DNA from: Aquimarina sp. TRL1
GTDB lineage: Bacteria > Bacteroidota > Bacteroidia > Flavobacteriales > Flavobacteriaceae
NCBI RefSeq assembly: GCF_013365535.1
Contig: NZ_CP053590.1
Span: forward strand, 4,144,501 to 4,208,500
Length of the DNA: 64,000 bases
Direction of reading: 5' to 3'
Position numbers and translations under genes: made by a program
Notes under the pieces: model-generated
The model's database searches: none
Seen by the model: the letters and a program-made list of their open reading frames with translations, nothing else
Told to the model about the DNA's origin: nothing
Part shown: positions 1 to 64,000 of the stretch, piece after piece
Layout of the letters: each line of letters opens with the position of its first letter
How positions within the stretch are numbered: the first letter of the stretch is position 1

Positions 1-3000
1 CCGTTATCTAGAGACAATGAGCTTCCTTCCAGATCAATATCAAGACCATCAAAACCATAGGTATTGATTATATTGGTCATAGAAGTGATAAACTCAGAGG
101 TCTCTGTTTGATTGTGCAATTCTACTCTTGCGTTTGCTCCTCCAATAGAGATCAATACTTTTTGACCTCTGTTTTGTAAGGTTGCAACATCATTGATAAA
201 TGCCTGTGTATCTCCTCCGTAGATTTCATATGGAGAGAATGCCATGTTTGCTGAACTTCCTGCAACAGGTTCTGCAAAAGCTACACATACAACATCCCAG
301 TCTCTGGATACTTCACTTAATCTAGGAGTAGTAGAACTATTGTTAAAGTTATGCCAGTATCCTACCAGGATTTTACCAGGTAGCTGAGTATTTCCTCCGT
401 CTCTTACTTTTCTAATAACAACGGCTTCTGAAGTTGCAGTATTGTTTTCATTATCTGTTGCTTTAGCAGTTAATGAATAGCTGTCCAGATTCGCACTTGT
501 AATCGTATATGTATAAGGACTTGTTGTATCTTCTCCTAATTTATTTGTTCCATTATAAAACTCTACTTTAGTAACAGTTCCATTGGTATCAGCAGCATCT
601 GCTGTGATATTAATAGCAGCACCAGCATTATAGTTAGATCCGTTTAGTGGAGAAGTTATTGAAACGGTTAATTCTCCTCCTCCGGTAGAACACTCTCCGG
701 TTTTGGTCCATGCATCCTGCCAGTGATTTCCTGTTCCTGGTGCATATGCCCAAGCAGCATTAGAAGAACACCATCCTGCAATCTTACACTGATATTTTCC
801 TCCATCATTATGTACTTCTTCTCCTTGGCTGTACTGTGTTCCCGAGACATATTGTTGGATTCCTCCACAGTCACCTCCGGTGGTTGTAGATTTTACAAGA
901 ATGCTAACAACAGCAGAGGTACCAGTAGCTCCTTTATCGTCTGTAGCAGTTGCTGTTAGGTTATAAGTACCTTCTGCAGCATTTGTGATCGTAAATGTGT
1001 AAGGGCTTGTTGTATCTTCACCCAGTTTAGTAGTTCCATTAAAGAATGCTACTTTGGTTACAGTTCCGTCACTATCAGTAGCAGTAGCAGTAATTTCGAT
1101 GGTCGCTCCTTTGTCGAAAGTAGCATTATTTGCTGGAGATGTTATGTTGGCTACAGGAGGTTCGTTTGTAGGATCAATTGTCCCATCACAAGGACCAATT
1201 TTTTTCCACGGTTTACCTTCTCCTGTGTTCGAAGCAGGGTTCTGGTTTCTTGTCCACCATTTTGCCTGGTAATGATTGTTTTGGTATCTCACATCATCCC
1301 CTCCGTTATAAACTTTGTTCTCGTCCCAGATAGGGTAGTTGCTACAATTGTCTCCAGTATTTCCTGTAGTTACTTTAATAGTAACCTGAGCTTCGGATGT
1401 TTGGTTATCATTATCAGTTGCTGATACCTTGAATGTATAAGTTCCTTCTTGTGCAGGAGTCCACTTTCCAGTATATGTGCTACCTGTATTTGTTGTGCTA
1501 ATGCTGGTGTTGTTAACCATAAAAGAAACATTGGTAATAGTACCATCACTGTCAGTTGCAGTAGCTGCTAAGGTTACTTCGGTTCCTACTTTTACAGAGG
1601 TATTGTTCGCTGGAGCAGTTATATTTACTACTGGAGCTATCAAATCTGGATTACAAGGGTCTCCAGAGGTAGTCTTTATTACATTTAATAAGGAATTGTT
1701 TCCGGTAGCATCCATTGATAACTCCCAAATCATGATTCCTGAAGCTCTTTCCATCGCTAATTGCGTTTTCTTTTTCATGGTTACTCTTCCGTTATAGTAG
1801 ATGTTGTTAAATACATCTGCATCCGGATTAGCACCTTCGGCTAATAGGGTATTATACGCTTTGTACGGGTTTCTTCCGTAAAAAGGAACTCCTAAAACGG
1901 CTTTAGATTTAGGAAGTCCTCTTCCCAGCCAGTAATCCAGTGAGCTAACTGCATAGCTATATGGAGAGTGGTCATTACCACTAGCGTCATATGCCATGAG
2001 ATTTAAGAAATCAACATCATTAAATACTTCTGTCAATATTCCATCAGCATTATACCCTAATGAAACTACAGCTGCAGTTAGTAATTTTCCTTGTGCACGT
2101 AATTTTTGTCCTAGTTCGCTCATTAATAATGCAAAGTGCTGAGGTTCGTTTCCTTCTCTTGGATATTCCCAATCCATATCAACACCATCAAGATTGTATT
2201 GAGCAACAAAATCCATTACATTATTGATAAATGCAGTTCTTGTAGTAACATTCGCGGCAAGATTTGTAAATGCAGAATCATTACCACCATTCCATCCACC
2301 GATAGCAATACACACTTTTACATTTTTGGCATGAGCCAATCGTACCATTTCTTGTAGTTTTTGTGGATTTTCTATCGCTTGTAGGCTTCCGTCACTATTA
2401 GGTAATAAGAAAGAATAATTAAGATGAGTTACCTTGTCATACTGGATTGCCTGAACACTTCCAGACCAACTAGGCATGTATCCTACTATTTTGAAATTAC
2501 TATTGTTAGAACATCCGCTATCTTTTACGATTTTTACTGTTACAGCCGTAGAGGTAGTGGTGGCATTTTTATTATCAGTTGCCTTTGCAGTAAGGGTGTA
2601 ATCTCCAACAGCAGGAGCATTCCAGACAAACGTATAAGGACTTGTTGTGTCTTCTCCTAATTTAGTAGTACCATTATAGAATTCTACTTTGGATACTGTT
2701 CCGTCTCTATCGGAAGCATCAGCCTGAAGTGTAATAGTTGTTCCTGCAGTAAAACTACTTCCATTGGCAGGAGAGGTGATAGAAACAGTAGGAGGAGTGT
2801 TATCATTAGGATTACTTCCATTAGCAAATACTTCATTGATTTTATTTACTAACGGAGATTTTACATCAGACCATCTTTTTAGTTTAGTTCCGAATGAAGT
2901 TACACTGCCTCCAAACTCTAAATCTCCATATACAGTCCATATAATTGTACCACCCAGACCTTCGTCATTAATAAATTGAGCTTTAATTCCGATAGATTCT

Positions 3001-4379
3001 TCATCGTCATAGCTTAAGAAATATTTTCCATTTACTAAATAAGGAACTTTGGCTTCATTATCCCATTTTCTAGTCCATCCACTATTAGGGTTTAGTGCTT
3101 TTTGTTTGATAAAAAAGTAATTAGGAGTTCCGTCATATACTTCTTTAGGCCAGTTGGTATAATCAGCAGCTGTAGAAATAGGACCGTCAGGTTGAACTGT
3201 TTCAGATCTTTTTACAGTTTTTACATTTAGATCGGCTGTCCCTTCTGTGATAACCCCTCTACCGTAAAATGGTGCTCCAAAACAGATTTGAGCTTTTGGT
3301 ACACCTAGTTCCGTTAATTTTTGTAAGGTAGATTGCCAGTTAAAAAAAGAAACTTCAGCGCCACTATATGGATATACAGGAGCATTGTGTCCTGCAATTG
3401 TAGACCATCCTCCGTTAAAGTCGTAGGTCATCATATTAAAATAATCCATGTTATTAGCCAAAGCAGTCCAGTCAAAACCTTCTAGTTTTCTCGGATCTGC
3501 AGACATAGCAGCAGTAATCAATTTATCAGGACCAATAGCAGCTCTGATATCTTTTACTAAGTTTTCGAAATTTTTGTAATCTGCTTCTGTACCGGTAAAA
3601 TTCATTCCAGGAAAAGGACCTGGGTATTCCCAGTCAAGGTCTATTCCATCAAAACCTGTAGCGATTAGTTTCTTACAGTCTTCAATGAATTTTGCCTTTT
3701 TTACAGGATCAGCAGCCATTTCAGGAAAGTGTTTACACATACTCCATCCACCGATAGATGCCATTACTTTTACACCTTTTTGGTGTGCTAGTTCAATAAG
3801 ACCAGGAGCTCCTGTTTCTTTGTGCAGTGGTAATGGCAATTTACCACTTAATCCCCATGTAGGATGTGTCCAGCTATTGCCTTCAAGAGTTACTTGGAAC
3901 CCTTGAGCTTCTGCACGTCTTTTAGCATCTTCATTTATGTGTTGTATCGGATCGATTTCTCCAAAAAGAATATGCATATCCCAGCTACTGTATATATCAG
4001 TAAAAAAGATATCATTAGGTTCTTGAGAAACCCCATCCTGATGTATTGCTTTATTTCTGTGGTCTCCACTGTGTAGTGAACCATCACTAGCTACTCCAAA
4101 GAAGGAATAGTTGAGAATGGTGTATTTTGAATAGTCAATATTCAAGTGTGTTAACGCTCCAGCTCCGGGCACTCCGGCTTTAGTGTTTTTCCAAGCATCC
4201 CAATTCGTAATATATCCGATGATCTGTTTTTGATGATTGGAAGTGTTTGCATTACCACCAGTATTTACTTGCGCTGATAAGGGGAAAGTCAATACTGACG
4301 TGTAAAGTAAAAACAGTAGCATTCTAAAAGATGACTTTAGATAAAGCCCCCTTTTAATTATGTGCAATAGTTTTTTCAT
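1..4379 (-). CDS. Secreted multi-modular chitinase with three GH18 domains (3' end outside window)
   Basis: Open frame from ATG 4379 to the window edge, 1459 residues seen with no stop. Order by residue: signal peptide to about 37 (ending SAQ); GH18-1 about 50-520 with D244-G-I-D-L-D-W-E251; Ig-like 526-626; GH18-2 630-900 with D731-G-V-D-M-D-W-E738; Ig-like 910-1000; CBM5/12-like chitin-binding module 1005-1058 (WWTRNQNP); Ig-like 1062-1155; second Trp-rich CBM-like module 1165-1235; Ig-like 1240-1330; GH18-3 from about 1333 with SIGG and D1444-G-L-D-I-D-L-E1451. All three carry the DxxDxDxE catalytic motif, so chitin hydrolysis outside the cell is well supported. Flavobacterial ChiA enzymes are usually exported by T9SS; the C-terminal sorting domain would lie beyond the edge. 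An alternative start is Met20. The LytS/LytTR pair next door is divergent. Confidence 0.95.
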   Translation of the reverse strand, partial: MKKLLHIIKRGLYLKSSFRMLLFLLYTSVLTFPLSAQVNTGGNANTSNHQKQIIGYITNWDAWKNTKAGVPGAGALTHLNIDYSKYTILNYSFFGVASDGSLHSGDHRNKAIHQDGVSQEPNDIFFTDIYSSWDMHILFGEIDPIQHINEDAKRRAEAQGFQVTLEGNSWTHPTWGLSGKLPLPLHKETGAPGLIELAHQKGVKVMASIGGWSMCKHFPEMAADPVKKAKFIEDCKKLIATGFDGIDLDWEYPGPFPGMNFTGTEADYKNFENLVKDIRAAIGPDKLITAAMSADPRKLEGFDWTALANNMDYFNMMTYDFNGGWSTIAGHNAPVYPYSGAEVSFFNWQSTLQKLTELGVPKAQICFGAPFYGRGVITEGTADLNVKTVKRSETVQPDGPISTAADYTNWPKEVYDGTPNYFFIKQKALNPNSGWTRKWDNEAKVPYLVNGKYFLSYDDEESIGIKAQFINDEGLGGTIIWTVYGDLEFGGSVTSFGTKLKRWSDVKSPLVNKINEVFANGSNPNDNTPPTVSITSPANGSSFTAGTTITLQADASDRDGTVSKVEFYNGTTKLGEDTTSPYTFVWNAPAVGDYTLTAKATDNKNATTTSTAVTVKIVKDSGCSNNSNFKIVGYMPSWSGSVQAIQYDKVTHLNYSFLLPNSDGSLQAIENPQKLQEMVRLAHAKNVKVCIAIGGWNGGNDSAFTNLAANVTTRTAFINNVMDFVAQYNLDGVDMDWEYPREGNEPQHFALLMSELGQKLRAQGKLLTAAVVSLGYNADGILTEVFNDVDFLNLMAYDASGNDHSPYSYAVSSLDYWLGRGLPKSKAVLGVPFYGRNPYKAYNTLLAEGANPDADVFNNIYYNGRVTMKKKTQLAMERASGIMIWELSMDATGNNSLLNVIKTTSGDPCNPDLIAPVVNITAPANNTSVKVGTEVTLAATATDSDGTITNVSFMVNNTSISTTNTGSTYTGKWTPAQEGTYTFKVSATDNDNQTSEAQVTIKVTTGNTGDNCSNYPIWDENKVYNGGDDVRYQNNHYQAKWWTRNQNPASNTGEGKPWKKIGPCDGTIDPTNEPPVANITSPANNATFDKGATIEITATATDSDGTVTKVAFFNGTTKLGEDTTSPYTFTITNAAEGTYNLTATATDDKGATGTSAVVSILVKSTTTGGDCGGIQQYVSGTQYSQGEEVHNDGGKYQCKIAGWCSSNAAWAYAPGTGNHWQDAWTKTGECSTGGGELTVSITSPLNGSNYNAGAAINITADAADTNGTVTKVEFYNGTNKLGEDTTSPYTYTITSANLDSYSLTAKATDNENNTATSEAVVIRKVRDGGNTQLPGKILVGYWHNFNNSSTTPRLSEVSRDWDVVCVAFAEPVAGSSANMAFSPYEIYGGDTQAFINDVATLQNRGQKVLISIGGANARVELHNQTETSEFITSMTNIINTYGFDGLDIDLEGSSLSLDN

Positions 4380-4683
4380 AATTACATTGTTTAAATTAAA
4401 AAATTGAATTTGTGTTAAATAGTTAATTATTAGATATAACGTCAATGTTACTAAATTATTAAGAAGATCTAGTTTTCAGAAACTAATTAGCTAAATGGTA
4501 TGAAGTTGTAGCTTTTTAGTAAATAATGCCGAAAAAATGTAGGAGTCTGGTTTTTACGTTGTTGGTATATAGTTTTTTGCGTTTTAGCTAAAAAAATGTA
4601 AAGTCAAGTTTAAATAGTTGTAAGTTTTGGCATCAAATTATGTAATCTTTTATTGTACAATAAGTTCATTTATAAATATATAC
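4380..4683. other. Divergent intergenic region between chitinase and LytS/LytTR genes
   Basis: No coding sequence is supported here. It should hold both promoters. A near-consensus minus-strand -7 box (TAACATTG, 4442-4449) lies about 63 bases before the chitinase ATG. On the plus strand TAAGTTTTG sits at 4621-4629, one base longer than the TAnnTTTG consensus. The region is about 70 percent AT. Confidence 0.4.
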
Positions 4684-5727
4684 GTGGTAATAAATAAGAG
4701 TAGAAAAGAATTTTTATATCATAGCCTGTTTTGGTTTATCTATTTCAGTTTAAATACATTAAGGTGGGGTAGCTATTTTGACGATTATGTGTATTCGTTT
4801 AATTCTAACTTGGTCGAATTTGCAGTTCACATTATTTTAGTGTATTTTAACTTGTATTATTTGCTACCAAGGTTGATACCCAATAGGTATTGGCAATACG
4901 TTTTTGTACTGCTGACAGCGATATTGATTATGACGCTATTGCGGATCGTACTGACCTATGAATTAGTTACTACTCATATATGGAAAGAATCAGGTAGACA
5001 GGGGGTTTCTATCTTTGATAAAAACTATGTTCTTTCTGCATATATAGGGCAGATATATGTAATAGGCTTTACTACTGCTATTAAAATGACCATTGATTAT
5101 GTTAGAAACCTTAAGCGAACCAAGGAAATAGAGAATCACAATTTGGAAAATGAATTGTCGATGTTGAAATCGCAATTAAAACCTCATTTCTTCTTTAATA
5201 CGTTGAATAATTTGTATTCTCTAATTCTGGAAAAATCAGATGAAGCTCCTGATACAGTTATAAAACTGTCGGAATTTATGAGCTATGTAATTTATCAGGG
5301 TAATAAAAAGAAAGTTCCATTAATTGAAGAAGTGAAATATATACGTAATTATATCGATTTAGAACGTTTGAGATTTGGAGAACGGGTAGAGGTGGAGTTC
5401 GCTATGTCTAATCAAATGGAGAGCTATAAGATTCCTCCCTTGCTTTTATTGCAATTTATCGAAAATGCATTTAAACACGGTACTTATTACGAATTAGAAA
5501 AAGTTTGGCTATATTTTGGGCTAGAAATTGACGATTCTTGGTTAATTTTTAAAACTAAAAACAAAAAAAAATGTAATAAAGAAGAAGTAAAAGACAATAA
5601 ATCCCAAGGATTAGGGTTAAAAAACATGAGACGTAGATTAGGATTGTTGTTTGATGAAAATTATGAATTTGTAGTAAATGAGGATGAATCTAACTATGCT
5701 ATAACTTTAAAAATCCCCCTCGAATGA
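4684..5727 (+). CDS. LytS-type sensor histidine kinase
   Basis: Membrane sensor kinase of the LytS/YehU (His_kinase, PF06580) type. Four or so hydrophobic helices fill the N-terminal third, followed by a short coiled linker and the family motif QLKPHFFFNTLNNL with the phospho-acceptor His at about residue 168. Then come an N-box (LLLQFIENAFKHG) and a G-box (GLGLKNMRRRL). No ATG is in frame. GTG 4684 gives 347 residues, the usual family length, with the typical FLYHSLFWFIYF close to the N terminus; TTG 4627 would add 19 residues. The stop overlaps the next gene by 4 bases (ATGA), so the pair is translationally coupled. It is divergent from the chitinase, which suggests chitin-related sensing, as with the two-component pair of the Flavobacterium johnsoniae chitin locus (inference). 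Confidence 0.9.
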   Translation: MVINKSRKEFLYHSLFWFIYFSLNTLRWGSYFDDYVYSFNSNLVEFAVHIILVYFNLYYLLPRLIPNRYWQYVFVLLTAILIMTLLRIVLTYELVTTHIWKESGRQGVSIFDKNYVLSAYIGQIYVIGFTTAIKMTIDYVRNLKRTKEIENHNLENELSMLKSQLKPHFFFNTLNNLYSLILEKSDEAPDTVIKLSEFMSYVIYQGNKKKVPLIEEVKYIRNYIDLERLRFGERVEVEFAMSNQMESYKIPPLLLLQFIENAFKHGTYYELEKVWLYFGLEIDDSWLIFKTKNKKKCNKEEVKDNKSQGLGLKNMRRRLGLLFDENYEFVVNEDESNYAITLKIPLE

Positions 5728-6464
5728 AAGTCAAGTGTTTAATTATAGACGATGAACCGCTTGCCATTAATGTTATTAAGAAGCATTTGGAAAGCTTTGA
5801 TAATTTTGAAGTGTTATTTACATGTAATAATGCTGTCGAAGCGTTTAACCTGCTAGCGCAGAATACGATTGATTTGGTATTTATGGATATTAATATGCCT
5901 AAAATTAATGGTATTGAATTTATTAGGAACTTAAAAGATCCTCCAATGATTATTGTCACTACTGCGTATAGAGAGTACGCAGTTGAGAGTTTTGAGCTGG
6001 ACGTGGTTGATTATTTGGTAAAACCAATTTCTTTTAAGAGACTGATGAAAGCTGTTCATAAAGTAACAAGAATTATTAATGATAAATTAGAGAGTGAGGG
6101 AGGAAAATCTACATTAACTTCAGAGGAATCAACTAAAAGAAGAGAAAGCTATATTTTTGTAAAAGTAAATAAGAAAATGGTGAAGATATACTTTGATGAT
6201 ATCTTATACGTAGAAAGCCTGAAAGATTATGTTTCTATAAAGACGATTTATGAAGATTATATTACACATTTCAACCTTTCTGCAATAACCAAATTATTAC
6301 CGAAACACTTATTTATCCGTATTCATCGTTCCTATACAATTGCCTTAAATAAAGTAAAAGTAGTAGATGGAAACTGTATACAGATAAGTGATAAAATGTT
6401 ACCAATAGGACGAAACTTTGTTAAAGATGCTAAGAGTATTATTTTAAATGGTTTTGAAAATTGA
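5724..6464 (+). CDS. LytTR-family response regulator
   Basis: Cognate regulator of the LytS-like kinase, 246 residues. The receiver domain (about 1-120) has the acidic pair D9-D10, phospho-acceptor D55 in FMDINMP, and a conserved Lys in LVKPI. The C-terminal LytTR DNA-binding domain (about 145-243) shows the family pattern IFVKVNKKMVKI, ILYVESLKDYVSI and FIRIHRSYTIAL. Its ATG lies in the ATGA overlap with the kinase stop. Such regulators bind paired direct repeats upstream of targets; the nearest candidate target is the divergent chitinase. I could not define a repeat pair in the intergenic region by eye. Confidence 0.93.
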   Translation: MKVKCLIIDDEPLAINVIKKHLESFDNFEVLFTCNNAVEAFNLLAQNTIDLVFMDINMPKINGIEFIRNLKDPPMIIVTTAYREYAVESFELDVVDYLVKPISFKRLMKAVHKVTRIINDKLESEGGKSTLTSEESTKRRESYIFVKVNKKMVKIYFDDILYVESLKDYVSIKTIYEDYITHFNLSAITKLLPKHLFIRIHRSYTIALNKVKVVDGNCIQISDKMLPIGRNFVKDAKSIILNGFEN

Positions 6465-6587
6465 TGATATGATTAAAATTACTTTGAAAATTCACTTTTC
6501 TTTAATAGATCATTGATAAATTTTAATTTTTTTAACAAAATGCTATCCTAATTTTCTTGTACCTTGTGTCCAAAAGAAAATCACTAT

Positions 6588-7715
6588 ATGAAAATAGCTA
6601 TCGTATGTTACCCTACTTTTGGAGGAAGTGGGGTAGTAGCTACTGAATTGGGAATTGCTTTGGCAAAACTCAATCATGAAGTTCATTTTATCACATATAA
6701 ACAACCAGTACGACTCAATTTATTAAGCCCCAACATTCATTTTCATGAGGTTACTATTCAGGAATACCCGTTATTTCATTACCAACCTTATGAACTGGCA
6801 TTATCTAGTAAATTGCTAGGAACTATAAAAAAGTATGATATTGATTTATTACATGTTCATTATGCAATTCCGCATGCATATGCAGGATATATGGCCAAAA
6901 AAATGTTAGAGGAAGAAGGGATTCATATTCCTATGGTTACCACATTGCATGGAACAGATATAACCCTGGTTGGAAATCATCCTTTTTATAAACCGGCAGT
7001 TACATTTAGTATTAATAATAGTGATGTAGTCACTTCTGTGTCTGAGAGCCTGAAAGAAGATACATTGCGATTGTTTGATATTACCAAGAAAATCAAAGTA
7101 GTTCCTAATTTTATAGATTCTACTACTCAGAAAACCAGTTTTACAGATTGCCAGAGAGAGCTCATGGCTACAGAAAATGAGCGAATAGTTACTCATATTA
7201 GTAACTTTAGACCAGTAAAGCGCATCAATGATGTGGTATCGATATTCTATAATATACAGAAAGAAATGCCTGCTAAGCTGTTGATGGTAGGAGATGGTCC
7301 AGAGCGATTAGGAGCAGAGCAACTATGTAGAAAATTAGGAATAAAAGACAAAGTAATTTTCTTAGGGAATAGTGATGAAATAGATAAGATTTTATGCTTT
7401 TCGGATCTCTTCTTATTGCCATCAGAAAGAGAAAGTTTTGGATTAGCAGCTTTAGAGGCAATGGTTAATAAAGTTCCTGTGATTTCTAGTAATACAGGAG
7501 GAATACCTGAGGTAAATGTACAAGGGTTTTCAGGGTACTTGAGCGATGTGGGAAATGTGGAAGAGATGTCGCAAAATGCTATTCGTATTCTCAGAGATGA
7601 TGTAGTATTGGAAAAATTTAAAGAAAATGCGTTTAATCAGGCATTGAAATTTGATATTAATGAAATTGTACCGGTCTATATATCTTTGTATGAGAGTATT
7701 TTAGAAGAAGTATAA
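6588..7715 (+). CDS. bshA: N-acetyl-alpha-D-glucosaminyl L-malate synthase BshA
   Basis: GT4 glycosyltransferase that joins GlcNAc from UDP-GlcNAc to L-malate, the first step of bacillithiol synthesis, in the cytosol. It has 375 residues, the normal family length. The N terminus MKIAIVCYPTFGGSGVVATE is diagnostic. It is followed by HVHYAIPHAYAGY, TLHGTDITLVG and the C-terminal nucleotide-sugar motif SERESFGLAALEAM. ATG 6588 is preferred over an upstream in-frame TTG at 6564, because the family begins at MKIAI and a promoter-like TACCTTGTG lies at about 6560. It stands alone, closed by a hairpin shared with the convergent gene. Bacillithiol in Bacteroidota replaces glutathione. Confidence 0.95.
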   Translation: MKIAIVCYPTFGGSGVVATELGIALAKLNHEVHFITYKQPVRLNLLSPNIHFHEVTIQEYPLFHYQPYELALSSKLLGTIKKYDIDLLHVHYAIPHAYAGYMAKKMLEEEGIHIPMVTTLHGTDITLVGNHPFYKPAVTFSINNSDVVTSVSESLKEDTLRLFDITKKIKVVPNFIDSTTQKTSFTDCQRELMATENERIVTHISNFRPVKRINDVVSIFYNIQKEMPAKLLMVGDGPERLGAEQLCRKLGIKDKVIFLGNSDEIDKILCFSDLFLLPSERESFGLAALEAMVNKVPVISSNTGGIPEVNVQGFSGYLSDVGNVEEMSQNAIRILRDDVVLEKFKENAFNQALKFDINEIVPVYISLYESILEEV

Positions 7716-7733
7716 AAAATATACCATTAGTCA

Positions 7734-7772
7734 AAAGAGACCTTGTTTATACACAAGGTCTTCTTTTGTTTT
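7734..7772. terminator. Bidirectional intrinsic terminator after bshA
   Basis: Stem AGACCTTGT (7738-7746) pairs with ACAAGGTCT (7753-7761) around a 6-base loop. A T-rich tract follows on the plus strand and an A-rich tract precedes it, so it can serve bshA and the convergent gene. Confidence 0.8.
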
Positions 7773-7776
7773 TTTA

Positions 7777-8310
7777 TCAAAAAATATACCTGGCAGCTAC
7801 CCCAAAATTAAAAATATGATTGTCTACATCATACCCCCATCTGCTTTCGATATCATGAATATCTAAGGTAGGACGTAATCCAACAGAAATTTGAAGAGGA
7901 AAGTCGAATGTATAATCCAACCCTATATCTCCTCCGATATACAGGAAAAAACGACTATTATCTCCATCTCTGTATGTACCATTGTAATAACGGTCTTTAA
8001 AATCGATAAGTCCTATTCCTGCCCCAGGACCTACATACCAGCTTAATTTATCAACAAGTTGATAAGACCAGTGAAAGTATCCTCCTGTTCTAAAAGTGCT
8101 TACCCAGGAATTTGTTCGTAAACTCATATGAAGATCAATGCGATTTTGCTCACTAACTACCTTTTTCTGATAGGTAATTTCAGGACCAAACCCTTCATCT
8201 CCAAGAAAACTATCACTAAGTCTTATACCTATTGCATTTTGAGCAATATGCTGTGCTGATGAGTAATTAAATAAAGCACATAGTGACAGTACGAAAAGAA
8301 TTTTTTTCAT
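7777..8310 (-). CDS. Secreted barrel-like protein, paralogue A
   Basis: 177 residues with a clear signal peptide (MKKILFVLSLCALFNYSSAQ) and alternating aromatic beta-strand segments ending in RYIF, as in small outer-membrane beta-barrels. It is homologous to the next gene upstream: both share GIRLS, a YQK segment, NRI, and SWYVGPGAGI or AWYVGPGAGI, with a final RY[IV]F. It ends in a terminal aromatic, consistent with barrel insertion by BamA. No enzymatic motif is visible and the function is unknown. The two probably form a tandem duplication and one transcription unit (36-base gap). Confidence 0.75.
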   Translation of the reverse strand: MKKILFVLSLCALFNYSSAQHIAQNAIGIRLSDSFLGDEGFGPEITYQKKVVSEQNRIDLHMSLRTNSWVSTFRTGGYFHWSYQLVDKLSWYVGPGAGIGLIDFKDRYYNGTYRDGDNSRFFLYIGGDIGLDYTFDFPLQISVGLRPTLDIHDIESRWGYDVDNHIFNFGVAARYIF

Positions 8311-8346
8311 AATTTTTTAATTGATTGAAAATAGTTTATTGAGATA

Positions 8347-8826
8347 TTAGAAAACATATCGAACACTCAGTCCGATATTGAAAATGATATTGTCATGATC
8401 ATATTCTTTAAAGTAAATTTCAGGTTTAAAATTAGCGGCTAATTGTATAGGGAAATCAAAGTAATACTCTATTCCAAGATCCCCATTAAAAAAAAGAAAA
8501 ACGTCCGTGTCAATATCTAACACAGAATGATCGACAAAAGTGATTCCGGCTCCGGGACCAACATACCAGGCAAAATTGTTAGGTAAATTAAATATCCAAT
8601 GATATGTACCATTGAGTTTGAATGTATCAAATGCATTCTTGTTCTGAATCCCTATGTCTGCCTGAATTCGATTGCTTTGTGTTGTAGATTTTTGGTAGGA
8701 CACTTCTGTCCAGAGATCAGTACCTCCACTTAACCGAATACCAAGACTGTGATTAGGAATGTTTTGAGCGTATATAACCGTGGCACTAAACAGTGCAAAA
8801 AAAGAGTATAAAAAGCGTAGCGCCAT
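8347..8826 (-). CDS. Secreted barrel-like protein, paralogue B
   Basis: 159 residues, signal peptide ending YAQ, and the same architecture as paralogue A just downstream: GIRLSGG, SYQKST, AWYVGPGAGI and C-terminal SVRYVF. It is shorter by roughly 18 residues, mainly in the loop after GPGAGI. It is likely an outer-membrane or periplasmic beta-barrel of unknown role. The start is the ATG at 8826; nothing upstream is in frame and hydrophobic enough to extend the signal peptide. Confidence 0.75.
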   Translation of the reverse strand: MALRFLYSFFALFSATVIYAQNIPNHSLGIRLSGGTDLWTEVSYQKSTTQSNRIQADIGIQNKNAFDTFKLNGTYHWIFNLPNNFAWYVGPGAGITFVDHSVLDIDTDVFLFFNGDLGIEYYFDFPIQLAANFKPEIYFKEYDHDNIIFNIGLSVRYVF

Positions 8827-8914
8827 AAACTGAATTAATAGTGTCTTCAGATATAACGCTACAGTGTTGTTTTTAATGTAAAAAAAGATGCTTTTTTATG
8901 TTAAAAAAGAAATT

Positions 8915-9727
8915 TTAAGATGTTTGAAGCTTCATATCAGTACTTTCGAAGATTTTATCAGCCGAATTAGCGATAAAACCAGTAAATAATTCGTTATTCG
9001 AATCTTTATAACGATAAGCAAACTCATAATAACAAGAAGTGATTTTTTGGGGACCTTCTATAAAAGCGACTTCTACAATATCTGCTAGAATACTTGATTG
9101 TTCCAGTAATTGAGCTGCGCTTCCTTTTATCTCTCCACCTGAGGTATTCATTTTGAAACCATTTTCTTTGAGAAAAGTATTTACCGCTTCTAATGAATCA
9201 AAAGTGGCTAATTTATTGACATCTACTGTGAAATGATTAGAGCAAAAACCATTTACATACATCCATGCTGCATATTCTGATTCTTTCTTAAGCTCCTCAT
9301 AAATAGAAAATGATGGGGTAGACCAGATACGCCCTTTGAGAATCAGGTTGTCTTCTGTAAATACATCAGGAGTTACTGTGTCCAATAATTGTTTTACTGT
9401 AGTCTGTAATTGCTCTGAAAATTCATTTGTTTTTAGCTGACTGATAAAAATTTTAGGGGCATTAGGATCAGTTGTATGCTCGAAATGTTTAGCGAATAAT
9501 TTTTTAGCTTCAAAATGATATTCTCCTTTAGGTTCGTATCCCATAGCTAAAAAAGGCTTAGCCAAAACGTCTATATTTACACGAGGATCATCAAAAGTTC
9601 TAATAGCTATATGATCATTATATACCATATTCCCTTGTTTTTCAAAAAGTGTTTTTACTTTTTGAGCAGAAGGAGTTTTATCAGAGTATTGTTTCCAAAG
9701 TTCTTCAAAAAAAACAGAAGAGGCCAT
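8915..9727 (-). CDS. DUF1338 family protein, HglS-like 2-oxoadipate dioxygenase/decarboxylase
   Basis: 270 residues, DUF1338 throughout. Characterised members (HglS of Pseudomonas) are Fe(II) enzymes converting 2-oxoadipate to D-2-hydroxyglutarate in lysine catabolism, using a His-His-Glu metal triad. Candidate ligands here are H39 (NDHIAIR), H165 (CSNHFTVDV) and E235 (YYEFAYR). Their spacing resembles H70/H226/E294 of HglS. It is shorter than HglS (about 460), as is common for the Bacteroidota form, so the substrate is inferred rather than shown. The divergent neighbours, an Lrp regulator and a YdiJ-like D-2-hydroxyacid dehydrogenase, fit the pathway. A -7 box sits 26 bases upstream of the ATG. 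Confidence 0.85.
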   Translation of the reverse strand: MASSVFFEELWKQYSDKTPSAQKVKTLFEKQGNMVYNDHIAIRTFDDPRVNIDVLAKPFLAMGYEPKGEYHFEAKKLFAKHFEHTTDPNAPKIFISQLKTNEFSEQLQTTVKQLLDTVTPDVFTEDNLILKGRIWSTPSFSIYEELKKESEYAAWMYVNGFCSNHFTVDVNKLATFDSLEAVNTFLKENGFKMNTSGGEIKGSAAQLLEQSSILADIVEVAFIEGPQKITSCYYEFAYRYKDSNNELFTGFIANSADKIFESTDMKLQTS

Positions 9728-9752
9728 AATAGAATTGTTTTTATGTTTAGAA

Positions 9753-9760
9753 CAAAATTA
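9753..9760 (-). promoter_or_regulatory. -7 promoter box of the DUF1338 gene
   Basis: TAATTTTG on the minus strand matches the Bacteroidota TAnnTTTG consensus. A TTG lies 15 bases further upstream. The expected transcript start is about 20 bases before the DUF1338 ATG. Confidence 0.6.
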
Positions 9761-9890
9761 CTAGTTTTGACCATTCAAACATGAATATTGAATCACTTTA
9801 ATTGATTTATCGATTGTTTTATGTCAAAATAATTTAAGGTGAAATAATAATAATGTTTTTGAAATAAAAACATCTAAAAAGAGAGAGTTT

Positions 9891-10373
9891 ATGAATCATT
9901 TTGATTACGTTGATCAACAAATATTGCTTCAGATCAGGGAAGATGCGAGAAAACCTTTTTCTCAAATAGCGGAAGAACTAAAGATATCCAATTCATTGGT
10001 TCATCAGCGAATTAGGAAATTAAAGCAACAGGGGGTTATCCAAAAGGCTGAATTTGTGGTTGATGAAAAGCAAATAGGGTTCAAAACAAAATCATATGTA
10101 GGGATTCGATTAAGAGAAGCGAGGTATGCAGAAGAGGTTGTCAAAGGCTTGCAGGAAATTCCTCAGGTATTAGAGTGTAATTATGTTTCCGGTTATTATG
10201 CTATTTTTATATTAGTTTTTGCATATGATAATCAGCATTTGAGAAAGATTCTTTACGAACAAATTCACAAAATTGATGGTGTGGCAGGAACAGATAGTTT
10301 TATTTGTTTTGATACAAATTTTAAAAGACCAATTCCATTGGATTACCTAACAAAGAATGCAGCGAATGAATAA
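9891..10373 (+). CDS. Lrp/AsnC family transcriptional regulator
   Basis: 160 residues. N-terminal HTH (about 3-62: DQQILLQIREDARKPF, then ISNSLVHQRIRKLKQQGVI) and C-terminal RAM ligand-binding domain (about 70-150: GIRLREARYAEEVVKGL, CNYVSGYYAIFI). It is an amino-acid-responsive regulator that would bind DNA as an oligomer. It overlaps the start of the dehydrogenase gene, so the two are co-translated, and it is divergent from the DUF1338 gene, which it may control from the shared 163-base region. A lysine or 2-aminoadipate effector is inference from the neighbours. Confidence 0.93.
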   Translation: MNHFDYVDQQILLQIREDARKPFSQIAEELKISNSLVHQRIRKLKQQGVIQKAEFVVDEKQIGFKTKSYVGIRLREARYAEEVVKGLQEIPQVLECNYVSGYYAIFILVFAYDNQHLRKILYEQIHKIDGVAGTDSFICFDTNFKRPIPLDYLTKNAANE

Positions 10374-13290
10374 AGATCAAAAATGGTCAGAACTTCAAAA
10401 ATCTCTTAAAGGAGAACTACATACGGATAGTCTGACAAGAACCTTGTATGCTACAGATGCATCAGTATATAGGAGAATTCCTGCCGCAGTTGTCTATCCC
10501 AAAGATACTGAAGATATACAAGCGATTATTTCTTTTGCAACCACATATAAAGTAGGAGTGATTCCCCGAACAGCAGGAACATCTCTGGCGGGGCAGTGTG
10601 TAGGAGAAGGGATTGTAGTAGATGTGTCCAGATACTTTACAGAGATTATAGCAGTTGATACAGACAAAAAGCAAGTAATCGTACAGCCTGGAGTTATCAG
10701 GGATGATCTCAATAGGTTTCTAAAGCCATTTGGTCTTTTTTTTGGTCCAAACACTTCTACTTCCAATCGCTGTATGATTGGAGGAATGGTAGGTAATAAT
10801 AGTAGTGGAACCACTTCTATTCAATATGGAGTTACTAGGGATAAGGTAGTTGAGATAAAAGCTATTTTATCTAATACAGAGGAAGTAACCTTTTCATCTA
10901 TAACTAAAGAAACATTTCATGCAAAACGGACTTTAGATTCTCTGGAAGGGAAAATCTATGATCATTTATATCACGAATTAATACCACAAAGAGTACAAGC
11001 ACAGATAGCAGAAGGTTTTCCTAAAAAAGAAATTCACCGGAGAAGTACCGGATATGCTATAGATGAAATAATCGATTCGGAAGTTTTTAAAGAAGAGGAA
11101 GATACTCTTTTTAATATGTGTAAGTTATTATCTGGGAGTGAAGGAACTCTGGCTTTTACAACAGAAATTACATTGCAACTGGATGAGTTACCCCCTGTAA
11201 ATTCTTTAATGATTGCCGCTCATTTTAGGACAATAGAAGATTGTTTACAGGCAGTAGCTCCTGTAATGAAGCATCCGTTATTTACCTGTGAGATGATGGA
11301 TAAGACAATTTTAGATTGTACAAAGAATAATAAGGAACAGGTAAAAAATCGTTTCTTTATAGAAGACGACCCTAAAGCTATTTTAATGTTAGAATTGCGT
11401 TCTGATAATGATGATCTATTAGAAGAGCAAAAGAGGGCACTGCTAACGACACTGGAAATGTCTGGATTAAGTTATGCAAACCCTATTTTGTATAACAAAG
11501 AAATAGATCAGGCATTGGAGTTGAGAAAAGCAGGTTTAGGGCTTTTGGGAAACATTGTTGGAGACAAAAAAGCAGTTGCCTGTATAGAAGATACAGCAGT
11601 AACCTTATCAGACCTATCGGATTATATTTTGGATTTTACCAAATTGATGAAATCCTATGGTCAGGAAGCAGTTTATTATGCACATGCAGGAGCAGGAGAA
11701 TTACACCTGCGACCGATACTTGATTTGAAAAAAAAGGAGGATGTTGTTCTTTTTAAAAAAATAACAGATGATGTTGCTGCTTTAGTAAAAAAATATGGAG
11801 GTTCTATGAGTGGAGAACACGGTGATGGAATTGTAAGAGCAGCTTATATCCCGTTTATGATAGGAGAAGATAATTTTCAAATTTTACAAAGAATAAAAAA
11901 GACATTTGATCCCCATTCAATTTTTAATCCAGGAAAAATAGTCAATGCTTATCCGATGGATGAAAAATTGCGTTATGAAGTTGACCGAAAAGAACCTGAA
12001 ATAACAACTTTATTGGATTTTACAGATTCATTAGGGATTTTGAGGGCAGCAGAAAAATGTAATGGAAGTGGAGATTGTAGAAAATCAGTAGAAGCAGGAG
12101 GGACGATGTGTCCAAGTTATAAAGCTACTAAGGAAGAAAAAGATACGACGAGAGGGAGAGCTAATACATTAAGAGAAATTTTAACCAATAGTCAGAAACC
12201 AAATGCATTTGATCATGAAGAGTTAAAAGAAGTATTTGACCTGTGTTTGAGCTGTAAAGGCTGTGCCAGTGAGTGTCCTTCTAATGTGGATATAGCGGCT
12301 TTTAAAGCAGAATTTTTATATCAATATCAACAGGAACACGGAACATCAATAAGAACGAAATTATTCGCTTATAACAATCAGTTAAATACCATAGGAAGGA
12401 TTCTTCCGGGATTAACGAATTTCTTTTTTTCTAATAAGATTACTGCTGGAATCCTTAAAAATGTAATGGGAGTTGCTTCAGCCAGATCACTTCCTTTACT
12501 CAGTAAAAAAACAGTAAAACAGTGGTGTAAAGAGAATTTGTCTTCATTACAACCTGCTAAGGAGAAAAGAAATGTATTCCTGTTTTTGGATGAATTTATA
12601 GATCAGTTAGATGCACAAATCGGAATTGATGCAATTGAATTACTGACGCAATTGGGATATAAAGTAACAGTGGTAGACCATAAAGAAAGCGGACGTTCTT
12701 TTATCTCAAAAGGATTGTTAAAGCAGGCCAAAAAAATAGCAAATCACAATATTGAACTATTTTCTGATTTGGTAACAGAAGATAGCCCTTTAATAGGAAT
12801 TGAACCTTCAGCGATATTGAGTTTTAGGGATGAATATCTACGATTAGCAGATGATAAAGATAAAGCAGAAACACTAGCGAAGAATGTGAGGACTATTGAT
12901 GAATTTATCTCATCGGAAATAAATAATGGATCCATTAAAAATACACAGTTCACTACCAAAAAAGAAGTGATTAAGTTACATGGGCATTGTCATCAAAAAG
13001 CATTGTCCAATGTGTTATCTAGCTTTAGCTTATTGAATATTCCTAAAAATTATAAAGTGACAGTGATTCCTTCCGGATGTTGTGGAATGGCAGGATCATT
13101 TGGGTATGAAAAAGAACATTATACGCTAAGTATGCAGGTAGGAGAACAAGTATTATTTCCTGCAATTAGAAAAACAGAAAAAGACACTATTATTGCAGCA
13201 GTAGGAACTAGTTGTAGACATCAAATTAAAGATGGAACCAATAAAGAAGCATTGCACCCGGTTACGATTCTTAGAAGAGCTTTACTTTAA
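10366..13290 (+). CDS. YdiJ-like FAD/Fe-S D-2-hydroxyacid dehydrogenase
   Basis: 974 residues. The N-terminal FAD-binding domain (about 20-270) has PRTAGTSLAGQ, GPNTSTSNRCMIGGM and NNSSG. A FAD-linked oxidase C domain reaches about 530 (HAGAGELHLRP, SGEHGDGIVR). The Fe-S part has CNGSGDC...MCPSY and LSCKGCASECP, and a CCG-type end (HGHCHQKAL, SGCCGMAGSFG). This is the fused architecture of E. coli YdiJ, a D-2-hydroxyglutarate dehydrogenase. The likely reaction is D-2-hydroxyglutarate to 2-oxoglutarate with electrons to quinone; D-lactate is an alternative. ATG 10366 overlaps the AsnC stop by 8 bases; ATG 10357 is also possible. The divergent HglS-like enzyme would make its substrate. Confidence 0.9.
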   Translation: MNKDQKWSELQKSLKGELHTDSLTRTLYATDASVYRRIPAAVVYPKDTEDIQAIISFATTYKVGVIPRTAGTSLAGQCVGEGIVVDVSRYFTEIIAVDTDKKQVIVQPGVIRDDLNRFLKPFGLFFGPNTSTSNRCMIGGMVGNNSSGTTSIQYGVTRDKVVEIKAILSNTEEVTFSSITKETFHAKRTLDSLEGKIYDHLYHELIPQRVQAQIAEGFPKKEIHRRSTGYAIDEIIDSEVFKEEEDTLFNMCKLLSGSEGTLAFTTEITLQLDELPPVNSLMIAAHFRTIEDCLQAVAPVMKHPLFTCEMMDKTILDCTKNNKEQVKNRFFIEDDPKAILMLELRSDNDDLLEEQKRALLTTLEMSGLSYANPILYNKEIDQALELRKAGLGLLGNIVGDKKAVACIEDTAVTLSDLSDYILDFTKLMKSYGQEAVYYAHAGAGELHLRPILDLKKKEDVVLFKKITDDVAALVKKYGGSMSGEHGDGIVRAAYIPFMIGEDNFQILQRIKKTFDPHSIFNPGKIVNAYPMDEKLRYEVDRKEPEITTLLDFTDSLGILRAAEKCNGSGDCRKSVEAGGTMCPSYKATKEEKDTTRGRANTLREILTNSQKPNAFDHEELKEVFDLCLSCKGCASECPSNVDIAAFKAEFLYQYQQEHGTSIRTKLFAYNNQLNTIGRILPGLTNFFFSNKITAGILKNVMGVASARSLPLLSKKTVKQWCKENLSSLQPAKEKRNVFLFLDEFIDQLDAQIGIDAIELLTQLGYKVTVVDHKESGRSFISKGLLKQAKKIANHNIELFSDLVTEDSPLIGIEPSAILSFRDEYLRLADDKDKAETLAKNVRTIDEFISSEINNGSIKNTQFTTKKEVIKLHGHCHQKALSNVLSSFSLLNIPKNYKVTVIPSGCCGMAGSFGYEKEHYTLSMQVGEQVLFPAIRKTEKDTIIAAVGTSCRHQIKDGTNKEALHPVTILRRALL

Positions 13291-13598
13291 TTGTTATCTC
13301 TTTGTTAATTATAGATAAAAAACATAGATATTTTGTTAAAATGTGTTTTTTGTCTATATTTTTTGGTGTTTTGTCGATTAAATAATGAAAAGTGTTATAT
13401 TGCATCTGGTTTTATTTATCGAATAGGTTATCTTATAAATCAGTATTCTTTTCGGTAAAATACCGTTAGAAGAATAGTGGTTTATTTTTATAAAGTTACT
13501 TGTATAACGATCTGATTTTTTGATTGTTTCTGAAAGTGTATTATACGTAACTCATTTGAATAAATCCTCTTTTCTTACATATCCCAAAACTATCAACT
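13291..13598. other. Gene-free region upstream of the TIG-domain protein
   Basis: Very AT-rich. No open frame with a plausible start and no strong hairpin were seen. No exact TAnnTTTG box occurs close to the next gene; CTCATTTG at about 13551-13558 is a partial match. Confidence 0.5.
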
Positions 13599-14750
13599 AT
13601 GAAAAGAACCATATGCCTTTTTTCTCTTGTTTTGTATCTAAGTCAGATTACTGCTCAGGTTGATGCAGATGCTTTATTTGTACTGCCAAGTGTTTCTTCG
13701 GTAGAAATGACTACTGTGACTACTCCGAAGGAAGGATCACTGGTGTATAACCAAGATGATAAAATGATGTATGAGTATGATGGAAGTTCTTGGGTACCGA
13801 TTAATAGAGGAGATGAGACAAAAGTAGTCGCAGATGATAATATAGTAATTACCGGTTCGGGAACTACTGCAGATCCTTATAGAATTCGGTCAGTTCCGGC
13901 AACTTTGACCGAAAATGCAGATGGAACTTATACATTTTCTAATGGTGTTGATCCAGATGTGACAATCACCTTTGCGTATATAGGAAATGTTCCTATTGTA
14001 TCTCAGTCATCAGCGACAGGAGGATGTTCCAATAAGTTCGAACCTAATGAAACCAGAGATGTTATTATTCAGGGAGATTACTTTGATGGGAGTGCTTCGG
14101 TAACGATCGTTGGACAAACAGTAAATTCTGTAACGGTCAATAGTATTAATCAAATTACTGCCAATGTTACTTCAGGAGCAACGACAGGAGATTTTGATAT
14201 TCAGGTGACTACAAATGCAGGAACAGGTACATTGACGAACGGATTTAGTGTCAAAACAGCATTAGTTACGAATGTATTTGCTGCAGGAGATATCACATTG
14301 TCCAACCAAATGTCATATACAGGAGGTGTATTAGATAGAGTTGTAAGTGCTGGATGGAACCAGCAGGGATATTCTACGGTTCATTCTATCCCGGCAGGAG
14401 GAGAAGGACATCTTAATTTTGTTTCAGGACCCAGTAATCGATATCGAATGATAGGATTAAATAGTGACCCGGCTACAAATGCGTCCTATAATACAATAGA
14501 TTATGCTATTTATTTAGTTGCAAATAGCAGGGTTTATGTTTATGAGAATGGAGCTTATAGAGGGAATTTTACAACCTATGTAGCAGGAGATAATTTTGAA
14601 ATATACGTAGCATGTAGTGGATTAGTTACTTATGCCAAGAATGGAACTGTTTTTTATACATCATCTATTAGTGCTTCAGGAGATTTGTACTTTGACTCTT
14701 CTTTTTATAGTAATAATGGAAATGTCTCTGGTTTGTCAATCTCTAATTAA
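13599..14750 (+). CDS. Secreted TIG/IPT-domain surface protein
   Basis: 383 residues with a signal peptide ending ITAQ. An N-terminal segment common in flavobacterial exoproteins follows (GSLVYNQDDKMMYEYDG). The central part (about 135-225) has an IPT/TIG Ig-like fold signature: IIQGDYFDGSASVTIVG ... GDFDIQVTTNAGTG. The C-terminal 150 residues are beta-rich, with no catalytic motif and no recognisable T9SS sorting domain. It is probably an extracellular or cell-surface adhesin-like protein, function unknown. It is monocistronic, closed by a strong bidirectional terminator. Confidence 0.75.
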   Translation: MKRTICLFSLVLYLSQITAQVDADALFVLPSVSSVEMTTVTTPKEGSLVYNQDDKMMYEYDGSSWVPINRGDETKVVADDNIVITGSGTTADPYRIRSVPATLTENADGTYTFSNGVDPDVTITFAYIGNVPIVSQSSATGGCSNKFEPNETRDVIIQGDYFDGSASVTIVGQTVNSVTVNSINQITANVTSGATTGDFDIQVTTNAGTGTLTNGFSVKTALVTNVFAAGDITLSNQMSYTGGVLDRVVSAGWNQQGYSTVHSIPAGGEGHLNFVSGPSNRYRMIGLNSDPATNASYNTIDYAIYLVANSRVYVYENGAYRGNFTTYVAGDNFEIYVACSGLVTYAKNGTVFYTSSISASGDLYFDSSFYSNNGNVSGLSISN

Positions 14751-14807
14751 GAATAAAATTATTTTTTTCGTATATTCAGTACTCTTTTTATAGTACTAAA
14801 AACAACA

Positions 14808-14850
14808 ACAGGTATTTATTTTTTTATAAAGAAAATAAATGCCTGTTTTA
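14808..14850. terminator. Bidirectional intrinsic terminator
   Basis: ACAGGTATTTATTTT (14808-14822) pairs with AAAATAAATGCCTGT (14832-14846), 15 base pairs with one G-U. It lies between convergent genes and has T-rich sequence on both outer sides. Confidence 0.85.
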
Positions 14851-14858
14851 TGTTTACT

Positions 14859-15719
14859 TTATTTTGAAGAAATAAATGACTCTAACATTTTGTACTCCAA
14901 AGCGAATGAAGCTTTAAGTTTTTCCTTCTCTTGTAGAAACTCTTCCTCTTTTTCTTCTTCGACAAGCGGTTCTATTTTTTCTTTTTGATAATGGACTAAA
15001 TTCCAGGTTTTATTGTCGTATTCTAATGCAGTGAGATTTTCTACCCAATCTCCGGAATTCAGATAAATACAGGAACCATTTTTGGTTCTGTATTCTTTCA
15101 TTTGTGGTTGATGAATATGTCCGCAAATGACAAAATGGTACTGATTATCAATAGCTAATTCTGCAGCAACTTGCTCAAAATCATTAATATATTTGACTGC
15201 TTTTTTTACACTATTTTTTATTTTTTTAGAGAGGGAAAACTTTTCTTTTCCCATTTTTACCAAAAACCAATTTATGGATTGATTCATAAGAATAAGTATG
15301 TCATATCCCCATCCACCCAGTTTAGCAAGCCATTTTGCGTTTTGAATAGAAGCATCAAAAACATCTCCGTGAAAAATCCATGCTTTTTTGTCATCCAGCT
15401 CCAAGACTAATTTATCTACAAGTTTAAAATCTCCCATTTGGACATCACTAAACTTTCGAAGCATTTCATCATGGTTGCCTGTAACATAGATTACTTCAGT
15501 ACCTTTTGACGCTAAAGTGATTATCTTTTTTATAACCTTGAGATGTTGTTTCGGGAAATAACGTTTTCTAAACTGCCATATATCTATAATATCCCCATTT
15601 AGTATAAGTGTTTTTGGCTGAATGGTATTTAGGTAATTGAGAAGTTCCTTCGCTTGGCATCCAAAGGTACCGAGATGTACATCTGAAATAATTACGAGTT
15701 CGACGTGACGTTTTTTCAT
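14859..15719 (-). CDS. LpxH-like UDP-2,3-diacylglucosamine diphosphatase (calcineurin-type phosphoesterase)
   Basis: 286 residues. Metallophosphoesterase motifs appear in order: SDVHLG, NGDIIDIW, GNHDE, HGD and CGHIHQP, ending NSGDWV. The family hydrolyses UDP-diacylglucosamine to lipid X in lipid A synthesis at the inner membrane. Bacteroidota proteins of this length with DIWQFR are assigned this role, though substrates of individual copies are not all proven. The C-terminal 30 residues are Glu/Lys-rich. ATG 15719 is chosen over TTG 15728, since homologues start near KKRHVELV. Confidence 0.85.
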   Translation of the reverse strand: MKKRHVELVIISDVHLGTFGCQAKELLNYLNTIQPKTLILNGDIIDIWQFRKRYFPKQHLKVIKKIITLASKGTEVIYVTGNHDEMLRKFSDVQMGDFKLVDKLVLELDDKKAWIFHGDVFDASIQNAKWLAKLGGWGYDILILMNQSINWFLVKMGKEKFSLSKKIKNSVKKAVKYINDFEQVAAELAIDNQYHFVICGHIHQPQMKEYRTKNGSCIYLNSGDWVENLTALEYDNKTWNLVHYQKEKIEPLVEEEKEEEFLQEKEKLKASFALEYKMLESFISSK

Positions 15720-16014
15720 ACAGAGCAAAGTACGTGAGCATACCTTAAAAACAGATTACCAAAATATAAGGATATTGTTAGGGTGATATTAATATTTTGA
15801 TGAATGCAGATGGTCAGACCTTCAGAATGTTATTTGTACACAGGGAAGAAGTAATATGATAGTTCGAATAAAAAGTCATTGATTTTTTTGTAATAAACAG
15901 TACATCAGAGCAATGAATTATAAAAGAAAACAGGTAGTTATTTTTAAAACCATAAATTTTCTAATTAAAGGGTGATTTATCCATAATAAGAGTGTAGTTT
16001 TTATAGATTACATT

Positions 16015-16022
16015 TACATTTG
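16015..16022 (+). promoter_or_regulatory. -7 promoter box of aroC
   Basis: TACATTTG is an exact TAnnTTTG match 17 bases before the aroC ATG, implying a very short 5' leader. It also argues against TTG 16030 as start. The 286 bases upstream, back to 15729, hold no supported gene. Confidence 0.65.
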
Positions 16023-16038
16023 TTAAAAATTGTTAGTA

Positions 16039-17103
16039 ATGGCAGGAAACACTTTTGGAACCTTGTTTAAGGTAACTACTTTTGGAGAATCTCATGGAAT
16101 TGCAATAGGAGGGATAATCGATGGTTGCCCGGCAGGAGTTTCTATAGACTTAGAATTCATACAAGCAGAATTAGATAGGAGAAAACCTGGGCAATCCGCA
16201 ATTGTGACTCAGAGAAAAGAACCTGATACGGTAGAATTTTATTCAGGAATTTTTGAAGGAATTACTACAGGTACACCTATTGGATTTGTGATAAAAAATG
16301 CAAACCAAAAATCAAAAGATTATTCTCATATAAAAGATTCTTTCAGGCCTTCTCATGCAGACTATACCTATGATAAAAAATACGGAATACGCGACTATAG
16401 AGGAGGGGGACGTTCTTCTGCCAGGGAAACAGCATGTAGAGTGGTTGCAGGAGCAATTGCCAAACAGGTGCTAACAAATCTAAAATTTAATGCATATGTG
16501 AGTCGAGTTGGAAATATTGATATCGATAAAGACTATACAACATTAGATTTATCATTAACAGAAAGTAACATTGTTCGTTGTCCAGATGTAGAAAAAGCTG
16601 CAGAAATGGAGCAGTATATTAAACAAATCAGAAAAGAAGGAGATACTGTAGGAGGTGTGGTTAGTTGTGTTATTTCTGGGGTGCCAATAGGGTTAGGAGA
16701 ACCGGTATTTGACAGGTTGCATGCAGCCTTAGGGAAAGCAATGTTATCGATTAATGCAGTAAAGGGGTTTGAATATGGAAGCGGTTTTGAAGGAGCTAAA
16801 CTAAAAGGAAGCCAACATAACGACCTTTTTAATGAAGATGGATCCACTAAAACAAATCTCTCTGGAGGAATTCAAGGTGGGATCTCTAACGGCATGGACA
16901 TCTATTTTAATGTAGCGTTTAAACCTGTGGCGACTATTATGCAAGATCAGCAAACAATCGATAAAGAAGGGAATATTGTCACTATGCAAGGAAAAGGAAG
17001 ACATGATCCCTGTGTGGTTCCCAGAGCAGTTCCGATTGTAGAAGCTATGGCAGCTTTGGTATTGGTTGATTATTGGTTGATTAACAGAGCAGCAAAAAAA
17101 TAA
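16039..17103 (+). CDS. aroC: Chorismate synthase
   Basis: 354 residues. It converts 5-enolpyruvylshikimate-3-phosphate to chorismate with reduced FMN, the last step of the shikimate pathway, in the cytosol. Signatures are [18 protein letters not shown] near the N terminus, [18 protein letters not shown] in the centre and [20 protein letters not shown] at the C terminus. Length is normal for the family. It is monocistronic, with its own -7 box and terminator. Another shikimate gene, aroQ, lies 23 kb away in this window and is not co-transcribed. Confidence 0.97.
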
Positions 17104-17128
17104 GAAATAATCCTAATAATAGAATATT

Positions 17129-17168
17129 GCGGTAATCTTAAAAAAAGGTTACCGCTTTTGTTTTTTAA
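17129..17168 (+). terminator. Intrinsic terminator of aroC
   Basis: GCGGTAATCT pairs with AGGTTACCGC (one G-U) around an A-rich loop, followed by TTTTGTTTTTT. Confidence 0.85.
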
Positions 17169-17223
17169 TTTATATCTTGAACGCTGTTTTTACAAAAAAA
17201 TAATAAATCGATAACAAAATTAT

Positions 17224-18528
17224 ATGAAAAAACTGGCATTACATTGGCAGATTTTAATAGGAATGGCTTCGGGAGTTTTATTTGCTATTCTATTATCCAG
17301 ATATAGTTGGGGAGCGGACATTATTAAAGATTGGATAAAACCTTTTGGTACCATTTTTATAAATGCACTAAAATTGATAGCGGTTCCTCTTATTTTAGCC
17401 TCATTGATTAAAGGAGTTTCTGATCTTAAAGATATCTCTAAATTATCTAAAATGGGAGGGAGGACAATCGGAACCTATATTATGACAACCATTATTGCGG
17501 TTAGTATCGGATTGTTAGTTGTTAATATAGTGAAACCCGGAAATACGATTACAGATCAAACAAGAAATCAGTTGATCGAAAGTTATAAAGGGGATGCAGG
17601 GAGTAAAATAGCCGCAGCAGAAAAACAAAAAAGTGCAGGTCCTCTACAAGCATTGATAGATTTAGTACCTGATAATATAATAAAAGCATCCGGAGACAAT
17701 AGAAATATGCTTCAGGTGATTTTCTTTGCTATCTTTTTTGGGATTGGATTAATTCTGATACCAGAAGAAAAAGCACGACCTGTCAAAGCATTTTTTGATG
17801 GCTTTAATGAAGTGATTCTCAAAATGATTGATTTGATTATGTTGGTCGCACCTTATGGAGTTTTTGCTCTTTTAGCAGCACTTGTTGTCGAATCTCCCAG
17901 TACAGATTTGTTTAAAGCACTCGCACTCTATGCAATATGTGTTGTCGTTGGTTTGTTATTGATGATTGGGGTATATATCTTTTTTGTATGGGTAGTTACT
18001 AAAAGACCTCCGATTTCTTTTATTAATGGAATCTCTCCAGCCCAATTATTAGCCTTTTCGACTAGCTCCAGTGCAGCTACATTGCCTGTGACAATGGAAC
18101 GGGTAGAAGAGCACCTGGGAGTAGAAAAAGAGGTGACTAGTTTTGTCCTGCCAATCGGAGCAACTATCAATATGGATGGGACAAGTTTATATCAGGCTGT
18201 AGCAGCAGTTTTTATAGCACAGGCCTTCGGAATGGATTTATCATTTACTACTCAACTGGGAATTATTGCCACAGCAACATTAGCATCTATAGGTTCTGCC
18301 GCTGTACCAGGAGCAGGAATGGTTATGTTAGTGATAGTATTGGCACAAGCAGGAATCCCGGAAGCAGGTTTAGCATTGATTTTTGCTGTAGATCGTCCTT
18401 TGGATATGTGCAGGACAACTGTTAATGTTACAGGAGATGCTGCTGTATCTATGATAGTCGCAAAATCAGTAGGGAAATTAGGCGAACCCAATGTCAAAAA
18501 TTGGGATGATAATTACCAGGAAAAATAA
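17224..18528 (+). CDS. Dicarboxylate/amino acid:cation symporter (DAACS family)
   Basis: 434 residues, a GltP/DctA-type inner-membrane transporter taking up C4-dicarboxylates or acidic amino acids with Na+ or H+. About eight membrane helices and two re-entrant hairpins are expected. The Ser-rich hairpin (AFSTSSSAATLPVTME) and the ion and substrate region (GATINMDGTSLYQ, then AVDRPLDMCRTTVNVTGD) are intact. The Arg in DMCRT favours acidic substrates. It is monocistronic. Glutamate versus C4-acid specificity cannot be settled from sequence alone. Confidence 0.92.
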   Translation: MKKLALHWQILIGMASGVLFAILLSRYSWGADIIKDWIKPFGTIFINALKLIAVPLILASLIKGVSDLKDISKLSKMGGRTIGTYIMTTIIAVSIGLLVVNIVKPGNTITDQTRNQLIESYKGDAGSKIAAAEKQKSAGPLQALIDLVPDNIIKASGDNRNMLQVIFFAIFFGIGLILIPEEKARPVKAFFDGFNEVILKMIDLIMLVAPYGVFALLAALVVESPSTDLFKALALYAICVVVGLLLMIGVYIFFVWVVTKRPPISFINGISPAQLLAFSTSSSAATLPVTMERVEEHLGVEKEVTSFVLPIGATINMDGTSLYQAVAAVFIAQAFGMDLSFTTQLGIIATATLASIGSAAVPGAGMVMLVIVLAQAGIPEAGLALIFAVDRPLDMCRTTVNVTGDAAVSMIVAKSVGKLGEPNVKNWDDNYQEK

Positions 18529-18686
18529 TTGATAATTTGACGCAACGCATTCGAAACATTTGAATCTAATAGTAAATTGCCTCAGTGGAAATACGGGAGG
18601 TATTCTATTATGAAATGAATTTTACGTTCGAGAGAATTTCTATAAAGATCATATCTCGGCTGGAGTTAAAGTAAAAATGTTTTGAA

Positions 18687-18782
18687 ATGAGAGACTCTTA
18701 TTTAGTTTTTTTAATTCTTTTTTCAATTTTATTAATTATTAGTGTTTTTAATGGAGATGAGGATATTAATGAATATGTATAA
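18687..18782 (+). CDS. Candidate 31-residue single-span membrane protein
   Basis: A short frame starting ATG 18687 encodes 31 residues. A Met-Arg-Asp-Ser head is followed by a hydrophobic span of about 17 residues (LVFLILFSILLIISVF) and an acidic tail (NGDEDINEYV). The charge layout fits a small inner-membrane protein. It lies in an otherwise gene-free stretch and is followed by a strong terminator at 18871, which supports transcription through it. There is no exact -7 box, and chance AT-rich hydrophobicity is a real alternative. Confidence 0.35.
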   Translation: MRDSYLVFLILFSILLIISVFNGDEDINEYV

Positions 18783-18870
18783 ATAGTAAATAAACGTTGA
18801 CCTAACTTTTTATGAGTGCTTATAATTAAGTATGAATAAGGAATTATGAGTTATAGTAAAAAAGCATATA

Positions 18871-18905
18871 AAAAAGCTTCTGGAATTATTCAGAAGCTTT
18901 TTTTG
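18871..18905 (+). terminator. Intrinsic terminator
   Basis: AAAAAGCTTCTG (18871-18882) pairs perfectly with CAGAAGCTTTTT (18891-18902), with an 8-base loop and a T-tract. It could end the symporter transcript or that of the small frame at 18687. Confidence 0.8.
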
Positions 18906-19110
18906 AGCGGGGTGATAAACATTTCTTAAAGAAAATTATTTGTGTATTATAAAAACGTTTTTTCTTGATCTTAAATAGTTGATAATCTGTGTGTAAAGAT
19001 GTTGAAAAAGGTGTTTTTTACGGTTTCTTACAGAAAATCAATTGAAAAAAGGGGGAAAACCCCTATTTTATTTTAGTCCAACTCCCCTTAACTTGCGGTA
19101 TAAATTAGCA

Positions 19111-19118
19111 TACTTTTG
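19111..19118 (+). promoter_or_regulatory. -7 box of the 60-residue membrane protein gene
   Basis: TACTTTTG matches TAnnTTTG and has TTG 15 bases upstream. It overlaps a possible TTG start at 19116 and so favours ATG 19152 as the real start. Confidence 0.55.
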
Positions 19119-19151
19119 AATAAAGATTTACAGACTCTTAAACATAAAACC

Positions 19152-19334
19152 ATGAAAAGACTATTTTTACCCTTAGTGTTACTGACGGTAGCAGTTATCT
19201 GCCTCAGTGTAGTACATATAGATAATGTCAATAAGATAAATACCGAATCAGAGAAATTGCGAAAAAAGTATCAAATAAAATCGGGAGAGCAACAAGTAAA
19301 TAAAATAGAAACCATTGATGCAGAAGAAAGCTAA
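19152..19334 (+). CDS. Small single-span membrane protein, unknown
   Basis: 60 residues. One N-terminal hydrophobic segment (LFLPLVLLTVAVICLSVV) is followed by a polar, Lys/Glu-rich tail that may be helical. It could be a signal anchor with a periplasmic tail, or a cleaved signal peptide. No family is recognised. The upstream -7 box and the Met-Lys-Arg start support expression. Nothing in the neighbours hints at a role. Confidence 0.55.
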   Translation: MKRLFLPLVLLTVAVICLSVVHIDNVNKINTESEKLRKKYQIKSGEQQVNKIETIDAEES

Positions 19335-19381
19335 GTAGACAATTTTAGACAACCGTCTTATAACCAACCAATCTTTCCTTT

Positions 19382-19798
19382 TTAATTGTCTATAAATAAT
19401 GCCTTTAACTGCGGCGTAGGTATCATACAAGAATTTTTCTTTCCAAACCACTTATACCTGTTTTTAGCAATCACATCATACACCCAATCTCTAAAAAACT
19501 TCGGTAAAATAATACCAGCGTAGATTAATGGATATGCTCCGGATAAATGTTTAGCAATATGAAGTGCAGCAGAAGATTTATGATAATAAGCCACTCCGGG
19601 ATCAATAAGCAGAATAGAATCCAGTTTAGTGGCATCGATATTACGCTCTTTGGCTAACTGAATTCCTATATCACTTTGTAGCGATGCATATCTAAACATA
19701 TCATTTTTATCATGCTTAATGATAAAATTTACCGCATTATTACAAAGGTTACAAACCCCGTCAAAAAGTATAATTTTTTTATCGTTTGGAATAGCCAT
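19382..19798 (-). CDS. DCC-family thiol-disulfide oxidoreductase (DUF393)
   Basis: 138 residues. The family motif DGVCNLCNNAV near the N terminus carries the D-x-x-C-x-x-C pattern that names DCC proteins. The rest (RYASLQSDIG, YHKSSAALHIAKHL, WVYDVIAKNRY) matches the family over its whole length. The DCC fold is thioredoxin-like; its physiological substrate is generally unknown. It is followed downstream (left) by no partner on the same strand, and the SDR gene upstream is 39 bases away, so co-transcription is possible. Confidence 0.9.
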   Translation of the reverse strand: MAIPNDKKIILFDGVCNLCNNAVNFIIKHDKNDMFRYASLQSDIGIQLAKERNIDATKLDSILLIDPGVAYYHKSSAALHIAKHLSGAYPLIYAGIILPKFFRDWVYDVIAKNRYKWFGKKNSCMIPTPQLKALFIDN

Positions 19799-19837
19799 AT
19801 TCTATCTGTGTAAAAGTACTATAAAGATACGAATTAT

Positions 19838-20653
19838 TTATTTCAAAAGCGAAGCATTTATAACTTGCTGAATCGTGTTGATCAGGTTTTTAGGAAGCAT
19901 GTTATCTTTAGGAAGTACAGCCAGGTATCGATCATCATTTGAATCAAATACTTGCTTGAAAACAGGGGTATTTAATCCGAGAAAATCACAAATTTCTTTA
20001 ATCAGATCATAATGATAGGTAAGGTCCTTACTACCCAGGTGGAATATTCCTTTTTTGTTTCTGTTTATTATATAGTGGAGTTGTTGCGTGAGTTTATTAA
20101 TTGAGGTAGCATTGATAATTACATTAGGAAAAACTTCAATAGGAACATTAAACTCATGTTGCTGTTTTAATAGGTCTATTCTAGGGCTCCCAGCTCCGAA
20201 AATCATAGGGATCCGTGCAATTGTATGAATATTATTAGGCAATCGCATGATGGCATTTTCTACTTTTATTTTATAACGCCCATAAATGCTGTCACTCAAT
20301 GTTTTGTCAAACTCATAAGAAGGATAATTCGTAAAAGAGTCAAAGACATTAGCACTCGATAGAAAGATAAATTTGCAATTGTTTTTTTGAAGCCAAAATA
20401 GAATTTTTAAGTGAGTTTCCCAGAGTGAATTGAAATTTCCTCTGATGGCAGATATAAGCACTGTAGGTTTAAGGCTATCAAGCAGGATTGTAATATCCTC
20501 TTTTTCTATGTCTAGCTGAAAAAATTTTTGATTCTTATCATAGAAACTATTATCTGTACAATAAGTAGCATATGTATCATAATATGGACAGAGCTCTTTG
20601 TATAAAGCATTGCCTATAAAACCACTACCTCCTATAATAAGAATACGTTTCAA
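19838..20653 (-). CDS. RmlD-like NAD(P)-dependent sugar-nucleotide epimerase/reductase
   Basis: 271 residues from TTG 20653, which gives the classic start KRILIIGGSGFIGNALYKEL with the GxxGxxG Rossmann motif; a TTG at 20674 adds seven hydrophobic residues and is less likely. Extended-SDR features follow: LSSANVFDS for the active-site Ser, YGRYKIKVEN containing the YxxxK catalytic pair, and a C-terminal substrate-binding part. The substrate is unknown. It may be co-transcribed with the DCC gene downstream. A terminator separates it from gcvT. Confidence 0.82.
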   Translation of the reverse strand: MKRILIIGGSGFIGNALYKELCPYYDTYATYCTDNSFYDKNQKFFQLDIEKEDITILLDSLKPTVLISAIRGNFNSLWETHLKILFWLQKNNCKFIFLSSANVFDSFTNYPSYEFDKTLSDSIYGRYKIKVENAIMRLPNNIHTIARIPMIFGAGSPRIDLLKQQHEFNVPIEVFPNVIINATSINKLTQQLHYIINRNKKGIFHLGSKDLTYHYDLIKEICDFLGLNTPVFKQVFDSNDDRYLAVLPKDNMLPKNLINTIQQVINASLLK

Positions 20654-20666
20654 AAATATTAGATTT

Positions 20667-20724
20667 AATAACAAAAAAGAAGTTTCGAGAATACTGAATA
20701 TGCTTCTTTCTTCTCGAAACTTAC
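20667..20724 (-). terminator. Intrinsic terminator of gcvT
   Basis: On the minus strand AAGTTTCGAGAA pairs with TTCTCGAAACTT (20679-20722) across a loop of about 20 bases, followed by TCTTTTTTG. Confidence 0.75.
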
Positions 20725-20760
20725 TAAAATACGATTATATTTATAACAAGAATTTGTTAA

Positions 20761-21843
20761 TTAGCCTTTGTAAAAAGGAAGTTTAACAACCGTTGCAGGA
20801 ACTACTTTTTTTCTTATTTGAATATTTACTTTACTTCCTGCTGCCGATAATGATTTAGGGACATATCCGAGTCCAATTCCTTTTTCCAGAGAAGGAGACA
20901 TAGTTCCAGAAGTAACTTCTCCAATAGCACTACCATCAGCGTCAACAATGTCATACCCTTGTCTTGGAATCCCTTTTCCATCCAATTCAAAAGCTACTAA
21001 TTTTCTGGAAACACCTTCTTCTTTTTGTTTAGCTAAAGCTTCTGAATTAACGAAGTCTTTAGAGAATTTAGTAATCCATCCTAATCCAGCTTCTAAAGGA
21101 GAAGTAGTGTCGTTAATATCATTACCATATAAGCAGTAACCCATTTCCAGACGTAAGGTGTCTCTTGCTGCTAATCCTATAGGTTTGATACCGTATGTTG
21201 CTCCCGCTTCAAATACCTTGTCCCATACTTGTTTTACGTCTTTGTTTTTACAGTAAATTTCAAAACCACCACTACCTGTATATCCGGTTGCAGAGATGAT
21301 GATATCTTTAATTCCGGCAAATTCATTCACTTCAAAAGTGTAAAATTTCATGTTTGTTAAATCTACAGAAGTTAACGATTGCATTGCTTCTGCAGCTTTA
21401 GGTCCTTGGATAGCTAATAAGGAGTACTCTTCCGACAGATCACTCATTTCTGCTCCCATTGTATTAAATTGACTAATCCAGTTCCAGTCTTTTTCTATAT
21501 TAGAGGCATTGACAACTAATAAATATTCTTCTTCAGATTTTCTGTAAACAATAAGATCGTCTACAATTCCTCCTTTATCGTTTGGTAAGCAACTGTATTG
21601 TGCTTTTCCATCGACCAATTTAGACGCATCATTAGAAGTAACTTTTTGAATGAGTTCTAAAGCGTTAGGACCTTTAATTGAAAATTCTCCCATATGAGAC
21701 ACATCAAAAACTCCAACGCCATTACGAACAGTTTCATGTTCTATATTGACACCTTCGTATGAAACAGGCATATTATATCCTGCAAACGGCACCATTTTAG
21801 CACCTAAGGCAATGTGAGTTTCTGTCAATGCAGTATTTTTCAT
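20761..21843 (-). CDS. gcvT: Glycine cleavage system T protein (aminomethyltransferase)
   Basis: 360 residues. It transfers the methylene unit from the H protein's aminomethyl-lipoyl arm to tetrahydrofolate, releasing ammonia. Diagnostic stretches are [55 protein letters not shown] and [12 protein letters not shown]. The length is normal. It is single here; H and P proteins are not in the window. The gene for its shared E3 partner, lpdA, lies at 40.7 kb. Confidence 0.97.
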
Positions 21844-22029
21844 GTTGTTGAGATTTTATAACTTATTTATTGTCTGTCAAAAATTTATTGCCGAAAGTAG
21901 CAAACTTTGTATTGCTATACAATCCTTTTTATGCTTAATACACAAAATATCAATAGTTGTATAATATGATACATTTTTACAAAAACAATGATAGGATAAT
22001 AACCACGAATAAAATGATAGTAAATCCCT

Positions 22030-22602
22030 TTATTTACAGGGGGTAATGGGAGTTATATGTTCTAGGGTACTCCATATTTTATGATTGATATGTTGGGGGG
22101 ATACATTAAACTTTATGTAGTGTTTTTTGATAGTTGGACAATAAGAGTGTGTTACTATCAGGTTTAATTTGATATTCTTTTTTGTGATAAAAGCATCATG
22201 AGTAAGTACTTTTCCTATGTAGGTGTGTTCATCTACTTTTTCAAAAAAAGCATTGGTTTTCTGCTTATCTAGTTTATCAGGTGATACCATGTCCATTAAC
22301 CCAAAAAAGTAAGAGGCCATTTCTGTTTCTAATTTTTTTGCAGAGAGTTTCGGGTTTTCATTGAGAGCCCATAAAAATGTATAGGAAAAGTATTCCATGG
22401 ATTGGGCATCTTTCCAGCCTGGAGCAAATCGGATGTCCGAAATTCCTGTATATTTTAGATCTGGAGCAAACTCAAAAGGAAACTCCAAAGTTTCTGTTTT
22501 CCAGTTAGTTGGGGTCGATAATAAATGTGATGGGTTTTGTTCTTTGCATTGAATGAATAAAGTAACAATACAGATAAATGGTATAATTTTTGAAGTTGAC
22601 AT
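22030..22602 (-). CDS. Conserved-looking lipoprotein, unknown function
   Basis: 190 residues with a lipoprotein signal (ICIVTLFIQC, lipid-modified Cys at about 19). The mature part is soluble, with aromatic stretches (FPFEFAPDLKYTGI, RFAPGWKDAQSMEYFSYTFLW). I recognise no named domain. It is likely attached to the outer or inner membrane, facing the periplasm. It is divergent from the M28-like gene, whose -7 box lies in the 104-base gap. Confidence 0.7.
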   Translation of the reverse strand: MSTSKIIPFICIVTLFIQCKEQNPSHLLSTPTNWKTETLEFPFEFAPDLKYTGISDIRFAPGWKDAQSMEYFSYTFLWALNENPKLSAKKLETEMASYFFGLMDMVSPDKLDKQKTNAFFEKVDEHTYIGKVLTHDAFITKKNIKLNLIVTHSYCPTIKKHYIKFNVSPQHINHKIWSTLEHITPITPCK

Positions 22603-22665
22603 GTATGACGATATTATTTATTATAAAATAAAAGTACTAAATTGTAGTATTATTTTATTCTTTTA

Positions 22666-22673
22666 TAAATTTG
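22666..22673 (+). promoter_or_regulatory. -7 box of the M28-like gene
   Basis: TAAATTTG matches TAnnTTTG, with TTG at 22642-22644 giving a 21-base spacer, and lies 33 bases before the ATG. Confidence 0.6.
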
Positions 22674-22706
22674 TATCTTAAAAAAGGGAAAAAGGTTTAA
22701 AGCAAA

Positions 22707-23606
22707 ATGTTTAATATGAAAATGTGTGATTATAAGAAGGTACTTTTACTATTATTGATATTATTGTTTCAGTTTTCTTTCTCTCAGGAGGGGGGAACCA
22801 AGTATGAAGCTGACATTATTAACTTCCAAAAAGAAGTTGTTGCTAAGCTTACGGGACATAAACCTATAAAAGGTAAAAAGAAGTTAACAAGTAGAGCGAG
22901 TTCTTCAGAGAGAAAAACAACAGCAGATTTTTTGTTTAATTCATTAAAAGATATTGGATTAAGTCCCAAGCGACATTCCTATGATGCGCAGGACAGTAAA
23001 GGAAAGCAATATAGTGGAGTAAATGTATATGCAGAAATAGAAGCTACAAATGGGAGTGATGAATATGTAATTCTAACAGCTCATTATGACACGGCAAAAG
23101 GAAGTCCGGGAGCCGTACATAATGCTACTGGAGTAGCTCTTATGTATTATGTAGCAAATAAATTGATGGGACTTTCTGAGAGAAACCGCAATTTTATGAT
23201 TGTATTTTTTGATCAGCAAGAAGCAAATATGGCTGGTTGCAAAATATTTTCAAGTAAGTTGAAGAAAGATGAAACAAAAGTACATTCCATGCACAGAGTA
23301 GATTATATTGGATGGGATAATGATGAAGATCGTGCTATTGAATTATTAACATCGAATATAGGATTAGAATCCTTGTATAGAAGTGAAGCAACAAGACCTG
23401 TGTTTAAGCGATTGGTTGCAACACCAGAAAGTAGAGTTTTTTCTAATTTAGGTTTTGAAACAATAACAATTACAGCCGAATTAAAAAACGGAGATAACTC
23501 GCCATATGCGCATCAAACAGCAGATAAATATACGACGGTAAACTTTTTATACCTTGTGTATGTCTCAGAGGTTGTTTTTAAAGTAATGAGGTCATTATCT
23601 TATTAG
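22707..23606 (+). CDS. M28-like peptidase homologue with altered active site
   Basis: 299 residues, signal peptide ending FSFSQ. The zinc aminopeptidase (M28) fold is clear: ILTAHYDTAKGSPGAVHNATG, then FFDQQEANMAGC, VDYIGWD and AHQTADKY. Expected metal ligands H126, E172, D199 and H269 are present. The bridging Asp of the GAxDN motif is H138, and the general-base Glu is Q171 (DQQEA instead of DxEEx). It may be a pseudo-enzyme or use a changed metal site. It is exported, probably periplasmic. A perfect 17-bp terminator follows. Confidence 0.85.
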   Translation: MFNMKMCDYKKVLLLLLILLFQFSFSQEGGTKYEADIINFQKEVVAKLTGHKPIKGKKKLTSRASSSERKTTADFLFNSLKDIGLSPKRHSYDAQDSKGKQYSGVNVYAEIEATNGSDEYVILTAHYDTAKGSPGAVHNATGVALMYYVANKLMGLSERNRNFMIVFFDQQEANMAGCKIFSSKLKKDETKVHSMHRVDYIGWDNDEDRAIELLTSNIGLESLYRSEATRPVFKRLVATPESRVFSNLGFETITITAELKNGDNSPYAHQTADKYTTVNFLYLVYVSEVVFKVMRSLSY

Positions 23607-23632
23607 ATAAGTTATATTACCAAATAAAATAG

Positions 23633-23670
23633 AAAAAAGTTCTTACTACTATTGTAGTAAGAACTTTTTT
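23633..23670. terminator. Perfect bidirectional terminator overlapping the thrC stop
   Basis: A 17-bp perfect stem (23633-23649 with 23654-23670) with loop TATT, flanked by A and T runs. The thrC stop codon falls at the loop, so the last five or six codons of thrC form one arm. Confidence 0.9.
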
Positions 23671-24938
23671 AATTCATCATAACTTTTAATATGAATACTT
23701 TTTTTCTCCTTATTCATCACTTTTCTTATCTGGGTAGGAATCTCTACAGTAGTATTAATAGTTGATTCTACGGTATCCAGGAACTTGACAGGGTGTGCAG
23801 TCTCTAAAAAAATTCCGTATTGATTGTCGGTAAGCGTATGTTCTTTTAGTCCCATATATCCAATGGCTCCATGTGGATCTGCAATATACTTAGTAGTATT
23901 ATAAACTGCTTTCATAGTCGCTTTTGTTTGTTCATCATCAAAGCTATATGCAGAAAAATCATCCTTTAGTTCATGGAAATTGTTATTGAACAATTGTTGT
24001 ATTCTTACAAAATTACTAGGATTGCTTACATCCATGGCATTAGAAATAGTTGCTTTGGATGGTTTTGGATCATATTTTTCGGATTGAAGATACCTAACAA
24101 CTGTATCATTGACATTGGTAGCAGCTATAAAATGTTTTACAGGTAATCCAAGTTTGTTCGCAACAATACCAGCACAAATATTTCCAAAATTACCACTTGG
24201 AACAGAAAAAACGATTTCTTTTCCTTTTTGTTTAACTTGTTTATATGCAAACATAAAATAAAACAATTGAGGAAGCCATCGGGCAACATTAATTGAATTA
24301 GCAGATGTTAGTTGTTTTACAGAGGAGATTTCTTCATCTAAAAAAGCGGTTTTCACCATATCCTGACAATCGTCAAAGACTCCTTCGACTTCTAATGCCG
24401 TAATGTTCTGACCGAGAGTTGTCAATTGTTTTTCTTGAATATCGCTTACTTTTCCAGAAGGATATAAAATAACAACATCCACACCTTTTACACCGAGAAA
24501 CCCATTTGCTACAGCCCCTCCTGTATCTCCTGATGTTGCAACCAGTACAGTAACTTTATTGTTGTTATTTTGGTTAAAATACCCAAGACAACGCGCCATA
24601 AACCGGGCTCCAACGTCTTTAAATGCCATTGTAGGACCATGAAATAACTCAAGGGTTCCTATATTATCTTCAATTTCTACTACCGGAAAATCAAAACTCA
24701 GTACGTCTTTGAGAATATCTCTTAATTCGGTTTCAGGGATTTCATCTCCAATAAACTGCTTAATTGATTGATAGGCAATTTCTACCGTATCTAATGTTTC
24801 AATATTTTCAAAGAACGAAGCAGGTAATGGTTGTATGTTTTCTGGAAAATAAAGCCCTCTGTCCGGGGCTAATCCTTTTACAACAGCTTCAGCAAAACTT
24901 ACAGAAGGTGCATTGTTATTCAGACTATAGTAATTCAT
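23649..24938 (-). CDS. thrC: Threonine synthase
   Basis: 429 residues. PLP enzyme converting O-phosphohomoserine to threonine, final gene of the thrABC operon. Visible features are the PLP-Lys motif TMAFKDVGARFMA, the phosphate-binding TSGDTGGAVA and a C-terminal GAIGYMGL. The start YYSLNNNAPSVSF fits the long-form family. It is separated from thrB by 6 bases, so it is coupled. It is regulated with the operon by the leader upstream of thrA. Confidence 0.97.
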   Translation of the reverse strand: MNYYSLNNNAPSVSFAEAVVKGLAPDRGLYFPENIQPLPASFFENIETLDTVEIAYQSIKQFIGDEIPETELRDILKDVLSFDFPVVEIEDNIGTLELFHGPTMAFKDVGARFMARCLGYFNQNNNNKVTVLVATSGDTGGAVANGFLGVKGVDVVILYPSGKVSDIQEKQLTTLGQNITALEVEGVFDDCQDMVKTAFLDEEISSVKQLTSANSINVARWLPQLFYFMFAYKQVKQKGKEIVFSVPSGNFGNICAGIVANKLGLPVKHFIAATNVNDTVVRYLQSEKYDPKPSKATISNAMDVSNPSNFVRIQQLFNNNFHELKDDFSAYSFDDEQTKATMKAVYNTTKYIADPHGAIGYMGLKEHTLTDNQYGIFLETAHPVKFLDTVESTINTTVEIPTQIRKVMNKEKKSIHIKSYDELKKFLLQ

Positions 24939-24944
24939 GTATTT

Positions 24945-25868
24945 TTAATTAAGTATTCGTATTCCCTGATCGTTAATTTTTGATACATGAATATCAAAAT
25001 CAAGACCTGTTTTAGTATAGATTTTTTCAATTTCTGAGGCTACTTTTTGAGCCGTATCGATCCCTTTGCATAAAGAAAATATAGAAGGACCGGAACCGGA
25101 AATTCCAGCGCCTAATGCGCCATTGGATAGGGCAGCTTCTTTCACAGTTTGGAATTCAGGAATTAGAATAGATCGCAATGGTTCTATGATTACATCTTCT
25201 AAACTTCTTCCTATTAATTCATAGTTTTCGGTAAATAAACCAGTAACTAAACCTCCGACATTACCCCATTGATGAATTGCTTTAGTCAATGGGACAGTAT
25301 GTTTAATAACCGATCTGGAATCGGAGGTTTTTACTTCGATTTGCGGATGAATTACTGTCATAAATAAATCCTGGGGAGTATTCAGCTTTAAGACATCCAA
25401 AGGAGAATAACTTCGTACAAGTGTAAAACCTCCAAGAAGAGCAGGAGCCACATTATCTGCATGTGCATTTCCACTGGCTAATTTTTCTCCTTCCATTGCA
25501 AAAGAAATTAATTCAGTAGGAGAGAAAGGGCTACCCAGTAGTTTATTTACAGCCCATACTGCTCCTGCACTACTAGCTGCACTACTACCAATACCACTTC
25601 CTGCTTTAATCTTTTTGTATATCTCGATGTGAATACCGACATCCTTACCTAATTTTTGCAGGAGGGCCTCTACAGCTACTCCTGCTACATTTTTATGAGT
25701 TTCCATAGGAAGGTCCGCACCTTCAATTTTCGTGATTTTAATACCAGGTTCTGCTACTTTTGAAATAATCATTTCATCACCTACCGTATCGAGGCAGCAT
25801 CCCATGACATCAAAACCACAGGAGAGGTTGGCTACCGTTGCCGGAGCAAAAATTTTTAGAGAATCCAT
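24945..25868 (-). CDS. thrB: Homoserine kinase
   Basis: 307 residues, GHMP kinase. It phosphorylates homoserine using ATP. Motifs are APATVANLSCGFDVMG at the N terminus, the ATP loop GSGIGSSAASSAGAV, and the C-terminal GAGISGSGPSIFSL. The normal family length and the position between thrA and thrC make the call certain. It lies 69 bases after thrA and 6 bases before thrC. Confidence 0.97.
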   Translation of the reverse strand: MDSLKIFAPATVANLSCGFDVMGCCLDTVGDEMIISKVAEPGIKITKIEGADLPMETHKNVAGVAVEALLQKLGKDVGIHIEIYKKIKAGSGIGSSAASSAGAVWAVNKLLGSPFSPTELISFAMEGEKLASGNAHADNVAPALLGGFTLVRSYSPLDVLKLNTPQDLFMTVIHPQIEVKTSDSRSVIKHTVPLTKAIHQWGNVGGLVTGLFTENYELIGRSLEDVIIEPLRSILIPEFQTVKEAALSNGALGAGISGSGPSIFSLCKGIDTAQKVASEIEKIYTKTGLDFDIHVSKINDQGIRILN

Positions 25869-25937
25869 TATTGGTCTTGTGTTTTTAAATCCATATTTAT
25901 TAGTACTTAAACGCTATTTTGGGGATTCGCATTTTTT

Positions 25938-28382
25938 TTAATTTTTACCGATTCGGATAATATCTGCAAAAATACCAGAGGCAGTTACATCAGCTCCGGC
26001 TCCGGCTCCTTTGACAATTAATGGTTGTTTTGGATAACGATCTGTATAGAATAAAACGATGTTATCACTTCCTTCCAGATTGTAAAAAGGATGGTCTGCT
26101 GGAATATACTCCAGACCTACTTTTGCTTCTTCTTCAGAATATTGAGCGACATATTTCAATCTGCAGGATTCTTTATTTGCCTTCTCCAGAATGTTTGAAA
26201 AATGTGCCTCATTAGTTTTTAATGAATCAAAGAAGAGGGGGACATTTTCTGTATCCAGACTTTCCTGAGGTAAGAAAGCTTCTTTCTTAATATCTTCCAG
26301 TTCCAAAACACGACCACTTTCTCTGGCAAGGATTAAAATTTTTCTTGCAACATCAACACCACTCAAATCTATTTTAGGATCTGGTTCTGTATATCCTTGT
26401 TCCTGTGCTTCTTTTACTACATCGTGAAAAGAAACTCCTTCTTTATAATTGTTGAATACAAAGTTTAAACTTCCGGATAAAACAGCTTGGATTTTATGAA
26501 CATGATCCCCAGAAGCAATTAAATTATTTAAGGTATCAATAATTGGTAAGCCGGCACCTACATTAGTTTCATATAAGAAAGGGGCATTGAATTTTCTGGA
26601 TAATTCCTGTAATTCTTCGTAATTAACATAATCGTCTGCACAAGCAATTTTATTGCAGGTTACTACAGCCATACTCTCAGCTAAGTATTTTTTGTAAACT
26701 CTGGCAATATTAGGATTTGCAGTATTATCTACAAATATAGAGTTACGCAGGTTCATTTCTTTTGCTTTTTCAAAAAATGCATCAGCATTAGCTTCTTCTC
26801 CCTGAGCCAGTTTTTCTTCCCAATTACTTAATTTAATTCCTGATTCGTCGAAAATCATTGTTCTTGAATTAGAAATAGCAACTACCCGTATTTTTAATCG
26901 AAGTTTATTTTTTAAATACTCTTTTTGCTGGCTTAATTGCTCCATTAGTTTACTACCTACATTTCCTACTCCGGTAATAAACAGATTCAATTGTTTTGTT
27001 TTGACTTCAAAGAATTGTTCATGGAGAATGTTTAGTGCTTTTTTTACATCCTTTTTTTCTATAACTACAGAAATGTTTTTTTCTGATGCTCCTTGAGCAA
27101 TTGCTCTGATATTTACATTGTTTTTGCCAAGTGTGCTAAACATTTTTCCACTTAGTCCCTGATGCTTATACATATTATCACCTACCAGTGCGATAATGGC
27201 GATGTCGTTTTCTATTTTTACAGGAGCTAATTTGTGCTTGGAAATCTCAAATTCAAATACACTATCTAGTGCAGCTTTTGCTTTTGAGGCTTCTGATTTT
27301 TCAATAGCCAGACATATAGAATGCTCAGAAGAGGCTTGCGTAATTAGAATCACATTGATATTTTCTAAAAACAGTGTTTCGAACAATCGCTTAGAAAATC
27401 CGGGAATGCCTACCATGCCACTTCCTTCCAGTGATAAAATAGCGATATCATCGATATGGCTGATTCCTGTTACAGCTTTTTGACTTCCAGCCAATTCACG
27501 CGTGATTAAAGTTCCGTTATTTTCAGGATCAAAAGTGTTTTTTATAACAATTGGAATATCTTTTTCTAAGACAGGATGTATGGTAGGAGGGTAGATTACT
27601 TTTGCACCAAAATGGGATAGTTCCATAGCTTCCTGATATGTGATATGTGCTACAGGTTTTGCTTGTTTTACTAATTTTGGATTAGCAGTGTACATTCCAC
27701 TTACATCTGTCCATATTTGTAATTCTTCTGCATTAATTGCAGCTGCTATTATAGCAGCAGTAAAATCAGACCCACCTCTACCTAGTGTAGAAGGTTCTCC
27801 TTCTTTTGTTCTGGATATAAATCCTGGAAATAAAGTGATTTTATGTTTGTTATTCGTGTGTAATGAATTGATTCTGGCATTGGTTTCTTCATAATCTACC
27901 ATTACTTTTTGCTGATCTCCTGTAATAATAAATGCTCTGGAGTCTTGTAGACTACAATCGATTTCCTTTACTTTCATAGCTTCTGCAATGATATAGGAGG
28001 ACAATAGCTCTCCGAATCCAGCAATAACTGCAGCTGTCTTTGGGGATAACTCTTTTAGTAAAAAGATTCCTTCGCATATGGATTCCAGCTTATTTAATTC
28101 TGATCGAACTTTACTGATTATAGCACTTTGAGAAACAATAGGAATAAGCCCTTTGACTGTTTCCATATGTCTCTCATCAATAGTTTTTAAGGTGTTTTTG
28201 TAGTTATTATCATTGGTAGAAGCTTCATTCCCTGCCTGTAATAACAAGTCTGTAATGCCTCCAAGAGCAGAAACAACAACATATACTTGTTGTTTATTTG
28301 ATTGATCATTAATAATTTCGATGACCTTGTCTATCGTTTTTGCATTTGCTACTGAGGAACCTCCAAATTTTAGAACCTTCAT
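25938..28382 (-). CDS. thrA: Bifunctional aspartokinase I / homoserine dehydrogenase I
   Basis: 814 residues. Aspartokinase (1-about 290: MKVLKFGGSSVANA, GRGGSDFTAA), two ACT domains (about 315-460: SLEGSGMVGIPG, ALVGDNMYKHQGLSGKM) and homoserine dehydrogenase (about 465-814: FITGVGNVGS, VVTCNKIACAD, YETNVGAGLPII, DPKIDLSGVDVARKI). It catalyses the first and third steps from aspartate to homoserine. The ACT region suggests threonine feedback. It is the first structural gene of the operon, with a Thr-rich leader frame and consensus promoter upstream. Confidence 0.97.
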   Translation of the reverse strand: MKVLKFGGSSVANAKTIDKVIEIINDQSNKQQVYVVVSALGGITDLLLQAGNEASTNDNNYKNTLKTIDERHMETVKGLIPIVSQSAIISKVRSELNKLESICEGIFLLKELSPKTAAVIAGFGELLSSYIIAEAMKVKEIDCSLQDSRAFIITGDQQKVMVDYEETNARINSLHTNNKHKITLFPGFISRTKEGEPSTLGRGGSDFTAAIIAAAINAEELQIWTDVSGMYTANPKLVKQAKPVAHITYQEAMELSHFGAKVIYPPTIHPVLEKDIPIVIKNTFDPENNGTLITRELAGSQKAVTGISHIDDIAILSLEGSGMVGIPGFSKRLFETLFLENINVILITQASSEHSICLAIEKSEASKAKAALDSVFEFEISKHKLAPVKIENDIAIIALVGDNMYKHQGLSGKMFSTLGKNNVNIRAIAQGASEKNISVVIEKKDVKKALNILHEQFFEVKTKQLNLFITGVGNVGSKLMEQLSQQKEYLKNKLRLKIRVVAISNSRTMIFDESGIKLSNWEEKLAQGEEANADAFFEKAKEMNLRNSIFVDNTANPNIARVYKKYLAESMAVVTCNKIACADDYVNYEELQELSRKFNAPFLYETNVGAGLPIIDTLNNLIASGDHVHKIQAVLSGSLNFVFNNYKEGVSFHDVVKEAQEQGYTEPDPKIDLSGVDVARKILILARESGRVLELEDIKKEAFLPQESLDTENVPLFFDSLKTNEAHFSNILEKANKESCRLKYVAQYSEEEAKVGLEYIPADHPFYNLEGSDNIVLFYTDRYPKQPLIVKGAGAGADVTASGIFADIIRIGKN

Positions 28383-28425
28383 GATTATGTATGTGTGTTG
28401 GTGTTTATAAAATTATAGTTTGCGT

Positions 28426-28531
28426 TTCGGCATTTCTTTTTAGAATTGCGTACTTCTTCTCCGGTGGTGATATGTATACAATAAACCCCTAAGGGGTAAT
28501 AGTTGTAATAATAGTAGAAGTAGTAATGCCA
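28426..28531 (-). promoter_or_regulatory. Putative attenuator-type RNA region of the thr operon
   Basis: In the transcript the Thr-codon end of the leader can pair with downstream sequence: GGCAUU with AAUGCC and UACUUCU with AGAAGUA, forming a nested long-range structure. An alternative small hairpin, ACCCC-UUA-GGGGU, sits over the leader stop codon and is followed by UUAUU. Mutually exclusive pairings over control codons are what attenuation predicts, but no classical GC-rich terminator with a long U-tract is seen before thrA. Confidence 0.45.
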
Positions 28532-28617
28532 AATGTATGAATAGAGCAGCCCGTAGTTGCTGTGGTAGCAACTTTTGTAGCGATATTAAATTCCGATATG
28601 GAAAGACTGCTTAACAT
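28489..28617 (-). CDS. Thr/Ile-rich leader peptide of the thr operon
   Basis: 42 codons from ATG 28617 to TAG 28489, ending about 106 bases before thrA. Twelve of the 42 residues are Thr and seven are Ile, with the densest run near the end (GITTSTIITTITP). This is the hallmark of E. coli thrL-like attenuators, which sense charged Thr and Ile tRNAs. A consensus -33/-7 promoter lies immediately upstream, with the ATG about 17 bases after the expected transcript start. That promoter falls inside a longer in-frame extension to 28740, so the short start is right. Confidence 0.8.
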   Translation of the reverse strand: MLSSLSISEFNIATKVATTATTGCSIHTFGITTSTIITTITP

Positions 28618-28640
28618 TTGTTTTTTATAATTTCTTGGAT

Positions 28641-28671
28641 CAAAAGTATAATTTTGTTCTTTTGTGGCAAA
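28641..28671 (-). promoter_or_regulatory. Consensus promoter of the thr operon
   Basis: On the minus strand a -33 TTTG (28668-28671), a 19-base spacer and a -7 TACTTTTG (28641-28648) match the Bacteroidota consensus TTTG-N19-TAnnTTTG. It is the best promoter in the window. Confidence 0.85.
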
Positions 28672-28924
28672 ATAAAAAGAATGACTTTCTTTTATTTTTA
28701 TTAATTCGATAAAGAATTGATTGATTTTTTTGTTAATCAATAAAAAAGTCTAAAATTCAACAAGAAGAGACTTCTTTTTCTTACTGAATGTTTTATAAAT
28801 TGAAGAAAAAAAAGCTATTATTGACATAGTAAAAGGGAATAAAAAATAAATAAAGGAATTAAAAACAAGATATCAAGGACTCAATTGATCATATCAGTGA
28901 GTAAAAAATAACATAATAATTAGG

Positions 28925-30466
28925 ATGAAGATATACTCTCCAGAACAAATGAGAAAAGCAGACGAAGCTACGATGCAGACACATCAGATTAGTTCGTCTC
29001 AATTAATGGAACATGCAGCGACACAAATTTTTAATTTGTTACATCAGCGATTACAGGGGGCTCCTATACCTATTCATGTATTTTGCGGGTTAGGAAATAA
29101 TGGAGGAGATGGTTTGGTAATCTCCAGATTGTTACAAGAGCACGGGTATCATGTTAAAACATATATAGTTAATTTTAGTGATAACCGATCTGCATTATTT
29201 TTGGAAAAATACGATCGTCTCAAAAGTGTATCAAAGGAATGGCCTACTCAGTTAAAATGCGAAGAAGATTTTCCTGAAATCAGAAAAGAAGATATGGTCA
29301 TAGATGCCATTTTTGGGATAGGATTGAATAGACCGATTGTTCCCTGGGTAACCTCTTTGATCAAGCATATTAATAACTCCAGATGTTTTACATTATCAGT
29401 AGATGTCCCTTCGGGCTTGTATTCTAATAAAGCACCTGATGATAGAGAAGGAGTGATTTATGCATCGGTAACGGTAACTTTTCAATTACCAAAATTAGTC
29501 TTCTTCCTGCCAGAGACCGGACAGTATACTCAAGAATTAGAGGTGATAGATATAGGTTTGGATAGAAATTTTATTATGAGTACTCCGGGAGTTGCTGAGT
29601 TAATTAGTAAAAATGAAGTGTTAGCATTGTACAGACCTAGACATAAGTTTGCTCATAAAGGATCTTACGGTCATTCTTTATTGATCGGAGGATCTTATGG
29701 AAAAATAGGTAGTGTTCAGTTAGCAACCAAAGCATGTTTACGATCAGGAGCTGGTCTGGTAACTGCATATCTGCCGGAATGCGGATATGATAGTCTGCAA
29801 ACTGCAATTCCGGAAGCAATGGTTATTACCGATGAAGAAGACGATTATCTGACAAAGATTACGTTAGAAAAACACTATAATGCAATTGGTATTGGAGTAG
29901 GAATGGGGACAGCCGAGAAAACAATTGCTGCTTTTGCAGATTTCCTGGGATCAAATAAAAATCCTTTGGTAATTGATGCGGATGCTATAAATATGATAGG
30001 AATTGCTCCTGAACTATTAGAAAATATACCTCCTAAAACGGTTTTTACTCCTCATCCCAAAGAGCTACAACATCTTATAGGAACCTGGAAAGATGACTTT
30101 GAAAAACTAGAAAAGACCAAAGAATTTTCGAGTAAATACGACTGTGTTGTAGTAATAAAAGGAGCGAACACAATTACCGTTTATAAAGAAGATTTGTATG
30201 TTAATACTTCGGGTAATCCAGGAATGGCTACTGCAGGATCAGGAGATGTGTTGACAGGAGTTATTACCGGGATGATTTCTCAAGGATATGATCCGGTTAC
30301 GGCAGCAGTCTTTGGAGTGTACCTTCACGGAAGTGCAGGAGATATTGCATTGCAACAGAGAGGGTACCAAGGATTAATTGCAGGTGATATTATAGAACAT
30401 ATAGGACATTCGTTTATAGAGCTTTTTAAGGCACCTCCTCAACCACAACAACAAGCGCAGACTTAA
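28925..30466 (+). CDS. nnrD: Bifunctional NAD(P)H-hydrate epimerase / ADP-dependent NAD(P)H-hydrate dehydratase
   Basis: 513 residues. It repairs hydrated NAD(P)H. The N-terminal YjeF epimerase domain (1-about 215) has VFCGLGNNGGDGLVISRLL and IDAIFGIGL; the C-terminal ribokinase-like dehydratase domain (about 225-500) has HKFAHKGSYGHSLLIGGS, TPHPKEL and TSGNPGMATAGSGDVLTG with the catalytic Asp. The tail is Pro/Gln-rich. It is monocistronic and divergent from the thr operon. Confidence 0.95.
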   Translation: MKIYSPEQMRKADEATMQTHQISSSQLMEHAATQIFNLLHQRLQGAPIPIHVFCGLGNNGGDGLVISRLLQEHGYHVKTYIVNFSDNRSALFLEKYDRLKSVSKEWPTQLKCEEDFPEIRKEDMVIDAIFGIGLNRPIVPWVTSLIKHINNSRCFTLSVDVPSGLYSNKAPDDREGVIYASVTVTFQLPKLVFFLPETGQYTQELEVIDIGLDRNFIMSTPGVAELISKNEVLALYRPRHKFAHKGSYGHSLLIGGSYGKIGSVQLATKACLRSGAGLVTAYLPECGYDSLQTAIPEAMVITDEEDDYLTKITLEKHYNAIGIGVGMGTAEKTIAAFADFLGSNKNPLVIDADAINMIGIAPELLENIPPKTVFTPHPKELQHLIGTWKDDFEKLEKTKEFSSKYDCVVVIKGANTITVYKEDLYVNTSGNPGMATAGSGDVLTGVITGMISQGYDPVTAAVFGVYLHGSAGDIALQQRGYQGLIAGDIIEHIGHSFIELFKAPPQPQQQAQT

Positions 30467-30547
30467 AAAGAGTGGTTTTAATAAAGAATTATGTTAATAA
30501 ATACAATTTTAAGATTTCAATAATGTTATAAAGAAGAACAATATTTA

Positions 30548-30555
30548 TAACTTTG
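30548..30555 (+). promoter_or_regulatory. -7 box of the RskA-like lipoprotein gene
   Basis: TAACTTTG, an exact TAnnTTTG match, lies 25 bases before ATG 30580. It overlaps an in-frame TTG at 30553, which therefore cannot be the start. Confidence 0.65.
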
Positions 30556-30579
30556 AAAGTGATAAAAAAAGCGAAAAGG

Positions 30580-31443
30580 ATGATACAAAAAATCAAATCA
30601 ATTACTCTTGCCTTATTAGCAGGGGCTGTAGTAGCATGTTCTGGTGATGATGATAGTGCACCGCCAACCGCTACTTTGACACTGGATACTATTGGATTAG
30701 AAGCATTGACAGGAGGTACTTCTTATCAAGGATGGCTGGTAGTAGAAGGAAAAGTGGTTCCTACAGAAAAATTTACAGATCCTGCTGGAAAAAAGACGTT
30801 TACGCTCTTGGCTTCAGACCTGGAAAAAGCTACTGAATTTTCTATAACAATCGAGCCAGTAGGGGATTCGGATAATACTCCGTCGAAGGCTAAAATATTA
30901 AAAGGAACTTTTTCTGGAAATTCAGCACAATTAGACTTTAACTCCGTTGTAGGGAATTTATCAAATACATCTGGAGAATTCTTTTTGGATACCCCAACAG
31001 ATACTGATCCATCAAATCAGGAATTTGGGATTTGGTTTATGAAAGGTTCGGGAGCTGGATTGGTATTACCAGAATTAGGAGAAGGATGGCGATATGAAGG
31101 TTGGGTTGCATTTGATAATGTAACAGTTTCTACAGGGACCTTTTCCAAAGTAGATGTTACCGATGATGCTAATTTTTTTAAAGGATCAGGGGGGACAGTT
31201 CCAACTTTTCCGGGAGAAGATTTCCTAGTGAAACCAAGTCAGATTCCATTGACAGGAATTATTTTCCCAGCTTCTGTAGTAGGAAAAAAAGTATATATAA
31301 CAGTCGAACCTTATGAAGATAATGATCCGAAACCATTCTTTATAAAACCACTAAGTGGAACTGCTGGACTTACTGTAGGATCAAATAATCCTGTGCAGAT
31401 GTCTTCAAATAATGCGGTGCCTACGGGAAGAGTTACCCGATAA
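30580..31443 (+). CDS. Lipoprotein with two RskA-like C-terminal repeats
   Basis: 287 residues with a lipobox (GAVVAC) after a short hydrophobic helix and an acidic SGDDDS linker. Two similar beta-rich modules follow, starting near YQGWLVVEGKVV and YEGWVAFDNVTV. They resemble the C-terminal sensory fold of anti-sigma-K factors (RskA). The cytosolic sigma-binding part and membrane helix of a true anti-sigma factor are absent, so it is a surface or periplasmic lipoprotein, not a functional anti-sigma factor. Role unknown. The start is set by the upstream -7 box. Confidence 0.7.
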   Translation: MIQKIKSITLALLAGAVVACSGDDDSAPPTATLTLDTIGLEALTGGTSYQGWLVVEGKVVPTEKFTDPAGKKTFTLLASDLEKATEFSITIEPVGDSDNTPSKAKILKGTFSGNSAQLDFNSVVGNLSNTSGEFFLDTPTDTDPSNQEFGIWFMKGSGAGLVLPELGEGWRYEGWVAFDNVTVSTGTFSKVDVTDDANFFKGSGGTVPTFPGEDFLVKPSQIPLTGIIFPASVVGKKVYITVEPYEDNDPKPFFIKPLSGTAGLTVGSNNPVQMSSNNAVPTGRVTR

Positions 31444-31467
31444 TTAATACTTTCAAAAATAGTTTAG

Positions 31468-31506
31468 AAAAAGATCACTCTTGTATTAATAGAGTGATCT
31501 TTTTTA
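31468..31506. terminator. Bidirectional terminator between lipoprotein gene and xerD
   Basis: AAAAAGATCACTCT pairs perfectly with AGAGTGATCTTTTT across a 9-base loop. Confidence 0.85.
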
Positions 31507-32400
31507 TCTTCTGGGATGATAGGTGTTTATGATTTCTGTGAGGTGAGTACGATCCATGTGCATGTAAATCTCAGTAGTAGTGATACTTTCATGCCCTAAC
31601 ATTAACTGGATAGCTCTAAGGTCAGCTCCGTTTTCCAACAGATGGGTAGCAAATGAATGACGAAATGTATGTGGGCTAATACTTTTCTGAAGCGACGTTT
31701 TCTCTGCCAGACGTTTGACAATTGTAAAGATCATAGCCCGGGTTAATTGCCGACCTCTTCTATTTAAAAACAAAATGTCTTCATGACCTTTTTGTATTGG
31801 AAGATGCACTCTTGATTCATTCTTGTAGATGGTTATAAATTTTTGAGTAGTCTCCCCAATAGGGATAAACCGTTGCTTGTTTCCTTTACCAATAACACTG
31901 ATATAACCTTCTTCAAAAAATAAATTGGATAACTTTAGGTTTGTTAATTCGCTAACTCGCAATCCACAACCATACAGTGTTTCTATAATTGCTCTGTTTC
32001 GCTCTCCTTCTGCAATGCTTAAGTCGATTGCGTTTATCAGCATGTCTATTTCTTCTACAGATAAGGTGTCTGGAAGTTTTCGTCCTATTTTAGGGGCTTC
32101 GATTAATTCCATTGGGTTTGTCTCCCGGTATTCTTCAAAAACTAAATAATTAAAAAAGCTTTTGAGACCTGATATGACTCTGGATTGAGACCTCTCATTT
32201 AGGATTTTGGCAATTTCATAGATAAACTGCTGGAGAATTTCTTTTTCAATAGTGATTGGACTTACTTGTAGCTTTCTGTTTTCTAAAAAGATAAGCAGTT
32301 TTTTTATGTCCAGGGAGTAACTATGAATTGAGTTTTCGGATAATCCTCTTTCTATTTTTAGATAATATGTATAATCTTTGATCGCATGTTCCCATTTCAT
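31504..32400 (-). CDS. xerD: Site-specific tyrosine recombinase XerD
   Basis: 298 residues. Chromosome dimer resolution at dif. N-terminal SAM-like core-binding domain (LKIERGLSENSIHSYSLDI) and catalytic domain with all Tyr-recombinase residues: Arg in GCGLRVSEL, His-Arg in HTFRHSFATHLL, His in LGHESI, and nucleophile Tyr in TTEIYMHMD. ATG 32400 is preferred; an upstream start at 32427 lies inside the terminator of the neighbouring gene. In many Bacteroidota xerD sits next to aroQ; here they are 7.8 kb apart. Confidence 0.95.
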   Translation of the reverse strand: MKWEHAIKDYTYYLKIERGLSENSIHSYSLDIKKLLIFLENRKLQVSPITIEKEILQQFIYEIAKILNERSQSRVISGLKSFFNYLVFEEYRETNPMELIEAPKIGRKLPDTLSVEEIDMLINAIDLSIAEGERNRAIIETLYGCGLRVSELTNLKLSNLFFEEGYISVIGKGNKQRFIPIGETTQKFITIYKNESRVHLPIQKGHEDILFLNRRGRQLTRAMIFTIVKRLAEKTSLQKSISPHTFRHSFATHLLENGADLRAIQLMLGHESITTTEIYMHMDRTHLTEIINTYHPRR

Positions 32401-32412
32401 CGGACTAATATA

Positions 32413-32448
32413 TAAAAGAAAAACCACCTTAACTAAGGTGGTTTTTTC
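32413..32448 (-). terminator. Terminator of the outer-membrane barrel gene
   Basis: CCACCTTA and TAAGGTGG with A/T extensions form a 13-bp stem with a 2-base centre (32419-32446), U-rich on the minus strand. Confidence 0.8.
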
Positions 32449-32469
32449 TATTACTATAGTGATGTACTA

Positions 32470-33051
32470 TTAGAACTTGTATACAAGACCAAAATTGATA
32501 TCATCAAGGTTAACACCAATATTAAAATTATCAGTAGATTCTGCTCCACTTACATCTTGCTTAAATGTACGGTAGTTTAATGCACCCCATGTAGCCTCGA
32601 TAGCGAAGTTTTTGTTTAAGAAATAGTTTACTCCTGGAGCAAATCCAATTCCAAATCCGTTAAATTTAGTATCTCCATTTCCTACTTCTACTTTTCTAGT
32701 GTTATAGTCTAATCCTAATTCCGCAAAAACAGAGAATTTTGTAGCAGGAGTAAAGTAATAACGTCCAAATGCACCAATAGTGAATTCGTTAGTTTTGATT
32801 TCAGGATCATTACCATTTTCCTGTTTTCTAGAAGTGAATCCTAATTTTGCTCCTGCGGCAATATTTTCTGTAAGAAAGTATGCAGCTCTTGGAGAAAAGT
32901 TAAAAGAGTTGTCTTTTACATCTCCAGTAGATTCAGAATTAAATCCGAAAGACCCTGATACGAAGCTACTCCCTTTAGTAAATCCTTCTTCCTGAGCATT
33001 CGCAAATGTAAATGCTAAAACTGCTAGTGCAGTGAACATTAATTTTTTCAT
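32470..33051 (-). CDS. Outer-membrane beta-barrel protein
   Basis: 193 residues, signal peptide ending ANAQ. Eight-strand OMP pattern: strongly alternating aromatic and polar residues (SFNFSPRAAYFLTENIAAGAKLG, shortened here to the pattern), FGRYYFTPATKFSVFAEL, NYFLNKNFAIEATWG, and a terminal DINFGLVYKF with C-terminal Phe for Bam recognition. It is probably a small structural barrel. It is monocistronic with its own terminator. Confidence 0.85.
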   Translation of the reverse strand: MKKLMFTALAVLAFTFANAQEEGFTKGSSFVSGSFGFNSESTGDVKDNSFNFSPRAAYFLTENIAAGAKLGFTSRKQENGNDPEIKTNEFTIGAFGRYYFTPATKFSVFAELGLDYNTRKVEVGNGDTKFNGFGIGFAPGVNYFLNKNFAIEATWGALNYRTFKQDVSGAESTDNFNIGVNLDDINFGLVYKF

Positions 33052-33416
33052 AATAAGTAATAATAAAGTTTATAATTTACAAATCGAAGCTAGGGATTCC
33101 AGAAGAATTAAAATGTGAAAAAAAGTCTAAAATTCCCATTTTAACACAGTTGGATTTCTTTTAAAAAGATGAAGATTTTGATGTCTTTTTTTTAATATAA
33201 AATTGCTTTTTTGTTAATATTACTATGGTTTTTCGCATTTGTTAAAGAAACTGCATTTTAGAGGAAAGGTGTAATTTTTTTGATTTTGAAGAATTTATAA
33301 AAATTAAGTTTTTTTTAAGATTTGTTGCGATGTTTTCGAATTTCTGTAGGTACAATTTTTTATCATTTTTAATAAAATAGGTTTGTAGCAAAACAACTAT
33401 TAAAATTTTATTGAAA
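33052..33416. other. Gene-free region
   Basis: AT-rich spacer between the divergent barrel gene and the barrel pseudogene. I see no supported frame, hairpin or exact -7 box. Confidence 0.5.
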
Positions 33417-33730
33417 ATGATTTCAAAAGTGATTTTAGAAGCTATGTTAATTGTAGGAATCACAACCATGAATGCGCAAGAAGACAGGGGGTGCTTTGGG
33501 GTTAAAACAGGATTGAATTTATCGAGTATACATGATGATTATACAGACAATATTAAAACAAGAGTCAGTATTCTTTTGAGGTTAATTTAGGTTTGAGATA
33601 TCAACCAGAATCCGAAATTTTCTTTGATGTATTATATACTATTGGTTTATCGAATATTAATGATGATAGTGGAATAGGAGAAAAAAGTCAAAATGAAACT
33701 TTTCAATTCTCTGTAGGATATAAGTTTTAA
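33417..33730 (+). pseudogene. Decayed outer-membrane barrel gene (internal deletion and frameshift)
   Basis: ATG 33417 opens a frame with a signal-like start ending MNAQ and the barrel head CFGVKTGLNLSSIHDD, but it stops at 33590 after 57 residues. From about 33575 a different frame encodes a barrel tail: EVNLGLRYQPESEIFFDVLY, TIGLSNIN and finally FSVGYKF with stop at 33728. The intact homologue at 39518 has the matching head (GFKTGVNYSNL) and tail (VLGLTNIN, LSVGYLF) about 100 residues further apart. The middle has been lost and the frame broken. Confidence 0.75.
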
Positions 33731-33803
33731 TCAAAGGAAATTACTTGATTATAATTAATATATCTATTAATGTTTAAAAGAGTTTATTTTGATGTAGTTA
33801 GTT

Positions 33804-33837
33804 GCTAAAAAGAGACTGGGGGGTTCCCAGTCTCTAA
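33804..33837 (-). terminator. Terminator of subtilase copy 1
   Basis: AGAGACTGGG pairs with CCCAGTCTCT (33811-33820, 33826-33835), loop GGGTT; the minus-strand tail is TTTTTAG. Confidence 0.8.
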
Positions 33838-33887
33838 AATCTATCTGTTTATTTCAACTTATTAAAGAATAAACATGTAGATAACTA

Positions 33888-35114
33888 CTATCTTGTTGCG
33901 ATTGGCGCAGTATATCCTCCTTTTCTAACAGAACCGTCTCTACCGATACTATTTCCTCTAAGAAGTAAAATTCCGGCAACGTGTGGAGATGCCATTGAGG
34001 TTCCGCTAATGTTTTTATATCCTCCATTAATCCATGTAGACCATACTCCTGTTCCTGGTGCCCAGCAATCTACACTTCTTCCATAACAAGAACCTCCTGC
34101 TGCACGATCTCTATTGGTCATGTTTCCAACTACCCATGTTCCACGAGTTTGTAGAAGTTGTGGAGAGTAGTATTGTGTATCATCATTACTATTTCCGGCA
34201 GCCATCGCTCCATATACAGCATTACCAAGAGCTCTGAAAGCGTTATCAATAGACCTAACAATTTGTCTATTTCTAAAACCTACACTATAATTCCAGGTAT
34301 CCCCACGTCTAGCATTTCTGGCAACATAATCCGCTCCAGCAATTGAAGCTGAAACTGGAGCACTTCCTCTGTTATCAAAGATTCTTACAGCCACTACCGT
34401 AGCATCATGTGCAACGCCAACAACTCCGCTACCATTCATTTTAGCAGCCACTGTACCAGCAACATGTGTTCCATGACCATTTGTGTCTCTCCAGGTAGTT
34501 CCAGATACAAATGTTCTACTTCTTCTGGTATCTATATTTAAGTCAGAGTGTGGAGCAATACCTGTATCGATGATCCAACAAGTTCTTCCTCTACCATTGG
34601 CTCTACCAACTCTGTTAATCCCCCATGGTTGATAATCCCCTGAATTAAGATACCCTCCATATGTTACAGCTTTTGATTGTTCTTCTGTAGCAGGAAGTTG
34701 CTCTGAAGAATCAAGAACTTTGTAGTCCAGCTTGGTTACATAGTTAGGCTCAACATAAGCTATATCCGGATCATCTTTTAATAATTCCGCCTTTTTAGCC
34801 GATACGTTTTTTACAGAAAAACCTTGCAGGACATCTGCATAGGTGAACTCCTGATTTTCGCTTTTGATTCCATATTTCTTCATAATTTTGGCTGACTTAT
34901 TCTGAATAGCAGCTTTATCTCCTTTTAAGGACTTCTCAGAATTGAATACGATAACGTAACTTCCTGATATAGCGTGTTCAGGACCTATTAAAGTGTTCGT
35001 GGAATCTGTTAAACCGTTTTCATCGATGTTTGTGTGTTCAATGTCTTTTTCACAACTGATAATTGAAAAAGCAAGTACCGTCGCGATACCTAATTTTCTA
35101 AAATGAGTTTTCAT
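33888..35114 (-). CDS. S8 subtilisin-like lipoprotein protease, copy 1
   Basis: 408 residues. Lipobox FSIISC gives lipid-modified C21. An I9 propeptide/inhibitor domain spans about 50-128 (GSYVIVFNS, QGFSVKNVSAKKAELL, AYVEPNYV). The proteinase-K-like catalytic domain has D183 (IIDTGIA), H217 (GHGTHVAG), oxyanion N308 (AAGNSN) and S373 (GTSMASPHVAG). Cysteines C179, C343 and C350 are present. There is no T9SS sorting domain. ATG 35114 is chosen since the lipoprotein signal begins there. First of three tandem paralogues; 3' flank shared with copy 2, catalytic core closest to copy 3. Confidence 0.93.
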   Translation of the reverse strand: MKTHFRKLGIATVLAFSIISCEKDIEHTNIDENGLTDSTNTLIGPEHAISGSYVIVFNSEKSLKGDKAAIQNKSAKIMKKYGIKSENQEFTYADVLQGFSVKNVSAKKAELLKDDPDIAYVEPNYVTKLDYKVLDSSEQLPATEEQSKAVTYGGYLNSGDYQPWGINRVGRANGRGRTCWIIDTGIAPHSDLNIDTRRSRTFVSGTTWRDTNGHGTHVAGTVAAKMNGSGVVGVAHDATVVAVRIFDNRGSAPVSASIAGADYVARNARRGDTWNYSVGFRNRQIVRSIDNAFRALGNAVYGAMAAGNSNDDTQYYSPQLLQTRGTWVVGNMTNRDRAAGGSCYGRSVDCWAPGTGVWSTWINGGYKNISGTSMASPHVAGILLLRGNSIGRDGSVRKGGYTAPIATR

Positions 35115-35141
35115 TATTGAGTTTGTATTTAAGTTAGGTAT

Positions 35142-35189
35142 CAAAAATAGAAATAAGATACCATTAATAAAATGAGGTGATTACGTAAT
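35142..35189 (-). promoter_or_regulatory. Promoter of subtilase copy 1 with upstream palindrome
   Basis: Minus-strand -7 box TATTTTTG (35142-35149), then 30 bases upstream the perfect palindrome ATTACGTAAT (35180-35189). There is no TTG at the -33 position. The same layout occurs before copies 2 and 3. Confidence 0.6.
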
Positions 35190-35660
35190 GACTATAAGAT
35201 TATTAGTGAAGGAAAGTAAAAAAGGTACTGATAATAAGGTGATTAAATTGTAATTGCAACTTCTTTGCATTATTGATTTACAACTACTTAGCAGCATTTT
35301 AAGTTTTAGAAAAAAATACCTTTTTTTAACAAAAAATGTTAAATTACACAACAGTGTTTTTAACATAAATTTAACGTAAATTATGTTTTGTTTAACAAAA
35401 AATAAATACGTTATTCTTGCTTTTTTATTGGTTTAAACTAGTTTTTTTATGTGTTTTTTTTAAAAAGAGGAGTAAAAAAATGCAAATTAAATATTTAATT
35501 AGTTGTTTTTGTGACATTTATTAAAATAAAAGGGGTTGTGTTTCTTAAAAATTTTATGCCGTATTTTATTTGGCAATCTAATGTATATACTCGTTAAATT
35601 TCTTAGAATTATTATGAGTTTATTTTGAGTAGTTTCATTAATTAGATTACTAGCAATAAC
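35190..35660. other. Gene-free region between subtilase copies 1 and 2
   Basis: Very AT-rich with poly-T tracts. No convincing frame was found. The short minus-strand frame at 35181-35366 lacks any protein character and covers the promoter region. Confidence 0.5.
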
Positions 35661-35693
35661 AAAAAAAAGAGGTTAGAGTCTTCCCTAACCTCT
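35661..35693 (-). terminator. Terminator of subtilase copy 2
   Basis: AGAGGTTAG pairs with CTAACCTCT across an 8-base loop; on the minus strand an eight-T tract follows. Confidence 0.85.
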
Positions 35694-35747
35694 CTGAATC
35701 TATTTGTTTATTTTCAACTTATTAAAGAATAAACATTTAGATAACTA

Positions 35748-36977
35748 CTATTTTGTTGCGATAGGAGCAGTGTATCCTCCTTTGCTTACAGAACCGTCTC
35801 TACCGATACTATTTCCTCTAAGAAGTAAGATTCCTGCTACATGAGGAGAAGCCATAGAAGTTCCGCTTATTTTTTTGTATCCGCCATTTATCCACGTAGA
35901 CCATACTCCAGTTCCTGGAGCCCAGCAATCAACACTTTGACCATATGAAGAACCTGAATTAGAACGATCTCTGTTAGTCATATTTCCAACTACCCATGTT
36001 CTGCTAGTTTGTAAGTTCTGAGGAGAGTAATATTGTGTATCGTCATTACTATTTCCTGCGGCCATTGCTCCGTATGCTTGTCTTTCTAATTTTCTGAAAG
36101 CATCATCGGTGGTTCTTGATATATGACGTGATCTAGTTCCAATACTATAATTCCAAGTATCACCAGATCTGGCATTTCTCATTACGTAATCCACACCTGC
36201 AAGAATACCAGAGTTACTACCAGTTCCTCTAGCACCAAGAACCTTAATAGCTACAACAGTAGCACCATGAGCAACACCAACAACTCCGCGACCATTCATT
36301 TTAGCAGCAACCGTACCGGCAACATGTGTTCCATGTCCATTTAGATCTGACCAAGAGTTTTCTCCTCTTACAAAACTTCTACTTCTATTCGTGTCAATAT
36401 CTAAGTCGTTATGTGGAGCAATACCAGAATCAATGATCCAGGAGGTTTTTCCTTGACCATTCGATCTACCTACTCGTTTAATTCCCCATGGTTCATAATC
36501 TCCAGAACTTAGATACCCACCGTTTGTTACTGCTTTTGATTGCTCTTCAGTAACAGGAAGTTGGTTAGAAGAATCTAGAATTTTGTAATCTAATTTGGTA
36601 ACATAGTTAGGTTCGATGTAAGCTATATCAGGATCATTCTTTAATAATTCTGCCTTTTTAACAGATACGTTTTTTACAGAAAAACCTTGTACGGCATTTG
36701 CATAGGTGAATTCCTGATTTTCGCTTTTGATCCCATACTTCTTCATGATTTTTGCTGACTTATTCTGGATAGCAGCTTTGTTTCCATTTAAGGATTTGTC
36801 AGCATTGAAGACGATAATGTAACTACCGGATATAGCATGTTCCGGTCCTACTACTGTGTTAGTTGGATCTGTTAAACCGTTGTCGTCGATGACTGTGTGT
36901 TCAGCGTCTTTTTCACAGCTGAAAATTGAAAAAGCAAGTACTGATACAATACCTAATTTTCTAAATTGAGTTTTCAT
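35748..36977 (-). CDS. S8 subtilisin-like lipoprotein protease, copy 2
   Basis: 409 residues with the same layout as copy 1: lipobox FSIFSC, I9 propeptide, and D-H-S triad in IIDSGIA, GHGTHVAG and GTSMASPHVAG. It differs in the substrate-pocket region (AIKVLGARGTGSNSGILAG, GTRSRHISRTTDDAF against the very similar pair in copies 1 and 3). It lacks two cysteines: TSWIID replaces TCWIID and GSSYG replaces GSCYG. The propeptide half is close to copy 3, while the 3' flank matches copy 1. It is likely a paralogue with different specificity. Confidence 0.93.
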   Translation of the reverse strand: MKTQFRKLGIVSVLAFSIFSCEKDAEHTVIDDNGLTDPTNTVVGPEHAISGSYIIVFNADKSLNGNKAAIQNKSAKIMKKYGIKSENQEFTYANAVQGFSVKNVSVKKAELLKNDPDIAYIEPNYVTKLDYKILDSSNQLPVTEEQSKAVTNGGYLSSGDYEPWGIKRVGRSNGQGKTSWIIDSGIAPHNDLDIDTNRSRSFVRGENSWSDLNGHGTHVAGTVAAKMNGRGVVGVAHGATVVAIKVLGARGTGSNSGILAGVDYVMRNARSGDTWNYSIGTRSRHISRTTDDAFRKLERQAYGAMAAGNSNDDTQYYSPQNLQTSRTWVVGNMTNRDRSNSGSSYGQSVDCWAPGTGVWSTWINGGYKKISGTSMASPHVAGILLLRGNSIGRDGSVSKGGYTAPIATK

Positions 36978-37002
36978 TATGAGTTTGTTTTAAGTTATGA
37001 GT

Positions 37003-37050
37003 CAAAAGTAGAAAGAAGATATCGTTCATAAAATGAGGTAATTGCGTAAC
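37003..37050 (-). promoter_or_regulatory. Promoter of subtilase copy 2 with upstream element
   Basis: -7 box TACTTTTG (37003-37010) and, after the same 30-base interval, GTTACGCAAT (37041-37050), a degenerate form of the copy 1 palindrome. Confidence 0.55.
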
Positions 37051-37580
37051 TAGAGTAAGGGGAAGGATTAAATATTCTAAAAAATCAAAGGAAAAAAAAA
37101 CAGCGATTTTTTTATTGCAACTTCTTTGTTTTATTGATTTGCAGTTACTTAGGAGATTGCGTATAAATGTTTCAAATTTCTGATTCTAATGCGAATAAAT
37201 TGCACTTAGTGAATGTGCAGTAGGTAAAATATTTAACTCTTTTTAATTCTTTTTTTGTGTTTTTAACAAAAAATAAGATAAATAAGTATTGTTTTTTTAT
37301 AGAAAAAAAGTGTTTTCAGGTTGTTTTTTTAATGTTTTTATAAAAATAAATAGGAGTTTTATCTAAAAAGAAAGTTTTTAGCGTGTAAATAATAATAATT
37401 TAATGTGTTTTTGTTTGTGTAAGAGGTTACTATAGAATGAGTTCAATAAACATTTAGTTTGAGGTGTTTTGATAACCTTACTGCAAAATAGATGATTTAG
37501 AGATTCTTTATGTTAAAAAAGAATTGACTTTATAATTCTAAAAGAGAGTCCTAAGAAGGTAAAATAAGAATAGGGATAGA
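37051..37580. other. Gene-free region between subtilase copies 2 and 3
   Basis: AT-rich spacer. The part near 37130-37270 is recognisably similar to 39050-39190 upstream of copy 3, so the duplication includes several hundred bases of upstream DNA. No gene is supported. Confidence 0.5.
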
Positions 37581-37582
37581 AA

Positions 37583-37621
37583 AATAAAAGACTCTTTGAA
37601 TAATCAAAGAGTCTTTTTTTG
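37583..37621 (-). terminator. Terminator of subtilase copy 3
   Basis: AAAGACTCTTTGA pairs with TCAAAGAGTCTTT around loop ATAA, with A/T runs on both sides. Confidence 0.85.
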
Positions 37622-37683
37622 TTATTTCATTATTAGTTTTAAAGATAAGAGAAATCGTTATATAATAATACTATATAATGAGA

Positions 37684-38898
37684 TTATTTTGTAGCAATTG
37701 GAGCAGTGTATCCTCCTTTGGTAACAGAACCGTCTCTACCGATACTATTTCCTCTAAGAAGTAAGATTCCTGCTACATGAGGAGAAGCCATAGAAGTTCC
37801 ACTTATTTTTTGGTATCCGCCATTTATCCACGTAGACCATACTCCAGTTCCCGGAGCCCAGCAATCAACACTTTCTCCATAGCAAGAACCTCTTGCTGCA
37901 CGATCTTGGTTAGTCATGTTTCCAACTACCCATGTTCTTTCAGTCTGTAACAGTTGTGGAGAGTAGTATTGGGTATCGTCATTGCTGTTTCCTGCTGCCA
38001 TTGCTCCGTATACGGCATTACCAAGAGCTCTGTAAGCGTTATCAATAGATCGTACAGTTTGTCTATTTCTAAATCCTACACTGAAATTCCAAGTATCGCC
38101 TGGTTCTGCATTTTTAGCTACATAATCGGCTCCAGCTATCATAGCAGAAACGGGAGCATTTCCATTGTTGTCAAATATTCTGACAGCTACTACTTTAGCT
38201 CCATATGCAACACCAACAACTCCACTACCATTCATTTTAGCGGCAACTGTACCGGCAACATGTGTTCCATGTCCATCGGTATCCTGCCATGTGGTTCCAT
38301 ATACGAATGTTTTACTTCTTTGTGTATCTATGTCTAAGTCAGAATGAGGAGCAATACCAGAATCAATGATCCAGCAGGTTTTTCCTTGACCATCTGATCT
38401 ACCTACTCGTTTAATTCCCCATGGTAAAAAATCACCAGAATTTAATTCACTGTCATATGTAACTGCTTTTGATTGCTCTTCAGTAACTGGAAGTTGATTA
38501 GAAGAATCAAGGATTTTGTAGTCTAATTTGCTAACATAATTAGGCTCTATGTAAGCTACATCTGGGTCATTTTTTAACAATTCTGCCTTTTTTGCAGATA
38601 CGTTTTTTACAGAAAAACCTTGTAATGCACTTGCATAGGTGAATTCCTGATTTTCACTTTTGATTCCATACTTGTTCATGATCTTTGCTGACTTATTCTG
38701 GACGGCAGCTTTATTTCCTTTTAAGGATTTATCAGTATTGAAGACCACAATATAACTACCGGATATGGCATGTTCTGGTCCTACCACCGTTGTTAATCCG
38801 TTGTCGTCCATGGTTACTTGTTCAGCATCTTTTTCACAGCTGAAAATTGAAAAAGCAAGTACTGATACAATACTTAGTTTTCTAAATTGAGTTTTCAT
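37684..38898 (-). CDS. S8 subtilisin-like lipoprotein protease, copy 3
   Basis: 404 residues: lipobox FSIFSC, a slightly shortened linker, I9 propeptide, then triad motifs IIDSGIA, GHGTHVAG and GTSMASPHVAG with AAGNSN. The signal and propeptide are nearest to copy 2, but the catalytic core (AVRIFDNNGNAPVSAMIAG, SVGFRNRQTVRSIDNAYRAL) is nearest to copy 1, including the cysteines in TCWIID and GSCYG. Its 3' flank differs from the other two. This mosaic pattern indicates recombination among the copies. Expected to be exported and lipid-anchored through the propeptide. Confidence 0.93.
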   Translation of the reverse strand: MKTQFRKLSIVSVLAFSIFSCEKDAEQVTMDDNGLTTVVGPEHAISGSYIVVFNTDKSLKGNKAAVQNKSAKIMNKYGIKSENQEFTYASALQGFSVKNVSAKKAELLKNDPDVAYIEPNYVSKLDYKILDSSNQLPVTEEQSKAVTYDSELNSGDFLPWGIKRVGRSDGQGKTCWIIDSGIAPHSDLDIDTQRSKTFVYGTTWQDTDGHGTHVAGTVAAKMNGSGVVGVAYGAKVVAVRIFDNNGNAPVSAMIAGADYVAKNAEPGDTWNFSVGFRNRQTVRSIDNAYRALGNAVYGAMAAGNSNDDTQYYSPQLLQTERTWVVGNMTNQDRAARGSCYGESVDCWAPGTGVWSTWINGGYQKISGTSMASPHVAGILLLRGNSIGRDGSVTKGGYTAPIATK

Positions 38899-38924
38899 TA
38901 TGAGTTTGTTTTTAAGTTATGAGT

Positions 38925-38972
38925 CAAAATTAGAAAGAAGATTGCGTTGCTAGAATGAGGAAATTACGTACT
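38925..38972 (-). promoter_or_regulatory. Promoter of subtilase copy 3 with upstream element
   Basis: -7 box TAATTTTG (38925-38932) and AGTACGTAAT (38963-38972) at the same 30-base interval as in copies 1 and 2. Confidence 0.55.
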
Positions 38973-39458
38973 GGGAATAGGGGGGAAGTATTGAATAGTA
39001 TAGTTAGTACCAAAGAGATGATAGTAATGCTTCTAAATAGTGGCTTCTTTTAGCTATTCATTTTTAGTTGTTTATAAAGATTATTGTATGGGATTAAACA
39101 TTCTGATTCTGATACAAATGTATTGCTCCTAATGAATCTGTGATTGGAGGGATATTTAACTCTTTTTAATTCTTATTTTTTGTTTTTAACAGGAAGTAAT
39201 GAGTTTTTGTATCTTTTTTAATATAAGAAAAGAGCGTTTTGAGACTGTTTTTTTGAAAAAATGAAGAGGATAAATATGATTTTCTTCCAGGTAGAAGGTT
39301 TTTATAGAGCAATAGATAATAAGATATGTTTTAAATTCAGAGAATAACAGTTTGAAATAGATTAAAAAATTTCAGCTATAAAATAGTATTTTGACCTTGA
39401 AAAATATCTGAATACAAATAGGAGGTAGGAAAATTGACTTTAAAATAAAAAATAGAGC
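38973..39458. other. Gene-free region between subtilase copy 3 and the barrel gene
   Basis: AT-rich divergent spacer. Apart from the similarity to the copy 2 upstream region, nothing is supported. Confidence 0.5.
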
Positions 39459-39466
39459 TACATTTG
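39459..39466 (+). promoter_or_regulatory. -7 box of the barrel gene
   Basis: TACATTTG, with TTG at 39434-39436 (22-base spacer). It overlaps the first possible start codons near 39464, so translation must begin further on. Confidence 0.6.
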
Positions 39467-39517
39467 ATGAAGATAATTGTTACGAATAGTTACGTTATGT
39501 ACATAAAAAGAAATCAA

Positions 39518-40147
39518 ATGAATAAATATATCTTGCCTTTATGTGTTTTTTTTCTATTAATAGCTAATAGAGGTCAATCGCAGGAAGAGGATGAAGTTTT
39601 ATATGCGAGAGCTGGTTTTAAAACAGGAGTAAACTACAGTAATCTTACAGGAGATATCTCTAATCCCGAGGGAAGAGTACGAATGCATCTTGGTGCGGTT
39701 ATAGAATTTCCGATTGTGAATCGTTTTTTCGCACAGTTAGAATTATTTTATTCAGCACAGGGAGCGATAGTAGATATAGCTACGGTAGAAAACAAAATAA
39801 GTCTTAACTATTTGAGCTTGCCAATCATATCCAAATATTACATAACGGAGAATATAAGTTTAGAGACAGGTCCTCAGTTTAGTTTATTGAGTACAGCAAA
39901 AAATTCAGCCACAGAAGATGCAGATAATGATTTTTTTGATCAGGTAAATTCTTTTGATTTTAGTTGGGGAGTAGGGGCTTCTTACAGACTAGAAAGTGGC
40001 TTGTTTTTTCAGGGGAGGTATGTACTTGGTTTGACTAATATTAATAAGGAATCAGTAACTCCTTCTAATGATAAGAATTCTGTTATCCAATTATCGGTTG
40101 GTTATTTGTTTAAAACTAAAAATAACAGAAGAAGAGATCTGGAATAA
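39518..40147 (+). CDS. PorT-like outer-membrane beta-barrel protein
   Basis: 209 residues from ATG 39518, which opens a normal signal peptide (YILPLCVFFLLIANRGQSQ). Starts at 39464 or 39497 would precede or crowd the -7 box. The mature part shows the outer-membrane barrel pattern: AGFKTGVNYSNLTG, AQLELFYSAQGA, LNYLSLPIISKYYI and a last strand SVIQLSVGYLF. It is probably a small eight-strand barrel. It is an intact relative of the pseudogene at 33417. It may be co-transcribed with aroQ, 31 bases downstream. Confidence 0.82.
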   Translation: MNKYILPLCVFFLLIANRGQSQEEDEVLYARAGFKTGVNYSNLTGDISNPEGRVRMHLGAVIEFPIVNRFFAQLELFYSAQGAIVDIATVENKISLNYLSLPIISKYYITENISLETGPQFSLLSTAKNSATEDADNDFFDQVNSFDFSWGVGASYRLESGLFFQGRYVLGLTNINKESVTPSNDKNSVIQLSVGYLFKTKNNRRRDLE

Positions 40148-40178
40148 GGGATTAATGACCATCCTAAAATAAATAAAA

Positions 40179-40595
40179 ATGAAACTATTAATTCTTAACG
40201 GACCTAATTTAAATTTATTAGGAAAACGAGAACCGGGAATATACGGGAGTGAGACGTTTGAAGATTTTTTTGAAAAATTACAGAAACAAAATGATCAGGT
40301 TTCCCTTTTTTACGAACAATCAAATATAGAGGGAGAAATTATCACAAAGATACAGGAAGCAGATGGGGTGTATGACGGAGTGATTCTGAATGCCGGGGCT
40401 TACACACATACTTCAATTGGTATAGGAGATGCTATGAAGGCAGTATCTGTGCCTGTTGTAGAGGTTCATATCTCTAATACATTTGGCAGAGAGTCCTTTA
40501 GACATCAATCGTATTTATCACCAAATGCAAAAGGGGTTATTTTAGGATTCGGAATGCAGAGTTATCAATTAGCGATTACTAGTTTTTTATCTTAA
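40179..40595 (+). CDS. aroQ: Type II 3-dehydroquinate dehydratase
   Basis: 138 residues. It dehydrates 3-dehydroquinate to 3-dehydroshikimate in the shikimate pathway and forms dodecamers. Full motif set: ILNGPNLNLLGKREPGIYG with the catalytic Tyr, EQSNIEGE, LNAGAYTHTSIGIGDA, EVHISNTFGRESFRH. It follows the barrel gene closely and ends at a bidirectional terminator. Confidence 0.96.
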   Translation: MKLLILNGPNLNLLGKREPGIYGSETFEDFFEKLQKQNDQVSLFYEQSNIEGEIITKIQEADGVYDGVILNAGAYTHTSIGIGDAMKAVSVPVVEVHISNTFGRESFRHQSYLSPNAKGVILGFGMQSYQLAITSFLS

Positions 40596-40613
40596 AATAT
40601 AAAGTAAAACATC

Positions 40614-40653
40614 ATAAAAAAACTCCTTGAGAAATAATCAAGGAGTTTTTTAG
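40614..40653. terminator. Bidirectional terminator between aroQ and lpdA
   Basis: AAAAAACTCCTTGA pairs with TCAAGGAGTTTTTT across loop GAAATAA. Confidence 0.88.
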
Positions 40654-40670
40654 TATATCGTTTTTGTATA

Positions 40671-42062
40671 TTAAATATGAATTACTTCATCATATGCATC
40701 AGCGACAGCTTCCATAACAGCTTCACTCATTGTAGGGTGAGGGTGAATCGCTTTTAATACTTCATGTCCAGTTGTTTCTAGTTTTCTACCGAGAACAGCT
40801 TCTGCAATCATATCGGTAACACCAGCACCAATCATATGACATCCCAGCCACTCTCCATATTTAGCATCAAAAATAACTTTCACAAATCCGTCTTTGTTTC
40901 CTGCAGCACTTGCTTTTCCTGAGGCAGAGAACGGAAATTTTCCAACTTTTATTTCATATCCGGCTTCTTTAGCTTGTTTTTCAGTCATTCCTACACTAGC
41001 AATTTCAGGACTTGCATATGTACACCCAGGGATATTACCATAATCGATAGCTTCTGTATGAACTCCTGCAATTTTCTCAACACAAGTAATTCCTTCTGCA
41101 GAAGCGACATGTGCTAATGCAGGTCCAGGAACTACATCGCCAATTGCATAGATACCAGGAATATTAGTTTGATACCAGTCATTGACTACAATTTTATCTC
41201 TATCTGTAGCAATTCCTAATTCTTCTAATCCGATATTTTCTATGTTTGTTTTAATTCCTACTGCAGATAGTACGATATCTGCTTCCAGAATTTCTTCTCC
41301 TTTTTTAGTTTTTACTGTTGCTTTAACACCATCTCCACTCGTATCAACACTTTCTACCGAAGAATTGGTCATTACTTTTATTCCTGACTTTTTGAAACTA
41401 CGCTCAAATTGTTTAGAAACATCTTCATCTTCTAATGGAACTAAATGAGGAAGGTATTCAACAATGGTTACTTCTGTACCCATAGCATTGTAGAAATGAG
41501 CAAACTCAACACCGATAGCTCCTGATCCAACAACGATCATTTTTTTCGGCTGTGACTTTAATGTCATTGCTTCTCTATATCCAATTACCTTTTTTCCATC
41601 CTGTGGGAGGTTTGGTAATTCTCTGGATCTGGCACCTGTAGCAATGATTATATGTTTTGCCTCATAATCTTTAGCAGCACCATCCTTATCAGTAACAGTA
41701 ACGGTATTATTTGATTTTAGTTTCCCAAATCCTTCAATAACATCAATTTTATTCTTCTTCATAAGGAACTGAACTCCTTTGCTCATTCCTCCAGCAACAT
41801 TACGACTACGTTTTACGACAGCATCAAAATCTTTATCAAAGCTTTCTACTTTAAGTCCATAATCAGAAGCGTGTTTTAAGTAATCAAATACTTGTGCACT
41901 TTTTAACAAAGCTTTTGTAGGGATACATCCCCAGTTCAAACATACTCCTCCTAGATTTTCTTTTTCAATTATAGCGGTTTTAAACCCCAATTGAGATGCA
42001 CGAATTGCTGTTACATACCCACCTGGTCCGCTTCCTAATACTATAATATCATATGCGCTCAT
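40671..42062 (-). CDS. lpdA: Dihydrolipoyl dehydrogenase (E3)
   Basis: 463 residues, a flavoprotein disulfide reductase reoxidising lipoyl groups in 2-oxoacid dehydrogenases and glycine cleavage. FAD motif IIVLGSGPGGYVTAIRA, redox pair in GGVCLNWGCIPTKALL, NAD motif VVGSGAIGVEFAHFY, second FAD motif YAIGDVVPGPALAHVA, and C-terminal His-Glu dyad in HPHPTMSEAVMEA. Monocistronic here; no E1/E2 gene is nearby. Confidence 0.96.
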   Translation of the reverse strand: MSAYDIIVLGSGPGGYVTAIRASQLGFKTAIIEKENLGGVCLNWGCIPTKALLKSAQVFDYLKHASDYGLKVESFDKDFDAVVKRSRNVAGGMSKGVQFLMKKNKIDVIEGFGKLKSNNTVTVTDKDGAAKDYEAKHIIIATGARSRELPNLPQDGKKVIGYREAMTLKSQPKKMIVVGSGAIGVEFAHFYNAMGTEVTIVEYLPHLVPLEDEDVSKQFERSFKKSGIKVMTNSSVESVDTSGDGVKATVKTKKGEEILEADIVLSAVGIKTNIENIGLEELGIATDRDKIVVNDWYQTNIPGIYAIGDVVPGPALAHVASAEGITCVEKIAGVHTEAIDYGNIPGCTYASPEIASVGMTEKQAKEAGYEIKVGKFPFSASGKASAAGNKDGFVKVIFDAKYGEWLGCHMIGAGVTDMIAEAVLGRKLETTGHEVLKAIHPHPTMSEAVMEAVADAYDEVIHI

Positions 42063-42157
42063 AAATGTCGATTTTTTTCGGACACGAATTTACGGATAAT
42101 TAAGGGAATCGAAAAGGGAAATCTACCTGCAGTGAATACGATTGTATCAGTAATATT

Positions 42158-42193
42158 TTCAAAAAAATAACACTATCTGATAGATAGTGTTAA
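42158..42193 (-). terminator. Terminator after the 172-residue lipoprotein gene
   Basis: AACACTATCT pairs with AGATAGTGTT (42169-42191, 3-base loop). The minus-strand tail is TTATTTTTTT. Confidence 0.8.
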
Positions 42194-42231
42194 AATTTTG
42201 TGTTTTTATGTTTTTTTATTTAGTGCTTTTA

Positions 42232-42750
42232 TTAATCTAATGAAACTTTAGAGATGTTGTTTTCATTGATTTTTAGTGCAGATAATACTGAATGTAAGTT
42301 TTTTAAGTTTACAGAATTACTATTTGCAAAATTAGCAGGAACAACTACAATTCTAAACACTTGTCTGTTAATGTATTCTGCTGATAACGCATCAATATTA
42401 TCATTCTCTAGTATAATATCTACATCCCCAAGTGTAAAATTATAACGATAAATTAATGTAGAACCATCATCAAAAAATATAGTCGCAGTAGGTAGAGGTT
42501 CCCAAACATCCAACCCGTTATCTTGTGCCTCCAGACGATATACAAGAACCACATCAGATTTCACAATATTATTAGGAAATGTAAAACGAACAGAATTTTC
42601 TTGTGCGGAAAAATTAGTTTCTAATTCATAAGTAGCTCCAATAGTATCATTGTCTATAAAATCATGATCGTGAATATCGTCATCATTGATAACACATGAA
42701 GAGGTTAGGAACAATAAAAATAAGGATAGAAGTTGTATGCTATTTTTCAT
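42232..42750 (-). CDS. Small lipoprotein, unknown function
   Basis: 172 residues. Lipoprotein signal with FLTSSC, then a His/Asp-rich stretch (DDDIHDHDFIDND) that could bind metal or simply be a linker. The rest is predicted beta-rich (VRFTFPNNIVKSDVVLVYRL) without known motifs. Similar short lipoproteins are common in Flavobacteriaceae. It is monocistronic. Confidence 0.65.
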   Translation of the reverse strand: MKNSIQLLSLFLLFLTSSCVINDDDIHDHDFIDNDTIGATYELETNFSAQENSVRFTFPNNIVKSDVVLVYRLEAQDNGLDVWEPLPTATIFFDDGSTLIYRYNFTLGDVDIILENDNIDALSAEYINRQVFRIVVVPANFANSNSVNLKNLHSVLSALKINENNISKVSLD

Positions 42751-42914
42751 AAAAAAGAATTTTAACTTAAATGTACTTTTCTATAAACAATAAGTGTTCC
42801 AAAAATGAGGTAATCAAATTATTAGAAGCACATGTAAAAGGAAATCATGTGTTTTTTGCATAGAATATCGTTACTTTTATTAGGTATAGGCCCTGGTATT
42901 AATATTAGTTTCTG

Positions 42915-43406
42915 TTACTGGTCTTTTTTTTCAGGGATGAATTGCAAAGCACCTCCATTAATACAATGTCGTTTTCCGGTTGTTTCTCTGGGACCATCAT
43001 TAAACATATGACCTAAATGACCTCCACAAGTAGCACATAAGAGCTCAATACGGGTGTATCCAATTTTATTATCAGAGCTATATGCAATATTGCCTTTTAC
43101 TGCACGATCAAAACTAGGCCATCCTGTACCACTATTAAATTTATGTTTGCTCTTATAAAGAGGAGTGTCACAGGCTGCACAATGAAAAGTACCTTTTTCA
43201 TAAACTTTGTTTAATGGGCTGGAGAAAGGACGTTCTGTACCGGCTTGTCTCAGGATATAATATTGCTCAGAAGTCAATATTTTCTTCCATTCTGCATTTG
43301 TTTTATTGATTTTATAACGTGGTGGCTCTTTTTTTTCTGTTTTTTGAGCATTTCCATTGCATCCTAAAGAAAGGCATATAATAAGAAGATAAGCTAGTTT
43401 GTTCAT
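42915..43406 (-). CDS. msrB: Peptide-methionine (R)-S-oxide reductase, lipoprotein form
   Basis: 163 residues. Signal with lipobox ICLSLGC, then a full MsrB domain: AGTERPFSSPLNK, the first zinc CxxC in FHCAACDTPLY, GTGWPSFD, the second CxxC in LLCATCGGHLGHMF, and the catalytic Cys in RHCINGGAL. It reduces methionine-R-sulfoxide; the export signal places it in the envelope as a repair enzyme. The resolving Cys position was not established by eye. Confidence 0.94.
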   Translation of the reverse strand: MNKLAYLLIICLSLGCNGNAQKTEKKEPPRYKINKTNAEWKKILTSEQYYILRQAGTERPFSSPLNKVYEKGTFHCAACDTPLYKSKHKFNSGTGWPSFDRAVKGNIAYSSDNKIGYTRIELLCATCGGHLGHMFNDGPRETTGKRHCINGGALQFIPEKKDQ

Positions 43407-43465
43407 ATGATTATATCGTTTATTAAAGTTTAGATATAGTTATAGTCGAAGTGCCGGCTATAACA

Positions 43466-44335
43466 TTACGCCTCTATAAAGGATATTATTTTATCAATAA
43501 CGCCGCTATTTCCTAAAATTTTACGATGTCCGAGTTTTTCTGTGATAAGTAACTGACTTCCTTTTAATACTTGATGTATTTCATGAGCAGCACTATAATG
43601 AACATCTACATCATTTTTATCGTGAATAATAAGTGTGGGTATGCTTACCTCTTTGGCAGATACTGCTCCTGAATAATTATTCATGTCTTCTCCAAACTTT
43701 TTATCAAAGTAAGCCTTCATGATTGTTGCTACTTTTTGATCCAATTGCATATTTCTTACAAAGTTTTTTGTAATAGCGGTAATACTATTGGCAGTTCCAA
43801 TGATAATAAGCTTCTTTACTGGAAGTCGGTCTTTAGATGCTCTTAGAAGGGACATACCTCCGAGTGAGTGCCCAATTGCTGCGTGAAAAGGCCCATGTGA
43901 TTTTTCTAGTTGGTGTATAGCTTCTATAAAGTAGGGCATCATACTTCGTTTTCCCCTGGCTTTTCCATGTGCTGGAGCATCAAAACTCACGGTACTATAA
44001 CCGTTTTGTAGTAATCGCTCAGCAATAATTGATAATTGTGTTCCGCTTCCAGACCAGCCATGAACTAGTAAAACTTTCTTTTTTGAAGCACCGTATACAT
44101 AAACATTGATTTCTTTTTGAATACTCTCGATTATTATTTTATGTTGCGAGCTGTTCTGATCCATTTTCTTTTCCCGATTTGGCATTTTATAAGGAAAAGG
44201 AGTCAAAAATAATCTAGCGGCAAATCTAGAAGCTAAAAAAGGAGATACTCTATTAAGAAATTTGCCAAAATATAAGATAGGTTTAGGAACTAATAAAGCC
44301 TGAACAGGAATTTTATCATGATTGTTTTTAGCCAT
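43466..44335 (-). CDS. Alpha/beta hydrolase
   Basis: 289 residues, cytosolic-looking. Oxyanion-hole HGWSGSG, nucleophile elbow GHSLGGMS, acid Asp in IIHDKNDVDV and His in LGHRKIL complete a catalytic triad. The N-terminal 70 residues form an extension typical of serine-hydrolase lipoyl-esterase-like Bacteroidota proteins. Substrate unknown. The gap to msrB is 59 bases on the same strand, so the two could be co-transcribed. Confidence 0.85.
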   Translation of the reverse strand: MAKNNHDKIPVQALLVPKPILYFGKFLNRVSPFLASRFAARLFLTPFPYKMPNREKKMDQNSSQHKIIIESIQKEINVYVYGASKKKVLLVHGWSGSGTQLSIIAERLLQNGYSTVSFDAPAHGKARGKRSMMPYFIEAIHQLEKSHGPFHAAIGHSLGGMSLLRASKDRLPVKKLIIIGTANSITAITKNFVRNMQLDQKVATIMKAYFDKKFGEDMNNYSGAVSAKEVSIPTLIIHDKNDVDVHYSAAHEIHQVLKGSQLLITEKLGHRKILGNSGVIDKIISFIEA

Positions 44336-44461
44336 CGAATTGTATACTAAGAATACATGTTTATAAAAAATAAAGGTGTAATGATACTTATTATTTTAGA
44401 ATTATCGTTAAGAGTACGAAATATAAATAGTTAATTCCTTTATATAACTTTATAAAGTCCT

Positions 44462-44469
44462 TAATTTTG
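44462..44469 (+). promoter_or_regulatory. -7 box of the helicase gene
   Basis: TAATTTTG is an exact TAnnTTTG match 50 bases before the helicase ATG. Confidence 0.55.
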
Positions 44470-44518
44470 TAACTTATTTTTAATGAGAATCAAAAAGGGG
44501 AAACCCCAGTGATATCTA

Positions 44519-46009
44519 ATGAACCGAAAAAAAGAATTATACGACTATCAACAACGGGATATAGATAAGATTTTTAAGCGTCTTAATGAATTTCCTGAAA
44601 ATTATAACCTCCTGTACCAATTACCCACTGGTGGCGGGAAAACAGTTATATTTTCGGAGATGGTGCGTCGGTATACAGAACGAACTGAGAAAAAAGTAGT
44701 AATTCTTACACATAGAATAGAGTTATGTGGTCAGACTTCTAAGATGCTTAATGAGTTTGGTGTAAATAATAAAATCATCAATAGCAATGTCAAGGAGCTA
44801 AACGACCAGGATGAATATGCCTGTTTTGTAGCGATGGTTGAGACATTGAATAATCGGTTAAATGAAGAACAATTAGAATTAAAAAATGTCGGACTGGTTA
44901 TTATAGATGAAGCACATTATAATTCTTTTAGAAAACTGTTTAAGTTTTTTGAAAATTGTTTTATTCTGGGAGTAACCGCAACGCCGTTAAGTTCTAATAT
45001 GAAGCTTCCGATGAAGGATAATTATCAGGAACTTATAGTAGGTGATACTATCCAGGAGCTTATAGATAAAGGGTTTCTTGCCGTTCCGGTAACTTATACC
45101 TATGATGTTGGTTTAGGGTCGTTAAAAATAGGAATGAATGGGGATTATACAGTAAAGTCTTCTGAAGATCTGTATACAAATATGATGATGCAGGATAAAC
45201 TGCTAAAGGCCTATGAAGAACGATCAAAAGGTAAAAAGACTTTGATCTTTAATAATGGAATTACAACATCTGTTCACGTATATGATACATTCTTGAGAGC
45301 AGGATATCCTATACGACATTTAGATAATACGAATACAAGACAGGAGAGAGAGGACATTCTAAAATGGTTTAAACACACAGATAATGCAATTTTGACTTCT
45401 GTAAGTATATTAACGACAGGTTTTGATGAGCCATCTGTAGAATGTGTGGTCCTCAATAGAGCGACTAAATCTCTTACCCTATATTTTCAAATGATTGGTC
45501 GGGGATCTCGAATATTAACTGATAAATCAGAGTTTACAATCATTGATTTGGGAAATAATACAGCAAGATTCGGGCTGTGGAATGCCAATGTGGATTGGCA
45601 ATTGATTTTTAGATCTCCTGATTTTTACTATGAAAACCTGATAGGGGATGAGGAGATTGAACGAAATTTTAAATATGTTTTTCCTGAAGAGATTCGTAAA
45701 AAATTTGGAAACTCGGTTGATATTGAATTTGATATTGAATCAGAGTATGCCAAGACAAAACGATTTGGTTTACGAAGTAAAAGTGTTTTAGATAAGTCTA
45801 TAGAGCAACATGCTAAGATGTGTGCAGAGAATAGTGAAGATGTCTTTGATGCGAGAATTTTAAGTAAATTACTAGATAAGGATATAGAGTATCGGGTAAG
45901 ACGTTACTCTTATTGCATTAGTAAAAGCACGAAGAATTATAGAGATTGGCTGCAAGAGGATTATGAACGGAAATTAAGAAGCAGAATAAACCAATTGTTT
46001 ACAGATTAG
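44519..46009 (+). CDS. DEAD/DEAH-box superfamily 2 helicase
   Basis: 496 residues. Walker A LPTGGGKTVIF, motif Ia ILTHRIEL, Walker B IIDEAHYN, motif III GVTATP, and motif VI QMIGRGSRI are all present, so an ATP-dependent nucleic-acid translocase is expected. It resembles the short SSL2/ERCC3-like helicases of Bacteroidota. The C-terminal 120 residues carry no recognised domain. It stands alone, with no restriction or defence partner next to it. Confidence 0.9.
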   Translation: MNRKKELYDYQQRDIDKIFKRLNEFPENYNLLYQLPTGGGKTVIFSEMVRRYTERTEKKVVILTHRIELCGQTSKMLNEFGVNNKIINSNVKELNDQDEYACFVAMVETLNNRLNEEQLELKNVGLVIIDEAHYNSFRKLFKFFENCFILGVTATPLSSNMKLPMKDNYQELIVGDTIQELIDKGFLAVPVTYTYDVGLGSLKIGMNGDYTVKSSEDLYTNMMMQDKLLKAYEERSKGKKTLIFNNGITTSVHVYDTFLRAGYPIRHLDNTNTRQEREDILKWFKHTDNAILTSVSILTTGFDEPSVECVVLNRATKSLTLYFQMIGRGSRILTDKSEFTIIDLGNNTARFGLWNANVDWQLIFRSPDFYYENLIGDEEIERNFKYVFPEEIRKKFGNSVDIEFDIESEYAKTKRFGLRSKSVLDKSIEQHAKMCAENSEDVFDARILSKLLDKDIEYRVRRYSYCISKSTKNYRDWLQEDYERKLRSRINQLFTD

Positions 46010-46058
46010 AATACAAACCCGAAAACATTTTGTTCCGGATCTGTATTCTGATATATAA

Positions 46059-46841
46059 TTATATAGTAATAGTTCCCGTAAGATAATGTGCACAATGGCC
46101 ACTTAGGTATACCCGGTCTTTTACCAGTTCGCAATACAAAATACCTCCTCGTTCTGATAATTGATGTGCTTCCAGAGAAGTTTTTTGCAACCTTTCTGCC
46201 CAGAATGGTACTAATGAAGCATGCGCAGAACCAGTTACAGGATCTTCAGGGTTCGGACCATTCGCGTCAAATACGCGAGATACAAAATCGACATTCGTTC
46301 CCTTGGTTGTAATGATAGTACACAAATAAGGGAGGTCTTTTAAAGGTTCTAACTGAGGAGCGGCATCAATAATTTCTTGTTCAGAAGGAAAAACTAACAC
46401 AAGATCACGAGCAGCAAATGCTTCGAGAGGCTTGGTTCTAAAGGCATCAGAAACTTCCCGAGGAATAGGTGTTTTTTTTGGAGGTCTGGATGGGAGGTCA
46501 ATTGTTATTGTCTTATCACTCCCTCTTTTTGCCTTGAGTAAACCGCTTTTAGAAGAAAAAGTTACCTCTTGAAGTAAAGGTTGTATTACGTTAAAAATTA
46601 TATAAGCAGAAGCAAGGGTCGCATGACCACATAGGTCAATTTCTGCATAAGGCATAAACCATCGTATTTCAAATATATCTTCTTTTTGAACGAGGTAAGC
46701 AGTTTCGGCTAAATTATTCTCTTTAGCGATGTTTAGTAAGGTATTATCATCTAGCCAATGTGGTAATAGACAGATAGCGGCAGGATTTCCCCCAAATACG
46801 TTTTTAGTAAAAGCATCTACCTGATAAATAGGTATTTTCAT
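46059..46841 (-). CDS. PhzF-family isomerase
   Basis: 260 residues. N-terminal PIYQVDAFTKNVFGGNPAAIC, catalytic Glu in NLAETAYLV, and RWFMPYAEIDLCGHATLA are the PhzF signature; DPVTGSAHASLVPFW marks the second half. The family fold resembles diaminopimelate epimerase. The substrate is unknown outside phenazine clusters, and no phenazine genes are here. It starts 2 bases after the SDR gene, so they are one transcription unit. Confidence 0.93.
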   Translation of the reverse strand: MKIPIYQVDAFTKNVFGGNPAAICLLPHWLDDNTLLNIAKENNLAETAYLVQKEDIFEIRWFMPYAEIDLCGHATLASAYIIFNVIQPLLQEVTFSSKSGLLKAKRGSDKTITIDLPSRPPKKTPIPREVSDAFRTKPLEAFAARDLVLVFPSEQEIIDAAPQLEPLKDLPYLCTIITTKGTNVDFVSRVFDANGPNPEDPVTGSAHASLVPFWAERLQKTSLEAHQLSERGGILYCELVKDRVYLSGHCAHYLTGTITI

Positions 46842-46843
46842 AA

Positions 46844-47443
46844 TTAATAGATTTTTAAAATTTTACCTGTTTCAGAGGTGTGAATAGCCTTTTCATATAT
46901 TTTTACAACATCATCAATTGCGACAGGGTAGTGATCTGCAAATTTTTTATCTTTTGGGAAATTACCCTGAATTGCTCCCGGAGCAACAATATTCAGTGTA
47001 ATGTTTTTAGAGATTTCGTTAGAAGCAGCATTTACAAAACTGTGTAGTGCCCCATTAACCATAGATAAGGCAACAGTGTTTTTTTCATAATGATCTCCTA
47101 ATATACCAGTAGTTAATACAATAGCTCCCTTGTTTTTTAAATACTTTTCTGCGGTATGCACAATATTGATTTGCCCTAGTAATTTGCTATTGATCCCAAT
47201 CATATAATCTTCTTCATTTAAATCGGATAAGTGTTTCCAGACAGCTGTACCAGAAGCGTTGATAACCGCATCAAGTTGAGGGAGCTGAGAAAATAATGCA
47301 TCGATAGAGTTCTTGTCACTAATATCTACGGGATATGTAGTACTGCTTCGATGAGCTGCGTATACAGTATGTTTTTTCTCTTTTAGGTATTCATGTATAC
47401 TTTTTCCAATGGTTCCTGTAGCACCTATAACTAGTATTTTCAT
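46844..47443 (-). CDS. Short-chain dehydrogenase/reductase
   Basis: 199 residues, shorter than classical SDRs (about 250). NAD(P) motif VIGATGTIGKSI, NASGTAVW for the NAG position, and TTGILGD at the catalytic Ser position. The usual YxxxK is not evident: the equivalent region reads KNTVALSMVNGALHSF, so catalysis may be altered. It is coupled to PhzF and lies 94 bases after the ArsR-like gene. Confidence 0.85.
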   Translation of the reverse strand: MKILVIGATGTIGKSIHEYLKEKKHTVYAAHRSSTTYPVDISDKNSIDALFSQLPQLDAVINASGTAVWKHLSDLNEEDYMIGINSKLLGQINIVHTAEKYLKNKGAIVLTTGILGDHYEKNTVALSMVNGALHSFVNAASNEISKNITLNIVAPGAIQGNFPKDKKFADHYPVAIDDVVKIYEKAIHTSETGKILKIY

Positions 47444-47537
47444 AAGGATTGTTTTTTTAATAGGTTGATTAATGCATTTTATTTATAAATTTTAATAATT
47501 ATATATTTAGTTTTTTAAATATGTTTAATTGTTTTTT

Positions 47538-47849
47538 TTACAAATTCTTTACGATTGCCTTTTTATAAGCGGCTATTCTTTCCTCATTTCTTTTGAAATA
47601 TGTCCATTTTCCATGTCTGGTTAGTATCAATAAATCAGCTTTGTGCATTACAGATAAATAATGAGAGATTGTAGGCTGTGATAATCCGGATTTTTCCTGA
47701 ATATACAGACCGCAAACTCCGTCATTAAAATGACCTAAATCTTTATGAGGAGGAAAGTGACTTTCTGGTTTTTTTAACCATTTAAGTATTTCCAATCGTG
47801 TCGGATTTGATAGTGCTTTTGTTATAGCAAGTATTGTCTTGTCATCCAT
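47538..47849 (-). CDS. ArsR-family HTH regulator
   Basis: 103 residues. Winged HTH: ALSNPTRLEILKWL, LSQPTISHYLSVMHKADLL as recognition helix, and wing GKWTYFKRN. Two cysteine-bearing or His positions (HFPPHKD, VCGLY) do not make a recognised metal site. It is first in an apparent ArsR-SDR-PhzF group and may repress it. Similar AT-rich tracts lie before this gene and before the SDR gene. Confidence 0.9.
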   Translation of the reverse strand: MDDKTILAITKALSNPTRLEILKWLKKPESHFPPHKDLGHFNDGVCGLYIQEKSGLSQPTISHYLSVMHKADLLILTRHGKWTYFKRNEERIAAYKKAIVKNL

Positions 47850-47989
47850 AAGGTCAAATATATATATTTAATTTTATAAATATGTTAATAGTGTTTGTGA
47901 ATTAAATGATGTCTTTAGTTTAAGAAAGAAATTTACTTATTCGTTAAAAAAAGAATATTTTTTTTGAATTTAATGTAACAAAACTAAAA

Positions 47990-48112
47990 CTGGGTCGTCT
48001 ATCATTATGTAAGCAGGTATAAAAGCTTTTATATCTAATTACATATAATATGATTTAACGATACTTATTTTTAAAGCGCTTATCTTAATTTTTTGAGATA
48101 AGCGCTTTTTAA
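47990..48112 (+). ncRNA. Candidate small RNA or 5' leader with hairpins and orphan terminator
   Basis: Between the ArsR gene (minus) and the RlmI-like gene (plus). GGTATAAAAG/CTTTTATATC (48016-48035) is nested inside TATGTAA/TTACATA (48006-48045). About 30 bases on is a strong terminator. Every ATG in the segment is followed at once or after one codon by a stop, so it is non-coding. Ending before the next gene, it looks like a short independent transcript. Confidence 0.35.
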
Positions 48113-48118
48113 TTTTTT
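48073..48118 (+). terminator. Orphan intrinsic terminator upstream of the RlmI-like gene
   Basis: AAAGCGCTTATCT pairs perfectly with AGATAAGCGCTTT (13 bp, 10-base loop), followed by TTAATTTTTT. No annotated gene ends here on either strand. Confidence 0.8.
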
Positions 48119-48165
48119 AGCGTAATAATTTTTAGATCTGTAAAATTGTATTATTCTTGTTCTTG

Positions 48166-49383
48166 ATGAAAGAATTACCAATAATTGAAACCAAACGAAT
48201 AGCTGTAAAACTAAAACCCTCTGCTGAGAAAATGGTTAGAAGAGGACATCCTTGGGTTTTTCAGGATAGTATTACGAAACAAAGTGCAGCAGCAGAGGCA
48301 GGAGACCTGGCAATTATCTATGACTCTAAGAAAAATTCATTTTTAGCCTGTGGTTTTTTTGATCCTCAATCTCCAATTCGAATTAAGTTAATTCAATATA
48401 AAAAGCAAGCATTAATTAATAAGGAGTGGTTTGAAGCTAAAATTGATGAGGCAAAAAAAATACGTACTAAGTTATTGGAAACAGCTACTAATAGCTATCG
48501 ATTAATTTTTGGGGAGAATGATAGTTTTCCTGGGTTTATTGCTGATGTATACGATCATGTATTAGTTATTAAATTGTATTCTCATATTTGGTTTCCGTAT
48601 CTAAAAGAAATAGTGCCTTATTTGATAAAAACTAGCGGTTGTAAAACAGTAGTACTTAGATTAAGCCGATTATTGCAGGGGAATAATACTTCTTTTGGCC
48701 ATTATGATGGTGAGGTGTTGTATGGTTCTTTGGAAAGTGAAGTAGTTATTTTTAAGGAACATGGAGTTTTATTCTCTGCGAATGTGATCAAAGGACACAA
48801 AACAGGATATTTCTTAGACCACAGGTACAATAGAAAGAAGGTAGGTACCTATGCAAAAGGGAAAACAGTGCTAGATGTGTTTTCGTATGCAGGCGGATTT
48901 TCTGTTCATGCATTAAGTGGGGGAGCTAAAGAGGTTACAAGCCTGGATATCAGTAAGCATGCATTGGAGATGGCAAAAGAAAATGTAGCTTTGAATGCCC
49001 CTAAAGGTAAACATATTACTATGGTTTCCGACGCTTTTGAAGGGTTACAGCGTTTAATCTCTCAAAAGAAAACTTTTGATATAGTGGTTATTGATCCTCC
49101 TTCGTTCGCAAAGAGTGCGGCAGAGATAAATAAAGCAAAACACAGTTATAGTAGGTTAGCTAAATTAGGAGCGCAATTGGTGGCTAAAAATGGAATTTTA
49201 GTACTGGCTTCCTGTTCTTCGAGAATCATTGCAGAAGACTTTTTTGAGATTACCGAAGAAGCAATTCTCCAGATGAATGATCGTTTTGAGTTATTAGAAA
49301 AAACATATCACGATATAGATCATCCGGTCACTTTTGCAGAAGGCGCTTATTTGAAATGCGCGTATTATAGATTAGTATATTAA
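48166..49383 (+). CDS. rlmI: RlmI-like class I SAM-dependent rRNA methyltransferase
   Basis: 405 residues. N-terminal PUA-type RNA-binding domain (RRGHPWVFQDSI), then a linker and a Rossmann methyltransferase domain with VLDVFSYAGGFSVHAL (SAM motif I) and VIDPPSFAKSA (catalytic loop); C-terminal SCSSRI holds the Cys. The family methylates C5 of a 23S rRNA cytosine (m5C1962 in E. coli). The exact target here is inferred. ATG 48166 is used rather than TTG 48157. Confidence 0.9.
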   Translation: MKELPIIETKRIAVKLKPSAEKMVRRGHPWVFQDSITKQSAAAEAGDLAIIYDSKKNSFLACGFFDPQSPIRIKLIQYKKQALINKEWFEAKIDEAKKIRTKLLETATNSYRLIFGENDSFPGFIADVYDHVLVIKLYSHIWFPYLKEIVPYLIKTSGCKTVVLRLSRLLQGNNTSFGHYDGEVLYGSLESEVVIFKEHGVLFSANVIKGHKTGYFLDHRYNRKKVGTYAKGKTVLDVFSYAGGFSVHALSGGAKEVTSLDISKHALEMAKENVALNAPKGKHITMVSDAFEGLQRLISQKKTFDIVVIDPPSFAKSAAEINKAKHSYSRLAKLGAQLVAKNGILVLASCSSRIIAEDFFEITEEAILQMNDRFELLEKTYHDIDHPVTFAEGAYLKCAYYRLVY

Positions 49384-49386
49384 AAT

Positions 49387-49425
49387 AAAATCTCCTGACC
49401 TATATAATATAGATCAGGAGATTAA
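49387..49425. terminator. Bidirectional terminator after the RlmI-like gene
   Basis: AATCTCCTGA (49389-49398) pairs with TCAGGAGATT (49414-49423), and the interior CTATA/TATAG extends the stem. Confidence 0.75.
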
Positions 49426-49481
49426 TAAAATTAATTTATTGAAGTATTTTAACTGTATTAATGAATACAATTAAAATGTTT

Positions 49482-50315
49482 TTATTCATTTGCAGATAGC
49501 ATGGAGAAGAATTTGTCTAAGTTAGGTAATAAGACAATTCGAGTTCTTCTGTTAATTGCTCTGTTTTCTTTAGAGTCATTTTCTACTAAAGGAACATAAC
49601 TACTTCTTCCTGAAGCAATAAGTTTAGAAGGATCTACATTATACTTATGTTGTAATAATCTGGTAATTGATGTAGCTCTTTTTACACTAAGATCCCAATT
49701 ATCTTCTAATACAGGAGTACTAATAGTTCTGGAATCAGTGTGCCCTTCAATCATAACTTCTAAACTAGGCTCAGAATTAATAACGTCAGCTAATTTTCGT
49801 AAGATTTTGTCAGCTTTGTTACTAACTTTGTAACTACCACTATTAAATAACATATCATCTGCTATCGATAACATGACTACAGTGTTGTCTACATTAATAG
49901 AAACATCTTCACCTTCTTCAAGTTTGTCCTCAATTGAACTTCTCAGATTGTGAGAAACCGCTAAGTTCATAGAATCCTTTAAGGTTTTTGCATTGCTTAA
50001 TTTGCCTTGATCAACCTTAGCAAGAGTTTTGTTCATTTCATTTCTGGTGTCGTTAGAAATGACAGTGTTGTCTACTAGAGACATCTTCGCATCATTAGAC
50101 TTGCTTAATGAGTTGATTTTAGCATTGTAATCGGCTACCCTAGCTTCAATTTTTGCAAACTTCGCTTCCAGCTCTTCTTTTTCTACAGTTGTTTTCTGTA
50201 AAGTACTTTTTGTGTTTTGAAGTTCTTGCTCTACTGCTAAGAATTTCTTCTTAGAAACACAAGATGTTACAAATAAAGCTCCAGATAACACAACTAACGT
50301 GGGTAAATTTCTCAT
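49482..50315 (-). CDS. OmpA-family lipoprotein with coiled coil
   Basis: 277 residues. Lipobox FVTSC, a coiled coil of about residues 25-75 (KKFLAVEQELQNTKSTL pattern), and a C-terminal OmpA domain (about 140-270) with MIEGHTDSR, the DNWDLSVKRA segment and ENRAINRRTRIVL, where the Asp and Arg bind diaminopimelate of peptidoglycan. It likely ties the outer membrane to the cell wall. The organisation matches other Bacteroidota OmpA lipoproteins. Monocistronic. Confidence 0.92.
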   Translation of the reverse strand: MRNLPTLVVLSGALFVTSCVSKKKFLAVEQELQNTKSTLQKTTVEKEELEAKFAKIEARVADYNAKINSLSKSNDAKMSLVDNTVISNDTRNEMNKTLAKVDQGKLSNAKTLKDSMNLAVSHNLRSSIEDKLEEGEDVSINVDNTVVMLSIADDMLFNSGSYKVSNKADKILRKLADVINSEPSLEVMIEGHTDSRTISTPVLEDNWDLSVKRATSITRLLQHKYNVDPSKLIASGRSSYVPLVENDSKENRAINRRTRIVLLPNLDKFFSMLSANE

Positions 50316-50635
50316 GGTTATTTAATTAGTCTTTAATTATGACACAAATAACTCCTTCTATTTCGTTTTATTGTATGAACCAGTATTAAATTTTTCCCAC
50401 GGGTATCTTAAAAAACGTTAAAATATTTTGTACTAGTATTTTCATATTTGGCTGAGAAAAAATAAATTTGGCAGCGATTTTTTTATAATGTTTTGATAAC
50501 GATCATTTTATTTAATTAGCTAGTTTGAATACATTATAAATAAGTAAGAAAAGTCGTATTTAATGTAACATGTCTATAAGACACACGTCATTTATGATAG
50601 AAAAACTGATTCCCAAAAAATATAAAAACTGCTTA
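50316..50635. other. Divergent intergenic region
   Basis: Between the OmpA lipoprotein and the M23 peptidase. AT-rich, no supported gene, no exact TAnnTTTG box and no strong hairpin. A possible N-terminal extension of the M23 gene starts at 50570. Confidence 0.4.
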
Positions 50636-51604
50636 ATGAAGTGTTGTAAAAAACAACTGTATGTTCTTTCCTTTTTATTGCTTACCCAATTAGGAATACA
50701 AGCTCAAGAAATATATAATGCAGTACCGATAGCATATAAGCCACTCACGATAGAAGGAAGTGTAATTCAAATGCCGATATATAAAAATAAAGATATTGCT
50801 GATTGGTCTAATAAATATATAGCAGCTGAAGAAAAAAGAGTAAAGAGTCTGTATCCTGAATATGACTTATTGTGGAATAATGAAAGCTTTAATGCTTATT
50901 CTCATAAAGAAAAAGTAACCTATCCTATTGAGCTAAATTTTGAAGAAGAAACATTTGCAGCACCGGTTGATCATGTAATGTATATTACTTCCAGATATGG
51001 TTGGCGTAGGAGAAGAGCGCATCAGGGGATTGATATTGATTTGGTAACCGGAGATAATGTGCGATCTATTTTAGCAGGGAAAGTACGATATGCCAGGTAT
51101 CATTCAGGGCATGGAAAAACAGTCGTTATACGGCATAATAATGGTTTAGAAAGTGTTTATGCGCATTTATCAGAATATGATGTAAAAGAAAATGATGAGG
51201 TAAAAAAAGGTCAGGTTATAGGAAAGGGAGGAGTGAGTGGTAATGCAAGAGGAAGCCACTTGCATTTAGAAATCAGATACCACGGAATTAGTGTGAATCC
51301 TGAATATTTCTTTGATTTTACTAAAAAGCAATCCATTCGAGCTAAAAAAATATTCGTAACTAAACGGTGGACAAATCCGAGATCTCACCGGTCTACCAGG
51401 CAAAGTAAGATTGTTGTTCATGAATCTAAAGATCACATAGCACAAGACATCGAGGAACAAAAGAAAATTTATATTGTAAAAAGAGGAGATACACTATCCA
51501 GAATTGCCCGAAAATATCACATGAATATTTCAGAAATATGCAGGATCAATTCGATCAGACATAATTCTGTTTTAAGCATTGGCCAGCAAATCATCATTTA
51601 TTAA
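50636..51604 (+). CDS. M23 family metallopeptidase with LysM domain
   Basis: 322 residues from ATG 50636, which gives a clean signal peptide (QLYVLSFLLLTQLGIQAQ); ATG 50570 adds 22 basic residues. Lysostaphin-type M23 domain (about 95-215): SRYGWRRRRAHQGIDID with the zinc His and Asp, YAHLSEYDV, and SHLHLEIRYHG with the HxH motif. C-terminal LysM (about 275-322): YIVKRGDTLSRIARKY. It is a peptidoglycan endopeptidase in the periplasm. Its stop overlaps the convergent kinase-like gene by 4 bases. Confidence 0.93.
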   Translation: MKCCKKQLYVLSFLLLTQLGIQAQEIYNAVPIAYKPLTIEGSVIQMPIYKNKDIADWSNKYIAAEEKRVKSLYPEYDLLWNNESFNAYSHKEKVTYPIELNFEEETFAAPVDHVMYITSRYGWRRRRAHQGIDIDLVTGDNVRSILAGKVRYARYHSGHGKTVVIRHNNGLESVYAHLSEYDVKENDEVKKGQVIGKGGVSGNARGSHLHLEIRYHGISVNPEYFFDFTKKQSIRAKKIFVTKRWTNPRSHRSTRQSKIVVHESKDHIAQDIEEQKKIYIVKRGDTLSRIARKYHMNISEICRINSIRHNSVLSIGQQIIIY

Positions 51605-52857
51605 TACGAATCCTCTATAATACGGTCTTTAGCAATCGTATGTTTATGAATTACTTGTAGCAGATGATTTTTGTTATAGGGTTTTAAGATATAATCATTA
51701 ATTCCAGCCTGAGTTATCTGGAGATTTAATTGTGTTATATCTACAGCTGTAAGTGCTATGATCGGAGTTTTGGTATTAAACTTTCGAATTCTTTTGGTGG
51801 TTCCGATTCCGTTTAAATTAGGCATGTTAATATCCATTAAAACAATATCAAACTGCTCATTTTTTAATAACTCTATAGCATCAAAACCATTATCCAGTGT
51901 TTGGCAAATAAGATTTTCTTTAGTTAATATTTTTTGTGCTACCAGAAGGTTTAGCTTATTGTCATCAACTACTAAAACCTTTATTTTCTCTTCCTTCTCT
52001 TTAGGGAGTTCGAGATAATCTTCTAGTTTCTGGAACGTTTCATAAGTAACAGTAAAGGAATATTCAGAACCAATAGCCGGATTATTGTCAATGGTGATTG
52101 TACTGTTAATAGTGTCAGTAAGTTTTTTGATGATTTTATAATTGATACCAGCGCCCAGATAGGAACGTTTGGCTTTTTCTATATTAGTGAACTCATCATA
52201 AATAGAATTTTGATCCTCTTTAGAAAGTTCGCTTCCATCGTGCTTGATACTAAACTTAATCGTATTAATCGTGGGAGATTCCTTTATCAGATCAACAGAA
52301 AAGAACACATTTCCATTTTTAGTAAATCGCAATGCATTACAGATCAAATTCATCAATATCTGTGACAAAATTGTTTGATCTCCTTTGACTAATTTGGTAA
52401 TTCTTCGGTCGTAATTAAAATGTAATTTGCTACTGTTATCAGTTGTATAGCTAAAAGAATTAAGCATGTTTTGCAAAGATTCTTTTAGATTGAATACCGT
52501 TTGCTGTACTGTAATGTCATTGTTATCAATGGCATGTACTTGTAAGACATTATTGATTAGAGTTAATAGGTGATCCCCGGCAAACTTTAATGATTTAAGT
52601 TTTTTGTCTTGTCCTATCTCGGGATGTTCATCTACGATAAGATGAGTAAGCCCCATAATACCATACAAAGGAGTTCTTAATTCTTGTATCAAAGAATAAA
52701 TAAATTCATTCTGCTCATTAGATTTAAATTGTACCTCCTCATAAGAAGCCTGCAATTCTTTATTTTTAGTTTTAAGAGATGTAATAGTCAATCGACTTTT
52801 TATTAACAAAAATAAAGCCACTAAAAAAATCCCTCCACTAATGATTACATAAGTCAT
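51601..52857 (-). CDS. Degenerate hybrid histidine kinase with intact receiver domain
   Basis: 418 residues: one membrane helix (3-20), short coiled coil, HisKA-like helix pair (about 50-115), HATPase_c-like domain (about 150-275) and receiver (about 290-410). In the HisKA motif the phospho-acceptor His is Gln58 (LIQELRTPL instead of SHELRTPL). The N-box is kept (NLICNALRFT), but the G1 box is HDGSEL instead of DTGIGI and the G2 box is GAGINY instead of GTGLGL. The receiver has DD, D342 in LMDINMP, a Thr in ALTA and LKPYN. It is probably a pseudokinase whose receiver accepts phosphate from elsewhere. Evolutionary detail is inference. Confidence 0.88.
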   Translation of the reverse strand: MTYVIISGGIFLVALFLLIKSRLTITSLKTKNKELQASYEEVQFKSNEQNEFIYSLIQELRTPLYGIMGLTHLIVDEHPEIGQDKKLKSLKFAGDHLLTLINNVLQVHAIDNNDITVQQTVFNLKESLQNMLNSFSYTTDNSSKLHFNYDRRITKLVKGDQTILSQILMNLICNALRFTKNGNVFFSVDLIKESPTINTIKFSIKHDGSELSKEDQNSIYDEFTNIEKAKRSYLGAGINYKIIKKLTDTINSTITIDNNPAIGSEYSFTVTYETFQKLEDYLELPKEKEEKIKVLVVDDNKLNLLVAQKILTKENLICQTLDNGFDAIELLKNEQFDIVLMDINMPNLNGIGTTKRIRKFNTKTPIIALTAVDITQLNLQITQAGINDYILKPYNKNHLLQVIHKHTIAKDRIIEDSY

Positions 52858-53054
52858 ACTTTGGTTTATTTTTTGCTGTAATTAATTTATAAATAATTTT
52901 TTTTATTCATTGCTATAAATTGGTTGAATTTTTTGTTGGGTTTAAAGATACTTACTTCCTACGTTTTAAACGCATAATTTTGTAGGAAAATTAATCAACA
53001 AGCCAAAGACTTTAGCTATATTTATACCTGATTAGAAGTAGAAAAAGAAAGAAA

Positions 53055-53699
53055 ATGAGAATTGTAATCACAATAATGACTTTATTATCAGTTGTAGGAG
53101 CGCAGGCGCAGCTAGAAACTTCTAAGTCATCTTTAAAAATAGGAAGCACTCCTAAGAATACCAATCTTAGTGGATATAAGATGTCCACAGGTTTAACAAA
53201 ACCTAGTAGTACCATAAATTTGCATAAGCAACCAGAAGAATTAAAAGACTACCAAAAAGAGAAGCAATCATTTAGTATGAATGAGGAAGATAATTTTTAT
53301 AAACCTCAGGTAGATGGAACTCCAAAATATTTCAAAGAAGATGACGAAACGGCAAAAGCTAATGAAACAGATCAGTATTTTGGGGATTTTGAAAGCAATG
53401 GGAAGTTCGTTAATATTATTTATCGGGATTATGGGGAAGTTGATGGAGATTTGGTACGCATTTATTTGAATGATGATATCATTCGTTCTAATGTGTATTT
53501 AGAAGGTTCGTTTAGAGGAATGACCATTGATCTTCTCAAAGGATTTAATAAAATTGATATTGAAGCGTTAAATCAAGGTACCTCAGGTCCTAATACTGCA
53601 GAATTTCAGTTGTATGATGACGAGGGAAAATTGATCACATCTAACCACTGGAATCTTGCTACAGGTGTAAAGGCAACCATGATTATAGTAAAAGACTAA
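53055..53699 (+). CDS. Secreted protein, unknown function
   Basis: 214 residues. Signal peptide ending VVGAQAQ. A low-complexity polar linker (about 20-110) precedes a compact C-terminal half (about 115-214): FESNGKFVNIIYRDYGEVDG, IYLNDDIIRSNVYLEG, LLKGFNKIDIEALNQG, LATGVKATMIIVKD. The pattern is beta-rich, without catalytic motif. I recognise no named family. It is followed by hairpins that may end its transcript. Confidence 0.7.
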   Translation: MRIVITIMTLLSVVGAQAQLETSKSSLKIGSTPKNTNLSGYKMSTGLTKPSSTINLHKQPEELKDYQKEKQSFSMNEEDNFYKPQVDGTPKYFKEDDETAKANETDQYFGDFESNGKFVNIIYRDYGEVDGDLVRIYLNDDIIRSNVYLEGSFRGMTIDLLKGFNKIDIEALNQGTSGPNTAEFQLYDDEGKLITSNHWNLATGVKATMIIVKD

Positions 53700-53720
53700 G
53701 GAGCCTCCCCGTTTTTATAT

Positions 53721-53799
53721 AGAAGCTTAATACGCTTCAGATTTTGTCTGAATAACATCTTGTATTTATGATATACAAGATGCTTTGTATTATTCAGAC
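53721..53799. repeat. Two adjacent inverted repeats, the second 20 bp
   Basis: GAAGC/GCTTC (53721-53739), then GTCTGAATAA-CATCTTGTAT pairing with ATACAAGATG and TTATTCAGAC (53746-53799), interrupted by a 7-base bulge and a 7-base loop. The U-tract needed for a standard terminator is missing. It lies 47 bases after the secreted protein gene. Confidence 0.6.
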
Positions 53800-53946
53800 T
53801 ACTTACTATTACACGCAAAGAAAGAAGACTAGTAGATAGTTTTTTGAAGAAAGCTATAAATGGTAATTTTTTCCCAATTTCTTGTTCCGAATTATGGTTT
53901 TCACTTAATTTGCCGCTACATTATTTAGATTAAATATAAATAAAAA

Positions 53947-55431
53947 ATGAAAGCAACTTTAGTAACACTGATTCTCAGTCTGGTGTTCTTTTTAAACCAA
54001 TCACATGCCCAGCAAAAGAACCCTTTTTTTCAAAAAGAATTCTGGCAAACCAACCCTTCTAAAGAAGACATAGATAAAAAAATTAAAGAGGGATTTTCTA
54101 TCCATGATGCGGATCCATATGGTTTTGATCCTACTACATATGCTATTTTTGGGGATAATTCTATAGAAACAATAGATTACTTGGTTCAAAAGGGAAATTC
54201 TGTAAATAAAAAAACACACGATTTTAGAACTTATATTTTTTGGGCAGCTTATAGAGGAAACCTGCCTTTGATGAAATATTTTAAAGATAAAGGAGCAAAA
54301 ATGGATCTAAGAGATTCTCATGGGTTTACTTTATTACTTTTTGCAGCAGTGACCGGGCAACAAAATCAAAAACTATACGACTTTTGTATTGCCAATGGAG
54401 CAGATATTACCAAAGAGACAGATCATCATGGCAGCAATGCTCTTCATCTGATTATTCCTAGGTTAAAAGACCTGACAATGGTCGATTATTTTATAAACAA
54501 AGGGTTAGCTATAAACAGTATAGATCATGATGGAAATGGTATCTTTAATTTTGCTGTTAGGTCTGGAAATAAAGAATTATTAGACCAGTTGATAAAACGA
54601 GGAGTTTCTTATAAGGAACATACAAAAGTAGGAGGGAACGCATTTTTATTCGTGGATGCGACTCAGGAAAACACATTGTCACTACTAACTTATTTGGAAG
54701 AACTAGGAATTCAACCCAATATAACGACTGCCAAAGGGATAACTCCATTACATAAGGTAGCCAATGCGACGGATACAAAAGTTTTTGAATTTTTCTTGAA
54801 TAAAGGAGTTGACATCAATAAACAAGATGAACAGGGGAATACAGCATTATTTAATGCCGCAGGACGAAATACACTGGCAGCGGTTAAATTTTTAGCAGAA
54901 AAATCAAATGCGGTTACTACCGTAAATAAAAAAGGAGAAACAGCATTGACCAGAGCAATCCGTACAAATACGGATGAAGTAGTGTCCTATTTAATTTCTA
55001 AAGGTGCAGATGTTCATCTAAAAGACAAAAATGGAAATAACTTAGCTTTTCATTTAATACAGTCTTTTAATGGAAAAGGAAAAGCATTTTTTGATAAAAA
55101 AATAGCAGCCTTGCAAAAAGGAGGATTATCCATTGCAGAGAAGCAGAAAGATGGAAGAACACTTTTACATTTGGCTGTGGATAAGAATGATCTCGAACTA
55201 GTAAAGAAAGTGTCTGATTTTAAAATAGATGTCAATGCCAAAGACGCAAATGGAAATACAGCATTACACTATGCAGCGATGAAATCTAAGAACGATAAAA
55301 TATTGAAATTTTTAATTTCTTTAGGAGCTGATACGAATATTAAAACAGATTTTGATGAAACTGTTTTTGATTTGGCTATTGATAATGAGTTTTTGAAGAA
55401 AGAAAAAGTAGATCTTCAATTTTTGAAATAG
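53947..55431 (+). CDS. Secreted ankyrin-repeat protein
   Basis: 494 residues: signal peptide ending SHAQ and about twelve ankyrin repeats filling the rest (for example ITPLHKVANATD, DEQGNTALFNAAGRN, DANGNTALHYAAMKS). The repeats form a protein-binding solenoid in the periplasm or outside. It is the first gene of an apparent operon with the DUF2271 gene (39 bases) and the PepSY-flavodoxin reductase (14 bases), so it may be an assembly partner for that system. No catalytic function is expected. Confidence 0.88.
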   Translation: MKATLVTLILSLVFFLNQSHAQQKNPFFQKEFWQTNPSKEDIDKKIKEGFSIHDADPYGFDPTTYAIFGDNSIETIDYLVQKGNSVNKKTHDFRTYIFWAAYRGNLPLMKYFKDKGAKMDLRDSHGFTLLLFAAVTGQQNQKLYDFCIANGADITKETDHHGSNALHLIIPRLKDLTMVDYFINKGLAINSIDHDGNGIFNFAVRSGNKELLDQLIKRGVSYKEHTKVGGNAFLFVDATQENTLSLLTYLEELGIQPNITTAKGITPLHKVANATDTKVFEFFLNKGVDINKQDEQGNTALFNAAGRNTLAAVKFLAEKSNAVTTVNKKGETALTRAIRTNTDEVVSYLISKGADVHLKDKNGNNLAFHLIQSFNGKGKAFFDKKIAALQKGGLSIAEKQKDGRTLLHLAVDKNDLELVKKVSDFKIDVNAKDANGNTALHYAAMKSKNDKILKFLISLGADTNIKTDFDETVFDLAIDNEFLKKEKVDLQFLK

Positions 55432-55470
55432 TATAAAAAAATAATTGTTGATTATAAGTGAACCTTAATT

Positions 55471-55965
55471 ATGAAAAATAAATATATAGTACTAACAGGG
55501 CTAATTGCTTTTTTTATGGTAGCAGCATCTTTTACAGCATATAAAAGTACAGCGACCAAAAAATATAAATGTATGATTCAGATGATTAATTATACAGGAG
55601 AAAAAGCATATGTTGTCACCTCATTAATGACACCAGATGGGAAGTATGAAAAAACACTTAATGTTTTAGGGGATGATGAAGAGTGGTATTCTGATTTACC
55701 AAAATGGTGGAGTTTTTCTAATGGAATTAATGAAGATATAGATGCAATAACAGGAGCTACAATAGGAAATGGAGAACGTCATATTAGTATATTGGAAATT
55801 GATGAAGAAAAAATTGATGCAGGATATACCATCAGATTCGAAACGGCAGTAGAAAACCAGGAATACTATAGTAAAGATGTAGAAATACCATTACAGTCAT
55901 CAACCATACGAAATAAAGTAAACGGTAGTGGATATATCCGTTATGTACGAATGATACCAAACTAA
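55471..55965 (+). CDS. DUF2271 periplasmic protein
   Basis: 164 residues with an N-terminal hydrophobic segment (IVLTGLIAFFMVAASF) as signal or anchor. The DUF2271 body reads QMINYTGEKAYVVTSLM, LPKWWSFS and DAITGATIGNG, similar to FMN-carrier-like repeats (the D-ITGAT form recalls the FMN-threonyl motif of NqrC/RnfG-like proteins). It lies between the ankyrin gene and the PepSY reductase, a usual neighbour in flavobacterial iron-uptake loci. FMN attachment is inference from the motif. Confidence 0.82.
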   Translation: MKNKYIVLTGLIAFFMVAASFTAYKSTATKKYKCMIQMINYTGEKAYVVTSLMTPDGKYEKTLNVLGDDEEWYSDLPKWWSFSNGINEDIDAITGATIGNGERHISILEIDEEKIDAGYTIRFETAVENQEYYSKDVEIPLQSSTIRNKVNGSGYIRYVRMIPN

Positions 55966-55979
55966 TTCAAGTCGATTTT

Positions 55980-58184
55980 ATGACGATATCATTTTGGAGA
56001 TATAGCCATTTAGCTTTGGCTATATCTTCTTTTCTTTTTTTAATAATAGCTTCCTTAACAGGAATTGTATTGGCACTGGAACCGGTGTCGGATAATTATA
56101 CCTCATATCATGTCAATGGAGCTTCTTCACTAACGATTGCTGAATTACTGGATACTGTAGGAAATCAATATGAAGAAGTATTGAGCATTCGCCAGGACGA
56201 AAACGATTTTATTGCAATATCTGCCATCACGGATCATGGAGATGAAACCTTCTATATAAATCCTTTTACCGGAGAAAAAATAGGAGAGATTATAGAGAGA
56301 CATGCTATTTTTAAGTTTATGACGAATCTGCATCGGTCTCTATTTATGGGATCAATCGGACGTTTTTTTGTTGGTTTTGCCTCACTTTTATTGCTATTGA
56401 TCGCTATCTCGGGAATTTTTCTGATCATACGCAGGCAAGGAAGTTTTGTAGGCTTCTTTACTACTATTGTTAATTATAATTTTTCTCAATATTATCATAT
56501 TGTTTTTGGAAGATGGACATTACTTCCTATTGTTATTATAACCATTACCGGTGTTTATTTGTCATTACTTCGTTTTTCGATAATTCCTCAGGTAGACATA
56601 TCACATACAGTTGATTATGTTAATATTAGAGAGAATCCGGTGAAAAAAAGAAAGAATTTTGAGGTCTTTAATAAATATACTGTAGGAGATCTAAAAGCGA
56701 TAGAATACCCTTTTTCTTCAGATGTGGAAGATTATTATCATATAAAACTGACCCAAAAAGAAATATTAGTCAATCAATATACCGGAGATATCCTCAGTGA
56801 ACAAAATTATCCTTTTATTACTTTGGTCTCCAGAGTCAGCATCTTATTACATACAGGAAAAGGAAGTGTTTGGTGGGCAGTCATTTTGGGGATTTCTTGT
56901 TGTGCTATTCCGTTTTTTATTTATTCAGGGTTTAGGATGAGTCTGGAGAGAAGAAAAACAAGAATCAAAAATGCTTATAGTAGCAAAACGTGTGATTTTA
57001 TTATAGCAGTAGGTTCGGAGAATGGTTCGACATTGCGATTCGCCAATGCATTTTATAAAGCATTGATATCAGAAGGAAAAAAAGCATACATAACGGAGCT
57101 AAATGAGTTTAAGGAATTTGATCAGATGAAACACCTGATTGTAATGACTGCTACCTATGGTTTGGGGGAATCTCCGACAAATGCCACAAAATTCAGAAAA
57201 ATACTGGACACCTATAATACATCTAATAGCTATACTTATTCAGTTATCGGTTTTGGATCCCTTTCATATCCAGATTTTTGTAAATATGCTTTTGATGTAG
57301 ATTCCTGGTTAAAAAAACTGCCATATACAACTCAATTAGTACCAGTTCATACTGTGAATAATCAGTCATTTGAATCGTTTAGCGATTGGGGAAATGCCTG
57401 GGGAGCTGCTATGGGAATTCCAATTGTTTTGAATAGAGAAGAAGTAGTGTCGGTCCATACCAAAACAGAAGAATTTACAGTGCTTCATAAAACAAAAGCG
57501 GCAGATAATATTGACGATACTTTTTTAATAAACATTACCAGAGAGGGACGTAAAAAGGTAGTATCCGGAGATTTATTAGCGATTTATCCCAAAGAAGGCG
57601 AACGAGAACGGTTGTATTCTATTGGGTATTTAAAAGAAACAAAAGAAATTCAATTAAGTGTCAAAAAACACGATCGGGGACTTTGTTCTACCTATTTGGA
57701 TAATCTCAGTGAGAGAGCAGTTATTAAAGGATATCTTATTAAAAATAAATCCTTCCATTTCCCCAAAAGAGCCAGTGCAGTTATTATGATTTGTACAGGT
57801 ACAGGAATAGGACCTTTCCTGGGGATGATTGATAATAATATAAAAAAATGCCCTTCATATCTTTATTGGGGAGCAAGGAATAAAACTTCCTTAGAGTTAT
57901 ATGATAACGATATTAAGCAGTGGTTACAGACTGAAAAAATCAAAAAATTTATCCCTGCATATTCACGAGAGTCAAGTGAGAAAGTATATGTTCAGCATTT
58001 AATAGAAAGAGATGCGACTTTTATTGCTGAAACATTAAAAAATAATGGAGTGATTATGATTTGTGGTTCTCTTATTATGCAAAAAGAAGTAATTGTTGTT
58101 TTACAACAGATATGTAATGAATACTTAAAAAAACCATTGAATCATTTTCAGAATAAAAACAGGATTTTAATGGATTGTTACTAA
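55980..58184 (+). CDS. PepSY-TM / flavodoxin / FAD-NAD(P)H reductase fusion
   Basis: 734 residues. The N-terminal PepSY_TM part (1-about 330) has four membrane helices with conserved His (NLHRSLF, YYHIVFGRW, LLHTGKGS). The flavodoxin domain (about 335-480) has VGSENGSTLRFANAF. The CysJ-like C-terminal half (about 490-734) has GTGIGPFLGM and YWGARNK, ending in an aromatic. It moves electrons from NAD(P)H through FAD and FMN across the membrane, most likely to reduce ferric siderophores or a periplasmic flavoprotein such as the DUF2271 partner. The reduction target is inferred from context. Confidence 0.9.
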   Translation: MTISFWRYSHLALAISSFLFLIIASLTGIVLALEPVSDNYTSYHVNGASSLTIAELLDTVGNQYEEVLSIRQDENDFIAISAITDHGDETFYINPFTGEKIGEIIERHAIFKFMTNLHRSLFMGSIGRFFVGFASLLLLLIAISGIFLIIRRQGSFVGFFTTIVNYNFSQYYHIVFGRWTLLPIVIITITGVYLSLLRFSIIPQVDISHTVDYVNIRENPVKKRKNFEVFNKYTVGDLKAIEYPFSSDVEDYYHIKLTQKEILVNQYTGDILSEQNYPFITLVSRVSILLHTGKGSVWWAVILGISCCAIPFFIYSGFRMSLERRKTRIKNAYSSKTCDFIIAVGSENGSTLRFANAFYKALISEGKKAYITELNEFKEFDQMKHLIVMTATYGLGESPTNATKFRKILDTYNTSNSYTYSVIGFGSLSYPDFCKYAFDVDSWLKKLPYTTQLVPVHTVNNQSFESFSDWGNAWGAAMGIPIVLNREEVVSVHTKTEEFTVLHKTKAADNIDDTFLINITREGRKKVVSGDLLAIYPKEGERERLYSIGYLKETKEIQLSVKKHDRGLCSTYLDNLSERAVIKGYLIKNKSFHFPKRASAVIMICTGTGIGPFLGMIDNNIKKCPSYLYWGARNKTSLELYDNDIKQWLQTEKIKKFIPAYSRESSEKVYVQHLIERDATFIAETLKNNGVIMICGSLIMQKEVIVVLQQICNEYLKKPLNHFQNKNRILMDCY

Positions 58185-58329
58185 ATATGGCGTGCATAGA
58201 TGATGTAATTCAATTGATATTTTAATGTTAATAGAACGATAAATAATGAGTTAAACCAAATTTAAATTAGTTATACGTTTATATTTTGTGTATACTAGCA
58301 GAACGGGAACAAAATAAAGAAAAGCGACA

Positions 58330-58878
58330 TTGAAATCATTTACCAAAGAAGCACTTTCTACTTTAAAAAAAAGTGGAACAGTGACTCCGAGTTCTAAGTA
58401 TTTAATAAGAAAAATCACAGAAGATTTAAGTATAGAAAAAAATCAGGTCATTATAGAATTTGGTCCTGGTAATGGATGCATCACAGAAAATATTCTACAT
58501 AAAATGCATGGGTCAACCCGATTGATTTCTTTTGAATTAAATCAAACTTTCCTGTCATATTGCAAAAATAAATTTCAACAGTATCCTAATTTTAGTATCC
58601 ACAACCAATCAGCAGTCTATTTTGATCAGGTGTTGAAAGAGTTATCTGTTCCCAAGGTAGATTATATTATCTCCAGTTTACCTTTGTCAATCATCTCTAA
58701 AACAGAATTGAATATTTTATTCAATAAGATACCGAATTACTTAAAAAATGAAGGAGCTTTTATACAGTATCAATACAGTTTGGGAAAGTACAATTTCTTA
58801 AAGAAAGTTTTTAATTCGGTAGAAATAGGATTTACTTTTCGGAATATCCCTCCAGCGTTTATTTATAAATGTTCCTAA
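58330..58878 (+). CDS. PmtA-like SAM-dependent methyltransferase
   Basis: 182 residues. TTG 58330 is the only start: a stop lies 15 bases upstream in frame and no ATG precedes. Class I methyltransferase: IIEFGPGNGCITENIL (SAM motif I), SFELNQTF, and YIISSLPLSI (motif IV). The layout matches short phospholipid N-methyltransferases (PmtA) and is close to KsgA-like dimethyltransferases. Phosphatidylethanolamine methylation is likely but unproven. Monocistronic. Confidence 0.85.
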   Translation: MKSFTKEALSTLKKSGTVTPSSKYLIRKITEDLSIEKNQVIIEFGPGNGCITENILHKMHGSTRLISFELNQTFLSYCKNKFQQYPNFSIHNQSAVYFDQVLKELSVPKVDYIISSLPLSIISKTELNILFNKIPNYLKNEGAFIQYQYSLGKYNFLKKVFNSVEIGFTFRNIPPAFIYKCS

Positions 58879-59004
58879 GACATTATATTCAGAAAAGTTT
58901 TACTAAATTAGCCCTTTTTGAGGAGTTTTGTAGTACTAAAAATCACTTCTAAATAATTGTATAAACTACCTACTCGTTAACTTACTAATTTAAAAAAACA
59001 CACA

Positions 59005-60381
59005 ATGAAAAAAATTGTTTTCCTTTTAGCTTTACTGGCTGTTATATCATGTCAGGAAGAAGCTAAAAAACCTGTTGATTATGCACTTTTTTCAGGAAAA
59101 GTCACTAATGGCAGAGGGGGAGTTGTTCGTATAAACGGAGAGAACTTCACAAAAGAAATTCCTTTAGCATCTGATGGTACATTTTCGGATACGCTTCGAA
59201 TAGCCGATGGACCATATCAAATGTTTATTGGACGGGAATATTCTAATTTATATTTGAAAAAAGGAGACCAGCTATCGTTGTCAATTGATGTTACTGCCTT
59301 TGATGAAACATTGAAATATACTGGAGTAGGATCAGAAAGAAATAATCACTTAGTTAATAGTATTTTAGTGTATGAAAATGAAGAAGATAATTTTGCGTTA
59401 GATCCTATACCGTTTAAAGCTAAAATAAAAGAACATAAAACAAAAATAGATTCGTTACTGGTAGCATCCGGAGTAAAAGATGAAACATTTATTGCTTTTT
59501 GTAAGAAGAATGCTCATTATAAATACTTATATGACTTAGATGTGTATCCATATTATTACAACCAAAGATTGAAAAATGAATCTAAGGAGGGGAGTTTACC
59601 TGAGGGCTATTTAGAGGAGTTAAAGACGATTGATTTAGATATTGAAGAAGATTATAAGCAATCAAGTGCTTATAAAAGATTAGTTATGAGTAGTATTAGC
59701 GATCGGGCAGCAAATGCTGTAAAGAAAGATAGTACGAAGGTGATGGATCTTGTGTTTCTTGATGAAGTTAATAAGATAAAAAGTCAGGTTATTAAAGAAG
59801 ATCTATTGAGAAACTTATCGATTGCTATATCTCCAAGTAATGAATATGCCAAGGCAGTTTATGAAGGAATTATGAAAGAAAGTAAAGATGAGGAGTTTAA
59901 ACGAGAACTGACGGAAAAATTTGATGTTTTAAAGAAACTAGTTAAAGGGGAGCCTTCTCCAACTTTTGAAGATTATGAAAATTATAAAGGAGGTACCACT
60001 TCATTAAAAGATTTAGAAGGAAAGTACGCTTATATAGATGTTTGGGCTACTTGGTGTCAACCATGCTTACAGGAACTACCTTATTTGAAGGAGGTAGAAA
60101 AAGAATATCGCGCTAAGAATATTCATTTCGTAAGTATTTCTGTAGATAATGAGAGAGCACATGAAGCATGGAAGAAAATGGTGGCAGCTAAAGAAATGAC
60201 GGGAGTTCAATTATATGGAGGAAAAAACTATCGAAAAGAAGGAGGATTTGGAAGTTCTTATGTCATTGATGGAATTCCAAGGTTTATTCTGTTAGATAAA
60301 AAAGGGAATATTGTGAGTGCAGATGCTCCAAGACCTTCTGACCCTAGGCTAAAAGACCTTCTTAATTCATTGGATATTTAG
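59005..60381 (+). CDS. TlpA-like thioredoxin-fold lipoprotein
   Basis: 458 residues. Lipobox LAVISC at about residue 16. N-terminal beta-rich domain with LYLKKGDQLSLSID (DUF4369-like), a helical middle, and a C-terminal thioredoxin domain (about 310-458) with active site WATWCQPCLQEL near residue 348 and the cis-Pro in DGIPRFILL. It is a periplasm-facing disulfide reductase of the TlpA/ResA type. Substrate unknown. Ends at a bidirectional terminator. Confidence 0.9.
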   Translation: MKKIVFLLALLAVISCQEEAKKPVDYALFSGKVTNGRGGVVRINGENFTKEIPLASDGTFSDTLRIADGPYQMFIGREYSNLYLKKGDQLSLSIDVTAFDETLKYTGVGSERNNHLVNSILVYENEEDNFALDPIPFKAKIKEHKTKIDSLLVASGVKDETFIAFCKKNAHYKYLYDLDVYPYYYNQRLKNESKEGSLPEGYLEELKTIDLDIEEDYKQSSAYKRLVMSSISDRAANAVKKDSTKVMDLVFLDEVNKIKSQVIKEDLLRNLSIAISPSNEYAKAVYEGIMKESKDEEFKRELTEKFDVLKKLVKGEPSPTFEDYENYKGGTTSLKDLEGKYAYIDVWATWCQPCLQELPYLKEVEKEYRAKNIHFVSISVDNERAHEAWKKMVAAKEMTGVQLYGGKNYRKEGGFGSSYVIDGIPRFILLDKKGNIVSADAPRPSDPRLKDLLNSLDI

Positions 60382-60399
60382 ATTTAAGAAATATAAATT

Positions 60400-60434
60400 A
60401 TAAAAAAACCGGCATACGTATGCCGGTTTTTTTA
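60400..60434. terminator. Bidirectional terminator
   Basis: AAAAAACCGGCATAC and GTATGCCGGTTTTTT form a palindromic stem of about 14 bp with flanking A/T runs between convergent genes. Confidence 0.9.
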
Positions 60435-60450
60435 TAGGATTTTACAGAGA

Positions 60451-61902
60451 TTATTTTTCAAATAAAGCAATCGTTTCTATATGTGCTGTATGAGGGAATT
60501 GATCGACCAGACTAATTTTTTTTAATGTATATCCCGCCTCGATAAGCTGCTCTGTATCTCTTGCCTGCGTAGCAGGATTACAAGAGACATAAACCATACG
60601 TTCAGCTCCCAGTCGAATTACTTTCCTCAGTGTTTTTGGAGCAATTCCTGCTCTGGCAGGATCCAGAATAATTGTTTCTATCTTTCCTTGATACTCTGGA
60701 TGTTCGTTCAAAAATTTACCGACATCGGCAGCAAAAAACTGAACACCATTAATTTGATTTCTGTTAGCGTTCTTTTTAGCATCTTCTATAGCCGATGCAA
60801 CAATATCAACTCCGATAATTTGTGCATCAGTACTTCTGGATGCAACAATCTGTCCAATAGTTCCGGTACCACAGAACAAATCCATTACGATTTTTCCATC
60901 AATGGTATCTTTTCGTTCCAAAGCATAAGAAACTACTTTTTCATATAACCTTTCGGCAGCAGCAGGGTTCGTCTGAAAAAAACTTTTCATACTGATTTCA
61001 AAACGCAGACCTAATAATTCCTCTATAATTTTTTCTTCTCCGTATAGAAGGCGAGAGGATCCTGTAGTAGCTAGTGTTCTGTCTCCGGTTTCATCATTGA
61101 TAGTATGTAATATTCCAGCAAGTCTTTCTCCGAATAATTCTTTGAATAGTTGAGTGAATCCATCAAAGTCAAACTTAGGGATATCAGGAGAGGTCGTAAC
61201 CAGATTGAATAACAGTTGATTGGTATGATAGGATTTTCTAACAACGAGGAATCTAAAAAAACCTTCTTTTCTTGGAGCGTGCCATGGAGCTAAACCACTT
61301 TCCTCACAAAACGCTCGAATGGTTTTTAAGTGATCTTCAACTTCTTTATCAAATAGACCAGAATCTTTGTCAAGGTTTTCTCCACACCACCAGGTTCCTC
61401 TTTTTTTGAAACCAAGAGCAAACTCATCTACATCTGTCTTTAATTCGTGATCATATCGGATAGCAGAGAATCCATACTCCATTTTATTTCGATAGTGAAA
61501 AGCACCGGGAGAAGCAATAAATTCATCAAATTTCTCTTCAATATCGCTTACTTTTCCTATGCGTTTAAACAACTCCAGTGTACTTTCTTTTTTATATTGA
61601 TGCTGTAACTCGAGAGGAAGTTTTATATAGGGAGCACCCGGGATAGATTGGTACGGCATTTCTACCTCGGTATCAGCATGTTTTACTACTTCCAGTAATT
61701 TACACTCTGCATATCGTTTGCTGGTCTTTTTTACCTGTGCTTTTACCAATTGACCGGGGAGTGTATTAGGGACAAAAACCACAAATTCTCCTTCCTCAGA
61801 TCGGATACGACCGATTCCTTTTCCTCCAAAAGCATAATCTTCGATTAGAATTTCAATATGTTCGCCTCTTTTTACAAATTTATTGCGTTCTCTTCTTGGC
61901 AT
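60451..61902 (-). CDS. rlmD: 23S rRNA (uracil-C5)-methyltransferase RlmD
   Basis: 483 residues, TrmA/RumA family. N-terminal TRAM RNA-binding domain (EHIEILIEDYAFGGKGIG), a central domain, SAM motif MDLFCGTGTIGQIVA, DPARAG, and the catalytic Cys in YVSCNPATQARD. It makes m5U in 23S rRNA (U1939 in E. coli). The N-terminal Cys cluster of E. coli RumA is not seen; related Bacteroidota enzymes also lack it. A -7 box sits 23 bases upstream of the ATG. Confidence 0.93.
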   Translation of the reverse strand: MPRRERNKFVKRGEHIEILIEDYAFGGKGIGRIRSEEGEFVVFVPNTLPGQLVKAQVKKTSKRYAECKLLEVVKHADTEVEMPYQSIPGAPYIKLPLELQHQYKKESTLELFKRIGKVSDIEEKFDEFIASPGAFHYRNKMEYGFSAIRYDHELKTDVDEFALGFKKRGTWWCGENLDKDSGLFDKEVEDHLKTIRAFCEESGLAPWHAPRKEGFFRFLVVRKSYHTNQLLFNLVTTSPDIPKFDFDGFTQLFKELFGERLAGILHTINDETGDRTLATTGSSRLLYGEEKIIEELLGLRFEISMKSFFQTNPAAAERLYEKVVSYALERKDTIDGKIVMDLFCGTGTIGQIVASRSTDAQIIGVDIVASAIEDAKKNANRNQINGVQFFAADVGKFLNEHPEYQGKIETIILDPARAGIAPKTLRKVIRLGAERMVYVSCNPATQARDTEQLIEAGYTLKKISLVDQFPHTAHIETIALFEK

Positions 61903-61924
61903 AATAGTGTGTTTTTATCGCTGG

Positions 61925-61932
61925 CAAAACTA
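61925..61932 (-). promoter_or_regulatory. -7 box of rlmD
   Basis: TAGTTTTG on the minus strand, exact TAnnTTTG, 23 bases upstream of the rlmD ATG. Confidence 0.6.
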
Positions 61933-62206
61933 AAAAATTAAAGTAGCTTCTCTTTCTTATCCATAAAAAAAATGAGATTTTATTTTGACTCAAAAAACCG
62001 CTACTCTCTGATTGAAGTGTTAATATGCTTTGTTTTCTTCCAGAAAGAGACTGTCTTATTTGTAAAGATAATTGCTTATTGCCTGCTAACTTTTTGTTTT
62101 CTAACAATATTTTATATATTTTATAATAATCTTTTAATGAATTTGTTAAAGTATTGTGATACGATAACAGTAAGTTTATAAGCGTAATTTAATACCCAGA
62201 GATACC

Positions 62207-62623
62207 ATGACATTGAAAACCAAAATTATTATGATTTTAAGTGCTTTGTTCTATTTAGTGGTTGGTTTTATTCTTACTTTTTTTTCATTTGATGTTGCTT
62301 CTTATATGCATCTTAATGCGAGTCCTCTCTCTATAATGATGCTCAATATAACAGGCTCTTTATATTTGTTTTTAGGTGTTTTGAACTGGATGTCTAAAGG
62401 GAATACTATAGGAGGTAATTATAATCAACCGTTGGTCTGGGCTAATATCTTACATCCGGTTATTACTCTTATAGCTATGATACGAGCTGTATTTATGACT
62501 AAAATTCACAGTAGGTTAGTACTTATTTTATGCTTGGTTTATGTGTTATTAGGCGCTTTGTTCGTTCATATTTTGTTGACTAACCCAATGAAGCCTAAAA
62601 AGAGTATTCATCATTCTAAATAA
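62207..62623 (+). CDS. Small integral membrane protein, unknown function
   Basis: 138 residues with four predicted membrane helices (about 8-28, 43-62, 72-92, 105-127) and a basic C terminus (KPKKSIHHSK). No catalytic or binding motif is seen. It resembles small four-helix membrane proteins annotated as unknown in Flavobacteriaceae. Its stop overlaps the convergent pseudouridine synthase gene by 8 bases. Confidence 0.8.
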   Translation: MTLKTKIIMILSALFYLVVGFILTFFSFDVASYMHLNASPLSIMMLNITGSLYLFLGVLNWMSKGNTIGGNYNQPLVWANILHPVITLIAMIRAVFMTKIHSRLVLILCLVYVLLGALFVHILLTNPMKPKKSIHHSK

Positions 62624-63197
62624 TTTCATGGAGCGAGGGAGAATGAATGACTTCTCCAGCTGTCATCTTTTCTATTCGTATTTTACCAATTCGAACTCTG
62701 GCAAGGCGTAAGGTTGGATATCCTACAGCAGAGGTCATTTTTCTAACCTGTCTGAATTTCCCCTCTTGTAGGGTAATCGAAATCCAGCTGGTAGGTCCAT
62801 GTCTGTCATCCCTTATTTTTTGGATGGTGTCCGGTAGGCTTGGGGGAGTAGGAAGTAATTTGACACGACAAGGATTGGTGGTGTACTTTTTTCCGTTAAA
62901 ACCAATTTCAACCCCTTTTTCTAATTCGGAAATAGCGTCTTGTGTAATGACCCCATTAAGTTGCGCATAATATTCTTTTTCTATTTTATGACTACAGATA
63001 TGATTGCTAAAAGAACCATCAGTAGTAAGGAACAAGAGACCTTCTGATTTTTCATCCAATCGTCCTATAGCCATTGTTCCGTTTGGAAAATCATATAAAC
63101 TCCCTAAGAATTTTTTTCGTTGTTGTTTGGAATCATTAGAGATAAACTGACTTAAATAACCATACGGTTTATATAAAATATAATGTTGATGTTTCAT
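62616..63197 (-). CDS. RluE-like pseudouridine synthase
   Basis: 193 residues from ATG 63197, where RsuA/RluE proteins start (HYILYKPYGYLSQF); a start at 63335 would lie inside topB. Catalytic Asp in GRLDEKSEGLLFLT, C-terminal EGKFRQVRKM and LRLARVRIG. There is no N-terminal S4 domain, which fits RluE (23S U2457 in E. coli) rather than RluB/RsuA. It lies 7 bases after topB and is probably co-transcribed. Confidence 0.9.
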   Translation of the reverse strand: MKHQHYILYKPYGYLSQFISNDSKQQRKKFLGSLYDFPNGTMAIGRLDEKSEGLLFLTTDGSFSNHICSHKIEKEYYAQLNGVITQDAISELEKGVEIGFNGKKYTTNPCRVKLLPTPPSLPDTIQKIRDDRHGPTSWISITLQEGKFRQVRKMTSAVGYPTLRLARVRIGKIRIEKMTAGEVIHSPSLHEII

Positions 63198-63204
63198 TAC
63201 TGGA

Positions 63205-64000
63205 TTATTTCTTTTGCGTAATGATTTGATAAACGAGTTCTTTACTAAGCGGACGACCGTCAGCAACCTTTCTGATTTCCTGATAACTAAATGTAAAATT
63301 ACATCCTGTTTGATATGCAGAACATCCATAGGCACTTTTTCCTTTTATGATATGCCCTTTATGACATTTAGGGCATGGAATAGGGGTGGGGGTACTTTCT
63401 TTGGGAGCAATTGTCTTTTTCTCCTCAAATATAAGTTCGTATTTATCAGAAAATCGAAGAAGCCCTTCTTTGGTGACAGCACTGTCCTTAAACCCTTTCA
63501 GATTCACAGTACATCCTTTTTGTAATAATCGAAGGTATTGTTTTTCTGAAATCTTTTTTTCTTTGAATTGAAATGGTAAGAGAAAAGTACAGCCATTTTT
63601 GAAATTGCTACATCCGTAGGCAGTGGTTCCTTTTAGTAGTTTACCAGAAGCACATGAAGGGCACTGATATCCTATTATAGAGGTTTTCTTTGTTGGAGAT
63701 TTTTTCTTTTTAAGGGGAACTTCTGTCGTATGAGATATATTTGCTCGTTTTTTTTCTGTACGTACCTCATAGACTAATTGGTCAACCATTTGTTTCATAT
63801 TTTTAATAAAACTTCCGGCATGAAATGTCCCTTTTTCAATTTCTTTTAGCTGTTTTTCCCAACGACCAGTCAGTTCAGCAGATGTGAGTAATTTATTCTG
63901 TATCGTATCTATCAGCTGTATTCCCGTGAGCGTAGGAATAATTAGTTTCTTCTTTCTCGAGATGTATTTTCTCTTAAAAAGTGTTTCGATAATATTAGCG
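63205..64000 (-). CDS. topB: DNA topoisomerase III, C-terminal part (5' end outside window)
   Basis: 265 residues seen; the frame is open to the window edge. The edge shows NIIETLFKRKYI and IPTLTGIQLIDTI, typical of the toprim-distal IA core, then SAELTGRWEKQLKEIEKG. Two zinc-ribbon-like modules follow: CPSCASGKLLKGTTAYGCSN and CPKCHKGHIIKGKSAYGCSA, each C-x-x-C plus a later Cys pair. The active-site Tyr is off the edge. Type IA enzymes of Bacteroidota end in this way. The rluE-like gene follows 7 bases later. Confidence 0.88.
   Translation of the reverse strand, partial: ANIIETLFKRKYISRKKKLIIPTLTGIQLIDTIQNKLLTSAELTGRWEKQLKEIEKGTFHAGSFIKNMKQMVDQLVYEVRTEKKRANISHTTEVPLKKKKSPTKKTSIIGYQCPSCASGKLLKGTTAYGCSNFKNGCTFLLPFQFKEKKISEKQYLRLLQKGCTVNLKGFKDSAVTKEGLLRFSDKYELIFEEKKTIAPKESTPTPIPCPKCHKGHIIKGKSAYGCSAYQTGCNFTFSYQEIRKVADGRPLSKELVYQIITQKK

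Follow-up and report, generated by a model that had tools for sequence, protein, structure and literature searches.

A predicted threonine/isoleucine-sensing leader with a hairpin at its stop codon upstream of thrABC in Aquimarina sp. TRL1 and related Bacteroidota

The thr operon leader of Escherichia coli, thrL (Rfam Thr_leader), encodes a Thr/Ile-rich peptide before thrA and has its promoter just upstream. A similar arrangement in Aquimarina sp. TRL1 raises the question whether the expression of thrABC is adjusted by a leader ribosome in this organism as well and, if so, by which output. The stretch of DNA that was analyzed, called the window here, comprises 64,000 nucleotides. Within it, the promoter, the leader and the start of thrA are arranged on the minus strand between the thrA ATG (28382) and a divergent NAD(P)HX repair gene (28925) (Table 1). 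The sequence-only reading of this DNA had described a 42-residue frame containing 12 Thr and 7 Ile, a consensus promoter and an ATG about 17 nt further on; these coordinates and counts were confirmed, and the promoter is indeed contained in a longer frame, which starts with TTG at 28740 and encodes 83 aa. The leader ATG (28617-28615) is found 23 nt past the -7 element, corresponding to about 17 nt past the transcription start if the latter is assumed 6 nt downstream of this element, and the leader ORF is separated from thrA by 106 nt. TACWTTTG is kept in the Aquimarina relatives with the exception of six agarilytica-like loci (L030, L032, L035, L036, L037 and L086).

Table 1. Features of the thrABC leader region and operon, with positions counted from the first letter of the window
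Feature	Position	Strand	Sequence or detail	Basis or remark
-33 promoter element	28668..28671	-	TTTG	Sequence; TTTG or TTTT similarly spaced in most Aquimarina relatives
-7 promoter element	28641..28648	-	TACTTTTG	19 nt from TTTG
Leader peptide ORF	28489..28617	-	42 aa, MLSSLSISEFNIATKVATTATTGCSIHTFGITTSTIITTITP; stop TAG 28491-28489	12 Thr, 7 Ile
Predicted hairpin within leader ORF	28556..28572	-	GTTGCTACCACAGCAAC	Folding prediction
Candidate regulatory codon run	28495..28527	-	ATT ACT ACT TCT ACT ATT ATT ACA ACT ATT ACC; adjoins hp2	Position profile over 100 loci
Stop-codon hairpin hp2	28485..28497	-	ACCCC-TTA-GGGGT	5' arm opens with ACC, a Thr codon in frame; TAG within loop and 3' arm
C-rich patch in spacer	28461..28468	-	ACCACCGG; 16 nt past hp2	C maximum +19 to +21 beyond the last run of the hairpin, 100 loci
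Predicted second hairpin hp3	28430..28449	-	GCAATTCTAAAAAGAAATGC; 47 nt before thrA ATG	Folding prediction and positional test
thrA, bifunctional aspartate kinase/homoserine dehydrogenase I	25938..28382	-		NF006959.0, 1059.6 bits (cut-off 726)
thrB, homoserine kinase	24945..25868	-		TIGR00191 and NF002288.1 above cut-off
Putative thrC	23649..24938	-	429-aa ORF, third of the run	Assigned by position

The Thr/Ile content of the leader stands out within the window as well as against randomized sequences. When the short ORFs located 5' of 39 long ORFs in the window were scored for Thr and Ile, the thrA leader had the best value (9.8, runner-up 5.4), and in a close variant of this score it reached 10.5. 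For three more aspartokinase-type genes in the genome (29-36% identity) no such Thr/Ile leader was found. Variant scores of at least 5.5 were obtained for 142 of 215 upstream regions as compared to 1.2% of 1075 dinucleotide shuffles, the highest shuffle score being 7.1.

For the comparison between species, thrA homologues were collected within the same genus, on named contigs (Aquimarina, Allomuricauda/Muricauda/Flagellimonas, Tenacibaculum, Polaribacter and Maribacter among them) and in samples of the family, the order and the phylum. At the cut-off used (E 1e-150) matches were present in 36/56, 45/60, 32/99 and 106/148 genomes, and only matching genomes were taken in; from one sample 73 of 107 match rows were used, from another 30 of 32. 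The genus and named-contig sets overlap (e.g. L030 and L086), unusable loci were left out (L043, L201, L232, L233, L237-L241 and L244), and for some loci (L190, L198 and others) the thrA start was shifted to the nearest ATG. Among the usable loci, a Thr/Ile leader or the hairpin at its stop codon, termed hp2 below, was found upstream of thrA in 31 of 32 genus loci (this genome included), 61 of 64 named contigs, 37 of 43 family loci, 14 of 29 order loci and 19 of 53 phylum loci. Nine loci of the order set (L140-L148), seven of them positive, belong to the same family, so that outside the family the order set amounts to 7/20; two phylum-set loci of the same family, L169 and L170, are both positive. 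By the criteria used, the leader is absent from 6/43 family, 15/29 order and 34/53 phylum loci, of which some may perhaps reflect a misplaced thrA start, and L035 was counted as leaderless although the codon run and the hairpin are visible by eye. Most of the distant phylum loci taken are without a leader. In the order sample, the reduced genomes of about 0.6 Mb (L149-L156) have kept thrA, with no leader by the same criteria.

The sequence-only reading had proposed as a check that the Thr/Ile codons rather than the surrounding sequence should be conserved in relatives, and the outcome was strongly positive. The 150 loci with the hairpin motif were reduced to 140 by removal of duplicates, spacers of more than 130 nt and short upstream stretches, and to 100 by thinning at 85%. 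In these loci, Thr and Ile account for 91% and 90% of the residues at codons -1 and -2 before hp2 and for 61% across the ten preceding codons, as compared to 3-4% in the two other frames, the size of this effect being inflated by the fact that the loci were picked partly on their Thr/Ile frame. All four Thr codons (ACC, ACT, ACA and ACG) are in use, and the in-frame Thr codon at the start of hp2 is ACC or ACG. The leader C-termini are alike in peptides that are otherwise different (...TTTIITLRG, ...TITTTTPLG, ...TTTTTTL, ...ITTITG). The C-terminal codons keep their kind, and the remainder of the leader peptide varies between clades.

The Thr/Ile run adjoins hp2, a small hairpin containing or touching the stop codon, which the sequence-only reading had not mentioned. 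In Aquimarina sp. TRL1, TTATTGTA comes after hp2, the U-tract is poor, and no other terminator-like site was detected in 28300-28930. In the 100 thinned loci, the stop codon is placed at +6 (39 loci), +12 (40), +15 (14) or later (7) relative to the hairpin. Among 85 leaders picked by Thr/Ile content alone, a CCC/GGG inverted pair is present at the stop in 76 (77 with a slightly wider window) as compared to 0 of 326 control windows, a count for which the pattern was picked after the motif had been seen. Arms and loop of hp2 turn over between loci while the hairpin persists, as in CCC-TTCG-GGG (L138), CCCC-GTAA-GGGG (L126), ACGGG-GTAA-CCCGT (L207) and ACGGG-GTGA-CCCGT (L216), with loops of the UUCG and GNRA types. 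The G-rich and C-rich arms are exchanged (ACGGG...CCCGT) in six loci (L087, L088, L094, L206, L207 and L216), an exchange for which no single alternative-pairing model accounts.

Folding energies are less specific. The region 28640-28370 as a whole folds with z = -3.23, and 2 of 200 shuffles fold as well. Over the relatives, the stop window is not set apart by its shuffle z-scores; its mean z was -1.01 (leader window -0.66, downstream window -1.47) and 29% of loci were below z -1.5, an equal share being found in the neighbouring leader window. These z-scores are uninformative, in our opinion because shuffling retains the C and G runs, and the control-window count was therefore used in their place. 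The upstream part of the pattern employed in a genus search (1/12) is specific to this genome, so that the search says nothing on hp2 elsewhere. The hairpin predicted within the leader ORF was found in none of the listed relatives when these were checked by eye.

Is hp2 a part of a classical attenuator? The terminator test applied here required a stem of 5 or more, three G-C pairs and 6 T in 8. Strictly downstream of hp2, no such terminator was detected in any of the 100 thinned loci picked for hp2, this genome included. In the 85 leaders picked by Thr/Ile content, a downstream terminator was present in 0 of 77 with hp2 and in 7 of 8 without it (L090, L165, L200, L209, L215, L217 and L218); the eighth leader lacking hp2, L214, has a long hairpin and no U-tract. 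As hp2 and a downstream terminator are mutually exclusive, hp2 seems to substitute for the terminator and, judged from sequence comparison, to occupy the place where it would be expected in the Aquimarina thr leader. L165, L200, L209, L215, L217 and L218 have Thr/Ile-rich thrA leaders in which a classical terminator replaces hp2, and L200 belongs to the same family as Aquimarina sp. TRL1. L090 probably represents a recA end and no leader: in Draconibacterium (L089-L092 and L097) thrA follows an apparent recA with a Thr run at its C-terminus and then TAA or TAG. A terminator is present in L090, and the resemblance of the Draconibacterium recA end to a leader may be due to chance.

A looser scan that included the leader found terminator-like sites in 15 of the 100 thinned loci, eight of them being hp2 itself and seven lying inside the leader. 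With the same scan, Aquimarina gave terminators at 14/14 hisG, 14/14 PDT/pheA and 5/6 presumed ilvD loci, and the terminators at these loci combine long stems with runs of U. The Aquimarina hisG leaders (L247-L260) contain runs of His codons and the PDT/pheA leaders (L281-L294) runs of Phe/Tyr codons. In the genome of Aquimarina sp. TRL1 itself, the minus-turned locus L295 contains tandem Ile/Val-rich leader peptides, MKTVNTIINVIIIEVIISPQ and MQTVKAIIRIVIIVVVIISP, at 904-967 and 1053-1116, each followed by a U-tract terminator and both located before the presumed ilvD. Textbook attenuators at hisG, pheA and the presumed ilvD thus indicate that the genus uses the attenuation principle.

When taken together, we consider it likely (probability about 0.8) that the region acts in cis as a leader through which the supply of charged Thr-tRNA and Ile-tRNA would control thrABC via the translating ribosome, i.e. 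by ribosome-mediated attenuation. Two features of an attenuator in the broad sense are found here: a short ORF rich in codons for the products of the operon, at the 5' end of its message as placed by the promoter, and hp2 where the codon run ends, a place at which the location of the ribosome could alter the structure. When Thr or Ile is scarce, a ribosome translating the leader would stall on the run and cover the 5' arm of hp2, the hairpin could not form and thrABC would be expressed. With plentiful Thr and Ile, the ribosome would complete the leader and depart, hp2 would form and expression would drop. The direction of control is inferred, as conservation as such gives no direction. Thr/Ile sensing is well supported by the comparison of sequences, and the output appears to be unlike that of E. 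coli thrL. As the readout, premature termination needing more than a U-tract hairpin, either by Rho or with hp2 as a weak terminator or pause site, is in our view most likely, followed by translational control of thrA. Rho, hp2 as terminator and translational control are alternative readouts of ribosome-mediated attenuation.

In Rho-dependent attenuation, Rho would load onto the C-rich, G-poor RNA that extends between the Thr run and thrA. Departure of the ribosome would expose this site, whereas a ribosome residing on the Thr codons would keep it masked or restructured. The composition of the spacer gives a hint of Rho. It contains 17.9% C and 7.7% G, and C exceeds G in 98 of the 100 thinned loci as compared to 62.5% of 32 other 5' flanks in the window; in Aquimarina this is the case for 96% of 28 thr spacers, 0 of 14 his spacers and, with 6 of the 14 phe spacers missed by the motif, none of the other 8. 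The lack of a downstream terminator in all 100 hp2 loci fits Rho as well, and in parts of PMC1262725 Rho is also proposed for mycobacterial Cys leaders devoid of a terminator. However, a formal rut pattern occurs in 23 of the 100 thinned loci and 7 of 28 Aquimarina loci and is absent in this genome (0/28 his/phe and 4/44 other window genes in the comparison sets), and the spacer would lie outside the stretch covered by a ribosome at the Thr codons. We therefore regard Rho as a possible but tentative readout.

Alternatively, hp2 itself could be a short terminator or pause hairpin, whose 5' arm would be blocked directly by the stalled ribosome so that no separate antiterminator would be required. 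Its mutual exclusion with downstream terminators and its position as the sole terminator-like site of the region argue for this readout, as does the sequence after its last run, where T is found at +1 in 92% and at +2 in 65% of the 100 loci. Passages of PMC1262725 also describe actinobacterial ilvB leaders that overlap terminator hairpins. Yet the U-tract of hp2 does not exceed 2 bases in most loci (A at +3 in 54%) and the stem is short, as opposed to the his, phe and ilv terminators of the genus. Termination or pausing at hp2 is accordingly somewhat doubtful as the readout.

Similarly doubtful is translational attenuation, in which the leader ribosome would alter the folding of the RNA and thereby open or close the thrA start, with hp3 acting at a set distance from the start codon. 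hp3 is present in 58 of 100 spacers as compared to 12% of shuffles, its 3' end is located 38-44 nt from the ATG in 47% of the hp3-bearing spacers as compared to 8%, and its median distance to the thrA ATG is 41 nt despite complete sequence turnover. Furthermore, upon removal of arm 1 of hp2, pairing of the freed GGGG arm with the C-rich patch was weakly above that of shuffles (0.298 vs 0.19; values above 0.4 in 29 of 94 loci vs 20% of shuffles). Sequestration of the thrA start by the spacer was rejected, the own pairs being weaker than swapped pairs (+0.58 ± 0.23 kcal/mol) and showing no covariation, which speaks against this readout. A long-range 5' helix ACGGA/UCCGU, visible in the Muricauda group, is by eye lost where the 5' segment changes (L057, L128 and L122) and thus was not taken as general. 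Small pairing excesses of the 5' leader with the spacer (-1.06 ± 0.33) and with the leader end plus hp2 (-1.35 ± 0.37) may both reflect kinship.

A classical attenuator with terminator and antiterminator as in E. coli thrL, to which the sequence-only reading had likened the leader, is unlikely at this locus. It may be realized in part of the relatives, as the leaders lacking hp2 (L165, L200, L209, L215, L217 and L218) carry strong terminators and, in L209, L217 and L218, the leader end looks by eye complementary to the 5' arm of the terminator. At the loci with hp2, the missing downstream terminator disfavours it, and the pairing of the GGGG arm with the C-rich patch, modestly above shuffles as a candidate antiterminator, lacks a terminator to compete with. 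No Rfam family, including Thr_leader and Bacteroid-trp (the latter concerning Trp, not Thr), matched in the window at gathering thresholds or in the leader region even at E 1, and eleven further loci, of which three lie in this genome, gave no match either. The sensing part of the proposed analogy is supported by the comparison and its thrL mechanism is not. Finally, a frame without regulatory role, whether Thr/Ile-rich by chance or composition or coding for a small protein with a function of its own, would fit the N-terminal half of the leader, which is also loosely conserved inside clades. It is very improbable in view of the few shuffles that reach the cut-off and of C-terminal codons that are conserved in kind in peptides otherwise varying from clade to clade.

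Returning to ribosome-mediated attenuation, we tentatively propose the following combined model. Much of the Flavobacteriaceae and part of the other Bacteroidota might use a Thr attenuator devoid of a terminator, in which a ribosome stalled at Thr/Ile codons would melt the stop-codon hairpin and the C-rich spacer would be read by Rho or another factor; the his, phe and ilv operons would keep textbook terminators, and in the thr leader of some relatives a terminator would have taken the place of the hairpin. The locus thus offers a conserved and easily tested amino-acid leader of the Bacteroidota with a clear sensing half and a switching half that departs from the textbook. Comparators are built in, namely the his, phe and ilv attenuators of the same genomes and the terminator-bearing thr leaders of relatives. 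If the readout is by Rho or translation, an amino-acid attenuator can change its output and keep its sensor.

The attenuation principle is already known, and attenuation by leaders in flavobacteria has earlier been suggested in print. According to PMC9723704, the Flavobacterium psychrophilum transcriptome gives strong indications of attenuation by leader peptides in front of amino-acid operons, and the 5' elements of pheA and hisG are named there; the words 'thrA' and 'threonine' are absent from the main text. Leader-like small ORFs in B. thetaiotaomicron appear in parts of PMC7366714, leader genes and reinitiation are discussed in parts of PMC4833913, and a table of Weinberg 2010 (PMC2864571) includes the Bacteroid-trp RNA (RF01692) as a Bacteroidetes cis-regulatory candidate. 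The earlier statement that such leaders are little described in this phylum is therefore only partly right, given PMC9723704 and RF01692. No paper on a thr leader in Bacteroidota was among the matches listed by the search, which covered papers other than subscription ones, nor did we find in the literature searched a description of the hairpin conserved at the stop codon, of the way in which it excludes a terminator, or of the spacer rich in C.

Among the known systems, Bacteroid-trp RF01692 and the Aquimarina thr leader are both cis-regulatory candidates of Bacteroidetes, with no match of RF01692 in the window. F. psychrophilum belongs to the same family, and the same principle is proposed for it in PMC9723704. 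The actinobacterial Cys and ilvB leaders, according to parts of PMC1262725, share with the Aquimarina leader a codon run near the stop and either the lack of a terminator (cys) or an overlap with a hairpin (ilvB), but they belong to another phylum, respond to other amino acids, and comprise leaders without a terminator (cys) as well as with an overlapping terminator hairpin (ilvB). With the his, phe and ilv attenuators of its own genus the thr leader has in common a short 5' ORF with codons for the amino acid of the operon, whereas these have strong U-tract terminators and, in the case of his and phe, spacers in which C does not exceed G. From E. coli thrL, the Aquimarina leader differs by the absence of a downstream terminator and by a codon run that adjoins a hairpin nested on the stop codon, while a Thr/Ile-rich leader peptide ahead of thrA and a promoter close upstream are shared by both.
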